In this document: piece after piece, positions 1 through 64,000 of the stretch
Layout: each line of letters starts with the position of its first letter
How positions within the stretch are numbered: position 1 is the stretch's first letter
From: Microbispora sp. H11081
GTDB taxonomy: Bacteria > Actinomycetota > Actinomycetes > Streptosporangiales > Streptosporangiaceae
Assembly: GCF_012999535.1 (NCBI RefSeq)
Contig: NZ_JABBWV010000003.1
Coordinates: 146,439-210,438, forward strand
Direction of reading: 5' to 3'
Length of the DNA: 64,000 nucleotides
Notes under the pieces: model-generated
What the model was told of the DNA's origin: nothing
The model's database searches: none
What the model saw: only the letters and a program-made list of their open reading frames with translations
Made by a program: the position numbers and the translations under genes

Positions 1-188
1 CTCCCCGTGCCGGGGGTTTCGCCGTTACGGGACGCCGCGCCCTGTTCATGGCCCGCTGCGCGGGCGCGAATCCGGTCGGGGCTACATCATCGAGACCCTC
101 GGCACTCCCCGTGCCGGGGGTTTCGCCGTTACGGGACGCCGCGCCCTGTTCATGGCCCGCTGCGCGGGCGCGAATCCGGTCGGGGCTA
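1..188. repeat. Two copies of an 84-bp direct repeat, period 104 bp
   Basis: Bases 1-84 and 105-188 are identical, separated by a 20-bp spacer, so the array has a 104-bp period and is cut by the window edge. Each unit can fold two hairpins: a CGGCAC/GTGCCG stem at the unit junction and a GCCCGC-TGC-GCGGGC stem near its 3' part. The period is not a multiple of three, so it is not a protein repeat. No gene is seen in this stretch. It ends 48 bp before the MerR start. Confidence 0.85.
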
Positions 189-199
189 GTGGTCCGTGT

Positions 200-230
200 T
201 TGACTTCAAGCGCTTGAGGTCTGGTCTGCT
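200..230 (+). promoter_or_regulatory. MerR-type promoter with operator in a 19-bp spacer
   Basis: A -35 hexamer TTGACT (200-205) and a -10-like TCTGCT (225-230) are 19 bp apart, the long spacer typical of MerR-activated promoters. The spacer holds the perfect palindrome TCAAGCGCTTGA (206-217), extended imperfectly to 202-221. Transcription would start at about 237, the A of the MerR ATG, so the message is predicted to be leaderless. Autoregulation by the adjacent MerR protein is inferred. Confidence 0.65.
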
Positions 231-236
231 GTCCCC

Positions 237-674
237 ATGGCAACCATCACCATTCAGGACGTTTCGCGACGTACCGGGCTGAGCGAGCCGACGCTGCGCT
301 ACTACGAGGACGTCGGGCTGGTCGGCCCGATCGACCGGGACGAGCGGAGCGGGCATCGCCGTTACCGCGACGAGGACCTTCACGTGATCGAGGCGCTGGC
401 CTGCCTGCGCTCGGCCGGCGTAGGCATTGAGGACATGCGCGCCTATCTGGCCAACCGCGCACGAGGGCGGGAGGCGGCGGCCGAGCAGCGCGATCTGCTG
501 CTGCACCACGCGGAGCGCGTCGAGGCCGAGATCGCCGCACAGCGGGCGCGGCTCGCCTACCTGCGCGAGAAGGCGGCGCTTTGGGACGCCCGGGACCGCG
601 GCGACACCGCCGCCGAGGCCGAGGTCACCCGGCGTCTCGTGGACGTGGTCGATCGCTTGAGGATGCTGGGATGA
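237..674 (+). CDS. MerR family transcriptional regulator
   Basis: A 145-aa MerR regulator. The N-terminal winged helix shows the family signature LRYYE at residues 20-24 and the wing motif HRRY at 40-43. A long helix rich in Glu, Ala and Arg (about 75-120) should form the antiparallel dimerisation coiled coil. There are no Cys clusters, so a metal sensor is unlikely; it resembles the small MerR proteins that control nearby reductases and dehydrogenases. Its TGA overlaps the ATG of the downstream reductase (ATGA), so the two are translationally coupled. The ATG at 237 has no Shine-Dalgarno sequence but sits where transcription should begin from the promoter at 200-230, supporting this start. 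The inducer is unknown. Confidence 0.9.
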   Translation: MATITIQDVSRRTGLSEPTLRYYEDVGLVGPIDRDERSGHRRYRDEDLHVIEALACLRSAGVGIEDMRAYLANRARGREAAAEQRDLLLHHAERVEAEIAAQRARLAYLREKAALWDARDRGDTAAEAEVTRRLVDVVDRLRMLG

Positions 675-1630
675 GCCCGGTCCTGGTCACCGGTGGGTCC
701 GGCTACGTGGGGACGCACCTGATCGCCGCGCTGCTGCGGGCCGGGCGCTCGGTGCGCGCCACAGTGCGCTCGACGGCCCGCGAGGCGGCCCTGCGTGCGG
801 CCCTGCGCGCGGCGGTGCGCCGGGGCGGCGCCGACGACGCCCGTCTGGAGTTCGTCGCCGCCGACCTGTCGGCGGACGGCGGCTGGGCCGCCGCGGTAGC
901 CGGGTGCGAGGAGGTCCACCACGTCGCCTCGCCCATCCCGGTCGTCCAGCCCGACGACCCCGACGAGCTGATCGTCCCCGCCCGAGAGGGCACGCTGCGG
1001 GTGCTGCGGGCGGCACGCGACGCGGGGGCCAGGCGCGTGGTGCTCACGTCGTCCTTCGCCGCGGTCGGATACACGCCCAAGCCCGGCGCCGAGTTCACCG
1101 AGGCCGACTGGACCGAACCGGACACGCCAGGGCTGGCGCCCTATCCGCGCTCCAAGGCGATCGCCGAGCGGGCCGCGTGGGACCTGATGGAGCGCGAGGG
1201 CGGCGGCACCGAGCTCGTCGTGGTCAATCCGACGGCCATCTTCGGGCCGGCCCTGACGGCCGAGGCGCGCTCTTCGACTCAGCTGATCAAGGCGATGCTC
1301 GACGGGACGATGAGCGTCGCGCCCCGTCAGCGTTTCGGCGTCGTCGACGTACGGGACGTGGCCGACCTGCACATCCGCGCCATGGCCGCGCCCGAGGCGG
1401 CGGGCAAGCGCTTCCTGGCCGTGGCGGACGGCCCGGCGCTGAGCTTCCTGGAGGTGGCCGGGATCCTGCGCAGGCGGCTCGGCCCGCTCGCCGCGCGGGT
1501 GCCCACGCGGGAGGCGCCGGGGGACGAGCCGCCACGACCGATCATCCACAACGACCGGGCCCGCGACGAGCTCGGATGGCATCCGCGCCCCGCCGAGACC
1601 ACGATCGTGGACACGGCGGAGAGCCTCTGA
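671..1630 (+). CDS. NAD-dependent epimerase/dehydratase family reductase (extended SDR)
   Basis: A 319-aa extended short-chain dehydrogenase. The Rossmann motif GGSGYVG is at residues 8-14 and the catalytic pair at Tyr158/Lys162 (YPRSK), preceded by a TSS triplet carrying the catalytic serine. The order matches dihydroflavonol-4-reductase-like and aldehyde-reductase-like SDRs, which use NAD(P)H to reduce carbonyls; the substrate cannot be read from sequence. The ATG overlaps the MerR stop, so the gene is the second member of a two-gene operon and the likely target of that regulator. A role in clearing a reactive carbonyl is inference. Confidence 0.88.
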   Translation: MSPVLVTGGSGYVGTHLIAALLRAGRSVRATVRSTAREAALRAALRAAVRRGGADDARLEFVAADLSADGGWAAAVAGCEEVHHVASPIPVVQPDDPDELIVPAREGTLRVLRAARDAGARRVVLTSSFAAVGYTPKPGAEFTEADWTEPDTPGLAPYPRSKAIAERAAWDLMEREGGGTELVVVNPTAIFGPALTAEARSSTQLIKAMLDGTMSVAPRQRFGVVDVRDVADLHIRAMAAPEAAGKRFLAVADGPALSFLEVAGILRRRLGPLAARVPTREAPGDEPPRPIIHNDRARDELGWHPRPAETTIVDTAESL

Positions 1631-1633
1631 CGC

Positions 1634-2383
1634 CTACGACGGCTCCCGGCGGCTCGTCCTGCCGTCGAGCACGTGCCGCAGGTAGGCGTCCGGCGCCTCC
1701 AGGAACCGCCGCCAGTGATCCACCAGGTGGAGTTCCTTCCACGCGACGGGATGGATTCCGTCGTCGTCCAGTTCCAGGATCTGCGCGCCGGGAAGCGCGG
1801 CCAGGATCGGCGAATGGGTGGCGCAGATGACCTGTCCGCCCTCGCGGGCGACGCGGTCCATCAGGGCCATCAGGCGCAGGCAGGAGGCGAACGACAGCGC
1901 GGCCTCCGGCTCGTCCATCAGGTAGAGACCAGGCCCGGCGACCATGCGGTCCAGCACGGTGAAGAACCCCTCGCCGTGCGACTGCTCGGTCAGGTCCTCC
2001 TCCCAGAACCCGGGCAGGCCGGACACGTTCTGTCCGAGATCGAACAGCGTCTCCGCGCGGAAGAAGAACGCCCGCCGCTTGGTGCGGGGGCCGCGGACGA
2101 GGCGCAGCCCCGCGGTGGTGAACTCGGCGCGCAGGGCACCGCCGAGCGGCGTCGCCTGCCCTGTGGAGGCGTACCGGGTGCCCGCTTTGCCTCCTCCGGA
2201 GTTGATGCCGCACACGTCGCTGACGGCCTCGACGAGCGTGGACTTCCCGGAGCCGTTCTCGCCGACGAGGAACGTCACGCGGGCGGTGAGGTCGAGCCCT
2301 GCCGCCAGGTGCTGGACGGCGGGGATGGTGAACGGCCACCCGGCCGGATGAGGCGGCGGCACGGCCAGGCGGGTGATCAACAC
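1634..2383 (-). CDS. AAA family ATPase (ABC/SMC-like, AAA_23 type)
   Basis: About 249 aa. The N-terminal P-loop GENGSGKST is at about residues 41-49, a Walker B segment LYLMDEPEAAL at about 150, and an H-loop ATHSP near 180. These are typical of small RecF/ABC-type ATPases. No membrane segment or partner nuclease is adjacent, so its role is open. The start is taken at GTG 2383 (MLITRL...), preceded by a G-rich stretch on the minus strand; an upstream GTG at 2449 would add a low-complexity Pro/Ala/Gly leader absent from typical homologues. It ends 4 bp from the stop of the convergent SDR gene. Confidence 0.8.
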   Translation of the reverse strand: MLITRLAVPPPHPAGWPFTIPAVQHLAAGLDLTARVTFLVGENGSGKSTLVEAVSDVCGINSGGGKAGTRYASTGQATPLGGALRAEFTTAGLRLVRGPRTKRRAFFFRAETLFDLGQNVSGLPGFWEEDLTEQSHGEGFFTVLDRMVAGPGLYLMDEPEAALSFASCLRLMALMDRVAREGGQVICATHSPILAALPGAQILELDDDGIHPVAWKELHLVDHWRRFLEAPDAYLRHVLDGRTSRREPS

Positions 2384-2489
2384 GGCCGGCCCCCCGGGAG
2401 CCGCGGCTTGAGGCGGCCGCCCACCCGGTTCGCATGGCCGGGGAGGCACGAGAACGCGCGTCGCCCGTGGCTGGTCATGAAGGGCCTCT

Positions 2490-3212
2490 CTAGAAGTGCT
2501 GGCTGTTCGCGTCGTCGCAGGAGATGGCGAGCACGCCGTCGATCTCGGCCAGCCTGCTCGTGAGGTCGCCGATCGAGCCGGGGCCGTGGAGCAGCAGGGT
2601 GACCATGACCGTGCCGGTGTCCTGCCCGCGGGTGGGCTGCTCCAGCGACAGTTCGTCGACCACGAAACGGCGGCCCGTGCACTCGGCCAGGGCCCGCCGC
2701 AGCACGCCCCGGCCGTCCGCGTACGACAGGCGCAGCCGCGACTGCGCGTGCCGGGAACGGGGGAGCCGGGCGGCCAGCGGGGTGAGCCCGAGCATCACGA
2801 CGAAGTTCCCCACCGTGGCGAGGACGGCGAGCAGCCACAGGCCGGCGCCCGCGGCCATGCCGACTCCGGCGGTGAGCCACACGGCGGCGGCGGTGGTCAG
2901 CCCCTTGACCGCGTCGCGGCGTACGAAGATCAGCCCGCCGCCGATGAAGCCGATGCCGGAGACGATCTGGGCGGCCACCCGCGACGGATCGAGCACCACG
3001 CCGTCGCCGAGCACGTCGGAGAAGCCGTATTTGGACACGAGCATGAACAGCGCGGCGCCGAACCCCACGAGCGTGTGGGTGCGCAACCCGGCGCTCTTCT
3101 GCCGGATCTCCCGCTCCAGGCCGATGGCCGCCGAGAGCACGAGCGCGATGACGAGGTCCACGGCCGGCTGCCACCACGCCACGGGACTCACCATGAGTGA
3201 GATCGGCATCAC
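2490..3212 (-). CDS. MgtC/SapB family membrane protein
   Basis: A 240-aa protein with the MgtC domain: hydrophobic segments at about residues 15-35, 45-65, 80-97, 105-120 and 125-145, the conserved stretch GLERE (31-35), and the glycine-rich GIGFIGGGLIF near 86-96. The C-terminal third is a soluble ACT-like domain, as in longer MgtC proteins. MgtC proteins promote survival in low Mg2+ and modulate F-type ATPase in pathogens; in free-living actinomycetes the role is less clear. No M-box is visible in the short region upstream, but an M-box lies 10 kb away in this window (12981-13122), so Mg2+ homeostasis may be handled at both loci. Confidence 0.88.
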   Translation of the reverse strand: MMPISLMVSPVAWWQPAVDLVIALVLSAAIGLEREIRQKSAGLRTHTLVGFGAALFMLVSKYGFSDVLGDGVVLDPSRVAAQIVSGIGFIGGGLIFVRRDAVKGLTTAAAVWLTAGVGMAAGAGLWLLAVLATVGNFVVMLGLTPLAARLPRSRHAQSRLRLSYADGRGVLRRALAECTGRRFVVDELSLEQPTRGQDTGTVMVTLLLHGPGSIGDLTSRLAEIDGVLAISCDDANSQHF

Positions 3213-3297
3213 ACCAGACTAAATCCGCGCGACGCAGCCGTCGAAAAAAGGCGGTGAGGCCGGGGCGGACGCCGCCGTCCCGGCCTCGATCGGACGG

Positions 3298-5001
3298 CTA
3301 CCGCCCCGACCGCGCCTTGAACAGCGCCCGCTTGGCGGCCTTCCCCACCTGCTTGTCCGGGTGGGTCTCGTCGATGAGGCCCAGCAACTCCTCGAGGTGA
3401 GGGTGGTGGACCTTCCAGATCACGTCCAGCAGCCCGATGAGCGTCTGCGCGGGGCCGATGTCGTGCAGGCTCGACACGAACTCCGGCCGGCCGAGACCCG
3501 CGGAGATCGTCCACATGTCGAGGATCAGCCAGTGGGTGTCCGCCTGGGTCGGCTCCGGAGCGTCCTCGACGTCCATCTGGGTCAGGTGCGTCGCGGCGTA
3601 CGGCCGGAGCGAGGGCTCCTTCAGCGCCTCCTGCCAGGCCGGGATGGCGGCCTCGCCCAGCGAGCCCACCAGGCTGGCGGCCTGCACCCGGACGAGGGCG
3701 TCCGACTCCTCCTCGGCGGCGGCTTCGAGCAGTTCGGCGGCGGCCCGCGCCGGGTCGCGCAGCGCGAGCCAGGCGGCGAACTCCTCGTCGGCCTCCTCCT
3801 CGGACATGTCGGCGCTGAACGACAGCAGGTCGAGCGCGGTCATGGCGTCGATCGCGGGCCGGGCGTCGATGTCGATGTCCTCGTCGTCCAGCAGGTGGAC
3901 GAGGCCCTCCGTGCCGAGCGGCGTCAGGGTGACCGTGTCGCCCTCGACGGTGACCATGCCGTAGCCGGTGAGCCAGGCGAGCACGGAGGCGAGCGGGTCA
4001 CCGGCCGCGGCCCAGGCGTCGGCCCCGAGGTCGTCGTACTCCGCCGCGGCCTCGGCCAGCTCGTCGCGCAGCGAGGACACCTGCCGCGTTCCTCCGGCGA
4101 GCAGCACGCGGATCAGCAGCGCGCGGGTCAGGCCGGACAGGGCCAGCGTGAGGTCGTCTTCGTCCAGCTCGGGGTCGCCGTAGTCGAGCGAGTGGAGACC
4201 GAGCATCCAGGCGTCGAGGACGTCGTCGTCGTCCTCGAAGGGCCAGGCGGCCGTGTCGGAGTCCACGCTGACCGTGTCGTCGCCGTCGGGGGCGAGGAAC
4301 TCGAGGTCGATCGCGAGGTTCCACAGGTTCCAGATGTTGCCCGCGTCGGGCAGGCCGACCGCGCGCACCGCGTCGTCCACCTCGGAGTCGGTGAGCAGGG
4401 TCTCCTCGCCCACCTTGCGGCCGGTGCCGACCCACAGCGCCAGGTCGCGGGCCTGCGCGATGAGCGTCACCCCGCGTGCCGCCTCGGCTAGCTCGACGTC
4501 GGGCCGCAGCCGGACCGTGGGCAGCGCGCCGATCTCGTCGGCGAACGGCTCGAAGTCGCCGAGGCCCTCGTCGATCTCCTCCCCGTCGAGCTCGTCCTCC
4601 TCCTCGTCCCAGTCGCGCTCGGCGATGGTGTCCTCCATGGCGTCGACGAAGTCGTCCTCGACCTCGTCGAGCTCGGCGAGGAGGGTCTCCAGCGAGGCCG
4701 AGCCGGGCGAGAGCCGCCCGGTGGTCGACAGGAACGTCAGGTACGCCCGGACCGCGGGGATCATGCCGTCGGCCGCGGCCTCGGGGTCCTCGACCACCTG
4801 CGGTATGCGCTCCAGCAGGAGAGTGCGCAGGTCGCCGTGTTTCCACAGCCCGACGTCGGCGCTTGCGATCAGGCGGTGCCACAGGGCGGCGGGGCCCACG
4901 AGATCGGGGTCGCTGCCTGGTGCGTTTGCCGGCGCCCAGAGGATGAATTCTTGGAGCAGGGGACGCAGTTCAGCGGCGGCTGCCTCGATGCGGTCTGTCA
5001 C
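3298..5001 (-). CDS. Very acidic hypothetical protein with HEAT-like C-terminus
   Basis: A 567-aa protein from a GTG start, extremely rich in Asp and Glu (for example about residues 113-150, with runs such as DEEEDELD). No signal peptide or membrane segment is visible. The C-terminal 200 residues contain helical segments reminiscent of HEAT repeats, with a basic tail after about residue 545. It resembles large acidic proteins found singly in Streptosporangiales and Streptomyces with no assigned function. It stands alone between MgtC and the ndgR-leuCD region. Function is not recognised; a scaffold or nucleic-acid mimic would be speculation. Confidence 0.82.
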   Translation of the reverse strand: MTDRIEAAAAELRPLLQEFILWAPANAPGSDPDLVGPAALWHRLIASADVGLWKHGDLRTLLLERIPQVVEDPEAAADGMIPAVRAYLTFLSTTGRLSPGSASLETLLAELDEVEDDFVDAMEDTIAERDWDEEEDELDGEEIDEGLGDFEPFADEIGALPTVRLRPDVELAEAARGVTLIAQARDLALWVGTGRKVGEETLLTDSEVDDAVRAVGLPDAGNIWNLWNLAIDLEFLAPDGDDTVSVDSDTAAWPFEDDDDVLDAWMLGLHSLDYGDPELDEDDLTLALSGLTRALLIRVLLAGGTRQVSSLRDELAEAAAEYDDLGADAWAAAGDPLASVLAWLTGYGMVTVEGDTVTLTPLGTEGLVHLLDDEDIDIDARPAIDAMTALDLLSFSADMSEEEADEEFAAWLALRDPARAAAELLEAAAEEESDALVRVQAASLVGSLGEAAIPAWQEALKEPSLRPYAATHLTQMDVEDAPEPTQADTHWLILDMWTISAGLGRPEFVSSLHDIGPAQTLIGLLDVIWKVHHPHLEELLGLIDETHPDKQVGKAAKRALFKARSGR

Positions 5002-5038
5002 CCCGCCAGCCTAGGGCTTTCGGGACACCGCTCTCCAA

Positions 5039-5755
5039 TCAGTTCGCGCGGCGCATGGCTTCGGTTATCCGCTCCGCGGCGGCGACGACGGGGGCGGCGT
5101 GCATCCGGCCGGGCGTACGGGTGAGCCGCTCTATGGGGCCCGACACGGAGACCGCGGCTATCACCTTGCCGCCGGCGCCGCGGATGGGGGCGGAGACGCT
5201 CGCCACGCCCTGCTCGCGCTCGCCCACGCTGTGGGCCCAGCCCCTCCTGCGTACGCTCGCGAGCGTGGCGGCGGTGAACTTGGCGCCGCGCAGGCCGCGG
5301 TGCAGCCGGTCGGGCTCCTCCCAGGCGAGCAGTATCTGCGCGGCGGACCCCGCGGTCATGGGCAGCGCGGAGCCGACGGGCACGGTGTCGCGCAGCCCGC
5401 TGGCGCGCTCGGCGGCGGCCACGCAGACCCGCTCATCACCCTGGCGCCGGTAAAGTTGAGCGCTCTCTCCGGTCAGGTCGCGAAGTTGGGTGAGCACCGG
5501 CCCGGCGACGGCCAGCAGCCGGTCCTCGCCCGCCGCCGTGGACAGTTCCGATAAACGGGGCCCGAGGATGAACCGGCCCTGCGTGTCGCGGGAGACGATG
5601 CGGTGGTGCTCCAGCGCGACGGCCAGCCGGTGGGCTGTCGGCCTGGCCAGGCCGGTCGCCTGGACGAGCTGTGCCAGGGAAGCGGGGCCCGCCTCCAGGG
5701 CGTTGAGTACGAGAACCGCCTTGTCGAGTACTCCGACCCCGCTAGAGTTGTCCAT
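5039..5755 (-). CDS. ndgR: IclR family regulator NdgR/LtbR of leucine biosynthesis
   Basis: A 238-aa IclR regulator: winged helix-turn-helix at about residues 8-65 and an effector domain from about 75. The N-terminus MDNSSGVGVLDKA is nearly invariant in actinobacterial NdgR, as is the divergent position next to leuCD. In Streptomyces and Corynebacterium (LtbR) this family controls leuCD and other amino-acid genes. Start ATG 5755 is chosen because that conserved N-terminus begins there and because a promoter (TTGCAT 5790-5785, 17-bp spacer, CAGTAT 5767-5762 on the minus strand) places the transcript start on or next to this ATG, implying a leaderless message. Upstream in-frame codons to 5809 are rejected. 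Confidence 0.93.
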   Translation of the reverse strand: MDNSSGVGVLDKAVLVLNALEAGPASLAQLVQATGLARPTAHRLAVALEHHRIVSRDTQGRFILGPRLSELSTAAGEDRLLAVAGPVLTQLRDLTGESAQLYRRQGDERVCVAAAERASGLRDTVPVGSALPMTAGSAAQILLAWEEPDRLHRGLRGAKFTAATLASVRRRGWAHSVGEREQGVASVSAPIRGAGGKVIAAVSVSGPIERLTRTPGRMHAAPVVAAAERITEAMRRAN

Positions 5756-5853
5756 ACCCCGATACTGCCGTCTCGGCATACGAGATGCAAACACAATGTT
5801 GGCATACACCGGATACAGTGTCCATATCCCGATATATCAGTCTCATGATGAGA
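5750..5853. promoter_or_regulatory. Divergent ndgR-leuC control region with a duplicated motif
   Basis: A motif starting GTCCATAYCCCGATAY and continuing to GTCTC occurs at 5750-5775 and again, exactly 70 bp later, at 5820-5845. The second copy runs into TCTCATGATGAGA (5841-5853), a perfect odd palindrome. The first copy covers the ndgR start codon and -10 box; the second lies 41 bp before the leuC ATG. These are candidate NdgR binding sites; the assignment is inference from position and family. Confidence 0.6.
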
Positions 5854-5893
5854 GACACGACCGGGGGTATGAGCGCAAGGAGGCGTCACAACC

Positions 5894-7279
5894 ATGGGTC
5901 GCACACTGGCTGAGAAAGTCTGGGAGCAGCACGTGGTACGCCGTGCCGACGGCGAACCCGACCTGCTCTACATCGACCTGCACCTCATCCACGAGGTGAC
6001 CAGCCCGCAGGCGTTCGACGGCCTGCGCATGGCGGACCGCACCGTGCGCCGCCCCGACCTCACGATCGCCACCGAGGACCACAACGTCCCGACCGTGCTC
6101 GGGCCGATCTCCGACCCGGTGTCCCGTACGCAGGTCGAGACGCTGCGCAAGAACGCCGCGGAGTTCGGCATCCGCCTGCACCCGATGGGCGACGCCGGTC
6201 AGGGCGTGGTGCACATCATCGGCCCGCAGTTCGGGCTCACCCAGCCGGGCATGACGATCGTCTGCGGCGACTCGCACACCTCGACGCACGGGGCGTTCGG
6301 CGCCATCGCGTTCGGCATCGGGACCTCCGAGGTCGAGCACGTGCTGGCCACCCAGACGCTGCCCGCCTACCGGCCCAAGACGATGGCCATCGAGGTCAAG
6401 GGCGAGTTGCCGGTCGGCGTGACCGCCAAGGACCTGATCCTGGCGATCATCGCGAAGATCGGCACCGGTGGCGGCCAGGGCTACATCGTCGAGTACCGGG
6501 GCGAGGCGGTGCGCAAGCTCTCCATGGAGGGCCGCATGACCGTCTGCAACATGTCGATCGAGGCCGGCGCGCGGGCGGGCATGATCGCCCCCGACGAGAC
6601 CACGTTCGAGTACCTGCGCGGCCGTCCCCACGCGCCCACCGGTGAGGCGTGGGACCGTGCGGTGGAGTACTGGAAGACCCTGCGCACCGACGACGACGCC
6701 GAGTTCGACAAGGTCGTGGAGATCGACGCCTCGGCCCTCACGCCGTTCGTCACCTGGGGCACCAACCCGGGCCAGGGCGCGCCGCTCGGTTCCGCCGTGC
6801 CGTCGCCCGAGCAGTTCGCCGACCCGGTCGAGCGGGCCGCCGCCGAGCGCGCGCTCGAGTACATGGGCCTCGCCGCGGGCACGCCGCTGAACGACATCCA
6901 GGTGGACACCGTCTTCGTCGGCTCCTGCACCAACGGCCGCATCGAGGACCTGCGCGCCGCGGCCGAGATCCTGCGGGGCCGCAAGGTCGTCACCCGCACG
7001 CTGATCGTCCCGGGCTCCATGGGGGTCAAGAAGGCGGCCGAGGAGGAGGGCCTGCACGAGGTCTTCAAGGCGGCCGGGGCCGAGTGGCGCGAGGCCGGCT
7101 GCTCGATGTGCCTGGGCATGAACCCCGACACGCTGAAGCCGGGCGAGCGCAGCGCCTCGACCTCCAACCGCAACTTCGAGGGCCGCCAGGGCAAGGGCGG
7201 GCGCACCCACCTCGTGTCGCCGCAGGTGGCGGCCGCCACGGCGGTGACCGGCCGGCTGACCGCCCCCGCCGACCTCTAG
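5894..7279 (+). CDS. leuC: 3-isopropylmalate dehydratase large subunit
   Basis: A 461-aa aconitase-family protein, the length usual for LeuC. With LeuD it isomerises 2-isopropylmalate to 3-isopropylmalate in leucine synthesis in the cytosol. The 4Fe-4S ligands are visible as Cys345 (GSCTNGR), Cys403 and Cys406 (AGCSMCLG). The substrate loop DHNVPT is near residue 75. A strong ribosome site AAGGAGG (5877-5883) precedes ATG 5894. leuD follows after 28 bp, and ndgR is transcribed divergently upstream, the standard actinobacterial arrangement. Confidence 0.97.
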
Positions 7280-7307
7280 TCCGCCCACGTCCCAGGAAGA
7301 GACCACC

Positions 7308-7895
7308 ATGGAAGCGTTCACCACCCACACCGGCCGCGCCGTGCCGCTGCGCCGCAGCAACGTGGACACCGACCAGATCATCCCGGCGGTCTGGCTCAAG
7401 CAGGTCAGCCGTACGGGCTTCGAGAAGGGCCTGTTCGCCGCCTGGCGCGAGGACCCGTCGTTCGTGCTCAACGACCCCGCGTACGAGGGCGCCACGATCC
7501 TGGTGTCCGGGCCTGACTTCGGCACCGGCTCCTCGCGTGAGCACGCCGTCTGGGCGCTGCAGCAGTACGGCTTCCGCGTCGTCATCGCCTCGCGCTTCGG
7601 CGACATCTTCCGCAACAACTCCACGAAGATGGGCCTGCTGCCGGTCGTCCTGCCCGAGGACGTCGTCAAGCGCCTGCAGGACGCGGCGGAGGCGGACCCG
7701 GCGAGCGAGATCACCGTCGACCTGGCCGAGCGCCAGGTGCGCGCGGGCGATCTGGTCGTCCCGTTCGAGATCGACGACTACACCCGCTGGCGGCTGCTGG
7801 AGGGCCTGGACGACATCGGGCTGACCCTGCGTCACGCGGACGCCATCGAGGAGTACGAGAATGGACGGCAGCCATGGCTGCCGACGACCGTCTGA
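7308..7895 (+). CDS. leuD: 3-isopropylmalate dehydratase small subunit
   Basis: A 195-aa swivel-domain subunit that pairs with LeuC. Conserved segments include NVDTDQIIP (about 20-28), the substrate-specificity stretch GTGSSREHA (about 75-83) and GDIFRNNS (about 99-106). A ribosome site AGGAAG lies 10 bp before the ATG. It is co-transcribed with leuC and overlaps the next small gene by 22 bp. Confidence 0.97.
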
Positions 7896-8134
7896 ACGAG
7901 TCTCAGACCGGAGATGAGCTGCTGGCGCGGCGACTGCGTGATGCGCATCGCCGCGTCAGAGCGTTAGCCTTACCACAGGAGGAGCAGGCCCGCCTGGCGC
8001 GACGGCTGCTTGCTATCTGTGACGTGGCAAAGCGGGACATAGCCCATGCGGCCGCCCGGCTGGACGCCTTCATCGCCTATCTGGACGGCACATCCGACAC
8101 GCCGAGTAGGCGAAACATGCCCCACGGTGATTGA
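7874..8134 (+). CDS. Small conserved actinobacterial protein downstream of leuD
   Basis: An 86-aa helical protein, basic in the middle ([13 protein letters not shown]), with no membrane segment or Cys motif. It overlaps the 3' end of leuD by 22 bp in another frame, so it is probably translated by coupling; no strong ribosome site is seen. It lies 53 bp ahead of hup. Its position and composition suggest a conserved hypothetical of Streptosporangiales rather than a chance frame, but I do not recognise a function. Confidence 0.6.
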
Positions 8135-8187
8135 AGTCCCGCGACCTCGTCCCCTAATTTCAAGCGCGTAAGGGGGAGGAAACCGAA

Positions 8188-8484
8188 ATGAACAAGAAAG
8201 AACTCGTCGACGCGATCACAGATCGCGTCGGTGACAAGAAGACGGCGACAGAAGCCGTCAACGCCGTCCTCGACGCCATCCAGGGTGCCGTCGCGAGCGG
8301 TGACAAGGTCTCGATCACCGGCTTCGGTGCCTTCGAGATGGTGCACAAGCCGGCCCGTACGGCCCGCAACCCTTCCACCGGAGACCCGATCAAGGTGGAG
8401 GAGAGCTGGGTGCCCAGGTTCCGCCCGGGCGCGGATTTCAAGGAGCAGGTCAACGCTGGTGGCAAGGCTGCCAAGAAGAAGTAG
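8188..8484 (+). CDS. hup: HU family DNA-binding protein
   Basis: A 98-aa HU protein, the bacterial nucleoid protein that bends and compacts DNA as a dimer. The DNA-binding arm signature GFGAFEMV...ARTARNP spans about residues 45-62. The C-terminus ends in a short lysine tail (KAAKKK), unlike the long Lys/Ala tail of mycobacterial HupB. The ribosome site GGGGGAGG precedes the ATG. A hairpin terminator follows at 8507-8533. Placement directly after leuCD is common in actinomycetes. Confidence 0.96.
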   Translation: MNKKELVDAITDRVGDKKTATEAVNAVLDAIQGAVASGDKVSITGFGAFEMVHKPARTARNPSTGDPIKVEESWVPRFRPGADFKEQVNAGGKAAKKK

Positions 8485-8506
8485 CCGGCCCCACCGGTAC
8501 CAGTGG

Positions 8507-8533
8507 ACGGCGCTCGGAGCCCCCGGGCGCCGT
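8507..8533 (+). terminator. Hairpin terminator after hup
   Basis: The 7-bp stem ACGGCGC (8507-8513) / GCGCCGT (8527-8533) is followed by a T-containing stretch (TCGTCGTTTC). It lies 23 bp after the hup stop. Confidence 0.6.
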
Positions 8534-8682
8534 TCGTCGTTTCACGGCCCGGTTCCACATCGCGCGAGGACGGTAATCTCCCCTCCCTGACCTGGGTAAA
8601 CATGGGTAATCTCAGGTAGGCGAGTCGCAGGGCGTGAATGCGGGGGACCCATCGACCGCGTGTCAGACCGGGGGAAGAAGCT

Positions 8683-10773
8683 GTGCGTGGCGGTCGAGAG
8701 CCTGGGACGCAAGTGCGGGTACGCGAGCCCGGCCGGGTGCCGGTGGCCGCGTTCGACCGGGCGCCGGTCGCGGTCCTGGTGACCGGTGGGGAGGCGCATC
8801 GGCTGCTCTACGCCAACGACGCCTTCCGGTCGATGTTCGGGGATCTGCCGATCGGGGCCTCCGTACGGCAGGGACTCCGCGACCTCCTCGGGCAGGACAC
8901 CCTCGCCGTGCTCGACGAGGTGAGGAGAACGGGGGAGGCCGTACGCCTCGACGACGTCTCCGCGGGCGCCGGCCGTAGCGGCGGACCACACGAGCGCCTC
9001 TTCCGGATGAGCCTTTCCGGGATCGCCCTCCAGGGCGGCGAGAGCGGGCTGCTGGCGGTGGTCCAGGAGGCCACGTCGGAGGTCGCCGCCACTTGGCGGG
9101 CATCCGTCATGGAGAAGGAGCTTGCCCGCCTCCGGCGCCGTTACCAGAGCATCATGTGGGCGGGCACGCACACCGTGTGGGTGACCGGCCCGCACGGCGA
9201 CTCCAGAGAGAGCCAGGGCTGGCAGCGGCTGACGGGACAGAAGCCGCACGAGAGTCTCGGCCGCGGCTGGATGCGGGCCCTGCACCCCGAGGACCGCGTG
9301 CAGGCCGAGGAGTGGTGGGACAAGGCCGGCGAACAGGAGATCTCGCTGAACGAGGTGACCTACCGCGTCCGCACCCGCGACGGCGTCTACCGGCACATCC
9401 GTTTCCGGTCCGTGCCGGTGCGCCAGAACGGCGAGGTGGTGGAGTGGGTGGGCACCTCCACCGACGTCGAGCGGGAGTGGCAGGAGGAGCGCCGCCGCCG
9501 GCTGCTGGACCACGCCGCGGCCGCGGCGAGCGACATCACCAACCTGGAGGAGATGTGCCAGGCGCTCGCCGAGGTGGTCGTGCCCGAACTCGCCGACACC
9601 TGCGATGTCCACCTGCTTCCCGAGCCGAACGGCGGCCTTCCGCACGCGCGCACCGTCCTCGCCGAGCGCCTCTGTTCCGCCGTACGCGAGGGATTGCCGA
9701 GGCTGCCGCTGCTGAAGGAGCACCACTCCGCCGAGGTGCTGCGGCAGGCGGTGGGGCTGCGCCGCCCCGCCCAGATATCCTTCCCCCGCGGACGTCCTTC
9801 GTTCCGCCACCCCGAGGCGGTCAGGACGTGGGTCGCCGAGATCGGGGCTCACAACGTGGTCATCCTCCCGATCGTCGTCGAAGGCGAGGTCGCGGCCGTG
9901 GTCACGGCCTGCGTCTGCGGGGACCGGCCGCCGATCAGTCCGGCCGACATCGATCTGATGGGGCAGATCCTCGACCACACGCACGACGCCATCGGCAACG
10001 CCCTGCGCTTCCGGCGCACCCAGCGGGTGGCGCTGGCCCTGCAGCACAGCCTGCTGGCCGAGCCGCCCCACGTCCCCGGCCTGGAGCTCGCCGCGCGCTA
10101 CGAGGCGAGCCCCACCGCCGCCGAGATCGGCGGAGACTGGTACGACGCGTTCGTGCTGTCCCGTGGCGTCGTCAAGCTGGTGATCGGCGACGTGGCCGGG
10201 CACGACCTGGCCGCCGCCGTGTGCATGAGCCAGATGCGCAACATGCTGCGGGCGCTCGCCGTCGACCGCGACGAGTCCCCCGGTGACGTCCTGAGGCGGC
10301 TGAACAGCGCCCTGGAGACCCTGAACGGCGAGAGCACCGCCACCTGCGTGCTGGCCCGCCTGGAAAGGGATTACGAGGGCCTGTGGCGGCTGGCGTACTC
10401 GGTGGCCGGGCATCCGCCGCCGTTGCTGGTGACCGGCGAGGGGGAGGGCCGCTTCCTCCAGAACGCGGGCAACCCCCTTCTCGGCCTCTCCTACGAGCAC
10501 CCGTGGATCAGCGCCGTCGAGCCGTTGCCGCCGGACAGCACACTGCTGCTCTACACCGACGGCCTCGTCGAGCGGCGGGGAGAGGACCTCGGTGACGGGC
10601 TCGAACGGCTGCGGCGGTGTGCCGAGCCGCTCGCCCGCGAGCCCCTGGGCCGGTTCTGCGACGAACTGCTCACCGGGATGCCGGTGACGGGCGAGGACGA
10701 CGTCGCCATGATCGCGCTGCGAGTGCCACCGGCCGGGCGCTATGAGGGAGCCGCCTCGTCATCGGCCTCGTAG
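8683..10773 (+). CDS. PAS/GAF-domain PP2C-type serine phosphatase (SpoIIE family)
   Basis: About 696 aa. An N-terminal PAS-like domain (about 20-125) is followed by a PAS/PAC domain (about 150-265, with VRTRDGVYRHIRFR), a GAF-like domain (about 275-430) and a C-terminal SpoIIE/RsbU phosphatase domain (about 445-690). Metal-binding motifs are present: EIGGDWYD at 481-488, GDVAGHD near 505, AGHPPP and YTDGLVE further on. Such proteins dephosphorylate anti-anti-sigma factors in response to a sensed signal. No kinase (RsbW-like) or STAS gene is adjacent, so the partner lies elsewhere. GTG 8683 is preferred because GGGGGAAG (8670-8677) sits at the right distance; an in-frame codon at 8638 would lack one. 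Confidence 0.9.
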   Translation: MRGGREPGTQVRVREPGRVPVAAFDRAPVAVLVTGGEAHRLLYANDAFRSMFGDLPIGASVRQGLRDLLGQDTLAVLDEVRRTGEAVRLDDVSAGAGRSGGPHERLFRMSLSGIALQGGESGLLAVVQEATSEVAATWRASVMEKELARLRRRYQSIMWAGTHTVWVTGPHGDSRESQGWQRLTGQKPHESLGRGWMRALHPEDRVQAEEWWDKAGEQEISLNEVTYRVRTRDGVYRHIRFRSVPVRQNGEVVEWVGTSTDVEREWQEERRRRLLDHAAAAASDITNLEEMCQALAEVVVPELADTCDVHLLPEPNGGLPHARTVLAERLCSAVREGLPRLPLLKEHHSAEVLRQAVGLRRPAQISFPRGRPSFRHPEAVRTWVAEIGAHNVVILPIVVEGEVAAVVTACVCGDRPPISPADIDLMGQILDHTHDAIGNALRFRRTQRVALALQHSLLAEPPHVPGLELAARYEASPTAAEIGGDWYDAFVLSRGVVKLVIGDVAGHDLAAAVCMSQMRNMLRALAVDRDESPGDVLRRLNSALETLNGESTATCVLARLERDYEGLWRLAYSVAGHPPPLLVTGEGEGRFLQNAGNPLLGLSYEHPWISAVEPLPPDSTLLLYTDGLVERRGEDLGDGLERLRRCAEPLAREPLGRFCDELLTGMPVTGEDDVAMIALRVPPAGRYEGAASSSAS

Positions 10774-10838
10774 CCGGGGACCGCGGGCGGCCACCCGACG
10801 TCTCGCGGGAGCGGCCGGGAGTTTTCGACGCGGACAGG

Positions 10839-10864
10839 TGTCAAGACGGCGGCGGCGGCTCCGA
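10839..10864 (+). promoter_or_regulatory. Candidate ECF42-type promoter
   Basis: TGTCAA (10839-10844) and CGA (10862-10864), 17 bp apart, resemble the TGTCGA / CGA elements reported for ECF42 sigma factors upstream of DGPF-protein genes. The DGPF-protein ATG is 52 bp downstream. This is a pattern match only. Confidence 0.35.
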
Positions 10865-10915
10865 CCAACCGGTGGGAGGGCCCCATGGAGGCTCGCGAAC
10901 CACGAGGAGAACGCG

Positions 10916-11287
10916 ATGAAGTTCCTGATCAGCCTGCACATCAACCCGGCCGTGCTGGACGCGCTGACCGACGAGGAGAGGGCGGCGCTCGGCGATGGAC
11001 ACGGCAGGTTCATCGAGGCGCTGAAGCGGTCCGGAGAGCTGATCAGCACACAGGCGCTGGTCGACCCGTCGCAGGCCGCGGTGGTGTCCGTGCGCAACGG
11101 CCAGCCGGTGGTGACCGACGGTCCCTTCCTGGAGGCCAAGGAGTATCTGGGTGGCTTCTACCTGATCGACTGCGAGAGCAGGGAGCGGGCGATCGAACTG
11201 GCGGCGCGAATCCCGGACACCGCGATCGAGGGTCTCGGCGTCGAGGTGCGGCAGGTCATGTTCGCCGACGGACAATTGGAGGCATGA
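10916..11287 (+). CDS. YCII-related (DGPF) family protein paired with ECF42 sigma factor
   Basis: A 123-aa YCII-domain protein with the hallmark motif TDGPFLEAKE near residues 66-75, a variant of the DGPFAETKE signature. These proteins are encoded next to ECF42 sigma factors and in Streptomyces are targets of that sigma; the biochemical role is unknown. A ribosome site GAGGAGA lies just upstream of ATG 10916; upstream in-frame codons from 10742 lack support. The stop overlaps the sigma-factor ATG (ATGA), so the two are translationally coupled. Confidence 0.92.
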   Translation: MKFLISLHINPAVLDALTDEERAALGDGHGRFIEALKRSGELISTQALVDPSQAAVVSVRNGQPVVTDGPFLEAKEYLGGFYLIDCESRERAIELAARIPDTAIEGLGVEVRQVMFADGQLEA

Positions 11288-12498
11288 CAGCACCGGTCGT
11301 CGAGGGCCTGCTGCGTGAGCTCACGCCGCAGGTCCTCGGCGCGCTGGTACGCCGGCACGGCCGGTTCGAGGGGTGCGAGGACGCCGTGCAGGAGGCCGTT
11401 CTCGCCGCCGCCGTGCAGTGGCCGGTCGAGGGAGTGCCGGACAACCCGCGTGGCTGGCTGTCGACCGTGGCGTCCCGGCGGCTCATCGACCAGATGCGCA
11501 GCGACCAAGCGCGCCGTGAGCGGGAGTCGGTGACGGCCGCCGTCGAGGTGATGCCGGAGGACGTGCCGGACACCGACGACACGCTCGTCCTGCTCTTTCT
11601 GTGCTGCCATCCCACGCTGACCGCGGCCTCCCAGGTCGCCCTGACGCTGCGGGCGGTCGGCGGCCTGACCACCGCCGAGATCGCCCGCGCGTTCCTGGTG
11701 CCGGAGGCCACGATGGCGGCCAGGATCAGCCGGGCCAAGCAGCGCGTCAAAGCCGCCGGGAGCTCGTTCGGCCTGCCGGACGGCGCGGAGCTCCAGGAGC
11801 GGCTCCGGGTCGTCCTGCACGTGCTCTACCTGATCTTCAACGAGGGCTACACCGCCTCCTCGGGCAGCGATCTGCACCGCGCCGACCTCGCGAACGAAGC
11901 GATCCGGCTGGCCCGGATGGTGCAGGCCCAGCTGCCCGGCGACGGCGAGGTCACCGGGCTGCTCGCGCTGATGTTGCTGACCCACGCCCGCAGAGAGGCA
12001 CGTACGGATCCGGCCGGCGATCTGGTGCCGCTCGACGAGCAGGACCGCACGAAGTGGGACCGCGGGCTGGTGGACGAGGGCGTCGAGCTGATCAAGGCGG
12101 CGCTGGGCGGCCCGGCGCTGGGGCCGTACCAGCTCCAGGCCGCCATCGCCGCCACGCATGCCGACGCGGCCACGGCCGAGGAGACCGATTGGCCGCAGGT
12201 GCACGCCCTCTATCTGATCCTGGAGCGGATCGCGCCCAACCCGATGGTCACCCTCAACCGGGCGATCGCGCTCGCCGAGATCGAGGGCCCGGAGGCCGGG
12301 CTGGCCTTGTTGTCCACGTTGGACGGTGACGAGCGGTTGGCCGGGCATCACCGGTTGCTGTCCGTGCGCGCGCATCTGCTGGAGAAGACCGGCGACAGGG
12401 CCGGGGCGTACGAGCACTACCGGCGGGCCGCGAGGTCCACCGCCAGCATGGCCGAGCGGCGCTACCTGGAGTCCCGGGCCGGCCGGGTGAGGGCGTAG
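11284..12498 (+). CDS. ECF42 family RNA polymerase sigma factor with C-terminal TPR-like extension
   Basis: A 404-aa sigma factor, far longer than a standard 190-aa ECF. Region 2 lies at about 15-80 (EDAVQEAVL) and region 4 at about 100-155 (TTAEIARAFLVPEATMAARISRAK). The remaining 240 residues form the helical extension of the ECF42 group (DUF6596 and TPR-like), including FNEGYTAS. ECF42 sigmas have no anti-sigma; the C-terminal extension is thought to be required for activity. It is coupled to the upstream DGPF protein, the arrangement that defines the group. Confidence 0.92.
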   Translation: MTAPVVEGLLRELTPQVLGALVRRHGRFEGCEDAVQEAVLAAAVQWPVEGVPDNPRGWLSTVASRRLIDQMRSDQARRERESVTAAVEVMPEDVPDTDDTLVLLFLCCHPTLTAASQVALTLRAVGGLTTAEIARAFLVPEATMAARISRAKQRVKAAGSSFGLPDGAELQERLRVVLHVLYLIFNEGYTASSGSDLHRADLANEAIRLARMVQAQLPGDGEVTGLLALMLLTHARREARTDPAGDLVPLDEQDRTKWDRGLVDEGVELIKAALGGPALGPYQLQAAIAATHADAATAEETDWPQVHALYLILERIAPNPMVTLNRAIALAEIEGPEAGLALLSTLDGDERLAGHHRLLSVRAHLLEKTGDRAGAYEHYRRAARSTASMAERRYLESRAGRVRA

Positions 12499-12508
12499 CC
12501 CCGGGCCT

Positions 12509-12691
12509 TCAGACCCCCAGCAGGTGCCTGAGGAGCAGCAGCGCGATCTCCAGCCCCAGCCGCAGGCCTGTCCCCGCGTCGGCGGAACCCACCAGCGCGA
12601 GGGCGAGCGGCGTCAGGACGGGGACCAGGACGCGGGCCGTCCTGGCCAGGGTGCGCGGCAGCGTGAACGGCACGGAAATCGTGATCGTCAT
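12509..12691 (-). CDS. Small hydrophobic protein (60 aa) downstream of M-box
   Basis: A 60-aa protein. ATG 12691 is chosen because the minus-strand ribosome site AGGAGG lies 7-8 bp upstream; a longer in-frame version to 12739 has none. Residues 9-22 are basic and amphipathic (two LARTAR-like turns), 23-35 hydrophobic (VLVPVLTPLALAL) and 45-60 hydrophobic again, consistent with one or two short membrane helices. It follows the 49-aa ORF by 44 bp and is the last gene before the convergent ECF42 gene. Both ORFs lie downstream of a predicted Mg2+ riboswitch, suggesting a Mg2+-stress membrane peptide; that function is inference. Confidence 0.6.
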   Translation of the reverse strand: MTITISVPFTLPRTLARTARVLVPVLTPLALALVGSADAGTGLRLGLEIALLLLRHLLGV

Positions 12692-12735
12692 GACGGGACC
12701 TCCTGTCTCGTGCCGGACGGCACGGAGGGAACCCG

Positions 12736-12885
12736 TCACCCGGCCCGGCAGCGGCAGCGGGCGGCGACCGCGCCTGCGGCCCCGGAGCCCCGCGGCATGG
12801 CGCGGAAGGCGCTGCGGAAGGTGCCGAGGAAGGTGCCGAGGAAGGTGACGGGATGGGATGGTGTCGGACTACTGCCGGAAGTCAT
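12736..12885 (-). CDS. Small ORF (49 aa) directly downstream of M-box; possible leader peptide
   Basis: A 49-aa frame with ATG 12885 and a strong ribosome site GAGGAGG (complement of 12894-12900), 8 bp upstream. The N-terminus is Pro-rich early (SPTPSHP at residues 6-12), the middle contains a direct repeat FLGT-FLGT (DNA repeat AAGGTGCCGAGG on the plus strand), and the C-terminus is basic with two Cys. The ribosome site can be sequestered in an ACCTC/GAGGT hairpin (12893-12905). It could be a real peptide or a regulatory leader like the Pro-containing MgtL of enterobacteria. No homologue is recognised. Confidence 0.45.
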   Translation of the reverse strand: MTSGSSPTPSHPVTFLGTFLGTFRSAFRAMPRGSGAAGAVAARCRCRAG

Positions 12886-12980
12886 CCCGACCACCTCCTC
12901 GAGGTCGTACGGCGACACTCATGGCACGGCGGACCGCGCCGGTGGCGCCTGTCGATTCGCACCCCTCACGTAAGAGCTTC

Positions 12981-13122
12981 GGCACCGCGCGGCGTGATCC
13001 CTCAAAGGAAGCCACCTGGGGTCACCCCTTAAGCCGGGGAGACCTGTCCTGACCCGGGGCGTCTCTCGACGAGGAGGGTCAGTGGCCTGTGTCCGCGCGG
13101 ACGCCTCACCGAACGAGGTGCC
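12981..13122 (-). promoter_or_regulatory. M-box (ykoK-type) Mg2+ riboswitch
   Basis: Read on the minus strand, the segment contains the ordered M-box landmarks: GGTGAGGC (13110-13103), a GTCC-GCGC-GGAC hairpin followed by ACA, a GCCACTG...CCC stretch, GAGAGACGCC, GGGTCA, ACAGG, TCTCCCCGGCTTAAGG, and a closing GGTGGC that pairs with GCCAC. The outer stem GGCACC (13122-13117) / GGTGCC (12986-12981) closes it, with two further CG pairs inside. M-box RNAs bind Mg2+ and switch off downstream genes when Mg2+ is plentiful. A promoter lies just upstream (13132-13161); downstream are only the 49-aa and 60-aa ORFs. No U-tract terminator is seen, so control of ribosome-site access is possible. The rest of this 312-bp gap (12886-13197) holds only short hairpins. 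Confidence 0.85.
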
Positions 13123-13131
13123 TGCTCCTCC

Positions 13132-13161
13132 AGTAGAACCCCGGCGGCATGATCGGGTCAA
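13132..13161 (-). promoter_or_regulatory. Promoter for the M-box transcript
   Basis: On the minus strand, -35 TTGACC (complement of 13156-13161) and -10 TCTACT (complement of 13132-13137) are 18 bp apart. The transcript would begin near 13125, immediately before the outer stem of the M-box. Confidence 0.55.
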
Positions 13162-13197
13162 ACCCCGCCCTGGTCAGAGGGCCTGCCGTCCGGCGGG

Positions 13198-13398
13198 TCA
13201 GGGCGTCGGGAACGTGGAGAGCGTCACGTAGGTGACGTGGCCGTCCGCCATGACGAGGGCGACCCGCTGGCCGGGACGCAGGTGCCGCAGCGGTCCGGCG
13301 TCGAAGGCCGCGCCGTCGAAGGGGATCCTGGTGCCGTCGTCGAGGAAGACCCAGCCCGAGCGGGTCGCGGGGTCGAAGCTCTGCACCGTCGCCTGCAC
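13198..13398 (-). CDS. Small cold-shock-like OB-fold protein
   Basis: A 66-aa protein beginning MQATVQSFDPATRSG, with a beta-rich pattern (VFLDDGTRIPFD, RPGQRVALVM) that resembles a cold-shock/OB fold lacking the usual RNP1 aromatic motif. Similar short proteins sit beside regulators in many actinomycetes and are annotated as cold-shock proteins. Nucleic-acid binding is plausible but the key aromatic residues are reduced to Trp16 and Phe18. It lies 9 bp downstream of the TetR gene on the same strand and may be co-transcribed with it. Confidence 0.7.
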   Translation of the reverse strand: MQATVQSFDPATRSGWVFLDDGTRIPFDGAAFDAGPLRHLRPGQRVALVMADGHVTYVTLSTFPTP

Positions 13399-13407
13399 GC
13401 GGCCAGA

Positions 13408-14157
13408 CTATCGCCGCGACCGGCTCTCCTCGTCGGGGTCCTGCTCGCCGACGTAGGAGGCGAGGCCGCGCAGGATGATCTCCACGCCGAGCTCGAACCG
13501 GTAGTCGTTCGACTCGTCCATCATCAGGTCGGCGAGCGCCACCAGGTTCGGGAACCGGTCGGGCGGCAGCGAGGCGAAGTAGTCGTTGACCTCCTCGCGC
13601 ATCTGCTCCGGGGCGTTGCCGCCGGTCTCCGGGTAGCGGTCCCGCCAGAGGCTCTCCTCAAGCACGAACCCGTCGATGTACGTCGAGAGCAGGTCGCCCG
13701 CGATGGCCTGGACCCTCCTCGGCAGACCGGCCGCCGCGAAGAGGCCCAGCAGTTTCTCCACGTGGGGGAGCAGTTCCGGTGCGAAGGGCACGTTGCCCAG
13801 GGAGATCTTCGCCAGGTCCCGGTGGCCGAGCAGCCTCCGGCGGCCCTGGCGGGCGAAGTCCATGACCTGCTCCCGCCATCGGGCGGGGTCGGGCTCGGGC
13901 AGGTCGTAGCCCTCGAAGACGCGGTTGTACATCAGCCGCAGCAGCTCGTCCTTGTCGCGTACGTGGACGTACAGCGCCGATACGGCGACGCCGAGCTCGG
14001 CGGCGACCTGCCGCATGCTCAGCCGGTCGTAGCCCTCGCGGTCGAGGACCGTGTAGGCGGCGTCGACGATCCGCTCGCGGGTGAGGGGCACTCTGGCCGG
14101 CGTACGTCTTCTCGGCGGACGCTCCCACGGCGGTGTGGGCATGTCCGGCTGCGTCAT
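13408..14157 (-). CDS. TetR family regulator (TetR_C_1 type) of the adjacent MFS gene
   Basis: A 249-aa regulator. A Pro/Arg-rich lead (about 1-25) precedes the helix-turn-helix (about 27-75: LSMRQVAAELGVAVSALYVHVRDKDELL), followed by the tetracycline-repressor-type C-terminal domain. Start ATG 14157 has GGAGG upstream on the minus strand. It is divergent from an EmrB/QacA-type transporter, the classic repressor/efflux layout. The intergenic region carries six GAAC-type sites (14190-14335) that are probable operators. The ligand is presumably an antibiotic or toxic compound exported by the transporter; this is inference. Confidence 0.9.
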   Translation of the reverse strand: MTQPDMPTPPWERPPRRRTPARVPLTRERIVDAAYTVLDREGYDRLSMRQVAAELGVAVSALYVHVRDKDELLRLMYNRVFEGYDLPEPDPARWREQVMDFARQGRRRLLGHRDLAKISLGNVPFAPELLPHVEKLLGLFAAAGLPRRVQAIAGDLLSTYIDGFVLEESLWRDRYPETGGNAPEQMREEVNDYFASLPPDRFPNLVALADLMMDESNDYRFELGVEIILRGLASYVGEQDPDEESRSRR

Positions 14158-14189
14158 GAAGGACCTCCCGGTGTTCCGCTCATGGTAGT

Positions 14190-14335
14190 GAACACCGCTC
14201 CGCGCTCCAGAACAGCGCTCTAAACGCGATATATCTTGTCGATGTCAAAGACGCGATATAGCGTGGTGAACATCGCACTTGTAGCTGAACAGTGATCGGT
14301 GATAGAACGATGCTCAGTTACAGTGAACAGCGTTC
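14190..14335. promoter_or_regulatory. Cluster of six GAAC-type operator sites
   Basis: Eleven-bp near-palindromes of consensus GAACANYGCTC occur at 14190-14200, 14210-14220, 14268-14278, 14287-14297, 14305-14315 and 14325-14335. The last is part of the perfect inverted repeat TGAAC-AGC-GTTCA. Neighbouring sites are 18-20 bp apart except across the central gap, which holds a direct repeat of ACGCGATATA (14224-14233, 14251-14260) and probable -35/-10 elements for both directions. Confidence 0.6.
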
Positions 14336-14353
14336 AGTTCTCCAGGAGGAGTG

Positions 14354-15817
14354 ATGTCGGAATCCATCACCGCGCCGGCGTCGGCGGCACCGACGGCCGG
14401 AGCGCCGTACCGCTGGCGCTGGGCGGCGCTCTTCGTGATCCTCGCCGCGGAGGTCATGGACCTCGTCGACGCGACGGTCACCAACATCGCGGCGCCGAGC
14501 ATGCGCGCCGATCTCGGCGGCTCGGAGGGGACCATCCAGTGGATGGGCGCCGCCTACACCCTGGCCATGGCCGTCGGCCTGATCACCGGAGGAAGGCTGG
14601 GGGACATCTTCGGCCGCAAGCGGATGTTCCTGATCGGCGCGGCCGGCTTCACCGCCGGATCGCTGCTGTGCGCCGTCGCCCAGTCGCCCGAGATGCTCAT
14701 CGGCGCGCGGGTGATCCAGGGCCTGTTCGGCTCGGTCATGCTGCCGCAGGGGCTCGGGATGATCAAGGAGATGTTCCCGCCCGCGGAGGCGGGCAAGGCG
14801 TTCGGCATGTTCGGGCCGGTCATGGGCCTGTCCGCGGTCGGCGGCCCGATCCTCGCGGGCTGGCTGGTCGAGGCCGACTTCTGGGGCACCGGCTGGCGGA
14901 TGATCTTCCTGCTCAACCTGCCGCTGGGCCTCGCCGCTCTGGCCGCCGGGATGCGCTACCTGCCCGAGTCGAGGTCGCCGCACCCGCTGCGCCTCGACCT
15001 GGGCGGGATGGCGCTCGCGTCCCTGGGCGGCTTCCTGGTGATCTACCCGCTCGTCCAGGGCCGCGAGTACGACTGGCCGCTCTGGGCGTTCGTCATGCTC
15101 GTCGCCGCGGTCGTCGTCTTCGCCGTCTTCGGCCTGGTCCAGTCGCGCCGCAGCCGTTCCGGAGGCGACCCGCTGATCGTGCCGAGCCTGTTCCGCAAGC
15201 GCGCGTTCACCGGCGGCCTGTTCACCGGCATCGTGTTCTTCTCCGGCATGGCCGGGTTCATGCTGGTCTTCAACCTCTACACGCAGATGGGGCTCGGCTA
15301 CTCGGCGCTCAAGGCAGGCCTGGCGATGGCCCCGTGGTCGGCCGGCATGATCGTCGGATTCGGTCTCGCGCAGCCGCTGCAGCGGTTCGGGCGCAGGCTC
15401 CTCCAGGGCGGCACCCTTGTCATGGTGCTGGGCGTGATCGGCGTCGTGCTCACGCTGAACATCGCGGGCACGCACCCCAACCCGTGGCAGCTCGCCCCGG
15501 CCCTCGTGGTGGCGGGGGTCGGCATGGGCCTGCTGATGTCGCCGTTCTTCGACATCGTGCTGGCCGGAGTGGAGCAGCACGAGACGGGTTCCGCCTCCGG
15601 CAGCCTGACGGCCGTGCAGCAACTGGGCAGCGCGTTCGGCTACGCCCTGATCGGCACGGTCTTCTTCGACCTGCTCGGCGACACGCCGGGCATCGGCGGC
15701 TTCGACCACGCGATGAAGGTGACCCTCTGGGTGGTCGCGGGGATGCTCGTGGTGACGTTCGCGGTGGCATTCCTCCTGCCCAGGCACGCTCGCGAGAACG
15801 CCGAGGCGGCGCACTGA
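14354..15817 (+). CDS. MFS drug-efflux transporter, DHA2 (EmrB/QacA) type
   Basis: A 487-aa protein with about 14 hydrophobic segments. Family motifs are visible: LDVT-like MDLVDATVTNIAAPSM in the first helix (motif D1), and GRLGDIFGRKRMF in the loop after helix 2 (motif A). It is a proton-coupled exporter of drugs or toxic compounds in the cytoplasmic membrane. AGGAGGA (14344-14350) precedes ATG 14354; a GTG at 14351 abuts that site and is less likely. It is divergent from its presumed TetR repressor and preceded by six operator-like sites. Confidence 0.93.
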   Translation: MSESITAPASAAPTAGAPYRWRWAALFVILAAEVMDLVDATVTNIAAPSMRADLGGSEGTIQWMGAAYTLAMAVGLITGGRLGDIFGRKRMFLIGAAGFTAGSLLCAVAQSPEMLIGARVIQGLFGSVMLPQGLGMIKEMFPPAEAGKAFGMFGPVMGLSAVGGPILAGWLVEADFWGTGWRMIFLLNLPLGLAALAAGMRYLPESRSPHPLRLDLGGMALASLGGFLVIYPLVQGREYDWPLWAFVMLVAAVVVFAVFGLVQSRRSRSGGDPLIVPSLFRKRAFTGGLFTGIVFFSGMAGFMLVFNLYTQMGLGYSALKAGLAMAPWSAGMIVGFGLAQPLQRFGRRLLQGGTLVMVLGVIGVVLTLNIAGTHPNPWQLAPALVVAGVGMGLLMSPFFDIVLAGVEQHETGSASGSLTAVQQLGSAFGYALIGTVFFDLLGDTPGIGGFDHAMKVTLWVVAGMLVVTFAVAFLLPRHARENAEAAH

Positions 15818-15839
15818 CCGCGGCGGCCGCCTCGGAGGC

Positions 15840-16481
15840 TCAGCCGGATGTCAGGGACAACCGGGCCGCGACCTCCGCGGTGGCGGGCCCGACGCCCAGG
15901 GCCAGGGCGGCGCGCAGGTCCTCCACCGTGTCCACGTCCCTGCGCACGGAGTCGATGCCGGACAGGGACAGCTCCTTGGCCCCTTCGGACAGGTGCCTGA
16001 CCCTCGACTCGCCGCCGAACCCCGGCAGGAAGGGCACGCCGGGCCGTACGCCGTAGAACGTCGTGCCCACCTCGGCCGCGTCGGGGACGAAGGACTGGTC
16101 GAACTCCAGCGCGGCCGTGAGCACCGTCGTCAGCTCCGCGGGCCGCAAAGCGGGCAGGTCGGCCTGCAGGGCGCCGACGGCGTCGTCCGGCGCGAGCCGT
16201 ACGGCCTCCGCCGCGCCCGCCCGCAGGGCGGTGTTGAGCCCCCGGTCCGGGTCGGAGACCACGTGGGCGCCGAGCGCGGCCAGCCGCCGAGCGGGCAGCG
16301 GGTCGGCCGTCACGACCACCACGCGCGCCACCAGCGGGCACCGCAGCGCCGCCGCCACGGTGTCGGAGGCCACCGCGACCGCGAGGTCGGTCCGGTGCGG
16401 CCCGGCCGCGGCGGCGAGCCGCGTCTTGGCCCGGATCAAGGTTTTCACCGGGACGACTATTGACCATCGCGCGAGGTGCAT
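15840..16481 (-). CDS. fbiD: 2-phospho-L-lactate / phosphoenolpyruvate guanylyltransferase (CofC/FbiD)
   Basis: A 213-aa nucleotidyltransferase of coenzyme F420 synthesis. FbiD activates phosphoenolpyruvate with GTP, supplying the product used by FbiA. Family features seen are WSIVVPVKTLIRAKTRL (N-terminal nucleotide loop), LQADLPAL in the middle and SRVRHL toward the C-terminus. ATG 16481 (MHLARWS) is taken as the start because similarity begins there; an upstream in-frame codon at 16511 adds 10 residues. It is divergent from plsC, and the fbiD-plsC-gpsA-ddl-thiL order is widely conserved in actinobacteria. Confidence 0.9.
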   Translation of the reverse strand: MHLARWSIVVPVKTLIRAKTRLAAAAGPHRTDLAVAVASDTVAAALRCPLVARVVVVTADPLPARRLAALGAHVVSDPDRGLNTALRAGAAEAVRLAPDDAVGALQADLPALRPAELTTVLTAALEFDQSFVPDAAEVGTTFYGVRPGVPFLPGFGGESRVRHLSEGAKELSLSGIDSVRRDVDTVEDLRAALALGVGPATAEVAARLSLTSG

Positions 16482-16558
16482 ACCTGTAGCATCCCGCCTC
16501 GACATCGCCAATGGCCAACCGGGAGACTTGTGCCGGATCCCGGTGATTTGGAGACCCT

Positions 16559-17344
16559 GTGAGCCACCCCAGCGAGCCCTCGCCAGCCCCCAAGACCCCC
16601 GCAGTGCCCACCCCCGCCGTGGTGAGCCGCCGTGCCGGCCGGCCGCCGCGCTTCTGGGAGGCGCTCGCGGTCGTCGTCGTCAAGCCGCTCTCGCGGCTGT
16701 TCGTGAAGCGGAGGTGGCGCGGCGGGCAGAACATCCCCCGCACCGGCGGCCTGATCATCGCGGCCAACCACCTGTCATGGTCGGATCCGGTGCTGCTCGC
16801 GCACTACCTGTACAACAACGGGCGATGGCCGACGATCCTGGCCAAGGCGGGGATCTTCCGGGTGCCCGTGCTGGGCCACGCCGTCACCCAGCTCCAGGCC
16901 ATCCCGGTCGAGCGCAACAGCACCGAGGCCACCCAGTCGCTCAAGACCGCCGAGCAGCGGCTGCGGAACGGCGCCTGCATCATGTTCTATCCCGAGGGCA
17001 CCATCACCCGCGATCCCGACCTGTGGCCGATGGCCGGCAAGACCGGCGTCGCCCGGCTGGCCCTCGCGACCGGCGTGCCGGTCGTCCCGATCGCCCACTG
17101 GGGCGCCCAGGAGCTGCTGCCGTACGGGGCGAAGAAGCCGCGGCTGCTGCCCCGCAAGACCTTCCACGTGATCGCCGGGCCGCCGGTCGACCTGTCCAAG
17201 TACGCGGGCCTGCCCATGCGCGGCTCGGTCCTGCGCGAGGCGACCGCGGACATCACGGCCGCCATCACCGCCCTGCTCGCCGAGATTCGGGATGAGAAGG
17301 CGCCAGACACCCCTTATGACCCTAAGAACGCGGCTAACCGCTGA
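16559..17344 (+). CDS. plsC: 1-acyl-sn-glycerol-3-phosphate acyltransferase
   Basis: A 261-aa acyltransferase that makes phosphatidic acid from lysophosphatidic acid at the membrane. The catalytic HX4D motif is NHLSWSD (His71, Asp76) and the EGTI phosphate-binding motif lies near residue 146. The first 20 residues are Pro/Ala-rich and probably disordered. GTG 16559 is preceded by GGAG at a suitable distance. gpsA follows after 53 bp, so two steps of phospholipid precursor supply are adjacent. Confidence 0.92.
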   Translation: MSHPSEPSPAPKTPAVPTPAVVSRRAGRPPRFWEALAVVVVKPLSRLFVKRRWRGGQNIPRTGGLIIAANHLSWSDPVLLAHYLYNNGRWPTILAKAGIFRVPVLGHAVTQLQAIPVERNSTEATQSLKTAEQRLRNGACIMFYPEGTITRDPDLWPMAGKTGVARLALATGVPVVPIAHWGAQELLPYGAKKPRLLPRKTFHVIAGPPVDLSKYAGLPMRGSVLREATADITAAITALLAEIRDEKAPDTPYDPKNAANR

Positions 17345-17397
17345 GCGGGGCGTACGGTGAGGGAGGAGCGCGCGGAGCAAGAGGAGTGGTGCGGCCA

Positions 17398-18405
17398 GTG
17401 AGCAGGGCGGCTGTTTTCGGAACGGGCTCGTGGGGCACCACGTTCGCGATGATCCTCGCCGAGGCCGGCACCCCCGCGACCCTGTGGGGCAGGCGAGCGG
17501 AGATCGTCGACGCGATCAACGAGACCCGGGAGAACCCCGAGTATCTGCCCGGTCTCCGGCTGCCCGACACGATCCGCGCGACGACCGACCCCGCAGAGGC
17601 CATGGACGGCGCGGACTTCGTGGTCCTCGCGGTGCCGTCCCAGACGCTGCGCGGCAACCTCCGCGGGTGGAAGCCCCACATCCCGTCCGAGGCTGTGCTG
17701 GTCAGCCTCATGAAGGGGGTCGAGCTCGGCACCTGCAAGCGGATGAGCGAGGTCATCTGCGAGGTGGCCGAGGTGCCGGAGCAGCGGGTGGCCGTGGTCT
17801 CCGGGCCCAACCTCGTCCCGGAACTGGCCCAGCGGCAGCCCGCCGCGGCCGTCGTCGCCTGCCGCGACGAGGGGGTGGCCGCCCGGCTCCAGGAGGCGTG
17901 CCACCTGCCCTGGTTCCGGACCTACACGAACCCTGACGTCGTGGGCGTCGAACTCGGCGGCGCGGTCAAGAACGTCATCGCGCTGGCCGTCGGCGTCGCG
18001 GCCGGCATGGGCCTGGGCGACAACGTGCGGGCGACGCTCATGACACGCGGGCTGGCCGAGATCGGCAGGCTGGGCGCGGCGCTCGGCGCGGACCAGCACA
18101 CCTTCGCCGGCCTCGCCGGCATGGGCGACCTCGTCGCCACCTGCACCTCGCCGCTGTCGCGCAACCGCACCTTCGGCGAGAACCTGGGCCGCGGCATGAC
18201 GCTGGCCGAGGTCGTCGCGGCCACGAAGCAGACGGCCGAGGGGGTCAAGTCGTCCGAGTCGGTGCTCGAACTGGCCAGGAAGCACGACGTGGAGATGCCG
18301 ATCACCGAGGTGGTCGTCGGCGTCGTCCACGACGGCATGACCCCCGGTGAGGCCGCCGTGCTGCTGATGTCCCGCACCCCCAAACCGGAGCGGTACGGCG
18401 TCTGA
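17398..18405 (+). CDS. gpsA: NAD(P)-dependent glycerol-3-phosphate dehydrogenase
   Basis: A 335-aa enzyme that reduces dihydroxyacetone phosphate to sn-glycerol 3-phosphate, the backbone of phospholipids. The dinucleotide motif GTGSWG is near the N-terminus, the catalytic lysine lies in GGAVKNVIALAVG, and the C-terminal domain begins at NVRATLMTRGLAE. Three GTG codons compete (17386, 17389, 17398); 17398 (MSRAAVFGTG) matches the family N-terminus, while the first two overlap or abut the GAGGAG ribosome site. Confidence 0.93.
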   Translation: MSRAAVFGTGSWGTTFAMILAEAGTPATLWGRRAEIVDAINETRENPEYLPGLRLPDTIRATTDPAEAMDGADFVVLAVPSQTLRGNLRGWKPHIPSEAVLVSLMKGVELGTCKRMSEVICEVAEVPEQRVAVVSGPNLVPELAQRQPAAAVVACRDEGVAARLQEACHLPWFRTYTNPDVVGVELGGAVKNVIALAVGVAAGMGLGDNVRATLMTRGLAEIGRLGAALGADQHTFAGLAGMGDLVATCTSPLSRNRTFGENLGRGMTLAEVVAATKQTAEGVKSSESVLELARKHDVEMPITEVVVGVVHDGMTPGEAAVLLMSRTPKPERYGV

Positions 18406-18478
18406 TCAGGGATTCGGACCCTCGCGACGCGCGGCTGACAAGCCGTTTTGCACCTCGAACACGGTAGATTCGGGCATC

Positions 18479-19594
<1,116 letters not shown>

Positions 19595-20050
19595 CTACTC
19601 GGGGACGCTCGACTTGACCGGCCCGGCGAGGTCGACGAGCACGGCCCCGGGCTGGTGGTCCTTGCCGATGGTGACCTCGACGTACGCGACGCGGTTGGTG
19701 GACGTGAACAGCGCGGGCCGGCGCGGGTCCTGGAACCAGCCGACGCCGTTGATGTCGGAGACCTCCGCCGTAGCCTCCATCGAGGCCGGCCGGGGCACGC
19801 CGCAGCGCAGGGCGATCTGGCCGTCACCCCAGACCGCGACGTACGGCGAGGGGGGTTCCGAGGCGGTCCTGTCGAGGCCGTCGAGCGTCTTCGGCAGCGC
19901 CGCTCCGAGCGCGCGGCAGGCCGCGGCGGCCTCGCCGGTCGGTGTGGGCGGCTCGACGTGGACCGTGGACGAGCAACCCGCGAGCAGGACGAGCGCCGCC
20001 ACGATCGCGGCTCCCCGCGTCGTGCCTGTGGTGCCCTTGGCCTTTCGCAT
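19595..20050 (-). CDS. DUF3515 family lipoprotein
   Basis: A 151-aa secreted lipoprotein: a basic start (MRKAKG), a hydrophobic stretch and the lipobox LLAGC, so the mature protein is anchored at Cys. The remainder matches DUF3515, an actinobacterial family found between ddl and thiL with no known function. ATG 20050 is chosen because the signal peptide starts there; the longer frame to 20116 begins with a duplicated HLSGTRA stretch. It converges on ddl with no gap. Confidence 0.85.
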   Translation of the reverse strand: MRKAKGTTGTTRGAAIVAALVLLAGCSSTVHVEPPTPTGEAAAACRALGAALPKTLDGLDRTASEPPSPYVAVWGDGQIALRCGVPRPASMEATAEVSDINGVGWFQDPRRPALFTSTNRVAYVEVTIGKDHQPGAVLVDLAGPVKSSVPE

Positions 20051-20094
20051 CGTCTTCCCGGCTCGCGTCCCGCTCAGATGTGCTCGTGTTCCAC

Positions 20095-20328
20095 TCAGAT
20101 GTGGACGATCGGACACGTCAGTGTACGGGTGATGCCCTGGACGCCCTGGATCTGGGCCACGACGAGCTTGCCGAGCTCGTCCACGTTGTTGGCCTGGGCC
20201 CGGACGATCACGTCGTACGGGCCCGTGACATCCTCTGCCTGGGTGACCCCGGGGATGGAGGAGATCTCCTCGGCCACGTTGGCGGCCCTGCCGACCTCGG
20301 TCTGGATAAGGATGTAGGCCTGCACCAT
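20095..20328 (-). CDS. Stand-alone Lrp/AsnC ligand-binding (RAM) domain protein
   Basis: A 77-aa protein consisting only of the AsnC/Lrp effector domain, with no helix-turn-helix. The fold pattern includes YILIQTEVGRAANVAEEI and a central VTGPYDVIVRAQ. Such single-domain Lrp proteins bind amino acids or modulate full-length partners. It lies between DUF3515 and thiL, a conserved position, and is transcribed divergently from thiL. Confidence 0.88.
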   Translation of the reverse strand: MVQAYILIQTEVGRAANVAEEISSIPGVTQAEDVTGPYDVIVRAQANNVDELGKLVVAQIQGVQGITRTLTCPIVHI

Positions 20329-20393
20329 GGCGCCCTCCGGGTAGAGATCAGTGCCGGAGCGTAACCGTACCTCGAATGCACTAGGGGTGTGCT

Positions 20394-21344
20394 ATCACAG
20401 TCGGAGATCTCGGCGAATTCGGAGTAATTCACCGGATATCAGGACGCCTTCCGCGGACCGCGGCCGTCTTGCTGGGCCCCGGCGACGACGCCGCGGTGCT
20501 CAGGGCCCCAGACGGGCGGGTCGTCGTGAGCACGGATCTGCTGATCGAAGGCCGGCACTTCCGCCGCGACTGGTCGAGCGGGTACGACATCGGCCGTAAG
20601 GCGGCGGCGCAGAATCTTTCCGACATCGTTGCCATGGGGGCCGATCCCACCGCCCTCGTGGTCGGTCTGGGGTTGCCCGCGGACGTCCCCGCCGAATGGC
20701 TGGACGCGCTGACCGACGGCTTCCGCGACGAGTGCGACCTGGTCGGGGCGACCGTGGCGGGAGGCGACATCGCCAGGTCGGAGACCGTCGTGCTCGGTGT
20801 GACCGCGCTCGGCGACCTGGCCGGCAGGCCGCCGGTCGTCCGGTCGGGCGCACGGCCCGGTGACGTGGTCGCGGTGGCGGGCCGCCTCGGATACGCCGCG
20901 GCGGGGCTGGCTCTGCTCGGGGCGGGCGTGACCGACGGCCCCCCGGATCTCGTGGCTCTGCTGGAGGCGCACCGCCGCCCCCTGCCGCCGTACGCCTGCG
21001 GCCCGCAGGCGGCGCTCCTCGGCGCCACGGCGATGCTCGACGTCAGCGACGGCCTGCTGCAGGACCTCGGGCATGTCGCGGACGCGAGCGGCGTGGCCGT
21101 AGCGCTGGACGCCGCCGCCCTGCCCGTGCCGGAGGAGTTGTCCGCGGCGGCGCGCCGTCTGGGCGCGGACCCGCTGGAGTGGGTGCTGACCGGCGGCGAC
21201 GACCACGCGCTCGCCGCGACCTTCTCCCCGGAGGTGTCGCTGCCCTCCGAGTGGACGTGTGTGGGGGTGGTCACCGAGGGCCGCGGAGTGCGCGTGGATG
21301 GACAAAGCAGGACACAAGGGGGCTGGGATCACTTCCGTGGATGA
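20394..21344 (+). CDS. thiL: Thiamine-monophosphate kinase, with non-standard start
   Basis: ThiL phosphorylates thiamine monophosphate to the active cofactor thiamine diphosphate. The frame shows GPGDDAAV, STDLLIEGRHF, GRKAAAQNLSDI, GGDI and DVSDGLLQDL, all family motifs, ending in GGWDHF. The conserved N-terminus (TVGDLGEFGVI) begins at 20397, but the codon before it is ATC (20394-20396), with an in-frame TAG five codons upstream of the conserved stretch and no ATG, GTG or TTG between. The first canonical codon is TTG 20469, inside the VLLGPGDD motif, which would remove 25 conserved residues. An ATG-to-ATC change or a sequencing error fits best. Length from 20394 is 316 aa, normal for the family. 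Confidence 0.85.
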   Translation: MTVGDLGEFGVIHRISGRLPRTAAVLLGPGDDAAVLRAPDGRVVVSTDLLIEGRHFRRDWSSGYDIGRKAAAQNLSDIVAMGADPTALVVGLGLPADVPAEWLDALTDGFRDECDLVGATVAGGDIARSETVVLGVTALGDLAGRPPVVRSGARPGDVVAVAGRLGYAAAGLALLGAGVTDGPPDLVALLEAHRRPLPPYACGPQAALLGATAMLDVSDGLLQDLGHVADASGVAVALDAAALPVPEELSAAARRLGADPLEWVLTGGDDHALAATFSPEVSLPSEWTCVGVVTEGRGVRVDGQSRTQGGWDHFRG

Positions 21345-21415
21345 TGTGAAATTTGTGACATAGGTGTATTAGATCTGTTATTAAGTATGGCGGTCAGGCA
21401 ACAGGAAGGACCGTC

Positions 21416-22795
21416 ATGGGCCGTCACACCGCAGGACGCAAGGCGCGAGAGGAGCAGCCCTGCCCGGCCCAGGATGGACCTCCGGACAGGGTCGCCGTCC
21501 CGGACCGCCTCGTCTTCCGCCCTCCGGCGCCTTCCGGGACCGGGCACCCCGGACCGCTGCCAGGGACCGCGCCGTGGCCCGCTCCGCCCGCCGACACGGC
21601 CCCGCCGTGGCCTGTGCCGCCCGAGGACACGTCTGCGCGGTGGCCCGCTCCGCCTTCGGACACGTCTGCGCCCTGGCCTGCTCCGCCCTCCGAGGCGACG
21701 ACCCGGATGTTCGCCGCCCTGTCGCCCGAGCGGCTGGAGTCCGAGCGGCTGGAGTCCGGGAGTCTGGAGTCCGGGAGTCTGGAGTCCGGGAGCCTCGCGG
21801 CTCCTGGCAACGCTGGGGGCTCCGGGGGAGGGGGGGACCATGGCCTTCCCGGGCGTGGCGGCAACGGCCGCGCGAAGCGGCCGAGACGGATGCGGAGGCT
21901 GGCGCTCGTGTCCGGGCTGTCCGTGCTGCTCGCCGTGGGCGTCACGACCGGTGGCGCACGGCTGATCGCGGGGCGGACCACCCTGGCCCTGGAGCAGCCG
22001 ACGACGGCCTGCCCGGTCTCCGAGAGCTGCGACGCCCCCGGCGGGCCGTACGGAGCGTCCGGCTCGGGCCATGCCCTCGGCGAGACGCCCGCGCCAGGTG
22101 ATCCGAGCGGCGATCCGAACCAGAACGACCCGGACCAGTACGGCCAGGACGAGCCCGGTCCGAAGGACACCGCGAAGAAGGACACCGCGAAGACCGACAC
22201 CGCGCAGGATCCGCAGGCGACGCCGGTCTCCACGGCGGCCTCCGGAGGCCCGGATCGCGACCAGGCGTCCGCCCGTACGCGCACTCCGTCCACCGCCGCT
22301 CCGCGCGCGTCGTCCCAGGAGTCTCCGCGCGTGGACGACGCTCCCGCCGCCGTGACGGACGTCGACGGCGGCGTGGCGGACACCGTGCCCGGTGACGAGC
22401 CCGTGCCGGACGGCGGGGATCTCGGAGGGAAGCCGGGCGCGGACGGCACCGGGTCCGCCCTCCATGGCGACGCGGCGGTCGGGGTGCGCTTCACGGTGAC
22501 AGGCCGCCACGAGAGCGGATACACGGCACGGCTCGTCGTACGCAACGAGGGGCCCGCCCTGCCGGCCTGGACCATCCGCCTGTCCGTCGGCGGGCTGGTG
22601 ACGGCGGTCGACGGAGCGGACTGGACCCAGCGGGGAGACGCCCTGACGCTGAGTTCGCGGACCGCGCTGGACGAGGGCGGCGCGCTGACCTTGACCATCA
22701 GCGCCGACGGCGCGTCCGCCGCGCCCGGCGGCTGCGTGCTCTTCGAGGGCCGATGCGAGGTGACCGGTCCCGGTCGCTCCGGCCGCCACGGCTGA
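21416..22795 (+). CDS. Membrane-anchored, Pro-rich protein with CBM2-like C-terminal domain
   Basis: A 459-aa protein. Residues 50-92 are a Pro/Trp-rich repeat ([11 protein letters not shown]-type units), and residues 104-125 repeat LESGS. A basic patch (KRPRRMRR) precedes one membrane helix at about 162-184. Beyond it lies a long acidic, low-complexity linker (about 200-345, including [13 protein letters not shown]) and a C-terminal beta domain (about 350-455) resembling the family 2 cellulose-binding module ([19 protein letters not shown], with CVLFEGRC at the end). The topology suggests a cytoplasmic Pro-rich segment and an extracellular module. No catalytic domain is seen. An AT-rich region upstream (21345-21400) and the AGGAAGG ribosome site support the start. 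Confidence 0.75.
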
Positions 22796-22800
22796 TCCCG

Positions 22801-22836
22801 CCGCTGACCCCGCCGCTGACCCCGCCGCTGACCCCG
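22801..22836 (+). repeat. 12-bp tandem repeat, three copies
   Basis: The unit CCGCTGACCCCG is repeated exactly three times, with a degenerate partial copy before it (22791-22800). It follows the stop of the CBM2-like gene and precedes thiD by about 106 bp. No function is evident. Confidence 0.8.
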
Positions 22837-22942
22837 GCCGCGCCGGGGCGGTGTGACCGCGACCGGGACGAACCGCAGTCCGTCCGGCGCCCTGCGCCGG
22901 GGGGAATCGGGGGAGGAACGGGTGTTTTGGTTGGATTGGCCC

Positions 22943-23740
22943 ATGACCACCCCACCACGTGTCCTGACCATCGCGGGCTCGGACTCCGGCGGAGGCGCCG
23001 GCATCCAGGCCGACCTGAAGACCATGCTGGCCCTCGGCGTGCACGGCATGAGCGTCATCGCGGCCGTGACGGCGCAGAACTCCCTGGGGGTGCAGGGCTA
23101 CTGGGAACTGCCTCCCGAGGCGGTGCGGGCACAGCTCGACTCGGTTCTCGGCGACATCGGCGCCCAGGCGATCAAGACGGGCATGCTGGCGTCGTCCGTG
23201 CTGGTGGAGACCGTCGCGGAGGCGCTCGCGGGCGTGACCGCGCCCGTCGTCGTGGACCCGGTCGGCGTGTCCAAGCACGGCGACAGCCTGCTCGCGCCGG
23301 AGGCCGTGGAGACCGTCAAGAGCGTGCTGCTGCCGGCCGCGACCGTGGTCACCCCCAACCTGTGGGAGGTCGAGCAGCTCACGGGCGTCAAGGTCGAGGA
23401 CGCCGGCGACCTCCCCCGCGCCGCCGAGGCCGTGCTGGCTCTGGGCCCCAAGTGGGCGCTGATCAAGGGCGGCCACCTCCCCGGGGAGCCGGTGGACCTG
23501 CTCACCGACGGGTCGGGGGAGCACCGCTTCACCGCCGTGCGGCACGACAACCGGCACACCCACGGCACCGGCTGCACGCTCGCCTCCGCCATCGCGTCGT
23601 ACCTCGCCCTCGGCGCGGACGTGCCCGGCGCCGTACGGCAGGCCAAGGAGTACGTCACGGGCGCCATCGCGCACGGCTTCCCGCTGGGCGCGGGCATCGG
23701 GCCCGTGGACCACGGCTGGCGGATGCGGACCGGCGTCTGA
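22943..23740 (+). CDS. thiD: Hydroxymethylpyrimidine/phosphomethylpyrimidine kinase
   Basis: A 265-aa ribokinase-fold enzyme that phosphorylates HMP and HMP-P for thiamine synthesis. Motifs: [16 protein letters not shown] near the N-terminus, [26 protein letters not shown] and the anion-hole end [14 protein letters not shown] 22943 is where similarity begins; the upstream frame to 22853 is low-complexity. No TPP riboswitch is visible upstream. A strong terminator follows at 23821. Confidence 0.94.
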
Positions 23741-23820
23741 GCGGGCCCGGGGCGGGCGACCACGTCCTTCGGCGTGGCGCGGTCGCCGGTCCGCCCGGCC
23801 GCGCGAGTGCCTTCCGGCAT

Positions 23821-23860
23821 GCCGAGAGCCCGTCACCGCGATCGGTGACGGGCTCTCGGC
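23821..23860. terminator. Bidirectional hairpin terminator between thiD and rpmB
   Basis: A perfect 18-bp stem (23821-23838 with 23843-23860; outer bases GCCGAGAGCC) closed by the loop CGAT. It lies between the convergent thiD and rpmB genes, 12 bp from the rpmB stop. Confidence 0.85.
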
Positions 23861-23872
23861 AGAGTCAGACGG

Positions 23873-24058
23873 TCAGCGCGAGACCTTGCCCGCCTTGATG
23901 CAGGAGGTGCAGACGTTCATCCGCTTCGGCGTCCCGTTGACCACCGCGCGCACGGTCTGGATGTTGGGGTTCCAGCGGCGGCGGGTGCGGCGGTGCGAGT
24001 GGGAGATGTTGTTGCCGAAAATCGGCTTCTTGGCGCAGACGTCGCAGACGGAAGCCAC
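23873..24058 (-). CDS. rpmB: 50S ribosomal protein L28 (zinc-binding form)
   Basis: A 61-aa L28. The paired CDVC near residue 5 and CTSC near residue 50 are the zinc ligands of the C+ form; zinc-free paralogues are induced under zinc limitation. The body [14 protein letters not shown] is the rRNA-binding core. It is transcribed opposite to the fakA-like gene, a common actinobacterial order. Confidence 0.96.
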
Positions 24059-24264
24059 GGTTATCGCTCCTTTGAATCAGTCGATCGGCCCGGCGCCGGT
24101 GCAGCGGCTCGTCCGAGCAATGCCGGGACAACCGGCTGGCCACACGAGGATATCCGATGTTCGCCGATGCACGCCAAACGGGACTCCGGCGAACGGGGAT
24201 AGTCTCGTACCCGCCAACGGTAGCGCATCGAGGGGTTGGATCGCGCGGAAGGAAGGGCGGCCGG

Positions 24265-25839
24265 ATGCTCAAGGAGCTCGATCCCCCCGCGGTGCGCCGC
24301 TGGTCCCGCCACTGCGCGGCCGCTCTCGGCCGGGCCAGGGCGGAGATCGACGCGCTCAACGTGTTCCCCGTGCCTGACGGGGACACGGGGACGAACCTGC
24401 ACCTGACGATGCTGTCGGCGGCCGAGGCGGTCGACGGGCTGCCCGGCGACGCGGACGCCGGCGCCACCTGGGAGGCGCTGACGCACGGTGCCCTGCTCGG
24501 GGCGCGGGGCAACTCCGGTGTGATCGTCAGCCAGGCGCTGCGCGGCATGGGCGAGGTGCTCGGGCGTTCGCCGGGAGAGGGCGCCGACCTCCGCGACGGC
24601 CTGACGAGGGCGGCCGAGATGGCCAGGGCGGCGGTGGCCAGGCCCGTGGAGGGCACGGTGCTCAGCGTGCTGTCAGCCGCGGCGCACGCCGTGCGCGACA
24701 CGCACGGCGACCTGGCCGAGGTGGCGGGCCGCGCGGCGGACGAGGCGCGGCGGGCCCTGCGCCGTACGACGGAGCAACTGGACGCGCTGTCCCGCAGCGG
24801 CGTGGTGGACGCGGGCGCGGCGGGCCTGGTGATCATCCTGGAGAGCCTGGCCGAGGTGGTGACCGAGGCGTACAGCGAGCGGCACGAGGTGCCCGCCCCC
24901 GCGTCGCGGATCACCCCGGACGAGCTCGGACGGCGGGACGCGGGCGGCCCCGCGTACGAGGTCATGTATCTCCTGGACGCGGGAGCGGGCGAGGCGGACC
25001 GGCTGAGAGGCGAGCTCGACGCGCTCGGGGACAGCCTGGTGATCGTCGGTGGTGAGGGCCTGTGGAACGTCCACGTCCACGTGGACGACGCGGGCGCGGC
25101 GATCGAGGCCGGGCTGCGAGCCGGGCGCCCGCACCGGATCAGGGTGACCCACCTCGGAGGGCGGCCGCACAAGCCCGGCCAGGTCAGAGGCGTGGTGGCG
25201 GTCGCCGCCGGTGACGGCCTCGCGGCGTTGTTCAAGGAGGCGGGCGCGGCGGTAGTACGGCGCGAGCCGGGCTCGGTCCCGACGGCGGCGGCCCTGCTGC
25301 GGGCCGTCCGCGAGGCGGGGAACGAGGTCGCGGTGCTGCCCAACGACGCCGCCGTATACGACGTGGCCGTCGCCGCCGCGGAGATCGCCAGGGAGGAGGG
25401 CGTGACGGTGAGCGTCCTGCCCACCCGGGCCTCCGTGCAGGGACTGGCCGCCCTGGCCGTGCACGACCCGCTGCGCCGCTTCGACGACGACATCGTGGCG
25501 ATGACCGACGCCGCCGGGCACACCCGCCATGGTCACGTGTGGGTCGCCGACCGCGCGGCGATGACCAGCGCAGGACTGTGCCGGATCGGCGACGTGCTCG
25601 GGGTGGTGGACGGCGAGGTCGCGCTGATCGGCGCTGACCTGGCGGAGACCGCGGTCGAGGTCGCCCGGCGCCTGGTCTCGGGCGGTAGCGAGATGGTCAC
25701 GCTCGTCACCGGCGCGGGCGCGCCCGAGGCCCTCCTCCACGCCGTACGCGACCACCTGGAGCGGGTCCGCCCGGACCTGGAGATCGTCGTGTACGAGGGC
25801 GGGCAGGGCGGATATCCCCTCCTGATCGGCGTCGAGTAG
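24265..25839 (+). CDS. DAK2-domain protein (FakA/YloV-like)
   Basis: A 524-aa protein. The N-terminal DAK2 domain (about 1-200) has the nucleotide-binding motif PVPDGDTGTNL and ARGNSGVI; a middle domain (about 215-300) and a DegV-like C-terminal domain follow. In Firmicutes the homologue FakA phosphorylates fatty acids held by FakB. A FakB partner is not in this window. ATG 24265 follows GGAAGGAAGG; the longer frame to 24157 is rejected. recG follows after 36 bp. Confidence 0.88.
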   Translation: MLKELDPPAVRRWSRHCAAALGRARAEIDALNVFPVPDGDTGTNLHLTMLSAAEAVDGLPGDADAGATWEALTHGALLGARGNSGVIVSQALRGMGEVLGRSPGEGADLRDGLTRAAEMARAAVARPVEGTVLSVLSAAAHAVRDTHGDLAEVAGRAADEARRALRRTTEQLDALSRSGVVDAGAAGLVIILESLAEVVTEAYSERHEVPAPASRITPDELGRRDAGGPAYEVMYLLDAGAGEADRLRGELDALGDSLVIVGGEGLWNVHVHVDDAGAAIEAGLRAGRPHRIRVTHLGGRPHKPGQVRGVVAVAAGDGLAALFKEAGAAVVRREPGSVPTAAALLRAVREAGNEVAVLPNDAAVYDVAVAAAEIAREEGVTVSVLPTRASVQGLAALAVHDPLRRFDDDIVAMTDAAGHTRHGHVWVADRAAMTSAGLCRIGDVLGVVDGEVALIGADLAETAVEVARRLVSGGSEMVTLVTGAGAPEALLHAVRDHLERVRPDLEIVVYEGGQGGYPLLIGVE

Positions 25840-25875
25840 CCGGATTGTCGGCTCCTGCGGGTAGAAATTGGTGAC

Positions 25876-28038
25876 GTGACGAGCTTCGACGAGCCGCTCA
25901 AGAAGGTGGTCGGCAGGTCGGCCGCCCCGCTGGAGAGCGCGCTGGGCATCAGCACGGTCGGTGAACTGCTGCGCCACTACCCGCGGCGGTACGCGCAGCG
26001 CGGCGAGCTGACGCCCATCGCGTCGCTGGAGCACGACGAGCACGTGACCGTGGTGGCGAAGGTGTCGTCGGTGGTGCGCAGGCCGATGAAGAACCGGCAG
26101 GGCACCTGGCTCGACATCGAGGTGACCGACGGCAAGGAGAGGCTGCACCTGGCCTTCTTCGGCAAGGGCGCCTACGTCGCCGAGCAGCGGCTCACGCCCG
26201 GCACCGAGGCGATGTTCTCCGGCAAGGTCGGCGTCTTCGCCGGGGGGAGGACCAGGCGCGTGTCCCTCACCCATCCCGAGTACGAGTCGTTCGACGAGAC
26301 GGAGGAGACGGCCGAGGAGTTCGCCTCCGCGCTCGTGCCCATCTATCCCTCGGGCCAGGGCCTGCCGAGCTGGAAGATCCGCAGGGCCGTGCGCACGGTG
26401 CTCGACGTGCTCAGCCTGGACGATCCGGTGCCCGCCGAGATACGGGAGCGGCTGGGGCTGCTGCCGATCGAGGAGGCGCTGCGGCGCGTCCACCGGCCCC
26501 GCAGCCAGGCGGACGTCGCCCGGTCGCACGACCGGCTGAAGTTCGACGAGGCGTTCGTCCTGCAGGCCGTCCTGGTGCGGCGGCGCATGGCGGCCTCCGC
26601 CTTGCTCGCCAGGGCCCGTCCCGGGCGCGGCGACGGGCTGCTGCGCGAGTTCGACGGGCGGCTGCCGTTCCAGCTCACCGAGGGACAGCGGCAGGTCGGC
26701 GAGGAGATCGCCGCGGACCTCGCCCGCGAGCATCCCATGCACCGGCTCCTGCAGGGCGAGGTCGGCGCGGGCAAGACGGTGGTCGCGCTGCGCGCGATGC
26801 TCCAGGTGGTGGACTCCGGCGGGCAGGCCGTGCTGCTCGCGCCCACCGAGGTGCTCGCCCAGCAGCACCACCGGTCGATCGTGAGCATGCTGGGCGATCT
26901 CGCGACCGGCGGCATGTTCGGCGGGACGGCGGTCGCGCTGCTCACCGGGTCGATGGGGGCCGCCGCGCGGCGGGCCGCGCTGCTCGACGCGGCCTCCGGC
27001 GCGGCCGGGATCGTGATCGGCACCCACGCCGTGCTGCAGGAGCACGTCCAGTTCGCCGATCTCGGGCTGGTGGTCGTCGACGAGCAGCACAGGTTCGGCG
27101 TCGAGCAGCGCGACGCACTGCGCGAGAAGGGCGGCGGCGGCCGTCCGCACGTGCTGGTCATGACGGCGACGCCGATCCCGCGCACGGTGGCGATGACGGT
27201 GTTCGGCGACCTGGAGGTGTCCACGCTGTCCCAGCTCCCCTCCGGCCGGGCCCCGATCACCACTCACGTCGTGCCCGCCGCGGAGAAGCCCCACTTCCTC
27301 GACCGCGCCTGGCAGCGGGTCCGTGAGGAGGTCGGCCTGGGCCGTCAGGCGTACGTGGTGTGCCCACGCATCGGCGACCAGGAGGGCGACGAGGGCGACC
27401 TGGCGAAGGACGACGACGAGCGCAGGCCGCCCCTGGCGGTGCTCGACGTCGCGCGGACGCTCGCGGAGGGGCCGCTGGCCGGCCTGCGGGTGGAGGTGCT
27501 GCACGGCAAGCTCCCCCCGGAGGACAAGGACGCGGTGATGCGCGCCTTCGCCCGGGGCGAGATCGACGTCATGGTCGCGACCACGGTCATCGAGGTCGGC
27601 GTCGACGTCCGCAACGCGTCGGTGATGGTCATCATGGACGCCGACCGCTTCGGCGTCTCCCAGCTCCACCAGTTGCGCGGCCGGGTCGGCCGGGGCGGCC
27701 TGCCGGGACTGTGCCTGCTCGTGAGCGAGGCGCAGGAGGGCACCCAGGCGCGCCGCAGGCTCGACGCGGTGGCGGCGACCCTCGACGGCTTCGAGCTGTC
27801 CCGTGTCGACCTGGAGCAGCGCAGGGAGGGCGACGTGCTCGGCGCGGCCCAGTCGGGGCGCAGGTCGTCGCTCAAGCTGCTGCAGTTGCTGCGCGACGAG
27901 GACGTGATCGAGACGGCCCGGTCCGAGGCGGTCTCCCTGCTGGCCGCCGATCCGGGGTTGTCGGCCCACGCGGCGCTGCGGGCGGAGATCGACACCCTGG
28001 TCGCCGACGAGCGCGCCGAGTTCCTCGAGAAAGCGTGA
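25876..28038 (+). CDS. recG: ATP-dependent DNA helicase RecG
   Basis: A 720-aa helicase that remodels stalled forks and branched recombination intermediates. An N-terminal OB/wedge domain (about 1-200) precedes the SF2 motor: Walker A GEVGAGKT near residue 296, the DEQH box near 400, TATPIPRT, and the RecG-specific motif QLRGRVGRGG near 600. The start is GTG 25876. It is followed by a hairpin terminator. Confidence 0.95.
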   Translation: MTSFDEPLKKVVGRSAAPLESALGISTVGELLRHYPRRYAQRGELTPIASLEHDEHVTVVAKVSSVVRRPMKNRQGTWLDIEVTDGKERLHLAFFGKGAYVAEQRLTPGTEAMFSGKVGVFAGGRTRRVSLTHPEYESFDETEETAEEFASALVPIYPSGQGLPSWKIRRAVRTVLDVLSLDDPVPAEIRERLGLLPIEEALRRVHRPRSQADVARSHDRLKFDEAFVLQAVLVRRRMAASALLARARPGRGDGLLREFDGRLPFQLTEGQRQVGEEIAADLAREHPMHRLLQGEVGAGKTVVALRAMLQVVDSGGQAVLLAPTEVLAQQHHRSIVSMLGDLATGGMFGGTAVALLTGSMGAAARRAALLDAASGAAGIVIGTHAVLQEHVQFADLGLVVVDEQHRFGVEQRDALREKGGGGRPHVLVMTATPIPRTVAMTVFGDLEVSTLSQLPSGRAPITTHVVPAAEKPHFLDRAWQRVREEVGLGRQAYVVCPRIGDQEGDEGDLAKDDDERRPPLAVLDVARTLAEGPLAGLRVEVLHGKLPPEDKDAVMRAFARGEIDVMVATTVIEVGVDVRNASVMVIMDADRFGVSQLHQLRGRVGRGGLPGLCLLVSEAQEGTQARRRLDAVAATLDGFELSRVDLEQRREGDVLGAAQSGRRSSLKLLQLLRDEDVIETARSEAVSLLAADPGLSAHAALRAEIDTLVADERAEFLEKA

Positions 28039-28066
28039 CCGCCGGCGTGTGTTCCGGGGAAATTGA

Positions 28067-28096
28067 AACGGGCGCCGTGTGAACACGACGCCCGTT
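28067..28096 (+). terminator. Hairpin terminator after recG
   Basis: Stem AACGGGCGCCGTG (28067-28079) / CACGACGCCCGTT (28084-28096) with a TGAA loop and one mismatch, 28 bp after the recG stop. Confidence 0.7.
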
Positions 28097-28391
28097 AAGG
28101 ACCCTGGGCCCAGCCTTGGGACGGCCTCCCCCCGAATGCCGTCCCTGGCCGGGCCCACCCCTCGGGTCAGGTGCCGAGGGCGCCGGCGTGCGGAAGGGCT
28201 CACGACCACGCCGGCCGACCTTCACTGGGTCACCGTGAAGGCCGCAGAACTCATGATGCTCATGTGACGGGGGGCCGGATACGGCTCTTACCCATTCGTC
28301 GACGCTGCTTGCCCACTCTTGACCTGGTCGATCTTTTCGTCCCTTTCGCGCGCCGTGCGGGGCGGGGTGCCGGGGGCGGGACAATGATGAG
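28097..28391. other. Intergenic region recG-rsmD
   Basis: No convincing gene. It holds a hairpin GGGACGGC (28118-28125) / GCCGTCCC (28138-28145), a smaller one CCTTCAC (28219-28225) / GTGAAGG (28235-28241), and, just before rsmD, a -10-like GACAAT about seven bases before GTG 28392, consistent with a leaderless rsmD transcript. Confidence 0.5.
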
Positions 28392-28961
28392 GTGACGCGG
28401 GTGATCGCAGGGACGGCGGGGGGACGCAGGCTCGCCGTGCCGCCGGGGAGATCGACCAGGCCGACGAGCGACCGCACCCGTGAGGGGCTGTTCGCCACCG
28501 TGGGCTCCACACTCGGCCCGCTCGACGGGCTCAGGGTCCTCGACCTGTACGCCGGGTCTGGCGCCGTCGGGCTTGAGGCGCTGAGCAGAGGGGCCGGCCA
28601 CGCGCTTCTGGTCGAGTCGGATGCCAGGGCCGCCCGCACGATCAGGGAGAACATCGCGTCGCTCGGGCTGCCGGGGGCGTCCCTGCGGGCGGAGAAGGCC
28701 GAGCGGGTGGTGGGCCGGCCGTGCGAGGAGCCGTACGACTTCGTCTTCGCCGATCCGCCCTACGCCGTCTCAGACGAGGCGGTCTCGCGGCTGCTGACGG
28801 CGCTGCGCGACAACGGCTGGCTGGCGGAGGGCGCGCTCGTCGCCGTGGAGCGGGAGTCGAGGGGTAAGGACCTGGTGTGGCCGGAGGGCTTCACGGAAGA
28901 CAGGGTCCGTCGGTACGGCGAAGCGGCCGTTTGGTACGGTCGCCCGGCCAGGAACCCGTAA
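28392..28961 (+). CDS. rsmD: 16S rRNA (guanine(966)-N(2))-methyltransferase
   Basis: A 189-aa Rossmann methyltransferase that modifies G966 of 16S rRNA. SAM-binding LDLYAGSGAVGLEAL is near residue 50 and the catalytic DPPY near 118. GTG 28392 opens the family sequence VTRVIAGTAGGRRL. coaD follows after 16 bp, the near-universal rsmD-coaD pairing. Confidence 0.95.
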   Translation: MTRVIAGTAGGRRLAVPPGRSTRPTSDRTREGLFATVGSTLGPLDGLRVLDLYAGSGAVGLEALSRGAGHALLVESDARAARTIRENIASLGLPGASLRAEKAERVVGRPCEEPYDFVFADPPYAVSDEAVSRLLTALRDNGWLAEGALVAVERESRGKDLVWPEGFTEDRVRRYGEAAVWYGRPARNP

Positions 28962-28977
28962 ATCATGGGGGTGCGCC

Positions 28978-29454
28978 TTGCGTCGCGTCGTCTGCCCGGG
29001 ATCGTTCGATCCAGTGACCAACGGACATCTGGACATCATCGGCCGGACATCACGGCTGTATGACGAGGTGGTCGTGGCGGTGCTCATCAACATCGAGAAG
29101 CACAGCCTCTTCACCGTCGACGAGCGCATCGAGATGCTCCAGGCGGTCACGAAGGAGTACGGCAACATCCGGGTGGAGAAGTTCCACGGCCTGCTGGTCG
29201 ACTTCTGCAGGCAGCAGGGCATCCCGGCCATCGTGAAGGGCCTGCGCGCGGTCAGCGACTTCGACTACGAGCTGCAGATGGCGCAGCTCAACTACCGGAT
29301 GTCGGGCGTCGAGACGCTGTTCATGTCGACCAACCCGGAATACTCGTTCCTGTCGTCGAGCAGGCTCAAGGAGATCGCGCGCTACGGCGGCGACGTCTCG
29401 GGCCTGGTCCCGGACCTCGTCCACCAGCTGCTCGTGGAGCGGCTCAGAGGCTGA
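28978..29454 (+). CDS. coaD: Phosphopantetheine adenylyltransferase
   Basis: A 158-aa enzyme that transfers AMP to 4'-phosphopantetheine in coenzyme A synthesis. The TxGH motif is in GSFDPVTNGHLDII (Thr14, His17), and SSSRLKEIA replaces the ISSTxIR-type second motif, as is usual for CoaD. The start is TTG 28978, preceded by GGGGG; no ATG or GTG is in frame nearby. Confidence 0.95.
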   Translation: MRRVVCPGSFDPVTNGHLDIIGRTSRLYDEVVVAVLINIEKHSLFTVDERIEMLQAVTKEYGNIRVEKFHGLLVDFCRQQGIPAIVKGLRAVSDFDYELQMAQLNYRMSGVETLFMSTNPEYSFLSSSRLKEIARYGGDVSGLVPDLVHQLLVERLRG

Positions 29455-29506
29455 ACGAGGGCTGGTATTCTTGCCTTTCGGCCTTGCACGACGGCGGTGA
29501 TTCGCC

Positions 29507-30079
29507 ATGCCTAATGAGAGCAGGATGAGTCTGCACACCCTCGATCCCCGAGCCCCATGGGTGATCTCCACCCACGACCTGGGGCGTCGACCGGGATCGA
29601 TGCGCACGCTCAGCCCGGCCCTCCCGGCACCGGCGGACCTCGCGGTCGGAATGATCGGCGTTCCCAAGGACGCCGACGTCGAGCTGGACATCCGGCTCGA
29701 AGCGGTGATGGAGGGCGTGCTCGTGACGGGCACGGCGCGGGCTCCCCTGACGGGGGAGTGCTCGCGCTGCCTGGACCCGTTGACCTCGGAGATCGAGGTC
29801 GACTTCCAGGAGCTCTACTTCTACTCGGCGGAGGACGCCGGAGAGGACGATCTGCTCCTCGACGGCGAACTGCTCGATCTCGAGCCGGTTTTCCGTGACG
29901 CGGTGGTGCTCGCACTGCCGCTGAGCCCGGTGTGCGGTGAGGACTGCCCCGGTCTCTGTGCGGAGTGCGGGATCAGGCTGGCGGACGCCGGCCCGGACCA
30001 CCGGCACGACGTGGTCGACGCCCGCTGGGCGGCGCTGCAGGGTTTGGTTGTGGAACAGGAAGACGATCAGGAGGGTTGA
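29507..30079 (+). CDS. YceD (DUF177) family rRNA-accumulation protein
   Basis: A 190-aa protein of the YceD/DUF177 family, which is linked to 23S rRNA accumulation and sits ahead of rpmF in most bacteria. A Cys pair CSRC near residue 86 and the cluster [13 protein letters not shown] near 143-155 suggest a zinc site, as in the family. rpmF begins 1 bp after the stop, so the two are co-translated. Confidence 0.92.
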
Positions 30080-30080
30080 C

Positions 30081-30260
30081 GTGGCCGTCCCCAAGCGGAA
30101 GATGTCGCGGAGCAACACCCGCGCCCGCAGGTCCCAGTGGAAGGCGGCGGCGGTCGCACTCGTGAGCTGCCCGCAGTGCCGCTCGCCCAAGCGCCCGCAC
30201 GTGGCGTGCCCGACCTGCGGCACCTACAACCGCCGTCAGGTCGTCGAGCCGTCGGCCTGA
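30081..30260 (+). CDS. rpmF: 50S ribosomal protein L32
   Basis: A 59-aa L32 starting at GTG 30081, behind the ribosome site GGAGGG (30070-30076). The N-terminal [20 protein letters not shown] is the family signature, and the zinc ligands CPQC and CPTC are both present (C+ form, like rpmB in this window). It follows yceD directly and leads to rnc. Confidence 0.96.
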
Positions 30261-30384
30261 TCGCGCGTTAGGCGGACATCGGGACGCCGGCCGGATCGTC
30301 AAGGCGAGCCGGTCGGCGTTACGGTGCTTCACAGGAACGTGCGGTGGCGGTTGGACGGTACGCACCAACATGCACGCCCGCGGT

Positions 30385-30434
30385 CGTGGTGGACGCCGGG
30401 GCCATCGGCTCCCGGCGGACCGGCGTCCACCACG
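30385..30434 (+). promoter_or_regulatory. Long hairpin in the rnc leader (probable RNase III autoregulatory site)
   Basis: A perfect 15-bp stem, CGTGGTGGACGCCGG (30385-30399) with its complement (30420-30434), encloses a 20-nt loop that can form a small inner stem (GCC/GGC). It lies about 70 bp before the rnc ATG. RNase III of E. coli and Streptomyces cleaves a stem-loop in its own message; this hairpin is placed for the same role. It has no T-run, so it is unlikely to be the rpmF terminator. Confidence 0.6.
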
Positions 30435-30505
30435 CCTTCGGGCCTTCGGCCGATCCACCTGCCTCCCGTGCGCCCCTGCTCGCACAGAGGAGTTGGGAGG
30501 ATTTC

Positions 30506-31255
30506 ATGGCCGCGCCGTCTGTCAGGCCCGTCCCGGTCGAGGTCGCCAGGGACGAGCTCTACCAGGTGCTGGACGTCACGCTCAGCACCGGCATCCTGGA
30601 GCGGGCGCTGACGCACCGCTCATACGCGTACGAGAACGGCGGGCTGCCGACGAACGAGCGCCTGGAGTTCCTGGGCGACTCGGTGCTGGGTCTCGTGGTG
30701 ACGGACACGTTGTTCCGCAACCATCCGGACCTGCCGGAGGGCCAGCTCGCCAAGCTGCGCGCCGCAGTGGTCAACATGCGGGCGCTCGCGGACGTCGCCA
30801 GGACGCTCGACCTCGGCAAATACCTGCGGCTCGGCCGCGGTGAAGAGGGCACGGGCGGGCGGGACAAGTCGTCGATCCTGGCCGACACGCTCGAGGCCCT
30901 GATCGGCACCGTGTACGTCGACAAGGGCCTCGACGAGGCGTTCCGCGTCGTCCACCTGCTGTTCGACCCCCTCATCACGCGGTCGGCGTCGCTCGGCGCC
31001 GGGCTCGACTGGAAGACGTCCCTGCAGGAGCTCACCGCCGCCGAGATGCTCGGCGTGCCCGAGTATCACGTGGACGAGAGCGGCCCTGACCACGCCAAGT
31101 CGTTCTCCGCCGTGGTGCGCGTGGGCGGCAAGGAGTACGGCAAGGGCTCGGGGCGCAGCAAGAAGGAGGCCGAGCAGCAGGCGGCCGAGGCGGCCTGGAC
31201 CGCGATCCGCGCGCTGCGCGACGCCCGCGAGGGCGCCGGCCCCGTACGCGCCTGA
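30506..31255 (+). CDS. rnc: Ribonuclease III
   Basis: A 249-aa double-strand RNA endonuclease. The catalytic signature [12 protein letters not shown] is near residues 51-62, the second acidic pair in [13 protein letters not shown] near 128-140, and a C-terminal dsRNA-binding domain runs from about 165 (SLQELTAAE...[18 protein letters not shown]). It matures rRNA and controls mRNA decay; the Streptomyces homologue is AbsB, a regulator of antibiotic production. ATG 30506 has GGGAGG 6 bp upstream. mutM follows after 16 bp. Confidence 0.96.
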
Positions 31256-31271
31256 GACCGGGAGGCGGCTC

Positions 31272-32144
31272 GTGCCCGAACTGCCCGAGGTCGAGGTCGT
31301 CCGCGCGGGGCTCCAGAACTGGGTGGCCGGCCGGACCGTGGCCGCGGCCGAGGTCCTGCACCCCCGGGCGGTCCGCCGCAACGTGGGCGACCTGTCCGCC
31401 CAGCTCAAGGACCGCACCCTGGCGTCGGCGGAGCGGCGCGGCAAATACCTGTGGCTGCCCCTGCTGGACGGCGGGCGGGAGGCTGGGGAGGCCCTGATCG
31501 CCCATCTGGGCATGAGCGGCCAGCTTCTCGTCGTCGACCCGATGTCGCCGGTCGAGAAGCACCTGCGGGTGCGCCTGGGCTTCACCGACGGCGGCCTGGA
31601 GTTACGGTTCGTCGACCAGCGGACCTTCGGCCACCTCCTGGTGGCGCCCATGACCGCCGGGAAGGGCCGGTCGGTGCCCGAGCCGATCGCGCACATCGCC
31701 GCCGACCCGCTGGAGGACGCCTTCGACGACGCGGAGTTCGCCGTACGGCTGCGGCTGCGCCGTACGGGGATCAAGCGGGCGCTGCTCGACCAGTCGCTGA
31801 TCAGCGGGGTCGGCAACATCTACGCGGACGAGGCGCTGTGGCGGGCCCGCCTGCACTGGGCGAGGCCGACGGAGACGCTGACCCGGCCGAAGATCGCCGA
31901 GCTGCTCGCGGCGGTCCGCGCGGTGATGACCGAGGCGCTCGGGCAGGGCGGCACCTCATTCGACAGCCTGTACGTCAACGTCAACGGGGAAAGCGGCTAC
32001 TTCGACCGTTCACTCGCGGTGTACGGCAGGCGGGACGAGCCCTGCCGCCGCTGCGGGACGCCGATCCGGCGGGAGGCGTTCATGAACCGGTCCTCCTACA
32101 GTTGCCCGAAGTGCCAGCCCCGCCCGGGGAACGCCCGCCCCTAG
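31272..32144 (+). CDS. mutM: Formamidopyrimidine-DNA glycosylase (Fpg)
   Basis: A 290-aa base-excision repair enzyme for 8-oxoguanine and ring-opened purines. The catalytic Pro2-Glu3 start ([10 protein letters not shown]), the helix-2-turn-helix region [14 protein letters not shown] near 177-190, and the C-terminal zinc finger CRRC...CPKC are intact. The start is GTG 31272. It sits in the rnc-mutM-acyP-smc block. Confidence 0.95.
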
Positions 32145-32220
32145 CCGTCCCGTACGGGCGGGACGCGGCAGCGAGGACCCCCGCCCGAGGCGGCCGGAGC
32201 CGATCTGGATACTTGTAGGC

Positions 32221-32490
32221 GTGGTTCGGTTGACGGCATGGGTCAGGGGACGGGTGCAGGGCGTGGGCTTCCGGTGGTGGACCCGGGCCCGCGCGCTGGA
32301 GCTCGGACTCGTCGGGTGGGCCTCGAACCTGGCCGACGGAAGGGTCGAGGTCGTCGCCGAGGGCCCCAAGGAGTCGTGCGAGCGGCTGCTGGCGTTGTTA
32401 CGCACCGGTGACACGCCCGGCCGAGTCGAGGGGGTGGTCGAGCGCTGGAGCGAAGCGAAACGAAGTATTGCCGGGTTTGTCGAGAGGTAG
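32221..32490 (+). CDS. acyP: Acylphosphatase
   Basis: An 89-aa acylphosphatase hydrolysing carboxyl-phosphate bonds. The phosphate-binding loop with catalytic Arg is in GRVQGVGFR (about 9-17), and the Asn in [12 protein letters not shown] positions the water. The start is GTG 32221. It lies upstream of smc, as in many actinobacteria. Confidence 0.94.
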
Positions 32491-32678
32491 GGCTTCCCTC
32501 AAACCCCTCAAATCCGGTATATTTATCCGGCGAGAGTGTCCACCGGCGGGTCATCGCGGGGCGTTCGACTTGACCGTCTCCATTGCCGGTGCGACTCTTA
32601 AGAGGAACCACGCGCACCCCTCCCGCGGCTCGAAGTGCGCGAACCAGTCTGGTCACTCAGCGTGGAGGACCCTTTACT

Positions 32679-32873
32679 ATGGCGAAGGCTCTACTCGGCC
32701 ACGTCGGCGGTCCTGACCCTCGAATGATCTCGGAAATGCGCCGCCTCCAGCAGCGCGTCCGCGACCTCGAGGCAGAACTCACCCGGCTCCAGGCCCAGAA
32801 CGACGCGCTTGCGGCGCAAACTCGTGATGAGGCCCTGGTCCGGCTGCAGGATCGCGAGCCGGCTCTCACCTGA
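32679..32873 (+). CDS. Small conserved actinobacterial coiled-coil protein
   Basis: A 64-aa protein: MAKALLGHVGGPDPR at the start, then a heptad-type helix (about 16-50, MRRLQQRVRDLEAELTRLQ) and a short tail ending EPALT. Homologues with the same ends occur across Streptomyces and relatives, with no known function. ATG 32679 is chosen because the conserved MAKALLG begins there and GTGGAGGA lies upstream (32662-32669). A terminator follows at 32901. Confidence 0.82.
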   Translation: MAKALLGHVGGPDPRMISEMRRLQQRVRDLEAELTRLQAQNDALAAQTRDEALVRLQDREPALT

Positions 32874-32900
32874 GTCCGGCAGGAACGGGAAAAGGATTGT

Positions 32901-32925
32901 AGGGACGCCCCGCAAAGGCGTCCCT
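32901..32925 (+). terminator. Hairpin terminator before smc
   Basis: Perfect 9-bp stem AGGGACGCC (32901-32909) / GGCGTCCCT (32917-32925), followed by TGCCATTTCC. Confidence 0.75.
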
Positions 32926-33086
32926 TGCCATTTCCGCCGTCGTTCCCCTGTGATGGTCCGGCCGCCGGCCGATCGTGAGACCGGCGAACCACCCCGCCCG
33001 CTTAGCGGGCAGTTATGCCGGGTGCCCGGCCGCCGAGAGCTGTAGTCTTTCCCCCCGAACGCCGGGCGGCACCGAGGGGGGCGGAC

Positions 33087-36000
33087 GTGTACCTGAAGAC
33101 GCTCACCTTACGCGGCTTCAAATCCTTCGCCTCCGCCACGACCCTCCGCTTCGAGCCGGGCATCACCGCCGTCGTGGGCCCCAACGGCTCGGGCAAGTCG
33201 AACGTCGTCGACGCACTCGCCTGGGTGATGGGCGAGCACAGCGCCAAGTCGCTGCGCGGCGGCAAGATGGAGGACGTCATCTTCGCGGGCACCTCCAGCC
33301 GCCCGCCGCTCGGCCGGGCCGAGGTCACCCTGACGATCGACAACAGCGACGGCGCGCTCCCGATCGACTACACCGAGGTCACGATCAGCCGGCTGATGTT
33401 CCGGTCGGGCCAGAGCGAGTACGCCATCAACGGCGACACCTGCCGCCTGCTCGACATCCAGGAGCTGCTCTCCGACTCGGGCATCGGCAGGGAGATGCAC
33501 GTCATCGTCGGCCAGGGCCAGCTCGACCAGGTGCTGCACGCGGGGCCCGAGGAGCGCAGGGCCTTCATCGAGGAGGCCGCGGGCGTACTCAAACACCGCA
33601 AGCGCAAGGAGAAGGCGCTCCGCAAGCTCGACGCGATGCAGGCCAACCTGACGCGCGTCCAGGACCTCGTGGCGGAGCTGCGCCGCCAGCTCAAACCGCT
33701 GGGCCGCCAGGCCGAGATCGCCCGCAAGGCGGCCGTCATCCAGGCCGACCTGCGCGACGCGCGGCTGCGCCTGCTCGCCGACGACGTGATCACCCTCCGC
33801 GACACCCTGCAGCGGGAGGAGGCCGACGAGGCGGCCGTACAGGCGCGGCGCGCCCAGGTGGAGGCCGAGCTGGCCGAAGGCCAGCGGCGGGAGGGGGAGC
33901 TGGAGGCGGCGGAGAACGAGGCCCAGCCGCGCCTCAAGGCCGCCCAGGAGACCTTCTACCGTCTTTCGGCCCTGCGGGAGCGGCTGCGAGGCGTGGAGAG
34001 CCTCGCGGCGGAACGGCGGCGGCACGCCGCCGACGCCGCGTCCGTCGAGCGGCGCGGGCGCGACCCGGAGGACCTCGAACGCGAGGCCGCCGAGGTGCGT
34101 GAGCAGGAGCGGGTGCTGGCGGAGGAGCTGGACGAGGCGCGCGAGCGGCTCGCGGCCGCCGTCGAGATCCGCGCAGAGGCCGAGGAGAAGCTGGCCGCCG
34201 AGGAGCGGCGCCTGGCCGCCGCCGCCCGTGCCGCGGCCGACCGCCGCGAGGCCCTCGCCAGGCTGCGCGGTCAGGTCGAGTCGGCCAGGAGCAGGGCCAG
34301 GGCAGCCGGGGACGAGATCGGCAGGCTCACCAAGGCCGTGGAGGACGCCACCAGGCGCGCGGAGCAGGCCAGGGACGAGCTCGAAGCGCAGGAGCTGGAC
34401 GAGTCGCCGGCGGACCCCGGGCTCGCGGCCGAACTGGAGGCGGCGCAGGAGGGCGTCGACCTCGCCCGCGCGGCGGTGGAGGAGGCCAGGGCCGTGGCCG
34501 AGCAGGCCGAGGCCGTCGTGGAGCGCGCGCGGGCCGAGCTGGCCGCGCCCAGGGACGCGCTGGCCGCCGCCAAGGCCGCCGTGGGCACGGCCCGCGCCGC
34601 CGACGCCGAGTCGCAGCGCGCTGTCGCCGCGCTCCAGGCGCGGTGCGAGGCCCTGGAGATGAGCCTCGCCGGGGGAGCGGACGGAGCCGCCGCGCTGCTC
34701 GGCGCCGGTCTTCCCGGGATGCTCGGCCCGATCGCCACGCTGCTGGCCGTACGCCCCGGGGCGGAGGCGGCCGTCGCGGCCGTCCTGGCGGTCGACGGCG
34801 TGGCCGTCGCTTCGCTCACGGCCGCCGTCGCCGCCGTCGAGCACCTGCGCGAGGCCGACGCGGGCCGCGCCGCCCTGCTGATCGCCGGCGACAGGATCGG
34901 CGACGGCGGGAGGCCGGAGGCGCCCGTCGCGGGCGCGGAATGGGCCGCCGACCTGGTGACCGTGCCCGACGACCTGCGCCCCGCCGTGGAGGCGCTGCTG
35001 TCCGGTGTCGTCGTGGTGCCCGACCTGCTCACCGCGCGCAAGGTCGTGGACGCCCACCCGGAGCTGCGGGCCGTCACCACGGCCGGCGATCTGCTCGGCG
35101 CCCACGCGGCGCACGGCGGCTCCGGCGGGGGCGTCTCGCTGCTGCGGATGCGTACGGCCCTGGACGAGGCCGCGGCCGATCTCGCCACCGCCAGGGCGGG
35201 GGCGGAACAGCACGCGGAGGCGCTGGCCGAGGCGGTGGCCGCCGAGCGGGAGTGCCAGCTCGCGCTGGAGGAGGCGCAGGCGCGGGTCACCGAGGCGCAG
35301 AGCGGCGTCAGCGTCGCCCAGGGCGGCGTCAACGCCGCGCAGAACGGGCTGAACGCGGCCCAGGCCGGGCTCGACCGCCTGCGCGGCAGGCAGCGGGAGG
35401 CCGACCAGCGGGCCGCGGCGGCGGCCAAGCAGCTCGCCCGGCTGGAGGCCGCCGTCAAGGCCGCGCAGGACGAGGCGGCCAGGCTCGGCCGGTCCGTGCT
35501 CGACGCCCAGGAGTCGCGTGACCAGGCGCAGGCCGCGGTCGTGGAGCTGGAGGAGCAGCTCGCCGAGGCCGAGTACGCCGCCGAGCTGGAGGCGGAGCCG
35601 ACCACGGACCTCCGGGACGAGCTCGCCGCCGCCTGCGGCGTCACCCGGCAGGCCGAGATGGAGGCCCGGCTGACCGTGCGTACGGCGGAGGAGCGGGAGC
35701 GGGGAATCGCGGGCCGCGCCGACGCCCTGCTGCGCGCGGCGCAGCGTGAGCGGCAGGACCGCGCCAGGGCCGCGGCCGACCGGGAGCGCCGCCGCAGGCA
35801 GGCGGAGATCGCCGCCGCGGTGGCCGAAGGAGCGCGCGCCGCCCTGGGCGCGCTGGAGGGCTCGCTTTCGCGGGCCGCCGAGGAGCGCGACGAGGCCGAG
35901 CGGGCGCGTGGGCAGATCGACGCCGAGCTCAAGCAGGTGCGCCTGCGCGTACGGGAGCTCGGCTCCGAGCTGGACGCCCTGGTCAACCGGGTTCACGGCA

Positions 36001-36800
36001 GCGAGATGGCCAGGACGGAACGCCGGCTGCGACTGGAGCAGATGGAGCAGCGGGCCCTGGACGAGTACGGCATCGAGTTCGAACCGCTCATCGCCGAGTA
36101 CGGGCCGGGCGTGCCGGTGCCTGGCGACCCGCCGGTGCCGTACGTCCGTGCGGAGCAGGAGAAGCGGGCCAGGGCGGCCGAACGGCAGATGACCCAGCTC
36201 GGCAAGGTCAACCCGCTGGCGCTGGAGGAGTTCGCCGCGCTGGAGGAGCGGCACGCCTTCCTCACCTCCCAGCTCGAAGACCTCAAGAAGACCCGGCGCG
36301 ATCTGCTGCTCGTGGTCAAGGAGGTCGACGACCGGGTCGAGCAGGTCTTCGCGGCGGCGTACGAGGACGTGGCGCGCGAGTTCGAGGGGATCTTCCAGCG
36401 GGTCTTCCCCGGCGGGGAGGGCCGCCTGCTGCTGACCGACCCGGAGGACATGCTGACGACCGGCGTCGAGGTCGAGGCCAGGCCGCCCGGCAAGAAGGTC
36501 AAGCGCCTGTCGCTGCTGTCCGGCGGCGAGCGGTCGCTGACGGCGGTCGCGTTCCTCATCTCGATCTTCAAGGCGCGCCCGTCGCCCTTCTACGTCATGG
36601 ACGAGGTGGAGGCGGCTCTCGACGACACCAACACCCAGCGGCTGCTCACGCTGTTCGAGGAACTGCGACAAGCCTCACAGCTCATCGTGATCACCCACCA
36701 GAAGCGCACGATGGAGATCGCCGATGCGTTGTACGGCGTGTCGATGCGCGGCGACGGCGTCACCCAGGTCGTCAGCCAGCGGCTCCGCGAGAAGGTCTAG
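33087..36800 (+). CDS. smc: Chromosome segregation protein SMC
   Basis: A 1237-aa condensin ATPase. The Walker A GPNGSGKS near residue 32 follows LRGFKSFASATTL; two long coiled coils (about 165-500 and 690-1020) flank the hinge (about 515-680, with GLPGMLGPIATLL). The C-terminal head carries the signature LSGGERSLTA near 1150 and the Walker B DEVEAALDDTN near 1180. The start is GTG 33087, behind a G-rich ribosome site. It organises and segregates the chromosome with ScpA and ScpB, which are not in this window. ftsY follows. Confidence 0.96.
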   Translation: MYLKTLTLRGFKSFASATTLRFEPGITAVVGPNGSGKSNVVDALAWVMGEHSAKSLRGGKMEDVIFAGTSSRPPLGRAEVTLTIDNSDGALPIDYTEVTISRLMFRSGQSEYAINGDTCRLLDIQELLSDSGIGREMHVIVGQGQLDQVLHAGPEERRAFIEEAAGVLKHRKRKEKALRKLDAMQANLTRVQDLVAELRRQLKPLGRQAEIARKAAVIQADLRDARLRLLADDVITLRDTLQREEADEAAVQARRAQVEAELAEGQRREGELEAAENEAQPRLKAAQETFYRLSALRERLRGVESLAAERRRHAADAASVERRGRDPEDLEREAAEVREQERVLAEELDEARERLAAAVEIRAEAEEKLAAEERRLAAAARAAADRREALARLRGQVESARSRARAAGDEIGRLTKAVEDATRRAEQARDELEAQELDESPADPGLAAELEAAQEGVDLARAAVEEARAVAEQAEAVVERARAELAAPRDALAAAKAAVGTARAADAESQRAVAALQARCEALEMSLAGGADGAAALLGAGLPGMLGPIATLLAVRPGAEAAVAAVLAVDGVAVASLTAAVAAVEHLREADAGRAALLIAGDRIGDGGRPEAPVAGAEWAADLVTVPDDLRPAVEALLSGVVVVPDLLTARKVVDAHPELRAVTTAGDLLGAHAAHGGSGGGVSLLRMRTALDEAAADLATARAGAEQHAEALAEAVAAERECQLALEEAQARVTEAQSGVSVAQGGVNAAQNGLNAAQAGLDRLRGRQREADQRAAAAAKQLARLEAAVKAAQDEAARLGRSVLDAQESRDQAQAAVVELEEQLAEAEYAAELEAEPTTDLRDELAAACGVTRQAEMEARLTVRTAEERERGIAGRADALLRAAQRERQDRARAAADRERRRRQAEIAAAVAEGARAALGALEGSLSRAAEERDEAERARGQIDAELKQVRLRVRELGSELDALVNRVHGSEMARTERRLRLEQMEQRALDEYGIEFEPLIAEYGPGVPVPGDPPVPYVRAEQEKRARAAERQMTQLGKVNPLALEEFAALEERHAFLTSQLEDLKKTRRDLLLVVKEVDDRVEQVFAAAYEDVAREFEGIFQRVFPGGEGRLLLTDPEDMLTTGVEVEARPPGKKVKRLSLLSGGERSLTAVAFLISIFKARPSPFYVMDEVEAALDDTNTQRLLTLFEELRQASQLIVITHQKRTMEIADALYGVSMRGDGVTQVVSQRLREKV

Positions 36801-36913
36801 GCTCCCGGTTTCTCTGGGGGCGCTTGTCTCCGCCCTGGCCTGACCGGGGGCGCGCGCTCCATCGAGCCATGCCCTGGCAGGAGTAATGCGGGTGATCTGG
36901 GAAACTGCATGGT

Positions 36914-38095
36914 GTGGACGGTTACATCGGCATCATCGTGATCGTGGCCCTCGTCGCCATCCTGGCGGTGGGCGGCCTCTGGCTGTTGTTCCGGCCGAAG
37001 GCGAAGGACCTGCCGCCCGCGCCGCCGGCCCCGCCCGAGCCCAGGGCTCCCGTGACCGAGGAACCGGCGAAGACGGGGCTCGGTGAGGAAGACGGCGGCA
37101 CGACGACCACACTGCCGCCGCCCGCCCCTCCGATCGAGGAGCTCATCAAGGCTCCCGAGATCGAGGTCCCGCCGCCCTCGGCCGGCCGCATGGTGCGGCT
37201 GCGCAGCAGGCTCGCCCGTTCGCAGAACGTCCTCGGTCGCGGCCTGCTCGAACTGCTGTCCCGTGACCGCCTCGACGACGACGTCTGGGACGAAATCGAG
37301 GAGACCCTGATCACCGCCGACGTCGGCGTCGCCCCGACGAGGGCGATGGTGGAGGAACTGCGGACGAAGGTGAAGGTGCTGGGCACCCGCACCCCGGACG
37401 AGGTGCGCAGGCTGCTCAGGGAGGAACTGCTCACGCAGATCGCTCCCGACCTCGACCGGACGCTGCACACCAAACCGCACGGCGAGCGGCCTGCGGTCGT
37501 GCTCGTCGTGGGCGTCAACGGCACCGGCAAGACCACGACCTCGGGCAAGCTCGCCCGCGTCCTGGTCGGGGACGGCGGGAAGGTCGTCCTGGGCGCCGCC
37601 GACACCTTCCGCGCGGCGGCCACGGACCAGTTGCAGACGTGGGGCGACCGGGTCGGTGCGGGCGTGGTGCGCGGCCCGGAGGGCGGCGATCCGGCGTCCG
37701 TGGCGTTCGACGCCGTCGCCAAGGGCATCGAGGAGAAGGCCGACACCGTGATCATCGACACGGCGGGCCGTCTCCACACGAAGACCGGTCTCATGGATGA
37801 GCTCGGCAAGGTGAAGCGGGTCATCGAGAAGAAGGCGGCCGTGGACGAGGTGCTCCTCGTCCTCGACGCGACCACGGGGCAGAACGGCATGCGTCAGGCG
37901 CAGGTCTTCGCCGAGGTGGTCAACATCACGGGCATCGCGCTGACCAAGCTGGACGGCACGGCCAAGGGCGGCATCGTGATCTCGGTCCAGCGCGAGCTGG
38001 GCGTGCCCGTGAAGCTGGTGGGCCTCGGTGAAGGGCCGGACGACCTCGCGCCGTTCGACCCCGAGGTCTTCGTCGACGCCCTCCTCGGCGACTAA
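36914..38095 (+). CDS. ftsY: Signal recognition particle receptor FtsY
   Basis: A 393-aa SRP GTPase that docks ribosome-SRP complexes at the membrane. An N-terminal membrane helix (about 4-25) is followed by a Pro/Glu-rich A domain (to about 90), then the NG domain: GVNGTGKTTT (G1) near 196, DTFRAAA, DTAGRLHTK (G3) near 285 and TKLDGTAKGG (G4). The start is GTG 36914; the local ribosome site is weak. Genes usually found next (ffh, glnD) are absent; a repeat-filled gap follows instead. Confidence 0.95.
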   Translation: MDGYIGIIVIVALVAILAVGGLWLLFRPKAKDLPPAPPAPPEPRAPVTEEPAKTGLGEEDGGTTTTLPPPAPPIEELIKAPEIEVPPPSAGRMVRLRSRLARSQNVLGRGLLELLSRDRLDDDVWDEIEETLITADVGVAPTRAMVEELRTKVKVLGTRTPDEVRRLLREELLTQIAPDLDRTLHTKPHGERPAVVLVVGVNGTGKTTTSGKLARVLVGDGGKVVLGAADTFRAAATDQLQTWGDRVGAGVVRGPEGGDPASVAFDAVAKGIEEKADTVIIDTAGRLHTKTGLMDELGKVKRVIEKKAAVDEVLLVLDATTGQNGMRQAQVFAEVVNITGIALTKLDGTAKGGIVISVQRELGVPVKLVGLGEGPDDLAPFDPEVFVDALLGD

Positions 38096-38109
38096 CCCCC
38101 CCAACTCCA

Positions 38110-38492
38110 CCGTGATCTTGCATTTTGTTGCATAGATGGGCCATGAGCAGCCCGTACGACCGGCGTGATCTTGCACTTTGTCGCACGGGCCTGCTCTGAC
38201 CTGCGGGTTCTCCTACCGTGATCTTGCACGGGTGACGCCCTCGGCCGTCATGGCCTGGGTGGACGGAGTTCGCGATCTTGCGGTAATGCGACTGGTGTCG
38301 AATGGGTGCCGGTCGGCAGGTGCATGATCACGAGCCATGTCCGTACAGGTCACGGGCTGGAAAGCGCCTTCATTGCATGATCAATTTCGGTAGCGGTCCA
38401 GGTCGGCGAGTGTCTCTGCGACAAACTGCAAGATCACGGTCCGTGGAAGTGCAGGTCGCGCGGCATCCCTGCGACAAACTGCAAGATCACGG
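38110..38492. repeat. Cluster of a dispersed 23-bp repeat and variants (locus 1)
   Basis: Two exact plus-strand copies (first half TGCGACAAAC, second half TGCAAGATCACGG without the shared bases repeated) lie at 38417-38439 and 38470-38492. Reverse-orientation relatives containing GTGATCTTGCA lie at 38110-38132, 38163-38185 and, truncated, at 38216-38228; a weaker GATCTTGC copy is at 38271-38292. Shorter TGCATGATCA variants lie at 38321-38332 and 38373-38383. The last exact copy covers the stop codon of the minus-strand PLP-enzyme gene. The whole convergent gap (38096-38486) consists of this family plus unique spacers; no gene is seen. A third exact copy is at 55917-55939. Confidence 0.8.
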
Positions 38493-39560
38493 CGAGTGGA
38501 GGAAGGTGTGGAGGTCGTGGAGGTGGGGGGTGATGTCGATGCCCTGTTCGGACAGCCACTGGGGGTCTCCGTAGGTGTCGCGGTAGCGTTCCGCGCCGTC
38601 GCAGATCAGCGTGACCACGCTGCCGCGCTCGCCTCGCTCCCGCATCTCCCCGATGATCTGCACCGCCGCCGCGATGTTGGTGCCGGTGGAGCCGCCGACC
38701 TCCCGGCGGGTGACCTCCCTGACCCAGTGCGTCGCCGCGATCGACAGGGCGTCCGGGACCCGCACCATCCGGTCGATGACCGTCGGCAGGAACGACGGCT
38801 CGACCCGCGGCCTGCCGATGCCCTCGATCCGCGACCCGGCTCCGTCGTGCTCCTCACCGGAGACCCAGGACGGGTAGAACGCGGAGCCCTCGGGATCGGC
38901 CACGCACAGCCTGGTCTGGTGCCGACGGTAGCGGATGTAGCGGCCGATCGTCGCTGAGGTGCCGCCGGTGCCCGCGCCGACCACGATCCACGTGGGCTCC
39001 GGGTGCCGTTCGAGGGCCATCTGCTGGAAGATGCTCTCGGCGATGTTGTTGTTGCCCCGCCAGTCCGTCGCCCGTTCCGCGTAGGTGAACTGGTCCATGT
39101 AGTGCCCGCCGGTCTCGGCGGCGAGCCGGTGTGACTCTTCGTAGATCGCCTTCGGGTCGTCCACCAGGTGGCACTTGCCGCCGTAGAACTCGATGATCTC
39201 CCGCTTCTCCGGTGACGTGCCCGCCGGCATGACCGCGATGAACGGCAGGCCGAGCAGGCGGGCGAAGTACGCCTCGCTCACGGCGGTGGATCCGCTGGAC
39301 GCCTCGATGATCGTGGTGGTGGGTCCGATCCAGCCGTTGGCCAGGCCGTACAGGAAGAGGGAGCGGGCGAGCCGGTGCTTCAGTGAACCGGTGGGGTGCA
39401 CCGACTCGTCTTTCAGATAGAGGTCGACACCCCAGTGCGAGGGGAGCGGGAAGGCATGCAGATGAGTGTCGCAGCTTCGGTTGGCGTCGGCCTCGACGGC
39501 CTGGATGGCGTCGGCCACCCAGGCCCTCATGACCGGATCATGCCGATCCAGGTGATTCAT
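38487..39560 (-). CDS. PLP-dependent cysteine synthase family protein (Cds1-like)
   Basis: A 357-aa fold-type II PLP enzyme. The PLP lysine is in the PTGSLKHR motif near residue 60, the Asn-loop in [18 protein letters not shown], and the phosphate loop is [10 protein letters not shown] near 198-207. It belongs to the branch of mycobacterial Cds1, an L-cysteine desulfhydrase releasing H2S, rather than CysK or CysM. The substrate remains to be shown. The gene is monocistronic, convergent with ftsY, and its stop codon lies inside a dispersed repeat. Confidence 0.87.
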
Positions 39561-39865
39561 GCCGTAACTCTGGCATGTCGTCCGGCATGAACACCAAGGG
39601 CCCCACTAGACCGACAGACAGTGAGAAGCGCCACATTTTACTTTCGATCGAGGTCCCAGTGTTACTCTAATGAGACTTGTTCGGCTTGCGCGTGACTTTG
39701 GCCGCGCGGGCCTGGTTCTGAAGCGATGGCGCTGACCAGGCCGGACGACTTAACAGCGTGCTTAGGCCCCAATCGGCACGATGTCCTTGCACAACGATGG
39801 ACGAGTGACCTCGCATGTGTTCGGGCCGGACGGGTAACGGGGGAGAAGTTCCGTAGGGGGAAGAG
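39561..39865. other. Intergenic region before sigR
   Basis: A 305-bp divergent gap between the PLP enzyme and the sigma factor. No gene is supported. No GGAAT-N18-GTT autoregulatory motif of the SigR type is visible; a GGGGGAAG ribosome site ends it. Nothing else stands out. Confidence 0.5.
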
Positions 39866-40459
39866 ATGATCTCAACCGACGAGCAGCGGCAGACATGGTT
39901 CGAGCGCGAAGTCGTGCCTGTGACGAACCAGCTCTACGCGTCCGCCATGCGTCTGACGCGCAACCCCGCCGACGCCGAGGACCTGGTCCAGGAGACCGTG
40001 GCCAAGGCCTTCACGTCCTACCACCAGTTCCGCGAGGGCACGAACCTCAAGGCGTGGCTGCACCGCATCCTCACCAACAACTTCATCAACGACTACCGGA
40101 AGAAGCAGCGCTCGCCCAAGCTGTCGGCCGCAGAGGAGATCGAGGACTGGCAGCTCGCCGCGGCCGAGTCGCACATGTCGACCGGGCTGCGCTCGGCCGA
40201 GTCCGAGGCCCTCGACCAGATCCCGGACAGCGTCGTGATGAACGCCCTGCGCTCCCTGCCGGAGGACTTCCGGGTCGCCGTCTACCTCGCCGACGTGGAG
40301 GGCTTCGCGTACAAGGAGATCGCCGACCGGATGGGCACGCCGATCGGCACCGTCATGTCCCGGTTACACCGGGGCCGCCGGCAGCTCCGCGGCATGCTGG
40401 AAGGCTACGCCCGCGAGGAGGGCGTCGTACGCGTCCCCGAGCAGGCCTGCGCGGCCTGA
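39866..40459 (+). CDS. sigR: SigR/SigH-type ECF sigma factor (no adjacent anti-sigma)
   Basis: A 197-aa ECF12-group sigma factor, very close to Streptomyces SigR (redox and thiol-stress sigma). Region 2 is at about 20-85 ([31 protein letters not shown]), with the diagnostic [21 protein letters not shown] linker (written here in part), and region 4 at about 130-180 ([19 protein letters not shown]). In most actinobacteria the zinc anti-sigma gene rsrA follows directly; here the next gene is a convergent EamA transporter, and no HxxxCxxC protein is in the window. A strong ribosome site (GGGGGAAG) precedes the ATG. Confidence 0.9.
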
Positions 40460-40480
40460 CGCGAGCGGTTCAGGCGGCGC

Positions 40481-41317
40481 TCACGCGGCGGCGATCAGGG
40501 CGATCGCGCCGAGCGCGAACCCCACGCCGGTGATCTGCACGGGGCTCAGCCGTTCGCCGAGGACGTGCCGCGCGAGCAGCAGCGTGCTCGCCGGGTAGAG
40601 CGACACCAGGACGGCGACCAGGGTGAGCATCCCCCGCTGCGCCGCGAAGAGATAAAGCACATTGGCGATCATGTCGAGCAGCCCGGCCGCGACCGTCACC
40701 CTCAGGGTGCCGGGGGCCGGGCGCAGGCTCCTGCGCGTGACGAGGGCCAGCAGGACGACCAGGGTGATCGACGCGATCCGCGCCCCGAGCAGGGGCCAGG
40801 TGCCCGAGTCGGCCGGGGCCAGCTTGAGCAGTACGAAGAACCCGCCGAAGCCCGCCCCGGACGCCAGGGCGGCGATGATCGGCCCTGCCTTGGGGCCGCT
40901 CGCGCCGCCGTTCGGCTCGCGGCTGACCAGCAGTACGGCGAGCAGGCCGAGCGCCACGCCAACCAGCGCGAGGACGGACGGCCGGTCGCCGCTGAGCAGG
41001 CCGAAGACCACGGGGACGGCCATCGCGGTCGTCGCCGTGGTCGGGGCGATCACCGACATCATGCCGGTGGCCAGGCCGCGGTAGAACAGCACGATGCCGA
41101 AGGCCCCCGCGACCCCGGAAGCCATGCCCCAGGCCAGCGCGGCCGTGCTCGCGTGGCCGGGCAGGATCGGGAGCAGGGCGGCGACCAGCAGCAGGCCGCC
41201 GAGCTGGGAGAGCGCGACGACGGCCAGCACCTTCGATCGCCTGGTGGCGAGCCCGCCGAAGAAGTCGGCTGTGCCGAAGATCACCGCGCATGCCGTCGCG
41301 AGCGCCGCCGCCGTCAC
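40481..41317 (-). CDS. EamA/DMT family transporter
   Basis: About 278 aa with ten hydrophobic segments in two EamA halves, typical of drug/metabolite exporters. GTG 41317 (MTAAALATACAVIFG) is preferred because GGGGGA lies just upstream on the minus strand; an ATG at 41338 would add seven residues. It is divergent from an XRE-cupin regulator, with an inverted repeat between them, so it is the probable target of that regulator. The substrate is unknown; an amino-acid or small-metabolite exporter is likely by context. Confidence 0.87.
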   Translation of the reverse strand: MTAAALATACAVIFGTADFFGGLATRRSKVLAVVALSQLGGLLLVAALLPILPGHASTAALAWGMASGVAGAFGIVLFYRGLATGMMSVIAPTTATTAMAVPVVFGLLSGDRPSVLALVGVALGLLAVLLVSREPNGGASGPKAGPIIAALASGAGFGGFFVLLKLAPADSGTWPLLGARIASITLVVLLALVTRRSLRPAPGTLRVTVAAGLLDMIANVLYLFAAQRGMLTLVAVLVSLYPASTLLLARHVLGERLSPVQITGVGFALGAIALIAAA

Positions 41318-41343
41318 ACATCCCCCAAGAGACCGCATGAATA

Positions 41344-41376
41344 GTGCAATGGATTGTACAAGGAGATCAGTATCAT
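41344..41376. promoter_or_regulatory. Operator and -10 region between EamA and XRE genes
   Basis: The inverted repeat GTGCAAT-GG-ATTGTAC (41344-41359, one mismatch) lies midway between the two starts. TATCAT (41371-41376) is a -10-like box six bases before the XRE ATG, suggesting a leaderless XRE message. Confidence 0.5.
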
Positions 41377-41382
41377 GAACCC

Positions 41383-42015
41383 ATGGCTGATCCTGCGACG
41401 ATCACCGCGGCCATCGCCGCCAACGTACGGGGCCAGCGGGCCCACCGGGGGATGACTCTCGACGAGCTCGCGGCGCGGTCGAACGTCAGCCGCGGCATGC
41501 TGATCCAGATCGAGCAGGGCCGCACGAACCCGAGCGTCAACACGCTCACGCGGGTCGCCGACGCGCTGGGCGTCACGCTGGCGCGGCTCGTGGAGGTCGC
41601 CGACACCCCGGTCGTCCGGGTCGTGCACGAGTCCGAGGTGCTCACGTTCCGGCACCCCGGGGGCGGGTCGGCCCGGCTGCTCGTGGGGACCGACGCGCCC
41701 GCGATCCTGGAGTTGTGGGACTGGCGGCTCGGGCCGGGCGAGCATCACGACGGTGACGCGCACCCCGGCGGCACCCGCGAGATGCTCACCGTCCTGGAGG
41801 GGCGGCTCACGCTGACCGTGTACGGCGGGAGCCACGTGGTGGGGTGCGGTGACGCGGTCGTGTTCAGCGCCGACCGGCCGCACCGGTACGCCAACGAGCA
41901 CGACGAGCCGCTGCGCTTCGTGATGGTGGTCACCGAGCCTCCGGAACCACCCGATGTCACGCTGCCGGCAGACGTCCGGGAACCGGCGGATGTCGCAGAA
42001 CCCGCAGATGACTGA
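41383..42015 (+). CDS. XRE family regulator with C-terminal cupin domain
   Basis: A 210-aa regulator: helix-turn-helix at about 10-65 (MTLDELAARSNVSRGMLIQIEQGRTNPSV region) and a cupin sensor at about 110-185 (GPGEHHDGDAHPGG, followed by HRYANE). The tail is Pro/Ala/Asp repetitive. It is divergent from the EamA transporter. This architecture is common in regulators that sense a small metabolite and control its export or catabolism. Confidence 0.9.
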   Translation: MADPATITAAIAANVRGQRAHRGMTLDELAARSNVSRGMLIQIEQGRTNPSVNTLTRVADALGVTLARLVEVADTPVVRVVHESEVLTFRHPGGGSARLLVGTDAPAILELWDWRLGPGEHHDGDAHPGGTREMLTVLEGRLTLTVYGGSHVVGCGDAVVFSADRPHRYANEHDEPLRFVMVVTEPPEPPDVTLPADVREPADVAEPADD

Positions 42016-42136
42016 CCAGTAAGGGCTGCGTGGTGACGCTCAGTAGCAGATGATTACTGAATGAATCCGCAAGCGCCGCTCCAAGGTTGGGTACATCCCT
42101 TTTTGTGCGTGTCTGCTGTGCAGGGGGCGGTGGCCG

Positions 42137-42442
42137 GTGAGTGAATCGCGAGTCGCGGTGGAAAAACTTGGCGCGGAACTCGCCGCGCTCGGGGTGGCCG
42201 ACGCCTACGAGATCGGTGACGAGGCTACTCTCTCCGTCTGGATAGGCCTGGTCGTGACCTTCCGTGACGGCTTTTACCGTTGGCGCGAAGGTGCCGTGAA
42301 ATGTCGGCACCTGGGTACGGACCCCGCAGGATGCGCCTCAAGGGTGGCCCGCAGGTACGCCGAGCTGAAGGCGGACGTGCCGCCCTGGTGGGAGGAGCTG
42401 GAAAAGGTTCTGCGGGGGGGACCGGCCGGAGGCTATCCGTAG
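42137..42442 (+). CDS. Hypothetical protein, 101 aa
   Basis: A 101-aa protein from GTG 42137 with a clear reading frame and high-GC codon pattern. It starts MSESRVAVEKLGAEL, has a central beta-rich WIGLVVTFRDGFYRW, and two Cys (KCRHLG, AGCASR). No domain is recognised. It may be co-transcribed with the deacetylase gene 37 bp downstream. Confidence 0.65.
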   Translation: MSESRVAVEKLGAELAALGVADAYEIGDEATLSVWIGLVVTFRDGFYRWREGAVKCRHLGTDPAGCASRVARRYAELKADVPPWWEELEKVLRGGPAGGYP

Positions 42443-42479
42443 CGTTCGTGGCCCCCCGCCTGCTCCGGGGGGTCGTCGT

Positions 42480-43295
42480 ATGCGGATCGGATCCGTGCTG
42501 CTGTCGTTGCTGCTGCTCGGCGGATGTGCCCACGCGAGGACTGTGACGTCCGTGGGGGAACGTCCGGCGGCGCCGCATCCGCGTTTCGGCACGCCGGGGC
42601 GTTTCGACCCCGACCTGCTGCGCTTCCGGCTCGCGGGGTCGCAGCGGGGAGCGCCGCCGCGCCTGCCCGCGATCCCGCCTCCCCGGACCGTGGACTGCCG
42701 GCGGCACAAGTGCGTGGCGCTGACGTTCGACGACGGACCGGCGGAGTACACCGGGCACGTCCTCGACCTGCTCGCCGCCCACCATGCCAGGGCCACCTTC
42801 TTCCTGCTCGGGCAGATGGTCACCGACGAGACCCGGGACTTCGTACGGCGGATGGCCTCCGAGGGTCACGAGATCGGCAACCACTCCTGGGACCACGCCT
42901 CGCTGCCGGGGCTGTCGGCAGACGGCCTGCACCGCCAGCTCGACCGGACCCAGGAGGTTGTGCGGAAGGTGACCGGTGTGCGGATGCGGCTCATGCGCCC
43001 GCCGTACGGCGCGACGAACCCGGCGGTCGACGCAGGGACCAGGCAGGCAGGCCTCTCGCAGATCATGTGGGCGGTCGACACCCTCGACTGGCTCAACCGC
43101 AACCCCGCTGTGATCGCCCAGCGCAGCGCGGCGGCGAAGCCGGGCGACATCGTGCTCATGCACGACATCCATGCCACCACCGTGCAGGCGCTGCCTCACC
43201 TGCTGGACGAGCTCGACCGCAAGGGCTTCACGTACGTGACCGTCTCGGAGTTGCTCGGCGCCACCACGCCAGGGAAGAAGTACACCAACCGGTAG
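42480..43295 (+). CDS. Polysaccharide deacetylase lipoprotein (NodB domain)
   Basis: A 271-aa exported lipoprotein: signal with lipobox LLGGC (Cys at 16). The NodB deacetylase domain runs from about 75 with the metal/catalytic motif TFDDGP near residues 82-87, HSWDH (the two metal His) near 138, RPPYG and the His-containing VLMHDIH. It probably removes acetyl groups from peptidoglycan or another cell-surface sugar. A convergent terminator with sodC follows. Confidence 0.9.
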   Translation: MRIGSVLLSLLLLGGCAHARTVTSVGERPAAPHPRFGTPGRFDPDLLRFRLAGSQRGAPPRLPAIPPPRTVDCRRHKCVALTFDDGPAEYTGHVLDLLAAHHARATFFLLGQMVTDETRDFVRRMASEGHEIGNHSWDHASLPGLSADGLHRQLDRTQEVVRKVTGVRMRLMRPPYGATNPAVDAGTRQAGLSQIMWAVDTLDWLNRNPAVIAQRSAAAKPGDIVLMHDIHATTVQALPHLLDELDRKGFTYVTVSELLGATTPGKKYTNR

Positions 43296-43344
43296 ACGGC
43301 CGTAATCATGGTCCCGGCGGGGCGTGCGAGGGCGAACGGGCTTC

Positions 43345-43368
43345 CCGGCGAGCCGCTCGGCTCGCCGG
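43345..43368. terminator. Bidirectional hairpin terminator
   Basis: Perfect 10-bp stem CCGGCGAGCC (43345-43354) / GGCTCGCCGG (43359-43368) with loop GCTC, between the convergent deacetylase and sodC genes. Confidence 0.65.
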
Positions 43369-43413
43369 CCGGCTCGCCGCGACGTCATCTCTCCGGACCT
43401 AACCCTCACCCGG

Positions 43414-44064
43414 TCAGACGCGGCCCTTGACGACGCCGCAGCCGACGCGGGCGCCGGCGTCACCGGTCTTGCGCGTGGTCGCGTCCGGGCCCACGGCGCC
43501 GGTGTCGTCGGGGCGGTGGAAGTAGCGGTCGGGGATGTGCGCGAGGTTGTCCGGCCCGGCGTGCACCACGAACGCGCTGCCGTTGGCGTCGCCCAGTTGC
43601 TCCACGGTGAACCTGTCGGTCACGAAGGACGCGGAGGCGGTGCCGTCCGCGGCCGCCAGCAGCGGCGGCATGTCCCCGGCCCCCTGGCCGTGCGTTCCGG
43701 GGCCGAGGTGGCTCCCGGCGCTGGAGAAGGGGCTGCCCGTCTCGCGGTCGACGGAGCGGGGATCGCACACGCCGGTGCCGTGCACGTGGAAGCCGTGGAA
43801 CCCCGGGGTGAGCCCCCGCACGCCCACGCTCACCCGCGACTTCTTCGCGTCGTACCGCTCGACGTGCACGGTGCCGAGGACGCGCCCACCGGCGTTCCTG
43901 ATGACCGCCGTGATCGGCTGGCCGGGCCGCGTCTGCGCGGCCTGTCCCGCCTGCGTGGCTGCGGCCTGGGTGGTGGCGGACAGCACCGGTACGGCCGGGG
44001 CGGCCGCGGCGGCCAGTCCCAGGGCGAGCCCGGCGGCCACGGTGAGACGGGTTGTGCGGGACAT
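43414..44064 (-). CDS. sodC: Secreted Cu/Zn superoxide dismutase
   Basis: A 216-aa exported SOD; residues 1-30 form an Ala-rich signal peptide. Copper ligands are His93, His95 (GFHVHG) and His168 (FVVHAG); zinc-site residues are the His119/His125 region and Asp131. Cys100 and Cys209 would form the conserved disulfide. It detoxifies extracellular superoxide. It is divergent from the ricin-type lectin gene, with a large inverted repeat between them. Confidence 0.9.
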   Translation of the reverse strand: MSRTTRLTVAAGLALGLAAAAAPAVPVLSATTQAAATQAGQAAQTRPGQPITAVIRNAGGRVLGTVHVERYDAKKSRVSVGVRGLTPGFHGFHVHGTGVCDPRSVDRETGSPFSSAGSHLGPGTHGQGAGDMPPLLAAADGTASASFVTDRFTVEQLGDANGSAFVVHAGPDNLAHIPDRYFHRPDDTGAVGPDATTRKTGDAGARVGCGVVKGRV

Positions 44065-44167
44065 GATCGCTCCTCTTCAGACGCTGCACTGCCTGCGCCA
44101 GCAGAGCACGGCCGGGGATGACGAGGGGCGCGAACGACGTCATCTGTGCCCGCCGTTTACCCGCTCT

Positions 44168-44302
44168 TGCCGGTTCCCGCCGCCGGGAACCGGCAGAGGG
44201 CTCGATGCGGGGAAGGAATCGGCGGCATTTGGTCCGCGTACGAACCAGATCGCGAAGACGTGCGTCAAACGATCTACGAGCGGTCACTGTCGGCGGTGAC
44301 CG
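44168..44302. promoter_or_regulatory. Inverted repeats between sodC and the lectin gene
   Basis: A perfect 12-bp inverted repeat, TGCCGGTTCCCG (44168-44179) with its complement (44184-44195) around CCGC, and a 7-bp one, CGGTCAC (44281-44287) / GTGACCG (44296-44302). The second is 26 bp before the lectin start. They could be operators or RNA hairpins. Confidence 0.45.
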
Positions 44303-44328
44303 CGTTCCTTCCCGAGAGAGGTAATCGC

Positions 44329-44805
44329 GTGCGAAGAACGCGACTTCTGGCGTCGTCCCTGGGATTGGGTCTGGCAGCCGCCTCGTCGTTGTTCCTGGCC
44401 ACCCCGGCTCAGGCGGAGACCGCAACCACCATCCTGCGCAGCTGGGCCACGGGCAGGTGCCTGGACAGCAACGCGGCGGGCAAGGTGTACACCCTCCCCT
44501 GCCAGTCCGGTAACAAGCACCAGCAGTGGGTGCGGGAGCAGGGGAAGCCCCTCCTGGACATCCGTCTCGGCACGGTCAGGAACGTCGCCACCGGGATGTG
44601 CCTGGCCACCAACCGGCCGGGCGCGATCTACACCACCAAGTGCGTGGACAACACGACCGTGAAGTGGCTGGAGGCCCGATCCAGCTCGGTGGTGTACCGC
44701 TACAGCTCCTACGTGACGGGCCAGTGCCTCGACAGCAACAAGGCCGGTGACGTGTACATGAGCAAGTGCGGCAGCAACTACCAGGACTGGCGGCCCGGCT
44801 TCTAG
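44329..44805 (+). CDS. Secreted ricin-type beta-trefoil lectin protein
   Basis: A 158-aa exported protein: basic start, hydrophobic core and AQA cleavage site near residue 28. The mature part is a single beta-trefoil of the ricin B family, with repeated CLDSN-type strands (RCLDSN, MCLATN, QCLDSN) and QxW-like HQQWV and YQDWR; six Cys probably pair. No catalytic domain is attached, so it is a carbohydrate-binding protein on its own. GTG 44329 follows GAGAGG. Confidence 0.85.
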
Positions 44806-44831
44806 CGTGCCGCGCCTGAGACTCGTCTGAA

Positions 44832-44877
44832 CGTGATCGGGCCCCGGCCGCGCAGGTGCGGCCGGGGCCCGATCACG
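44832..44877. terminator. Very strong bidirectional terminator
   Basis: A perfect 20-bp stem, 44832-44851 with 44858-44877, loop GCAGGT, between the convergent lectin and typA genes. Confidence 0.85.
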
Positions 44878-44887
44878 GTGACAGGCC

Positions 44888-46741
<1,854 letters not shown>

Positions 46742-47040
46742 AGTGAAGTCTCGCTCTGATTCGTCGGGGTGTCGTCCGCGTCCCGGGACTGAAGCGAGAC
46801 GCACATCCGCCGCAAGGCACGGCCAACCCATTTTAGTTGATGCCGATCGCCGCCACGCGCGCCTGCGGAACCCTCGATGAGAACACGCGTACGGCGACTC
46901 GCATTCCTCCCGTCCCCACGGCCCACGCGACCGAGAGCGGACCGGGTCGTTCGACGTCGTCCGGCGGCGGGGAGTTCAGGGCCGCGGCCACCCGGGAACT
47001 GCTGCCGTCGACGGACGATCCCCGTCGGACGGGAGGAGGA

Positions 47041-47820
47041 ATGGCGGGAAATAAGGTCGAGGGCATGACTCTCGCTGCTGCTTTCGGGGCGATGCTGCGC
47101 ACGGCGGATGGTGTCCGCATCGACGCGGCGCACACGCCCAACGGCTCACTCGATCTCGGCATCGTGGTCGCGCACGGCTTCACCGGGACATGGCGGGGGC
47201 CGGACACCCGGCGCATCGTGCACGTCCTGTCGCGGTTCGGCGGTGTGGTGTCGTTCGACTTCCGGGGGCACGGCCGGTCCGGCGGCCGGTCCACCGTGGG
47301 CGACCTGGAGGTCCTCGACGTAGACGCGGCGGTCAAGCACGCCCGCTCGATCGGCTATCGGCGCGTCGTCACCGTCGGCTTCTCGATGGGCGCCGCCGTG
47401 GCCGTACGGCACGCCGCGCTGCACGGGGGCGTGGACGCGGTGGCGTCGGTGAGCGGCCCGGCTCGCTGGTACTACCGCGGCACCAAGCCCATGCGGCAGG
47501 TCCACTGGGCGATCGAGCGCTGGCACGGGCGGCTGGCGGCCCGGCTGGTCAAACGCACCAGGATCGCGCGCGGCACGTGGGACCCCGTCCCGCTCCCGCC
47601 GTACGAGGCCGCGGCGCTGGTCGCGCCCACGCCGCTGCTGATCGTGCACGGCGACCACGACCCGTTCTTCCCCGTCGAGCACGCCCACCAGTTGTACGAG
47701 TGCGCGGGCGAGCCGAAGGAGCTGTGGATCGAGCGGGGGTACGGCCACGCGGAGGCGGCTGCCACCCCCGACCTGGTCCGCAAAATCGGTCAGTGGATCT
47801 CTCGAACCAAATCGCCATAA
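47041..47820 (+). CDS. Alpha/beta hydrolase
   Basis: A 259-aa hydrolase. The nucleophile elbow is GFSMGAA (catalytic Ser), the acid is in VHGDHDPF and the His in YGHAEAA. An oxyanion stretch VVAHGFTGT lies near residue 40. It resembles serine aminopeptidase/lysophospholipase-like enzymes; the substrate is unknown. ATG 47041 is preceded by GGGAGGAGGA. An alternative ATG at 47065 (MTLAAAFG) is possible. Confidence 0.85.
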   Translation: MAGNKVEGMTLAAAFGAMLRTADGVRIDAAHTPNGSLDLGIVVAHGFTGTWRGPDTRRIVHVLSRFGGVVSFDFRGHGRSGGRSTVGDLEVLDVDAAVKHARSIGYRRVVTVGFSMGAAVAVRHAALHGGVDAVASVSGPARWYYRGTKPMRQVHWAIERWHGRLAARLVKRTRIARGTWDPVPLPPYEAAALVAPTPLLIVHGDHDPFFPVEHAHQLYECAGEPKELWIERGYGHAEAAATPDLVRKIGQWISRTKSP

Positions 47821-47949
47821 CGGCCGTCTATGAGAAATATCAGGAGGCGGTGCCTCCTGCGCGCGGGTTCCGGGCGTCCATGCGGTGAGTCCGTAAAGGG
47901 GGGACCGGCGCGGTGGTCCAGCGTCGCGGGGGCGTGCTGGGCGGTTTCC

Positions 47950-47985
47950 CCGGCCCGGTACGGCACGCACGCCGTACCGGGCCGG
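47950..47985. terminator. Bidirectional hairpin terminator
   Basis: Perfect 15-bp stem CCGGCCCGGTACGGC (47950-47964) with its complement (47971-47985), loop ACGCAC, between the hydrolase and aldehyde dehydrogenase genes. Confidence 0.8.
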
Positions 47986-47995
47986 CGGGACGCGT

Positions 47996-49432
47996 TCAGC
48001 CCAGCCGGGCGATCGACTTCGTCTCCAGGTAGGCCGACAGGCCTTCGGGGCCGAGCTCCCGGCCCAGGCCGCTGGCCTTGAATCCGCCGAACGGCGTGTT
48101 CGGGTCGAGCGTGTGCATGACGTTGACGCCGTACGTGCCGGTGCGCACCCGGCGGGCGATGTCCACTCCGTGGTCGGTGTCGGCGGTCCAGACCGAGCCC
48201 GACAGGCCGTAGTCGCTGTCGTTGGCGATCCGCACCGCGTCCTCCTCGTCCTCGTAGGGGATCACGGTCAGCACCGGGCCGAAGATCTCCTCACGGGCGA
48301 TGCGCATGTTGTTGGTGGCCCCGGCGAAGACGGTGGGGGCGACGTACCAGCCCCGGTCGTACGGCCGGTCGAGGCCGCCGACGACCGGCTTGGCGCCCTC
48401 CTCGATGCCCGACCTGATGTAGCCCTCGACCCGTTCCTGCTGCCGCCTGGCCACCAGCGGCCCGATGCCGGTGGCGGGGTCCGCGGGGTCGCCCACCCGC
48501 TGGCTCGTCACCATCTCGGCCACGGCCTGGACGACCTCGTCGTACCGGCTGCGCGAGGCGAGGATGCGCGTCTGCGCCACGCACGCCTGGCCGTTGTTCA
48601 TCAGCGAGGCCATCGACAGGAAGCCCATGGCAGAGGGCAGGTGGCAGTCGTCCAGGATGATCGCCGCCGACTTGCCGCCGAGCTCCAGCGTGCAGCGCTT
48701 GAGCTGTTCGCCGCAGATCGCCGCGATCCTGCGTCCGGCGGCGGTCGAGCCGGTGAAGGCCACCTTGTCGACGCCGGGATGGGAGACCAGGTGCTCGCCC
48801 GCCTCGCGGCCGGCCGCGACGATGTTGACGACCCCGGCGGGGACGCCCGCCTCTCTGATCATCTCCGCGAGCAGGTAGGAGTCGAGCGGCGTCTCGGGAG
48901 CCGGTTTGACCACCACGGTGCAGCCCGCGACGAGGGCGGGGGCGAGCTTGGTCATGGTGACGAACTGGGGGACGTTCCAGGGGACGACGGCCGCCACGAC
49001 GCCGACCGGCTCGCGGCGGACGACCATCGGGCCGAAGAGGCCCGGCCGCTCCTCCTCCACGGGGAACGTCGCGCCGAGCCCGGCGTAGTACTTGAGCATC
49101 CCCAGCGGCTGCGGAGCCTGGGCGAGCTGGGAGAACGTGATCGGTGAGCCCATCTCGGTCGTGATGATCTCGGCCATCTCGGCCTGGCAGGCCTCGTAGA
49201 TCTCGGCGAGCCGTCCCACGACCGCCGCGCGCTCGGCGATCGTCATCCGCGGCCAGGGTCCGTTGTCGAAGGCGTCCCTGGCGGCCGCGACGGCCCGGTC
49301 CATGTCGGCGGCGGTGCCGTCCGGCACGCGGCCGACGACCTCCTCACTGTGGGGGGAGACCACCTCGATGGTGCCCGTGCCCGCGGGGGCCACCCAGTCG
49401 CCCCCGATGAACAGCGTCTCGTGCTGCAGCAT
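47996..49432 (-). CDS. Aldehyde dehydrogenase family protein
   Basis: A 478-aa NAD(P)-dependent aldehyde dehydrogenase. The Rossmann motif FTGSTAAGRRI is near 226, the catalytic Glu in LELGGKSAA near 247, and the catalytic Cys in NNGQACVAQTR near 283. It resembles broad-specificity medium/long-chain aldehyde dehydrogenases. It stands alone; the physiological substrate is not evident. Confidence 0.93.
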   Translation of the reverse strand: MLQHETLFIGGDWVAPAGTGTIEVVSPHSEEVVGRVPDGTAADMDRAVAAARDAFDNGPWPRMTIAERAAVVGRLAEIYEACQAEMAEIITTEMGSPITFSQLAQAPQPLGMLKYYAGLGATFPVEEERPGLFGPMVVRREPVGVVAAVVPWNVPQFVTMTKLAPALVAGCTVVVKPAPETPLDSYLLAEMIREAGVPAGVVNIVAAGREAGEHLVSHPGVDKVAFTGSTAAGRRIAAICGEQLKRCTLELGGKSAAIILDDCHLPSAMGFLSMASLMNNGQACVAQTRILASRSRYDEVVQAVAEMVTSQRVGDPADPATGIGPLVARRQQERVEGYIRSGIEEGAKPVVGGLDRPYDRGWYVAPTVFAGATNNMRIAREEIFGPVLTVIPYEDEEDAVRIANDSDYGLSGSVWTADTDHGVDIARRVRTGTYGVNVMHTLDPNTPFGGFKASGLGRELGPEGLSAYLETKSIARLG

Positions 49433-49675
49433 TGCCTGCCTCCTGATCGGGCGCGCCGTCGCGCACTCAGACAGACCGAATCATGTTCTGCTCTGCCTTG
49501 GCAATAGCGGCCCCGCGGCACGGGATCCACGCAGGTGAAGGCGTCGGCGGTGACCAGTCAGGACGGGAGGGTGTCCGGTCGCTGTCCGCTTTGAACCCAA
49601 GAGCTTCCCCTGATCCGGTAGCAGACCGTAAAGATCGTCTTCTATAGTTTCGGACCGAATACAAGTGGAGGTCAC

Positions 49676-50572
49676 GTGCGGTCGGGACGCTGGGCCAGGC
49701 TGGCGGTGGTCACCACCGCTCTGCTTGTCGCACCGTCCTTGTCGGGTGCGTTCACGGCCGAGGCCGAGCCGGACCTGCAGGCCAAGCTCCGCAAGCTCAC
49801 GCAGGAGGCCGCCGCGCTCCAGAAGGAGTACCGCGGCGAGATCCTCAGCCTGGAGGACGCCAAGAGGGCCGCGCAGAAGGCCTCCACCCGGGTGAAGAGG
49901 CTGCAGGCCGACCTGAGCCTCGCCCAGCGGCAGGTCGTGGGGTTCGCCCAGTCCTCGTACATGACCGGCGGCGCGGACGCCTCGCAACTGTTCTCCATGT
50001 CGGCCGACCCGAGTTCGCTGGCGATGCAGGCTTATCTGGGCAACGCCAGGACCGAGCGGCTCAACAGCTTGAAGGACCTCGTCGCCAACCAGAAGAAGTC
50101 GGCCCGCGTGGCCGCCGCGGAGATCGGGAAGCTGCAGACGCACATCAAGCAGCTCAAGGCGAGGCGCGGCGAGGTCGAGCGGCTGATGGCGAAGTACGGC
50201 TTCCAGGCGCCCGACGCCGGCAGCGGACTGACCCAGCGCATGGTCTCGACGCGTAATGCGATCATGACGCAGTTCCCGATGCCGTTCGGCGTCGGCTGCC
50301 TGCGCCCGGGCGATCCCGGGGAGCACGGCAAGGGCCGGGCCTGCGACTTCATGATGAGCGGCGGCGGGCGCATGCCGGACGCGGTCGCCAAGGAGCGCGG
50401 CGACGCCCTGGCCCAGTGGTGCATCGAGAACGCGAGCCAGTACGGGATCATGTACATCATCTGGCAGCAGCGCTTCTACGACATGCGCACCGGCGCCGGA
50501 TGGCGGATGATGTCCGACCGCGGCGGCGTCACCGCCAACCACTACGACCACGTTCACGTGTCGGTGCTCTGA
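49676..50572 (+). CDS. Secreted coiled-coil protein with ARB_07466/VanY-like C-terminal domain
   Basis: A 298-aa exported protein. A signal peptide (about 1-30) is followed by a coiled coil (about 32-180, with LQAKLRKLTQEAAAL), as in NlpC/P60 and RPF-type wall proteins, and a C-terminal domain (about 195-298) with the metal-site pattern of M15-like peptidases (HGKGRACDF and HYDHVHVSV). A role in peptidoglycan remodelling is likely. GTG 49676 has GGAGG upstream, and TATAGT (49643-49648) is a probable -10. Its 3' end overlaps the convergent beta-glucosidase gene by 19 bp. Confidence 0.85.
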   Translation: MRSGRWARLAVVTTALLVAPSLSGAFTAEAEPDLQAKLRKLTQEAAALQKEYRGEILSLEDAKRAAQKASTRVKRLQADLSLAQRQVVGFAQSSYMTGGADASQLFSMSADPSSLAMQAYLGNARTERLNSLKDLVANQKKSARVAAAEIGKLQTHIKQLKARRGEVERLMAKYGFQAPDAGSGLTQRMVSTRNAIMTQFPMPFGVGCLRPGDPGEHGKGRACDFMMSGGGRMPDAVAKERGDALAQWCIENASQYGIMYIIWQQRFYDMRTGAGWRMMSDRGGVTANHYDHVHVSVL

Positions 50573-51834
50573 TCCTCCAGGAACTTCCGCAGCCAGTGGT
50601 AGGACGCCTTCGGCGTGCGCTCCTGGGTCTCGAAGTCGACGTGGACCAGGCCGAACCGCTGGTGGTAGCCCTCGGCCCACTCGAAGTTGTCCAGCAGCGA
50701 CCAGACGAAGTAGCCCCGCAGGTCCACGTCCGCCTGCCGCATCGCCCGGATGTGGCCGTCGAGGTAGGCGATCCGCTCCTGGTCGTCGAGGCCGTCGTAC
50801 GAGCAGCCGTTCTCGGTGATGTAGACGGGCGGCAGCGCGTCGCCGTACCGGGCCCTGAGGCCGTCGAGCAGTGCGCGCAGGCCGTCGGGGACGACGGGCC
50901 AGCCGAAGGCCGTGGTGGGGACCCCGGAGATCTCCTCGAACCGGAACGGCAGACCGTCCCCGGCGGGGCCGCCGATCCGGGTGGGGTTGTAGTAGTTGAT
51001 CCCCAGCCCGTCGAGAGGCTGGGCGATGGTCTCCAGATCGCCGGGCCGCACCGGAAGTTCGACGCCGAACGCCGACAGATCGGGGTAGGCGCCGGTGAGG
51101 ACCGGGTCGTTGAACAGCCGGTTGTGCAGGATGTCGTACGTCTCGGCGGCGGCGAGGTCCTCAGGGGAGTCGGAGGCGGGCCTGACCGGGGTGCAGTTGT
51201 TGGTGACGAGCACCTGCTCCGCCCCGGCCGCCCGTAGCGCCTGCGTGGCCAGGCCGTGCCCGAGCAACTGGTGGTGGGCCACCGGCAGCGCGTCGAACAT
51301 GAGCGCCCTGCCCGGGGCGTGGACGCCCAGGCCGTACCCCTCCACCATGTGGACGAACGGCTCGTTGAGCGTGATCCACGTGCGTACGCGGCCGGCCAGT
51401 CGCTCGGCCACGACGGCGGCGTAGTCGGCGAAACGGCGGGAGGTGTCGCGGCTGAGCCAGCCGCCCTCGTCCTCCAGCGCCTGCGGCAGGTCCCAGTGGA
51501 AGAGCGTCGGGACGGGGGTGATGCCGTTCTCGCACAGCGCGTCCACGAGACGGTCGTAGAAGTCGAGCCCCGCCTGGTTGACCGCGCCGCCGCCGTCGGG
51601 CATCACGCGCGGCCAGGCGATGGAGAAGCGGTAGGCGTTGACGCCGAGGCCGGCCATCAGCGCCACGTCCTCGGCGTACCGGTGATAGTGGTCGCAGGCC
51701 ACGTCGCCCGTGTGCCCGTCGCGGACCCTGCCGGGGGTGTGGGAGAAGGTGTCCCAGATGGAGGGGCCTCTGCCGTCCTCCGTGACCGCTCCCTCGATCT
51801 GGTAGGACGCGGTGGCCGTACCCCAGAGGAACAT
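50554..51834 (-). CDS. Beta-glucosidase (glycoside hydrolase family 1)
   Basis: A 426-aa GH1 enzyme. The acid/base Glu is in TLNEPF near residue 157 and the nucleophile in YITENG near 340; the N-terminal FLWGTATASYQIEG is the family signature. It lacks a signal peptide, so it acts on imported oligosaccharides. ATG 51834 (MFLWG) fits the family start. It is divergent from a TetR gene with a perfect operator between, which probably represses it. Confidence 0.94.
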   Translation of the reverse strand: MFLWGTATASYQIEGAVTEDGRGPSIWDTFSHTPGRVRDGHTGDVACDHYHRYAEDVALMAGLGVNAYRFSIAWPRVMPDGGGAVNQAGLDFYDRLVDALCENGITPVPTLFHWDLPQALEDEGGWLSRDTSRRFADYAAVVAERLAGRVRTWITLNEPFVHMVEGYGLGVHAPGRALMFDALPVAHHQLLGHGLATQALRAAGAEQVLVTNNCTPVRPASDSPEDLAAAETYDILHNRLFNDPVLTGAYPDLSAFGVELPVRPGDLETIAQPLDGLGINYYNPTRIGGPAGDGLPFRFEEISGVPTTAFGWPVVPDGLRALLDGLRARYGDALPPVYITENGCSYDGLDDQERIAYLDGHIRAMRQADVDLRGYFVWSLLDNFEWAEGYHQRFGLVHVDFETQERTPKASYHWLRKFLEDQSTDT

Positions 51835-51845
51835 GGTGCCGCCTC

Positions 51846-51882
51846 TCCGAGCTAACATGAGTACATCTCATGTTAGCTCGGA
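51846..51882. promoter_or_regulatory. Perfect inverted-repeat operator
   Basis: TCCGAGCTAACATGAG (51846-51861) and its exact complement (51867-51882) flank TACAT. It lies 12 bp from the beta-glucosidase start and 28 bp from the TetR start, covering both promoters. Confidence 0.8.
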
Positions 51883-51910
51883 TGGTGCCGAAGCGGGAGA
51901 GAATGGCGGA

Positions 51911-52555
51911 ATGACCACAGGGGGAGTGCTGCGCCGCCGGCCCGCGCAACGCCGCAGTCAGGAGCGGGTCGGGCGGATGCTGGACGAGTGCGCCCGGCTG
52001 CTCGACGAGGTGGGGTACGCGGCCCTGACCACCAAGGAGGTCGCCCGCCGGGCCGAGGTGCCGATCGGCACCTTCTACCAGTTCTTCACCGACAAGCAGG
52101 GCCTCGTCCGCGCGCTCGCGCTGCGGAACCTGGAGGCGTACCTGGACCTGATCGCGACCCGCCTGGCCGACGCGCCGCCGTCCGACTGGACCGACGCCGT
52201 GGACCTGGTCGTCGACGAGTTCGTACGGATGAAGCGGACCACGCCCGGCTTCGGAGTGGTGGACTTCGGCGAGGTGCTCGCCGCCCCCGGCGGCCCTGCC
52301 CTGCCCGGCACCCAGCGGATGCTCGACGAGGCCCTGGAGAACAACGTCGTCGTGGCCGACCGGCTGCGTTCCCTCGTGGTGGAGTGGCTGGGGGTGGCGC
52401 CGGGCCACGACCTGTCGCGCGCCTTCGTGGTCGCCGTGGAGGCCGCCGACGCCGTGCTCAAACTGGCCTTCCGCGCGCACCCCGAGGGCGACCCCGACCT
52501 CATCGCCGAATGCAAACGCCTCGTCCGCCGCTACCTCTCGGACCACCTGGCCTAG
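51911..52555 (+). CDS. TetR family regulator (of beta-glucosidase)
   Basis: A 214-aa TetR regulator. The helix-turn-helix is at about 15-65 (LTTKEVARRAEVPIGTFYQFFTDKQGL region). ATG 51911 is taken because the helix-turn-helix begins 14 residues later; the upstream frame crosses the operator. Together with the perfect 16-bp inverted repeat it probably forms a local switch for the divergent beta-glucosidase; the inducer is unknown. Confidence 0.9.
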   Translation: MTTGGVLRRRPAQRRSQERVGRMLDECARLLDEVGYAALTTKEVARRAEVPIGTFYQFFTDKQGLVRALALRNLEAYLDLIATRLADAPPSDWTDAVDLVVDEFVRMKRTTPGFGVVDFGEVLAAPGGPALPGTQRMLDEALENNVVVADRLRSLVVEWLGVAPGHDLSRAFVVAVEAADAVLKLAFRAHPEGDPDLIAECKRLVRRYLSDHLA

Positions 52556-52563
52556 GCACGCGA

Positions 52564-52599
52564 AAGCCGGGCCACCACCTGCGGAGGTCAACCCGGCTT
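52564..52599 (+). terminator. Terminator hairpin after TetR
   Basis: Stem AAGCCGGG (52564-52571) / CCCGGCTT (52592-52599), followed by a second hairpin CGTGACCC / GGGTCACG at 52605-52625. They end the TetR message and may also serve the convergent wrbA gene. Confidence 0.6.
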
Positions 52600-52701
52600 C
52601 ACTTCGTGACCCCGAGTGGGTCACGCATCACTTATCGTATTCGACTCCTGCTGCCTCGCTCAGGCCGTTCCAAGAGTTCGAATGAGCGGGTGTGGCGCCG
52701 T

Positions 52702-53310
52702 TCAGGCGGCCCGGCCGGCGAGGAGCCGGGCCGTGATGGTCGCCAGGCGTTCGCCCTGGTAGCGGGCCGCTACGAGGGTCTCCTCTGAGGGAGCGCCCGC
52801 GCCGCCCCGGTGGGCGGTGCCGTACGGGTTGCCGCCCGCGGGGTACACCACAGGGTCGGTGTAACCGGGCGCGACGATGATCGAACCCCAGTGGTGGAAG
52901 GTGTTGTAGAGGGCGAGGATCGTCGACTCGTTGCCGCCGTTGGCGTTGTGGGCGCTGGCGAACCCGGTGGCGGGCTTGTCGGCCATGACGCCCTGCTGCC
53001 AGATGCCGCCCGTGGTGTCGATGAACTGCTTGAGCTGTGAGGCGATGTTGCCGTAACGGGTCGGCGAGCCGAAGGCGTAGGCGTCCGCCCACGCCAGGTC
53101 GTCCAGTGTGGCGACCTCCACGTCCTTGGTGGCCTCGACGTGCTCGCGCCAGGCCGGGTTGGCGTCGATGGCGGAGTCCGGTGCCAGCTCGGGCACCCGG
53201 CGCAGCCGGACGTCGGCACCGGTCTTCTCCGCGCCCTCGGCGACCGCCTTGGCGAGCTGGTGGACGTTGCCGGTGGCCGAGTAGTAGATGACCGCGATCT
53301 TGACGCTCAT
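52702..53310 (-). CDS. wrbA: NAD(P)H:quinone oxidoreductase, type IV (WrbA)
   Basis: A 202-aa flavodoxin-fold quinone reductase. The FMN phosphate loop is YYSATGNVHQLA near residues 9-20, and the family motif SPTRYGNIASQLKQFID lies near 80-97. It performs two-electron reduction of quinones against redox stress. ATG 53310 has GGAGGG upstream. It is divergent from a TetR gene, with twin operators between. Confidence 0.93.
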   Translation of the reverse strand: MSVKIAVIYYSATGNVHQLAKAVAEGAEKTGADVRLRRVPELAPDSAIDANPAWREHVEATKDVEVATLDDLAWADAYAFGSPTRYGNIASQLKQFIDTTGGIWQQGVMADKPATGFASAHNANGGNESTILALYNTFHHWGSIIVAPGYTDPVVYPAGGNPYGTAHRGGAGAPSEETLVAARYQGERLATITARLLAGRAA

Positions 53311-53340
53311 GATGACATGCCCTCCGAAGCGACGATCAAT

Positions 53341-53385
53341 CGGATAGTTATCCGGTTCGAAGGCAGTTAATCGGATAACAATCCG
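53341..53385. promoter_or_regulatory. Twin operators between wrbA and TetR
   Basis: CGGATAGTTATCCG (53341-53354, perfect 6+6 palindrome) and CGGATAACAATCCG (53372-53385, 5+5) are 31 bp apart, three helical turns, so a dimer on each would lie on the same face. Confidence 0.75.
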
Positions 53386-53431
53386 CTTTGCAAGCCGGAG
53401 AGTAGATCTCGAGTCCGGTAGCCTCGGGGCC

Positions 53432-54022
53432 ATGCCCCGCACCGAGCTTCCCGTCACCGGCCAGCCACTGCTGGAACGCGCGGACGCCGCTCGGAACCGG
53501 CGGAAGATCCTCGACGTGACCGCTCGCCTGATCGCGGAGCAGGGGCCGGAAGCCGTCACCATGAACGCCGTGGCGCACGCCGCGGGCATGGGCGTCGGCA
53601 CCGTCTACCGCCGGTTCGGTGACGTGAGCCGCCTCCTGCTTGCGGTGCTCGACGACGGCGAGCAGCGCTTCCAGCAGGCCTTCATGACCGGTCCGCCGCC
53701 CCTCGGCCCCGGAGCGCCGCCCGCCGAGCGGCTGCGTGCCTTCCTCCACACGCTCGCCGACCGGGTCATCGAGCAGGGCGAGATCATGGCGGCGGCGGAG
53801 AGCGCCTCACCGGGGGCCCGCTATCAGAGCGGCGCCTACCGCACCATGCACGCACACGTGTCCATGCTGCTGCGCGAGATGAGACCGGAATCGGACCCCG
53901 CGGTCCTGGCCCATCTGCTGCTCGCGCCGTTCGTGCCGAGCCTGCTCGAGCACCTCACCGTCGAACGCGGTGTGCCGGAGGACCGGATCAAGGCCGGCAT
54001 CGACTCCCTGCTCGGGCTCTAG
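53432..54022 (+). CDS. TetR family regulator (of wrbA)
   Basis: A 196-aa TetR protein. The helix-turn-helix is at about 25-70 (VTMNAVAHAAGMGVGTVYRRFGD region); the C-terminal domain is of the SbtR-like type. Divergence from wrbA and the twin operators make it the probable quinone-responsive repressor of wrbA, similar in logic to other TetR/quinone-reductase pairs. Confidence 0.9.
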   Translation: MPRTELPVTGQPLLERADAARNRRKILDVTARLIAEQGPEAVTMNAVAHAAGMGVGTVYRRFGDVSRLLLAVLDDGEQRFQQAFMTGPPPLGPGAPPAERLRAFLHTLADRVIEQGEIMAAAESASPGARYQSGAYRTMHAHVSMLLREMRPESDPAVLAHLLLAPFVPSLLEHLTVERGVPEDRIKAGIDSLLGL

Positions 54023-54365
54023 CGACGGCCGCTCGCCTCACCGGCGTGACGTGACCGTGGCCTGACGACCCAGACGCCCGTGCCGTACATCGCCGGCCCG
54101 AGCACGACGAAGGCGGCGGCGACGAGACGGCGCAGCCCTGGCGGCACGTACGTCGCCAGGGCACGAGTGGCGCAGCGTGCTCGTCGGCCGCGAAGACGGC
54201 GGCGATGACGCCCTATCGGTGAAGGCCAGCTAGACCGTTCCCGCCGCGAGCAGCGCGCCCGTGGCCGCGGGCTGCGCCCCGCTGCCCTCGAAAGGGCGTG
54301 ACGCAGCACCGCGACCTTCATCCGGGGCATGGTCAGCGCGACAGCCCCCGCCGCAGGCGCGCCTG
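54023..54365 (-). pseudogene. Possible decayed membrane-protein fragment; otherwise empty gap
   Basis: No intact gene lies in this 343-bp stretch. On the minus strand one frame ends in a membrane-like segment (GLRRLVAAAFVVLGPAMYG, then GVWVV) and stops near 54019, but the upstream part of that frame is Arg-rich noise and no start fits. It could be the 3' remnant of a transporter of the TMEM165/GDT1 type; the resemblance is slight. Confidence 0.2.
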
Positions 54366-55277
54366 TCAGGCGGGTGCGTCGAGACGGGCGATCTGCTCGT
54401 CGCCGAGCTTGACGTCGACGAGCAGCTCTTCGAGCTGGGCGACCGAGCTGACACCCACGATCGGGATGACGTCCTGCGCCCGCAGCCAGGCGAGCACGAC
54501 CTGGTTGCGCGTCGCGCCGAGCTCGCCGGCCACCTCGTCCAGGGCCGCCAGCCGCCTCGTGGTGCCCGGGTGTTCGTAGTGCTCGGGCAGCGGCTTGCCG
54601 GCGTACGCGCCCGCGAGCAGCGAAGTGTAGGCCCACAGGGTCAGGTCGCCCTCGGAGCGTACGTAGTCGAGCTGTTCCTCGGTGGCCAGGGTGTGGCCGC
54701 CCTCGGGCAGCCGTACGCCGGGCCGGGGGTGGAGGTAGGAGTAGCGGAGCTGCACGTGACGGTATCGGGCGCCGCCACGGGCCGCCGCGAGCGAGCGGGC
54801 CCGCTCCAGCCGCCACACCGCGTGGTTGCTCGCGCCGATCTCCTTGGCCTTACCCGCGAGCACCAGTTCGTCGAAGGTGGCGACCGTCTCCTCCAGCGGC
54901 GTCGACCTGTCGTCGATGTGCGCCCAGTAGACGTCGACGTGATCGGTGCCGAGGCGGCGCAGGCTGCCCTCGATCGCGGCCCGGATCACGTCGGCGGACA
55001 GGCCCTCGGCGGCGTCGAGCGTACGGGCGCCGGTCTCGGCCGGGCGGGCGCCGCACTTGGTGCTGAGCACCACCCTGTCCCGGATGCGCCGGGAGGCGAG
55101 CCACCGGCCGATGGTGGCCTCGCTCTCGTCGCCGGTCGCGCCGTCGAGCCAGAACGGATAGTTGTTGGCCGTGTCGAGCATCGTTCCGCCGCCTTCGACG
55201 AAGCGGTCGAGGATGGCGAACGAGGTCGCCTCGTCCACAGTGGTCCCGAAGGGGATCGTTCCCAGAGCGATTCTCAT
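54366..55277 (-). CDS. Aldo/keto reductase
   Basis: A 303-aa NADPH-dependent aldo/keto reductase. The TIM-barrel signature includes LDTANNYPFW near the N-terminus (Asp and Tyr of the tetrad), LSTKCGARP (Lys) and YWAHIDD (His), with SNHAVWRL after. ATG 55277 (MRIALGTI) is chosen: a promoter with a MerR-type 19-bp spacer puts the transcript start at this ATG. It is divergent from its likely regulator, a MerR protein. Confidence 0.9.
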   Translation of the reverse strand: MRIALGTIPFGTTVDEATSFAILDRFVEGGGTMLDTANNYPFWLDGATGDESEATIGRWLASRRIRDRVVLSTKCGARPAETGARTLDAAEGLSADVIRAAIEGSLRRLGTDHVDVYWAHIDDRSTPLEETVATFDELVLAGKAKEIGASNHAVWRLERARSLAAARGGARYRHVQLRYSYLHPRPGVRLPEGGHTLATEEQLDYVRSEGDLTLWAYTSLLAGAYAGKPLPEHYEHPGTTRRLAALDEVAGELGATRNQVVLAWLRAQDVIPIVGVSSVAQLEELLVDVKLGDEQIARLDAPA

Positions 55278-55284
55278 GTCGATC

Positions 55285-55315
55285 ACCATGCCGCCTGGAG
55301 TGCACTCCAGCGCAA
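55285..55315 (-). promoter_or_regulatory. MerR-type promoter of the aldo/keto reductase
   Basis: On the minus strand: TTGCGC (-35, 55315-55310), a 19-bp spacer and CATGGT (-10, 55290-55285). The spacer carries the perfect palindrome CTGGAGTGCACTCCAG (55295-55310). Initiation falls at about 55277, the start codon. Confidence 0.7.
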
Positions 55316-55418
55316 GCGACTTTCGGGTCATGTGGCGGCGGGGTTGCGGCCCGATTACCGGATGCGGGCCGTGAGAAGCACACGTACGTTCGACATCCGA
55401 TGTGTCAGGATCAATGGT

Positions 55419-55811
55419 GTGGCGGTGTACACACCTGGACAGGTTGTCGAGGAGACCGGGTTCAGCCTCGACACGCTTCGGTACTACGAACGGATCGGGC
55501 TGCTGGAACCGGTCGGCCGCAACGCTGCGGGCCAACGGCGGTTCACAGAAGAGGACGTGAGCTGGCTCGGCATGGTCCGCTGCCTGCGGGACACCGGTAT
55601 GCCGATCTCGGAGATGCTGCGCTTCGCCCAGCTCGTACGGCAGGGTGAGCACACCATCGGGGACCGGATCGCGCTGCTGGAGGAGCACGACAGGAAGGTC
55701 GAGGCCCAGATCGCCGACCTGTGTCAGAAGCAGGGCGCGATCCAGCGGAAGATCCAGTACTACAAGGACGTGCGGACCATGCGCGACATGCTCCCCGAGC
55801 AGGCCTCCTGA
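55419..55811 (+). CDS. MerR family regulator of the aldo/keto reductase
   Basis: A 130-aa MerR protein. The winged helix has the signature LDTLRYYERIGLL and RRFTEEDV; the dimer helix (LLEEHDRKVEAQIADL) follows. GTG 55419 (MAVYTPGQVVEETG) is chosen; another GTG lies two codons later. The adjacent operator with a 19-bp spacer supports direct control of the divergent reductase. It belongs to the group that answers to aldehydes or electrophiles, by family only. Confidence 0.9.
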   Translation: MAVYTPGQVVEETGFSLDTLRYYERIGLLEPVGRNAAGQRRFTEEDVSWLGMVRCLRDTGMPISEMLRFAQLVRQGEHTIGDRIALLEEHDRKVEAQIADLCQKQGAIQRKIQYYKDVRTMRDMLPEQAS

Positions 55812-55820
55812 CAGGTCGTC

Positions 55821-55939
55821 TGCAAGATCAGGCATCGCGTACGCCGAGGCCGGCGGGCCGTAGCCGCCTTTCGTGCATGATCACGGAAGCTGTCGGGCCA
55901 GGTCAGGGCGTACGCGTGCGACAAACTGCAAGATCACGG
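55821..55939. repeat. Dispersed 23-bp repeat and variants (locus 2)
   Basis: One exact copy (55917-55939) is identical to those at 38417 and 38470, with a partial TGCAAGATCA (55821-55830) and a TGCATGATCACGG variant (55874-55886). All are in the convergent gap between the MerR and ABC exporter genes. Confidence 0.8.
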
Positions 55940-55957
55940 GGGGTGGGCGCAGGGGGG

Positions 55958-57862
55958 TTAGGTTGGGCGGTAGGCCTGGGCTTGGAGGTTGTAGAGCTCG
56001 GCGTAGAGGCCGTCGAGGGCGATCAGCTCCTCGTGGGTGCCGTGCTCACGGACCTTGCCGTGGTCGAGCACGTAGATGCGGTCGGCGTAGCGGACGCTGG
56101 CGAGGCGGTGCGTGATGAGCAGCACGGTCCGGCCGTCCGCATGCTGCCGGATCCGCTCGAACAGGGCGTGCTCCGCCCGGGCGTCGAGGGCAGCGGTGGG
56201 CTCGTCGCAGATCAGCAGGGGCGCGTCCCGGTAGAAGCCGCGGGCCACCGCGATCCGCTGCCACTGCCCGCCCGACAGTTCGTGCCCGTTCTTGAACCGG
56301 CGGTCGAGCAGCGTGCGGTAGCCGTGGCGGAGTTCGGCGATGACCTGGTCGGCGCCCGCCACCTCGGCGGCGCGGGCCACCTCGCCCTCGCCCCTTTCCA
56401 TGCCCATCGTGATGTTGTGGCGGGCGGTCAGCGGCCACCGGGTGTGGTCCTGCGCGATGACCGCGATCCTGCCGCGCAGGCTGTCGGGGTCGACCTCGGT
56501 GACGTCGACGTCGTCCCACAGGACCCGGCCGCCGTCCGGCTCGTAGAGGCCGGCGAGGATCTTGGCGAGGGTGGTCTTGCCCGAGCCGTTCTCCCCGACG
56601 AGGGCCACGACCTCTCCGCGCTCGATGCGGGCCGACACCCCGCGAAGGGCCGGGGCCTCCGTGGCGGGATAGGTGAACGTGACGTCCTCGACCATGATGC
56701 GCTCGAAGCCCTCGGGGGCCTTCCGCTCGCGGGGCGCCGACTTCCTGCTCTCCGCGTGCGCGGCGAAGTCCAGGAAGTCGGTGAAGTAGAGGCCCTCCTC
56801 GTAGAGGCGGTTCGTCGAGAACATGAGGTTCGCCAGCGCCGTCTGGGCGGACCGGATGGCGAGCACCGCGGTGCCGGCCACCGCGAGCGGCACCGCGCCG
56901 ATCACCAGCAGCACCCCGAGCGTTACGTAGACGACGCCCTGCCCGACGCCGCCGAGCGCCTCGCCCAGGACCCTCGCGAACGTCTGCTGACGCGCGAGGC
57001 CGAGCATGACCTGCTGCTCGCCCCTGGCGACCCTGTCGAACATCCGCAGCAGGAAGCCGCGCATGGTGAACGTGCGCACCTCGGCCGCGGTGTCCTTGTC
57101 GGCGAGCAGTTCCTCGATGATCCACTTGCGGCGGCGCGCCGGGATCAGCCGCAGATCGGTCGTGTAGCGCAGCCTGGCCGACCGGACCGCAGCCCAGGCG
57201 TCGGGCAGCACCGCCAGCAGGAGCAGCGGCAGCAGCACGGGGTGCAGCACGCCGAGCACGCCCGCCGCGGCCACGATCCCGACCAGGGCGGACACGATGT
57301 CGATGGCGGTGCTCACGATCAGGTCGGCCACCCGCATGCCGCGCATGCGGGCCCGCTGCAGCGCGTCGTGGAACTCCGGATCGTCGAAGCAGACGAGCTC
57401 GACCTGGCTGGTCAGCGTATAGAGACGTTCTTCCGTGATCCGGCTGACCTGGGGCGACAGCCGCGACTCCGCCCAGCCCGCGCCCGCCTGCACCGTCGTG
57501 CGCACGACGGCGGCCAGGCCCACGAGCAGCAGGCTCGGCAGCGCGTCGCGGACCCGGTCGGGAGTCGGGCCGGCCTGGAGCAGCGCGGTCAGCACCCCGG
57601 TGGTGGCCAGCAGGCCGAAGGCGGTGAAGACGCCGCCGAGCATGTTCAGTGTGATCGTGGCCGCGGTGTCGCGAGGGCTCGCCTCCCACGCCATGCGGAG
57701 GGCCTGGCGGATCAGGCCGGGCAACCGCCGCGCCACGGTCAGGAAGCTGAGCGTCGCCATCGTGCCGTAGTGCCGGGCCCACTGAGGTGACTCGATCTCC
57801 TCCAGGTCCGGCAGGTCGTCCTCGGACAGATGGCCGTGTCCCCCCTGCTGTGTGACCGTCAT
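55958..57862 (-). CDS. ABC transporter, ATP-binding/permease fusion (exporter type)
   Basis: A 634-aa half-transporter. A membrane domain (about 65-360, six hydrophobic segments) is followed by an ATPase: Walker A GENGSGKTT near 424, signature LSGGQWQRIA near 526, Walker B LLICDEPTAALDA near 549 and H-loop ITHR near 582. It acts as a homodimer or heterodimer exporting a lipid, peptide or drug; no partner gene is adjacent. It is divergent from the sugar-binding lipoprotein gene. Confidence 0.92.
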   Translation of the reverse strand: MTVTQQGGHGHLSEDDLPDLEEIESPQWARHYGTMATLSFLTVARRLPGLIRQALRMAWEASPRDTAATITLNMLGGVFTAFGLLATTGVLTALLQAGPTPDRVRDALPSLLLVGLAAVVRTTVQAGAGWAESRLSPQVSRITEERLYTLTSQVELVCFDDPEFHDALQRARMRGMRVADLIVSTAIDIVSALVGIVAAAGVLGVLHPVLLPLLLLAVLPDAWAAVRSARLRYTTDLRLIPARRRKWIIEELLADKDTAAEVRTFTMRGFLLRMFDRVARGEQQVMLGLARQQTFARVLGEALGGVGQGVVYVTLGVLLVIGAVPLAVAGTAVLAIRSAQTALANLMFSTNRLYEEGLYFTDFLDFAAHAESRKSAPRERKAPEGFERIMVEDVTFTYPATEAPALRGVSARIERGEVVALVGENGSGKTTLAKILAGLYEPDGGRVLWDDVDVTEVDPDSLRGRIAVIAQDHTRWPLTARHNITMGMERGEGEVARAAEVAGADQVIAELRHGYRTLLDRRFKNGHELSGGQWQRIAVARGFYRDAPLLICDEPTAALDARAEHALFERIRQHADGRTVLLITHRLASVRYADRIYVLDHGKVREHGTHEELIALDGLYAELYNLQAQAYRPT

Positions 57863-58019
57863 GCCAGCAGTGTGTGCGCCCGCCCTGACAATTTCGCGGG
57901 CTCCAGTCGCGGCTCTCCCTTTGCCGCATGTCCCTAACAGGCCGTCGAGATCCGTATGCGGAGACGTTATCGGGACGAACTTGACGACGTGCCCCGGGAA
58001 GCGGGCAGGATTGCCCTGC

Positions 58020-58033
58020 TGACAACGTTGTCA
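58020..58033. promoter_or_regulatory. LacI-type operator upstream of the binding-protein gene
   Basis: TGACAACGTTGTCA is a perfect 14-bp palindrome, 57 bp before the lipoprotein start. The same core (GACAACGTTGTC) is 13 bp before the LacI gene at 60475-60486. Confidence 0.8.
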
Positions 58034-58090
58034 GCCAGATGTGTCTTCGGGGGCCCGAAATCCTCCGGACCAGCCCGAAGGGAATTGGCG

Positions 58091-59377
58091 ATGAGACGAC
58101 GGTGGACGACGGCCGTCGCGGTCTCCGTCGCGGGCCTGCTCGCTCTGTCCGCCTGCGGCGGCGGTGACGGGCAGGAGGCCGGAGGCGGTCTGAAAGCCCA
58201 CAAGAAGGTCGAGGTCTTCTCGTGGTGGACGGGCCCTGGTGAGGCCGACGGCCTCAAGGCGATGCGGAAGATCTTCGCCAAGCAGAACCCGGAGTTCGAG
58301 TTCTTCGACGCCGCGGTGGCCGGCGGTTCCGGCGACGCGGCCCGCGCGCTGCTGTCCAGCAAGCTGCAGGCCAACCAGCCCCCGGACACCTTCCAGGGCC
58401 ACGCCGGCGCCGAACTCCAGGGCTACATCAAGAGCGGCAAGCTGGAGCCGGTGAACTTCCTGTACGACGAGCTGAAGCTGAAGGAGGTCTTCCCGCAGCA
58501 GCTCATCGACCAGATCACGGTGGAGGGCCAGGTGTACTCCGTACCGGTGAACATCCACCGGTCGAACGTCCTGTGGTTCAACCCCTCGGTCCTCAGGAGG
58601 GCCGGCGTCGACGGCGCGCCGAAGACCGTCGAGGAGTTCGTCACCGACCTCGCGAAGGTCAAGAAGAGCGGGAAGATCCCGCTGTCGATCGGCTCGGAGT
58701 GGACCCTGGTGCACCTGTTCGAGTCCGTGCTCCTCGGCTCGCTCGGCACCGACGCCTACAACGCCCTGTGGACGACCGGCGCCGACTGGTCGAACGCGAC
58801 CGTGACCAAGGCGCTGGAGAACTTCAAGACCATCCTGTCGTACGCCGGCACCCCGCAGGCCGACTGGCAGCCGGCGGCCAAGCAGGTCGCCGACGGCAAG
58901 GCGGCCTTCAACATCATGGGCGACTGGGCCTACAGCTACCTGCACAACGCTCCGCCCGGCGGTCTGGGCAAGGAGTCGCACAAGGACTTCGACTGGGCCG
59001 CGTCGCCCGGCACGGACGGCACGTTCATGTGGCTGTCGGACAGCTTCACGCTGCCGAAGGGCACGCCCAACCGCGACGGCGCCATCGCGTGGCTGAAGAT
59101 GGCCGCCAGCGAGGAGGGCCAGGACGCGTTCAACCCGCTCAAGGGCTCGATCCCCGCCCGCAAGGACGCCGACCGGTCCCTCTACGAGGACTACCTGTCC
59201 TGGAGCCTGGAGCAGTGGTCAGGCAGCAAACTGGCCGGCTCGATCCAGCACGGCGTGGTCGCCGACGACGAGTGGCGGGCCGCGATCACCGAGGCGGTCG
59301 GGCTGTTCCAGCGGGACAAGGACGTTGCCAAGTTCCAGCGGGCGCTGGTCGCGGCGGCTGACGACAGCGGCCAGTGA
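58091..59377 (+). CDS. ABC sugar transporter substrate-binding lipoprotein (orphan)
   Basis: A 428-aa family 1 solute-binding protein. A signal peptide with lipobox LSAC precedes the mature sequence, which starts acidic and glycine-rich, then shows VEVFSWWTGPGEADG. It should bind a mono- or oligosaccharide at the membrane face. No permease or ATPase gene is nearby, so it must work with components encoded elsewhere. ATG 58091 is chosen for the signal peptide; the frame to 57956 crosses the operator. It faces its LacI regulator. Confidence 0.9.
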   Translation: MRRRWTTAVAVSVAGLLALSACGGGDGQEAGGGLKAHKKVEVFSWWTGPGEADGLKAMRKIFAKQNPEFEFFDAAVAGGSGDAARALLSSKLQANQPPDTFQGHAGAELQGYIKSGKLEPVNFLYDELKLKEVFPQQLIDQITVEGQVYSVPVNIHRSNVLWFNPSVLRRAGVDGAPKTVEEFVTDLAKVKKSGKIPLSIGSEWTLVHLFESVLLGSLGTDAYNALWTTGADWSNATVTKALENFKTILSYAGTPQADWQPAAKQVADGKAAFNIMGDWAYSYLHNAPPGGLGKESHKDFDWAASPGTDGTFMWLSDSFTLPKGTPNRDGAIAWLKMAASEEGQDAFNPLKGSIPARKDADRSLYEDYLSWSLEQWSGSKLAGSIQHGVVADDEWRAAITEAVGLFQRDKDVAKFQRALVAAADDSGQ

Positions 59378-59397
59378 CCTGATCGGGCCGGGGCGGG

Positions 59398-60462
59398 TCA
59401 GCCCGCCGTACGGCCGAGGCGGGGCAGTGGAGGGCGTTCGCCCGAGCCGCGCGGGATCAGCCGCGTGCCCAGTTCGATCCTGTTGACCGGCCTCTCGTCC
59501 CCGGACAGGCGCATCAGCAGCAGGTCGGCGGCCGTGCGGCCGAGCCGGACGGGATCCTGCGCGACCACGGTGATCCCCAGCAGGTCGGCCAGAGTGAAGT
59601 CGTCGAACCCCACCAGGGCGAGCCCCGCGTCGGCGGTGCCGGAGAGCGACGCCAGCGCCCGCAGGGTGTCCACGGTGGTGCGGCCGTTCCCGGCCAGCAG
59701 TGCGGTCGGCGGGTCGAACGCCGCGAGCAGCCGGGTGAGGTCGGCCCGCGTCCGCGCCGGGTCAGGAGGGCCCATGGCCACCAGGCCCTCGTCGTACGGC
59801 AGGCCGGCCGCGGCCAGCGCCTGCCGGTAACCGCGCAGCCGCTGGGCGGCGGTGAAGATCCCGGGGGAGCCGCCGAGAAAGGCGATGCGGCGGTGCCCGT
59901 GCGCGATCAGGTGGGCCGTGCCCGCCCGGGCCCCGCCGACGTTGTCGCAGAGGACCGTGTCCGCCTCGAACCCCGCGCCGGGCGGCCGGTCGGCGAAGAC
60001 GACCTTGAGCCCGGCCTCCGACTCGGGCGTGAGATAGGCGTGGTCGCTCCCGGCGGGCACGATGATCAGCCCGTCGACGCGGCGGGAGCAGAAGGCGAGG
60101 ACGAGGTCGCGCTCACGGGCCGAGTCCTCCCGCGACGAGCCGCTGAACAGCAGATAGCCGTGGCGCAGCGCGGCGTCCTCCACCGCCTGGCTGAGGCTGG
60201 AGTAGAAGGCGTCGGCGACGTCCTCGATGACCAGGCCGATGCTCGCCGTACGGCCCCGCCGCAGGATGCGCGCGCTGTCGTTGCGGCGGTAGCCGAGCCG
60301 CTCGATGGCCGCCCGCACACGACCGGCGGTCGTGGCGTTGACGCCGGGTTCGTCGTTGACGACACGGGAGACGGTCTTGAGCGCGACACCGGCCGCGGCG
60401 GCCACGTCGTTCATGGTCGGACGGCCGCGCCTGGTCTCTGCCACGCGGAGATCATCTCCCAT
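59398..60462 (-). CDS. LacI family transcriptional regulator
   Basis: A 354-aa regulator. The helix-turn-helix and hinge are at about 17-70 (TMNDVAAAAGVALKTVSRVVN), followed by a periplasmic-binding-protein-like sensor. An operator, GACAACGTTGTC, 13 bp upstream of its start suggests autoregulation; the same box upstream of the sugar-binding lipoprotein defines a small regulon. The ligand is presumably a sugar carried by that lipoprotein. Confidence 0.93.
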   Translation of the reverse strand: MGDDLRVAETRRGRPTMNDVAAAAGVALKTVSRVVNDEPGVNATTAGRVRAAIERLGYRRNDSARILRRGRTASIGLVIEDVADAFYSSLSQAVEDAALRHGYLLFSGSSREDSARERDLVLAFCSRRVDGLIIVPAGSDHAYLTPESEAGLKVVFADRPPGAGFEADTVLCDNVGGARAGTAHLIAHGHRRIAFLGGSPGIFTAAQRLRGYRQALAAAGLPYDEGLVAMGPPDPARTRADLTRLLAAFDPPTALLAGNGRTTVDTLRALASLSGTADAGLALVGFDDFTLADLLGITVVAQDPVRLGRTAADLLLMRLSGDERPVNRIELGTRLIPRGSGERPPLPRLGRTAG

Positions 60463-60474
60463 CCCACCCCGCTG

Positions 60475-60486
60475 GACAACGTTGTC
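60475..60486. promoter_or_regulatory. LacI autoregulatory operator
   Basis: The perfect 12-bp palindrome GACAACGTTGTC lies 13 bp upstream of the LacI start. Confidence 0.8.
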
Positions 60487-60525
60487 ATCGGGAGATGATC
60501 GATTCTGTCCGGCGTGGGGAGTGCG

Positions 60526-61302
60526 TCAGGGAAGGGTCGCGTGGCCGCCGGCGCGCAGGTCGGCCTCGATCCTGGCGGCGGTGGCGAGCAGCGGGGGCAG
60601 CAGGTCGCGGCGCGCGGACTCCGGCGTGGTGCGGCTGGCGTGCGAGGAGACGTTGACCGCCGCCGCCACCCGGCCGTCGCGGTCCCTGATCGGCGCTGCG
60701 ATCGAGCGCAGCCCCTCCTCCAGTTCCTGGTCCACCATGGCCCAGCCCTGGGCCCGTACGCCGTCGAGCGCGGTGCGCAGGGCCGCGGGCGAGGTGGTGG
60801 TGTGGGAGGTCAGCCGCCGCAGGTCGGCGCGGGCGAGGTAGGCGTCGAGTTCCTCGGGGGACAGCCCCGCGAGCAGCACCCGGCCCATCGAGGTGCAGTA
60901 GGCGGGGAAGCGGGTGCCGATCGCGATCGTCACGCGCATGATCCGGGCCGTGGGGACCCGGGCCACGTAGACGATGTCGGTGTCGTCCAGCACCGAGACC
61001 GACGCCGACTCGCGCACCTCGGCGGCGAGCCGCTCCAGGTGCGGCAGCGCGACCTCGGGCAGGGACAGGCTCGACAGGTAGGCGTAGCCCAGTTCCAGGA
61101 TCCGGGGCGACAGGGCGAAGAGCCGCCCGTCGGTCCGCACGTAGCCCAGGCCGGCGAGCGTCAGCAGGAACCTGCGCGCGGCGGCGCGGGTGAGACCGGT
61201 CCTGCGGGCCACCTCGCTGAGCGTCAGCTCCGGGCTCGTCGCGTCGAACGCGCGGATCACCGCCAGGCCCCGGGCCAGCGACTGGACGTGCTCCTCCGCC
61301 AT
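60526..61302 (-). CDS. IclR family regulator (PcaR/PobR-like)
   Basis: A 258-aa IclR regulator. The helix-turn-helix lies at about 10-60 (LTLSEVARRTGLTRAAARRFLLTL region), followed by the effector domain with the motif FPAYCTSMGRVLLA. It resembles regulators of the beta-ketoadipate branch, but no aromatic-degradation genes are adjacent. ATG 61302 has GGGAGG 8 bp upstream; a GTG at 61311 is less likely. Confidence 0.9.
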   Translation of the reverse strand: MAEEHVQSLARGLAVIRAFDATSPELTLSEVARRTGLTRAAARRFLLTLAGLGYVRTDGRLFALSPRILELGYAYLSSLSLPEVALPHLERLAAEVRESASVSVLDDTDIVYVARVPTARIMRVTIAIGTRFPAYCTSMGRVLLAGLSPEELDAYLARADLRRLTSHTTTSPAALRTALDGVRAQGWAMVDQELEEGLRSIAAPIRDRDGRVAAAVNVSSHASRTTPESARRDLLPPLLATAARIEADLRAGGHATLP

Positions 61303-61387
61303 GGCCGCCACCTCCCGACCGAACCCTAGCGCCAGGGGCTCGGGAGAAAGGACGGGCTTCGAAGACCACGACGGTAGGGTTTGGCGG

Positions 61388-62671
61388 GTGACGAGGGGGA
61401 TCGAGGTTCATCGGGGGAATGCGCTGCTCATCGCCGGGTTCGTCCTGGCGGCGTTCAACCTGAGGCCCGCCCTCGCGGGTGTGTCGCCGCTCCTCCCGGC
61501 CATCATGCGGGACCTCGGCCTCAGCCCGGCCGGAGGCGGCGCGATCACCACGGTGATGGTGGCGTGCCTCGGCCTGCTCGCCCCGGTCGCCCCCGTGCTG
61601 GCCACGCGGATCGGGCTGGACCGCACCCTGCTGGCCGGTCTGCTCGTGCTGGCGGCCGGCGTCGTACTGCGCAGCGCGGACGGCGTGCCCGCGCTGTACT
61701 GCGGCGCGGCCCTGGCGGGCACGGCCATCGCCGTGATGAACGTCGTCATGCCGGGCCTCGTCAAGCAGCACTTCCCGGACAGGGTCGGGCTGTTCACCGG
61801 CCTGTACGTCTCGATCATGGTGAGCGGGGCCGCGGCGGCCTCGGCGGCGATGGTCCCGCTGGCGGGGCAGGCGGGCTGGCGGCTGGCGGCGGGGTCTGCG
61901 GCCCTGCTCGCGCTGCTGGCGGCGGCCCTGTGGTGGACGGCTCTCACCAGGGGGCCGTCATTACCGATGAGGGCAGCCTCCGCGCCCACGACGCCCGAGA
62001 CCTCCACGACGCCCGCGCCCACGACCCCCGCGACATCCACGACCTCCGCGCCCGCGACCCGGGCGACACAGCGGCCCGGCGCGCCGAGGCACCGGCCGTA
62101 CGCGGCCCTGCTCCGCGCGCCGGCGACGTGGCCGGTGATGGCGTTCATGGGCCTGCAGTCGCTGACCTTCTACGTCATGCTGGCCTGGCTGCCGACCGTG
62201 TTCCAGGCCGCGGGCCTGCCCGCCGACGAGGCGGGATACCTGCTGGGCCTGACGAACCTCGTGCAGATCGCCGCGGCGCTGGTCGTGCCCCTGCACGCGG
62301 GCCGGGCCCGCTCCCAGTCGCCGCACGTCGCCGTGGCCGCGCTGCTGACCGTCGGCGGCTACCTGGGGGTGCTGCTGGCGCCGGCCACCGTGCCGTGGCT
62401 GTGGATGATCGTCCTCGGGCTCGGCCAGGGGGCGTCGATCGCGCTCGCCCTGCTGATCATCACGCTGCGGGCGCCCGATCCCGCCTCGGTGACCGCGCTG
62501 TCGGCGGTCGCCCAGTCGAGCGGTTACCTGCTCGCGGCGGTCGGACCGTTGGCGTTCGGCCTGCTCCACGAGTTGTCCGGCGGCTGGACCGTGCCCCTGC
62601 TCGCCGGGCTCGGCGCGTGCGCGCTCCAACTGGTGTCGGGGATGCTCGCCGCCCGCCCGGCGCGTGCGTAG
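61388..62671 (+). CDS. MFS transporter, CynX/NimT family
   Basis: A 427-aa protein with about 12 hydrophobic segments; the first ones include FNLRPALAGVSPLLP, the signature of the CynX/NimT (cyanate or nitroimidazole) branch. The central cytoplasmic loop (about 198-225) is expanded by a Thr/Pro/Ser/Ala-rich repeat. GTG 61388 lacks a ribosome site but follows a -10-like TAGGGT (61375-61380), so it may be leaderless. The IclR gene is divergent and could regulate it. Confidence 0.85.
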   Translation: MTRGIEVHRGNALLIAGFVLAAFNLRPALAGVSPLLPAIMRDLGLSPAGGGAITTVMVACLGLLAPVAPVLATRIGLDRTLLAGLLVLAAGVVLRSADGVPALYCGAALAGTAIAVMNVVMPGLVKQHFPDRVGLFTGLYVSIMVSGAAAASAAMVPLAGQAGWRLAAGSAALLALLAAALWWTALTRGPSLPMRAASAPTTPETSTTPAPTTPATSTTSAPATRATQRPGAPRHRPYAALLRAPATWPVMAFMGLQSLTFYVMLAWLPTVFQAAGLPADEAGYLLGLTNLVQIAAALVVPLHAGRARSQSPHVAVAALLTVGGYLGVLLAPATVPWLWMIVLGLGQGASIALALLIITLRAPDPASVTALSAVAQSSGYLLAAVGPLAFGLLHELSGGWTVPLLAGLGACALQLVSGMLAARPARA

Positions 62672-63226
62672 TCAGCGCGGCAGCCGCTCCAGGTCGATCT
62701 CGACGGGGAACGGCGCGCCGACCGCGAGCCTGGTGTGGTGGACGCCGGTCACCCGGTATCCGCCGGCGGAGTCGAGTTCGAAGCAGCAGACGAACGGCCG
62801 CCAGTCGGTGCTCTCGACCCGCCAGTAGTGCGGGATGCCGGCCCCCGCGTAGCGCCCCGGCCGCAGGTCGTCGTCCGGGACGGCCGAGTCGGGGCCGGTG
62901 ATCTCGATGACCAGCCGCACCTCCTCGGCGAGGTAGCAGGTCCTCCGGTCGTCGGAGGCGGCGAGGTCGTCCACCAGTGACACGTCGGGTCGGGCCCGCC
63001 GCTCACGCTCCAGCAGGACGTCCATCCGGCTGACCGCCACCAGGTCGCCCGGCGCCTGCGCGTTCAGCGCGGTGCGCAGGCCGTAGGCCACGCGTTCGCG
63101 GAACCGTGTCTGGGGGCCCGTGGGGACGAGGCCGGAGGTGGGACGGAGCAGGGAGAGCCGGTCGGAGACGCCCCCGGCTCCGTCTCCCTGACGAGGCCGC
63201 AGCCAGTCATCGAGCGTGCTGGTCAT
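62672..63226 (-). CDS. Uma2 family endonuclease-like protein
   Basis: A 184-aa Uma2 (DUF820) protein, with the PD-(D/E)XK-like core: RPDVSLVDD near residue 79, LVIEI near 105, and the end motif YAGAGIPHYWRV. The N-terminal 40 residues are longer than usual. Uma2 proteins are common in actinobacteria and cyanobacteria; their activity is largely unproven. It abuts the MFS gene with no gap (convergent). Confidence 0.88.
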   Translation of the reverse strand: MTSTLDDWLRPRQGDGAGGVSDRLSLLRPTSGLVPTGPQTRFRERVAYGLRTALNAQAPGDLVAVSRMDVLLERERRARPDVSLVDDLAASDDRRTCYLAEEVRLVIEITGPDSAVPDDDLRPGRYAGAGIPHYWRVESTDWRPFVCCFELDSAGGYRVTGVHHTRLAVGAPFPVEIDLERLPR

Positions 63227-63275
63227 GGCGGCAGCCTAGCGTCACGCTCTGTGATGGCCGAACCACTCACATCGC

Positions 63276-63812
63276 CTAGGCCGGGTCGAGTGGCCGCAAT
63301 TCGTCCGCGTAGCCGACCGAAAGGCGGCGCATGGTCCCGTCCTCGGTGATGGAGTACTGCCCCATCCGCCACAGGGGTGGCGAGTACGCGTGGATCGAGA
63401 CCGAGCCGGGCGCCTCGCCGGTCAGCCGGTGGATGTGGTCGGGCCCGAAGGAGAACGCGTCGCCCTCCACGACCCGCGTCTCCAGGTGGGTGCCGCCGAT
63501 GCGCGGGTTGCACTCCTTCAGCTCACCGGCCACGACGCGGACCGCGCCCGAGGAGACGTCGTGGTCGTGCCAGCCGGTGTCGTCCCCCGGCCGCCAGCAC
63601 AGCAGCCACACGTCCACGTACGAGTCCCTGTGCAGGGAGACGTAGTGGCGTCCCCCGTCCGCCGCGCCCTCGAAGCCGAGGTGGTGACGCCACAGCTCGG
63701 GCCGCGCGGCCAGGTCCTCCACGAGGGCGAGCAGTTCGCGGCGGTCGAGCGTGCGCGCGGGCAGTCCGTCGGAGACGCAGAGCGCGCCTTCCTGGATCGT
63801 TGGCGTGCTCAT
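63276..63812 (-). CDS. Cysteine dioxygenase family protein
   Basis: A 178-aa cupin. The iron ligands fit His82 and His84 (WHDHD) and a later His in the DHIHRL or SIHAYSP region (126-141). Bacterial members oxidise cysteine to cysteine sulfinate or related thiols. It is coupled to an upstream gene through an ATGA overlap, so it is probably the second gene of an operon that continues past the window end. Confidence 0.88.
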   Translation of the reverse strand: MSTPTIQEGALCVSDGLPARTLDRRELLALVEDLAARPELWRHHLGFEGAADGGRHYVSLHRDSYVDVWLLCWRPGDDTGWHDHDVSSGAVRVVAGELKECNPRIGGTHLETRVVEGDAFSFGPDHIHRLTGEAPGSVSIHAYSPPLWRMGQYSITEDGTMRRLSVGYADELRPLDPA

Positions 63813-64000
63813 GACGGCGACTCCTTTCGGGACAGCAGGCGGCCGGGATTGGCCACACGGACGGCGTGATCGACGGCTCGTTGGGCGGGATCCGCAGCGT
63901 CGGGCCAGACCGACTCCGCGTACGGCTGGTCGCTACCGGCGACGAGGACGTCGATCCCGAGTTCGCGGATCACCGCGTCGGCGGCCCGGGGGCCGTACGA
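63809..64000 (-). CDS. Amidohydrolase-family protein, C-terminal part only (cut by window end)
   Basis: The last 63 residues of a protein whose start lies beyond 64000. The visible end includes AADAVIRELGIDVLVAGSDQ, typical of the C-terminal strand of amidohydrolase family 2 enzymes, where the Asp binds the metal. Its TGA overlaps the ATG of the cysteine-dioxygenase-like gene. An amidohydrolase next to a cysteine dioxygenase recurs in actinomycetes; substrate unknown. Confidence 0.6.
   Translation of the reverse strand, partial: SYGPRAADAVIRELGIDVLVAGSDQPYAESVWPDAADPAQRAVDHAVRVANPGRLLSRKESPS

What the first reader, a model, noticed from the sequence alone, without database searches (positions are those of the whole stretch)
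12509..13161. M-box Mg2+ riboswitch driving two tiny ORFs (49 and 60 aa)
Seen: the minus strand carries M-box landmarks in order (GGTGAGGC, GAGAGACGCC, GGGTCA, ACAGG, CTTAAGG) with closing helices and a promoter just upstream. Known: M-box RNAs sense Mg2+ and normally control Mg2+ transporters (mgtE, mgtA) or, in mycobacteria, PE/PPE genes. Here the only downstream genes are an SPTPSHP-containing 49-aa ORF and a hydrophobic 60-aa ORF; the next gene is convergent. Inference: a Mg2+-starvation membrane peptide system, comparable in idea to enterobacterial MgtL/MgtS/MgtR but unrelated in sequence. MgtC at 2490-3212 may be part of the same response.
Basis: partly seen in the sequence, partly recalled or inferred. 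Interest (0 to 1): 0.88.

Follow-up and report, generated by a model that had tools for sequence, protein, structure and literature searches.

The report
Magnesium riboswitch with conserved leader peptide
A soil actinomycete (Microbispora) carries a real magnesium-sensing RNA switch followed by two tiny genes: the first belongs to a leader-peptide type that sits after such switches in several actinomycete families, and the second encodes a conserved small two-helix protein that is probably the switch's output.

Summary
The M-box is real: RF00380, 139.1 bits, E 2.6e-31, window 13124..12956 (-). The two ORFs exist as stated but differ in kind. ORF1 (49 aa) is a leader uORF: 75 of 80 fetched actinomycete M-box loci have a comparably placed SD-led uORF, before unrelated outputs: Nramp, MgtE, CorA, MgtC, PPE, Rv1535-like or ORF2-like. 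A DNA profile of mycobacterial uORFs alone finds uORFs in other families, the window's included. Its mycobacterial form sits where Rv1805A sits, reported in 2026 as mycobacteria-specific (PMC12810186). ORF2 (60 aa) is a conserved, unnamed family (12 of 15 Microbispora genomes), predicted as a helical hairpin. Six of those 12 lack the M-box yet keep uORF and ORF2, five of them the promoter too. In Nramp-type loci the uORF's end pairs, with compensatory changes, to an anti-SD segment, suggesting an MgtQ-like attenuator; folding did not support it and the element is not conserved in Microbispora.

The parts
13132..13161 (-). promoter-like pair: TTGACC (13161-13156), 17-18 nt, TTCTAC/TCTACT (13138-13132)
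   Evidence: read; TTGACC and TACTG kept in 11 of 12 Microbispora loci, with and without the M-box (by eye; G153 diverged); consensus scanner found none
12956..13124 (-). M-box (ykoK) Mg2+ riboswitch aptamer, RF00380
   Evidence: cmscan 139.1 bits, E 2.6e-31, full length; the only one found in the genome
12892..12900 (-). Shine-Dalgarno of ORF1 (GAGGAGGTG), inside a possible CGACC...GGTCG hairpin
   Evidence: invariant in 12 of 12 Microbispora loci
12736..12885 (-). ORF1: 49-aa Rv1805A-type leader uORF (MTSGSSPTPSHPVT...), Pro at position 7
   Evidence: DNA profile of mycobacterial uORFs hits it at E 0.012 in 191 kb, and L009 and L018 of the same genus at 1.8e-5 and 8.3e-5
12733..12738 (-). 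TGACGG: holds the uORF stop codon, complementary to CCGTCA at the ORF2 start (12696-12691)
   Evidence: invariant in 12 of 12 Microbispora loci, and it holds the uORF stop in 10 of the 12; since it never varies it is no evidence for pairing
12710..12723 (-). GTGCC-gtcc-GGCAC hairpin just upstream of the ORF2 SD
   Evidence: possible in 12 of 12 aligned Microbispora loci with varying loop, two of them with a G-U pair (read by eye)
12699..12704 (-). Shine-Dalgarno of ORF2 (AGGAGG)
12509..12691 (-). ORF2: 60-aa hydrophobic protein of a conserved family (MTITI...), predicted helical hairpin 13-36/41-58
   Evidence: 21-member alignment, 12 of 15 Microbispora genomes, AF2 pLDDT 81; no NCBIfam match and no Pfam match above cut-off

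Best explanation
This is most likely a Mg2+-response leader operon. An M-box senses Mg2+ at the 5' end of a transcript whose first ORF (ORF1) is a cis-acting leader uORF of the type known in mycobacteria as Rv1805A, and whose output is ORF2, a small two-helix protein that takes the place other actinomycetes give to Nramp, MgtE, CorA or MgtC. Shown: the M-box, both ORFs, their conservation, and the swap of outputs behind comparable uORFs. Inferred from the known behaviour of M-boxes and of the mycobacterial case: high Mg2+ folds the aptamer and lowers expression by blocking uORF translation and/or by Rho, since no intrinsic terminator was found; low Mg2+ lets the transcript through. Inferred only: translation of ORF1 then tunes ORF2 through RNA pairing between the uORF's end and the ORF2 ribosome-binding region, and ORF2 acts at the membrane, perhaps on a Mg2+ transporter or MgtC.
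For: RF00380 E 2.6e-31. uORF assigned in 75 of 80 fetched M-box loci. Mycobacteria-only DNA profile: the first 19 hits in 62 other loci (191 kb) are at the uORF position, one of them the broken uORF of L013, and the first hit elsewhere has E 2.1; with SD and start codon removed the first 10 hits are still all at uORFs, E 0.07 to 0.93. Such uORFs precede at least seven different output families (Pfam for representatives), so the uORF goes with the leader, not with one partner protein. Ser codons in uORFs are AGT in 33% against 3% in control ORFs. Nramp-type loci: the uORF-end to anti-SD helix is 94% paired with 18 two-sided changes, 0 of 500 shuffles reaching either. ORF2 family: 21 sequences, invariant MTITI, R20, P24; variable sites by codon position 26/17/32 of 54 each, as in a coding frame.
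Against: A protein HMM from the mycobacterial uORFs is weak: the assigned uORF is the best-scoring ORF in only 24 of 61 loci, and a null ORF from an upstream region scores 9.0 against a best of 9.9. Without the SD the window's own uORF is not among the 25 hits printed, and a profile of Nramp-type uORFs hits no Microbispora uORF among the 40 hits printed. In Microbispora, freeing the aptamer tail barely changes uORF SD accessibility (0.45 to 0.48; 1 of 6 up). Modelled ribosome positions do not switch the main SD, and uORF-intergenic duplexes are not clearly stronger than shuffles in the Nramp (mean z -0.39) and ORF2 (-0.29) groups. 6 of 12 ORF2-bearing Microbispora genomes have no M-box. ORF2 constraint is modest (pN/pS about 0.6 within clades, 0.81-0.87 between).
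Confidence: 0.6

Rival explanations
1. ORF1 works as a peptide in trans (a regulator or transporter subunit), as proposed for Rv1805A, and is the main product of the M-box.
For: PMC12810186 (discussion read) proposes it and reports an M-box-free paralog, Rv0115A. Here too uORF copies exist without the M-box. Codons 2-14 have pN/pS 0.67 against 1.58 and 0.99 in the other frames.
Against: Comparable uORFs precede unrelated families, length varies from 23 to 49 aa within one genus, the last 15 codons have pN/pS 2.0, and the conserved part uses rare codons, as if constrained as RNA or for translation speed.
Confidence: 0.2
2. In Microbispora the M-box is a dispensable leftover: ORF2 is an ordinary small membrane protein made from a constitutive promoter, and Mg2+ control is being lost.
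For: No M-box in 6 of 12 ORF2-bearing genomes, five of them sharing one deletion junction; none within 1.5 kb upstream in five named records even at E 0.5; two further M-box-less copies in one other genus, g53; no switching predicted in Microbispora.
Against: Where it is kept, the M-box is close to consensus (133-141 bits in six genomes), which does not look like decay.
Confidence: 0.2
3. One reading: both ORFs are effector membrane peptides of a Mg2+-starvation system.
For: Both ORFs are conserved and ORF2 is hydrophobic.
Against: ORF1 is variable at its C-terminus and of the leader type seen before many genes; it shows no long hydrophobic stretch by eye.
Confidence: 0.05

Closest known systems
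Mycobacterium tuberculosis pe20/rv1535 M-box leaders with uORF2 (Rv1805A, Rv1535A, Rv0115A), PMC12810186
   Same: M-box, no intrinsic terminator, short SD-led uORF with Pro at position 7, then the main gene; M-box-free copies of the uORF also exist.
   Different: The paper calls the peptide specific for mycobacteria; here the uORF type occurs in other families. Outputs differ (ORF2 family, CorA, MgtC, MgtE). The alpha-SD switch that folds in 11 of 17 mycobacterial loci is not seen in Microbispora.
Salmonella mgtQ (8-aa ORF before mgtB), PMC8092293; also MgtL (recalled)
   Same: Short strong-SD ORF upstream of a Mg2+-response gene, alternative stems sequestering the next SD; acidic codons near the start, as in 28 of 30 Nramp-type and 15 of 16 mycobacterial uORFs.
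   Different: No sequence relation seen; here an M-box precedes the ORF. The six M-box-bearing Microbispora uORFs have no acidic residue in codons 2-8 (0 of 6) and carry prolines instead.
M-box upstream of Nramp-related Mg2+ transporters (NrmT), PMC4072509
   Same: M-box placed before Nramp-like genes.
   Different: The passages seen speak mostly of Clostridia and Deltaproteobacteria and of intrinsic termination; here a uORF and an anti-SD lie between.
MgtS, MgtR, MgtU small proteins (recalled; MgtR and MgtU are mentioned in PMC8092293)
   Same: Small proteins tied to Mg2+ starvation.
   Different: No sequence relation was tested; ORF2 is 60 aa with two predicted helices and its function is untested.

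Membership tests
M-box riboswitch (RF00380) | covariance-model match over the whole aptamer | tested here: met
   139.1 bits against cut-off 44, positions 1-169
M-box riboswitch (RF00380) | Mg2+-dependent control of the downstream gene | not testable with these tools
   needs reporter or RNA-seq
Rv1805A-type M-box uORF | position between M-box and first main gene, with strong SD | tested here: met
   window 12885..12736; 75 of 80 loci
Rv1805A-type M-box uORF | Pro at position 7 in the conserved N-terminus | tested here: met
   MTSGSSP in the window; 11 of 12 Microbispora uORFs (G159 lacks one codon)
Rv1805A-type M-box uORF | sequence homology to the mycobacterial uORFs | tested here: inconclusive
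   DNA profile supports it (window E 0.012, best congener 1.8e-5); without the SD best congener 0.07 and window not listed; protein HMM weak. Letters of Rv1805A itself were not seen; mycobacterial loci were recognised by gene context
translational M-box expression platform | aptamer tail frees the uORF SD through an alpha-SD | tested here: not met
   Microbispora 1 of 6 up, mean 0.45 to 0.48, while mycobacteria 11 of 17 up and 1 down; folding only
MgtQ/MgtL-like attenuator | acidic or proline ribosome-destabilising codons early in the ORF | tested here: inconclusive
   acidic in codons 2-8: Nramp-type 28 of 30, mycobacteria 15 of 16, MgtE 2 of 9, CorA 0 of 3, Microbispora 0 of 6; Microbispora 6 of 6 with Pro in residues 3-12
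MgtQ/MgtL-like attenuator | alternative stems that mask or free the next SD | tested here: inconclusive
   covarying helix in Nramp-type loci; folding and duplex tests negative; element not conserved in Microbispora
known protein families for ORF2 | match above a curated cut-off | tested here: not met
   Pfam best DUF6474 E 0.19, below cut-off; NCBIfam none; no PDB fold match at E 0.001

The most novel reading that the evidence does not exclude
Actinomycetes have a general Mg2+ leader-peptide module: an M-box feeding a Rv1805A-type uORF whose translation, sensitive to ribosome stability at low Mg2+, decides through an anti-SD whether the next gene is made. The module has been plugged into Nramp, MgtE, CorA, MgtC, PPE and a new 60-aa membrane protein family, and in Microbispora it survives as a stand-alone leader after the M-box is deleted.
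Probability: 0.3. Interest if true: 0.82.

Novelty: new variant of a known kind. Interest (0 to 1): 0.62.

Why it matters
The function of Rv1805A was left open in 2026 and it was taken as mycobacteria-specific. Finding the same kind of uORF across actinomycete M-box loci, before unrelated genes, and, in Nramp-type loci, with a covarying helix linking its end to the next gene's anti-SD, turns that open question into a simple cis/trans test in harmless laboratory actinomycetes. It also adds an unnamed small membrane-type protein family as a candidate Mg2+-starvation output, and natural M-box deletions as ready-made controls.

Tried and rejected
Protein-level homology of the uORFs by HMM: too weak to stand alone, replaced by DNA profiles. 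A switch by ribosome position on the uORF: mean P(SD unpaired) 0.25/0.24/0.23 in 24 Nramp-type loci (L020 and L021 skipped by the script) and 0.28/0.28/0.22 in 12 ORF2 loci for no ribosome, early, at stop, so no support. General uORF-intergenic duplex strength: Nramp-type 3 of 27, ORF2 2 of 12, mycobacteria 6 of 11 loci with at most 10 of 200 shuffles reaching the value. The covariation test has two measures that did not stand out: pairs with two-sided change (48 of 500 shuffles) and further pair types (374 of 500). Intrinsic terminator or consensus promoter in the window leader: none. ORF2 beyond Microbispora in a class sample: none, 6 of 394 genomes and all six this genus (stricter filters); in the family sample 17 of 150, three of them weak (E 2.8e-4, 0.007, 0.009). 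Nramp in the window's genome: none. Whether ORF2 resembles the small ORFs before mycobacterial Nramp genes was not followed up.

Full report
Observation. The M-box is genuine and complete: RF00380 at 13124..12956 (-), 139.1 bits, E 2.6e-31, the only one found in the genome. Downstream lie ORF1 (12885..12736, 49 aa) and ORF2 (12691..12509, 60 aa), each with a strong SD, and then a convergent gene ending at 12498. A search with Microbispora-like ORF2 sequences returned nine named loci, all Microbispora, and the contig lengths of four of them equal those of congeners in my sample, so the window is a Microbispora.

Sampling. M-box hits: 38 of 150 genomes of the family, 6 of 15 of the genus, 41 of 297 of the order sample, 26 of 394 of the class sample. 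Together these list 96 distinct places by my count; I read 80 loci. Left out were 14 further places of the mycobacterial genus g73 and two partial hits. One of the 80 (L077) is below the family cut-off.

ORF1 is a leader uORF. In 75 of 80 loci an SD-led uORF of 19 to 87 aa follows the aptamer. Starts were chosen by hand from listed candidates, and in some (for example L051 to L053) the likeness is loose. The five without are L013 and L058 (no ATG, GTG or TTG at the place), L067 (uORF missing), L069 (no start codon) and L077. To test relatedness without that choice, I built a DNA profile from 17 mycobacterial uORFs only and searched the other 62 loci, 191 kb, both strands: the first 19 hits all fall at the uORF, one of them the degenerate uORF of L013, and the first hit elsewhere has E 2.1. 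Sixteen loci have a uORF hit below E 1. The window scores E 0.012; two congeners 1.8e-5 and 8.3e-5. With SD and start codon left out, the first 10 hits are still all uORFs, at E 0.07 to 0.93, but the window's own is not among the 25 rows printed. A profile of 29 Nramp-type uORFs finds six mycobacterial uORFs at E 0.0025 to 0.17 and then a stray hit at 0.28; it finds no Microbispora uORF in the 40 rows printed. A protein HMM alone is weak. The loci are related to each other, so hits are not independent.

The uORF has a nucleotide signature. Ser is AGT in 33% of 386 Ser codons of 72 distinct uORFs against 3% in 64 control ORFs, and GC3 is 0.66 against 0.80 (some control ORFs may be in a wrong frame, which lowers their GC3). 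In Microbispora, codons 2-14 have pN/pS 0.67 (10 sequences; other frames 1.58 and 0.99), the last 15 codons 2.0 (9 sequences). On small subsets the first figure is 0.32 in five M-box-less and 1.2 in four M-box-bearing genomes, so it is noisy.

Outputs. tblastn of representatives sorts the first hit downstream of the 80 loci into Nramp 30, ORF2 family 12, Rv1535-like 9, MgtE 9, PPE 6, CorA 4, MgtC 3, none 7; in four loci mgtC is a second hit, one of them weak. Pfam confirms representatives of Nramp, MgtE, CorA and MgtC.

ORF2. 21 sequences align with invariant M1-I5, R20 and P24. No NCBIfam family and no Pfam family above cut-off. AlphaFold2 gives a helical hairpin, residues 13-36 and 41-58, pLDDT 81, pTM 0.52, without a PDB match at E 0.001. 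Hydropathy peaks at 2.1 over 21-37 and 1.4 near the C-terminus, so one membrane helix is likely and the second may be amphipathic. pN/pS is 0.46-0.58 within clades and 0.81-0.87 between them; other frames give 1.15 and 1.57 within the genus. I found it only in this family. The window's genome has no Nramp match, while 13 of 15 Microbispora genomes do, none of the listed places adjoining this locus.

The M-box can be lost. ORF2 is in 12 of 15 Microbispora genomes, the M-box in 6 of 15, all six among the 12. The other six keep uORF and ORF2; five share one junction in which the promoter is joined to the last few bases of the aptamer, and G153 differs, its promoter too. In named records, the 1.5 kb upstream of ORF2 shows no M-box even at E 0.5 in M. 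catharanthi, M. bryophytorum, M. hainanensis, M. rosea and M. oryzae, while M. siamensis, M. triticiradicis, M. amethystogenes and M. sp. H13382 have it. Two more copies, L099 and L094, both in genus g53, also have ORF2 with a uORF (read by eye) but no M-box; the genome of L099 has M-boxes elsewhere. This parallels Rv0115A, the M-box-free uORF paralog in PMC12810186.

Mechanism. In 27 Nramp-type loci (26 of the 30, plus L068 with a truncated gene; two without uORF and two mycobacterial ones with another ORF in between were left out) the uORF's end (GGCACGCG, often up to the stop codon) is complementary to a segment (CGCGTGCC) that runs into the anti-SD before the main gene: mean 8.44 of 9 pairs against 7.90 when segments are swapped between loci, 71 of 20000 permutations of the 17 distinct rows reaching the value. 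On 26 distinct rows, 94% of cells pair, with 18 two-sided changes, and 0 of 500 shuffles reach either; slid versions reach at most 70%; two other measures do not stand out (48 and 374 of 500). Part of the segment was picked by a TGCC motif, so the outer pairs are partly by construction; the two-sided changes lie in the inner columns. The anti-SD to SD run also follows the locus: 10 of 3000 permutations. This is the layout of an attenuator like Salmonella mgtQ (PMC8092293: outline, sections 8 and 14 and passages read), where acidic codons promote abortion of translation. Acidic residues stand in codons 2-8 of 28 of 30 Nramp-type uORFs (26 with an Nramp hit plus L062, L063, L068 and L075) and 15 of 16 mycobacterial ones, but in 2 of 9 MgtE, 0 of 3 CorA and 0 of 6 M-box-bearing Microbispora ones. 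Against it: modelled ribosome positions do not switch the SD, duplexes are not clearly stronger than shuffled, and in Microbispora the GGCAC element is not conserved (GGCACG, GGCAGG, GGCGCG or missing). So for the window the attenuator is a hypothesis carried over from relatives.

The switch. Folding reproduces the mycobacterial translational platform of PMC12810186 (abstract, introduction, results and discussion read): freeing the aptamer tail raises uORF SD accessibility in 11 of 17 mycobacterial loci and lowers it in 1; in the 37 loci of the mixed group 11 up and 2 down; in Microbispora 1 of 6 up and none down. No intrinsic terminator was found. Rho is the likely partner by analogy, untested.

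Literature. Searches for M-box with uORF and Mycobacterium, M-box riboswitch with Actinobacteria, ykoK with riboswitch, Actinobacteria and Nramp, MgtL, Rv1805A, uORF with Mg2+ and actinomycetes (10 of 34 listed) and M-box with Nramp gave no listed title or abstract start that describes this uORF outside mycobacteria. Subscription papers and preprints are not held, so this is a limited search. PMC4072509 was seen in passages only.

Verdict. It is a new variant of a known kind: an M-box with a Rv1805A-type leader and a new small-protein output.

Noticed in passing
window 2490-3212 (-): MgtC (PF02308), 9 kb away without M-box; in L051, L053 and L062 an M-box-uORF stands directly before mgtC, and in L064, L066, L071, L074 mgtC is a second hit downstream.
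   Followed up: partly
L066 and L074, downstream of the M-box: MgtE-type loci have a terminator-like hairpin with a T run after the aptamer, and only then the uORF (by eye), so transcriptional and uORF layers may coexist.
   Followed up: no
L090, L098, L099 (genome G052): Three ORF2 copies in one genome, two at contig edges, one with a partly deleted M-box.
   Followed up: partly
L043 and L079: Mycobacterial Nramp-type loci have a small ORF (43 and 59 aa) between uORF and Nramp, starting MTTITF and MTFVV; possible counterpart of ORF2, not tested.
   Followed up: no
L013, L058, L067, L069: M-box loci whose uORF is degenerate or missing: natural controls for the role of the uORF.
   Followed up: no
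window 12499-12508: ORF2 and the convergent gene (a sigma-factor-like protein, by eye) end 10 bases apart, with no terminator found there.
   Followed up: no
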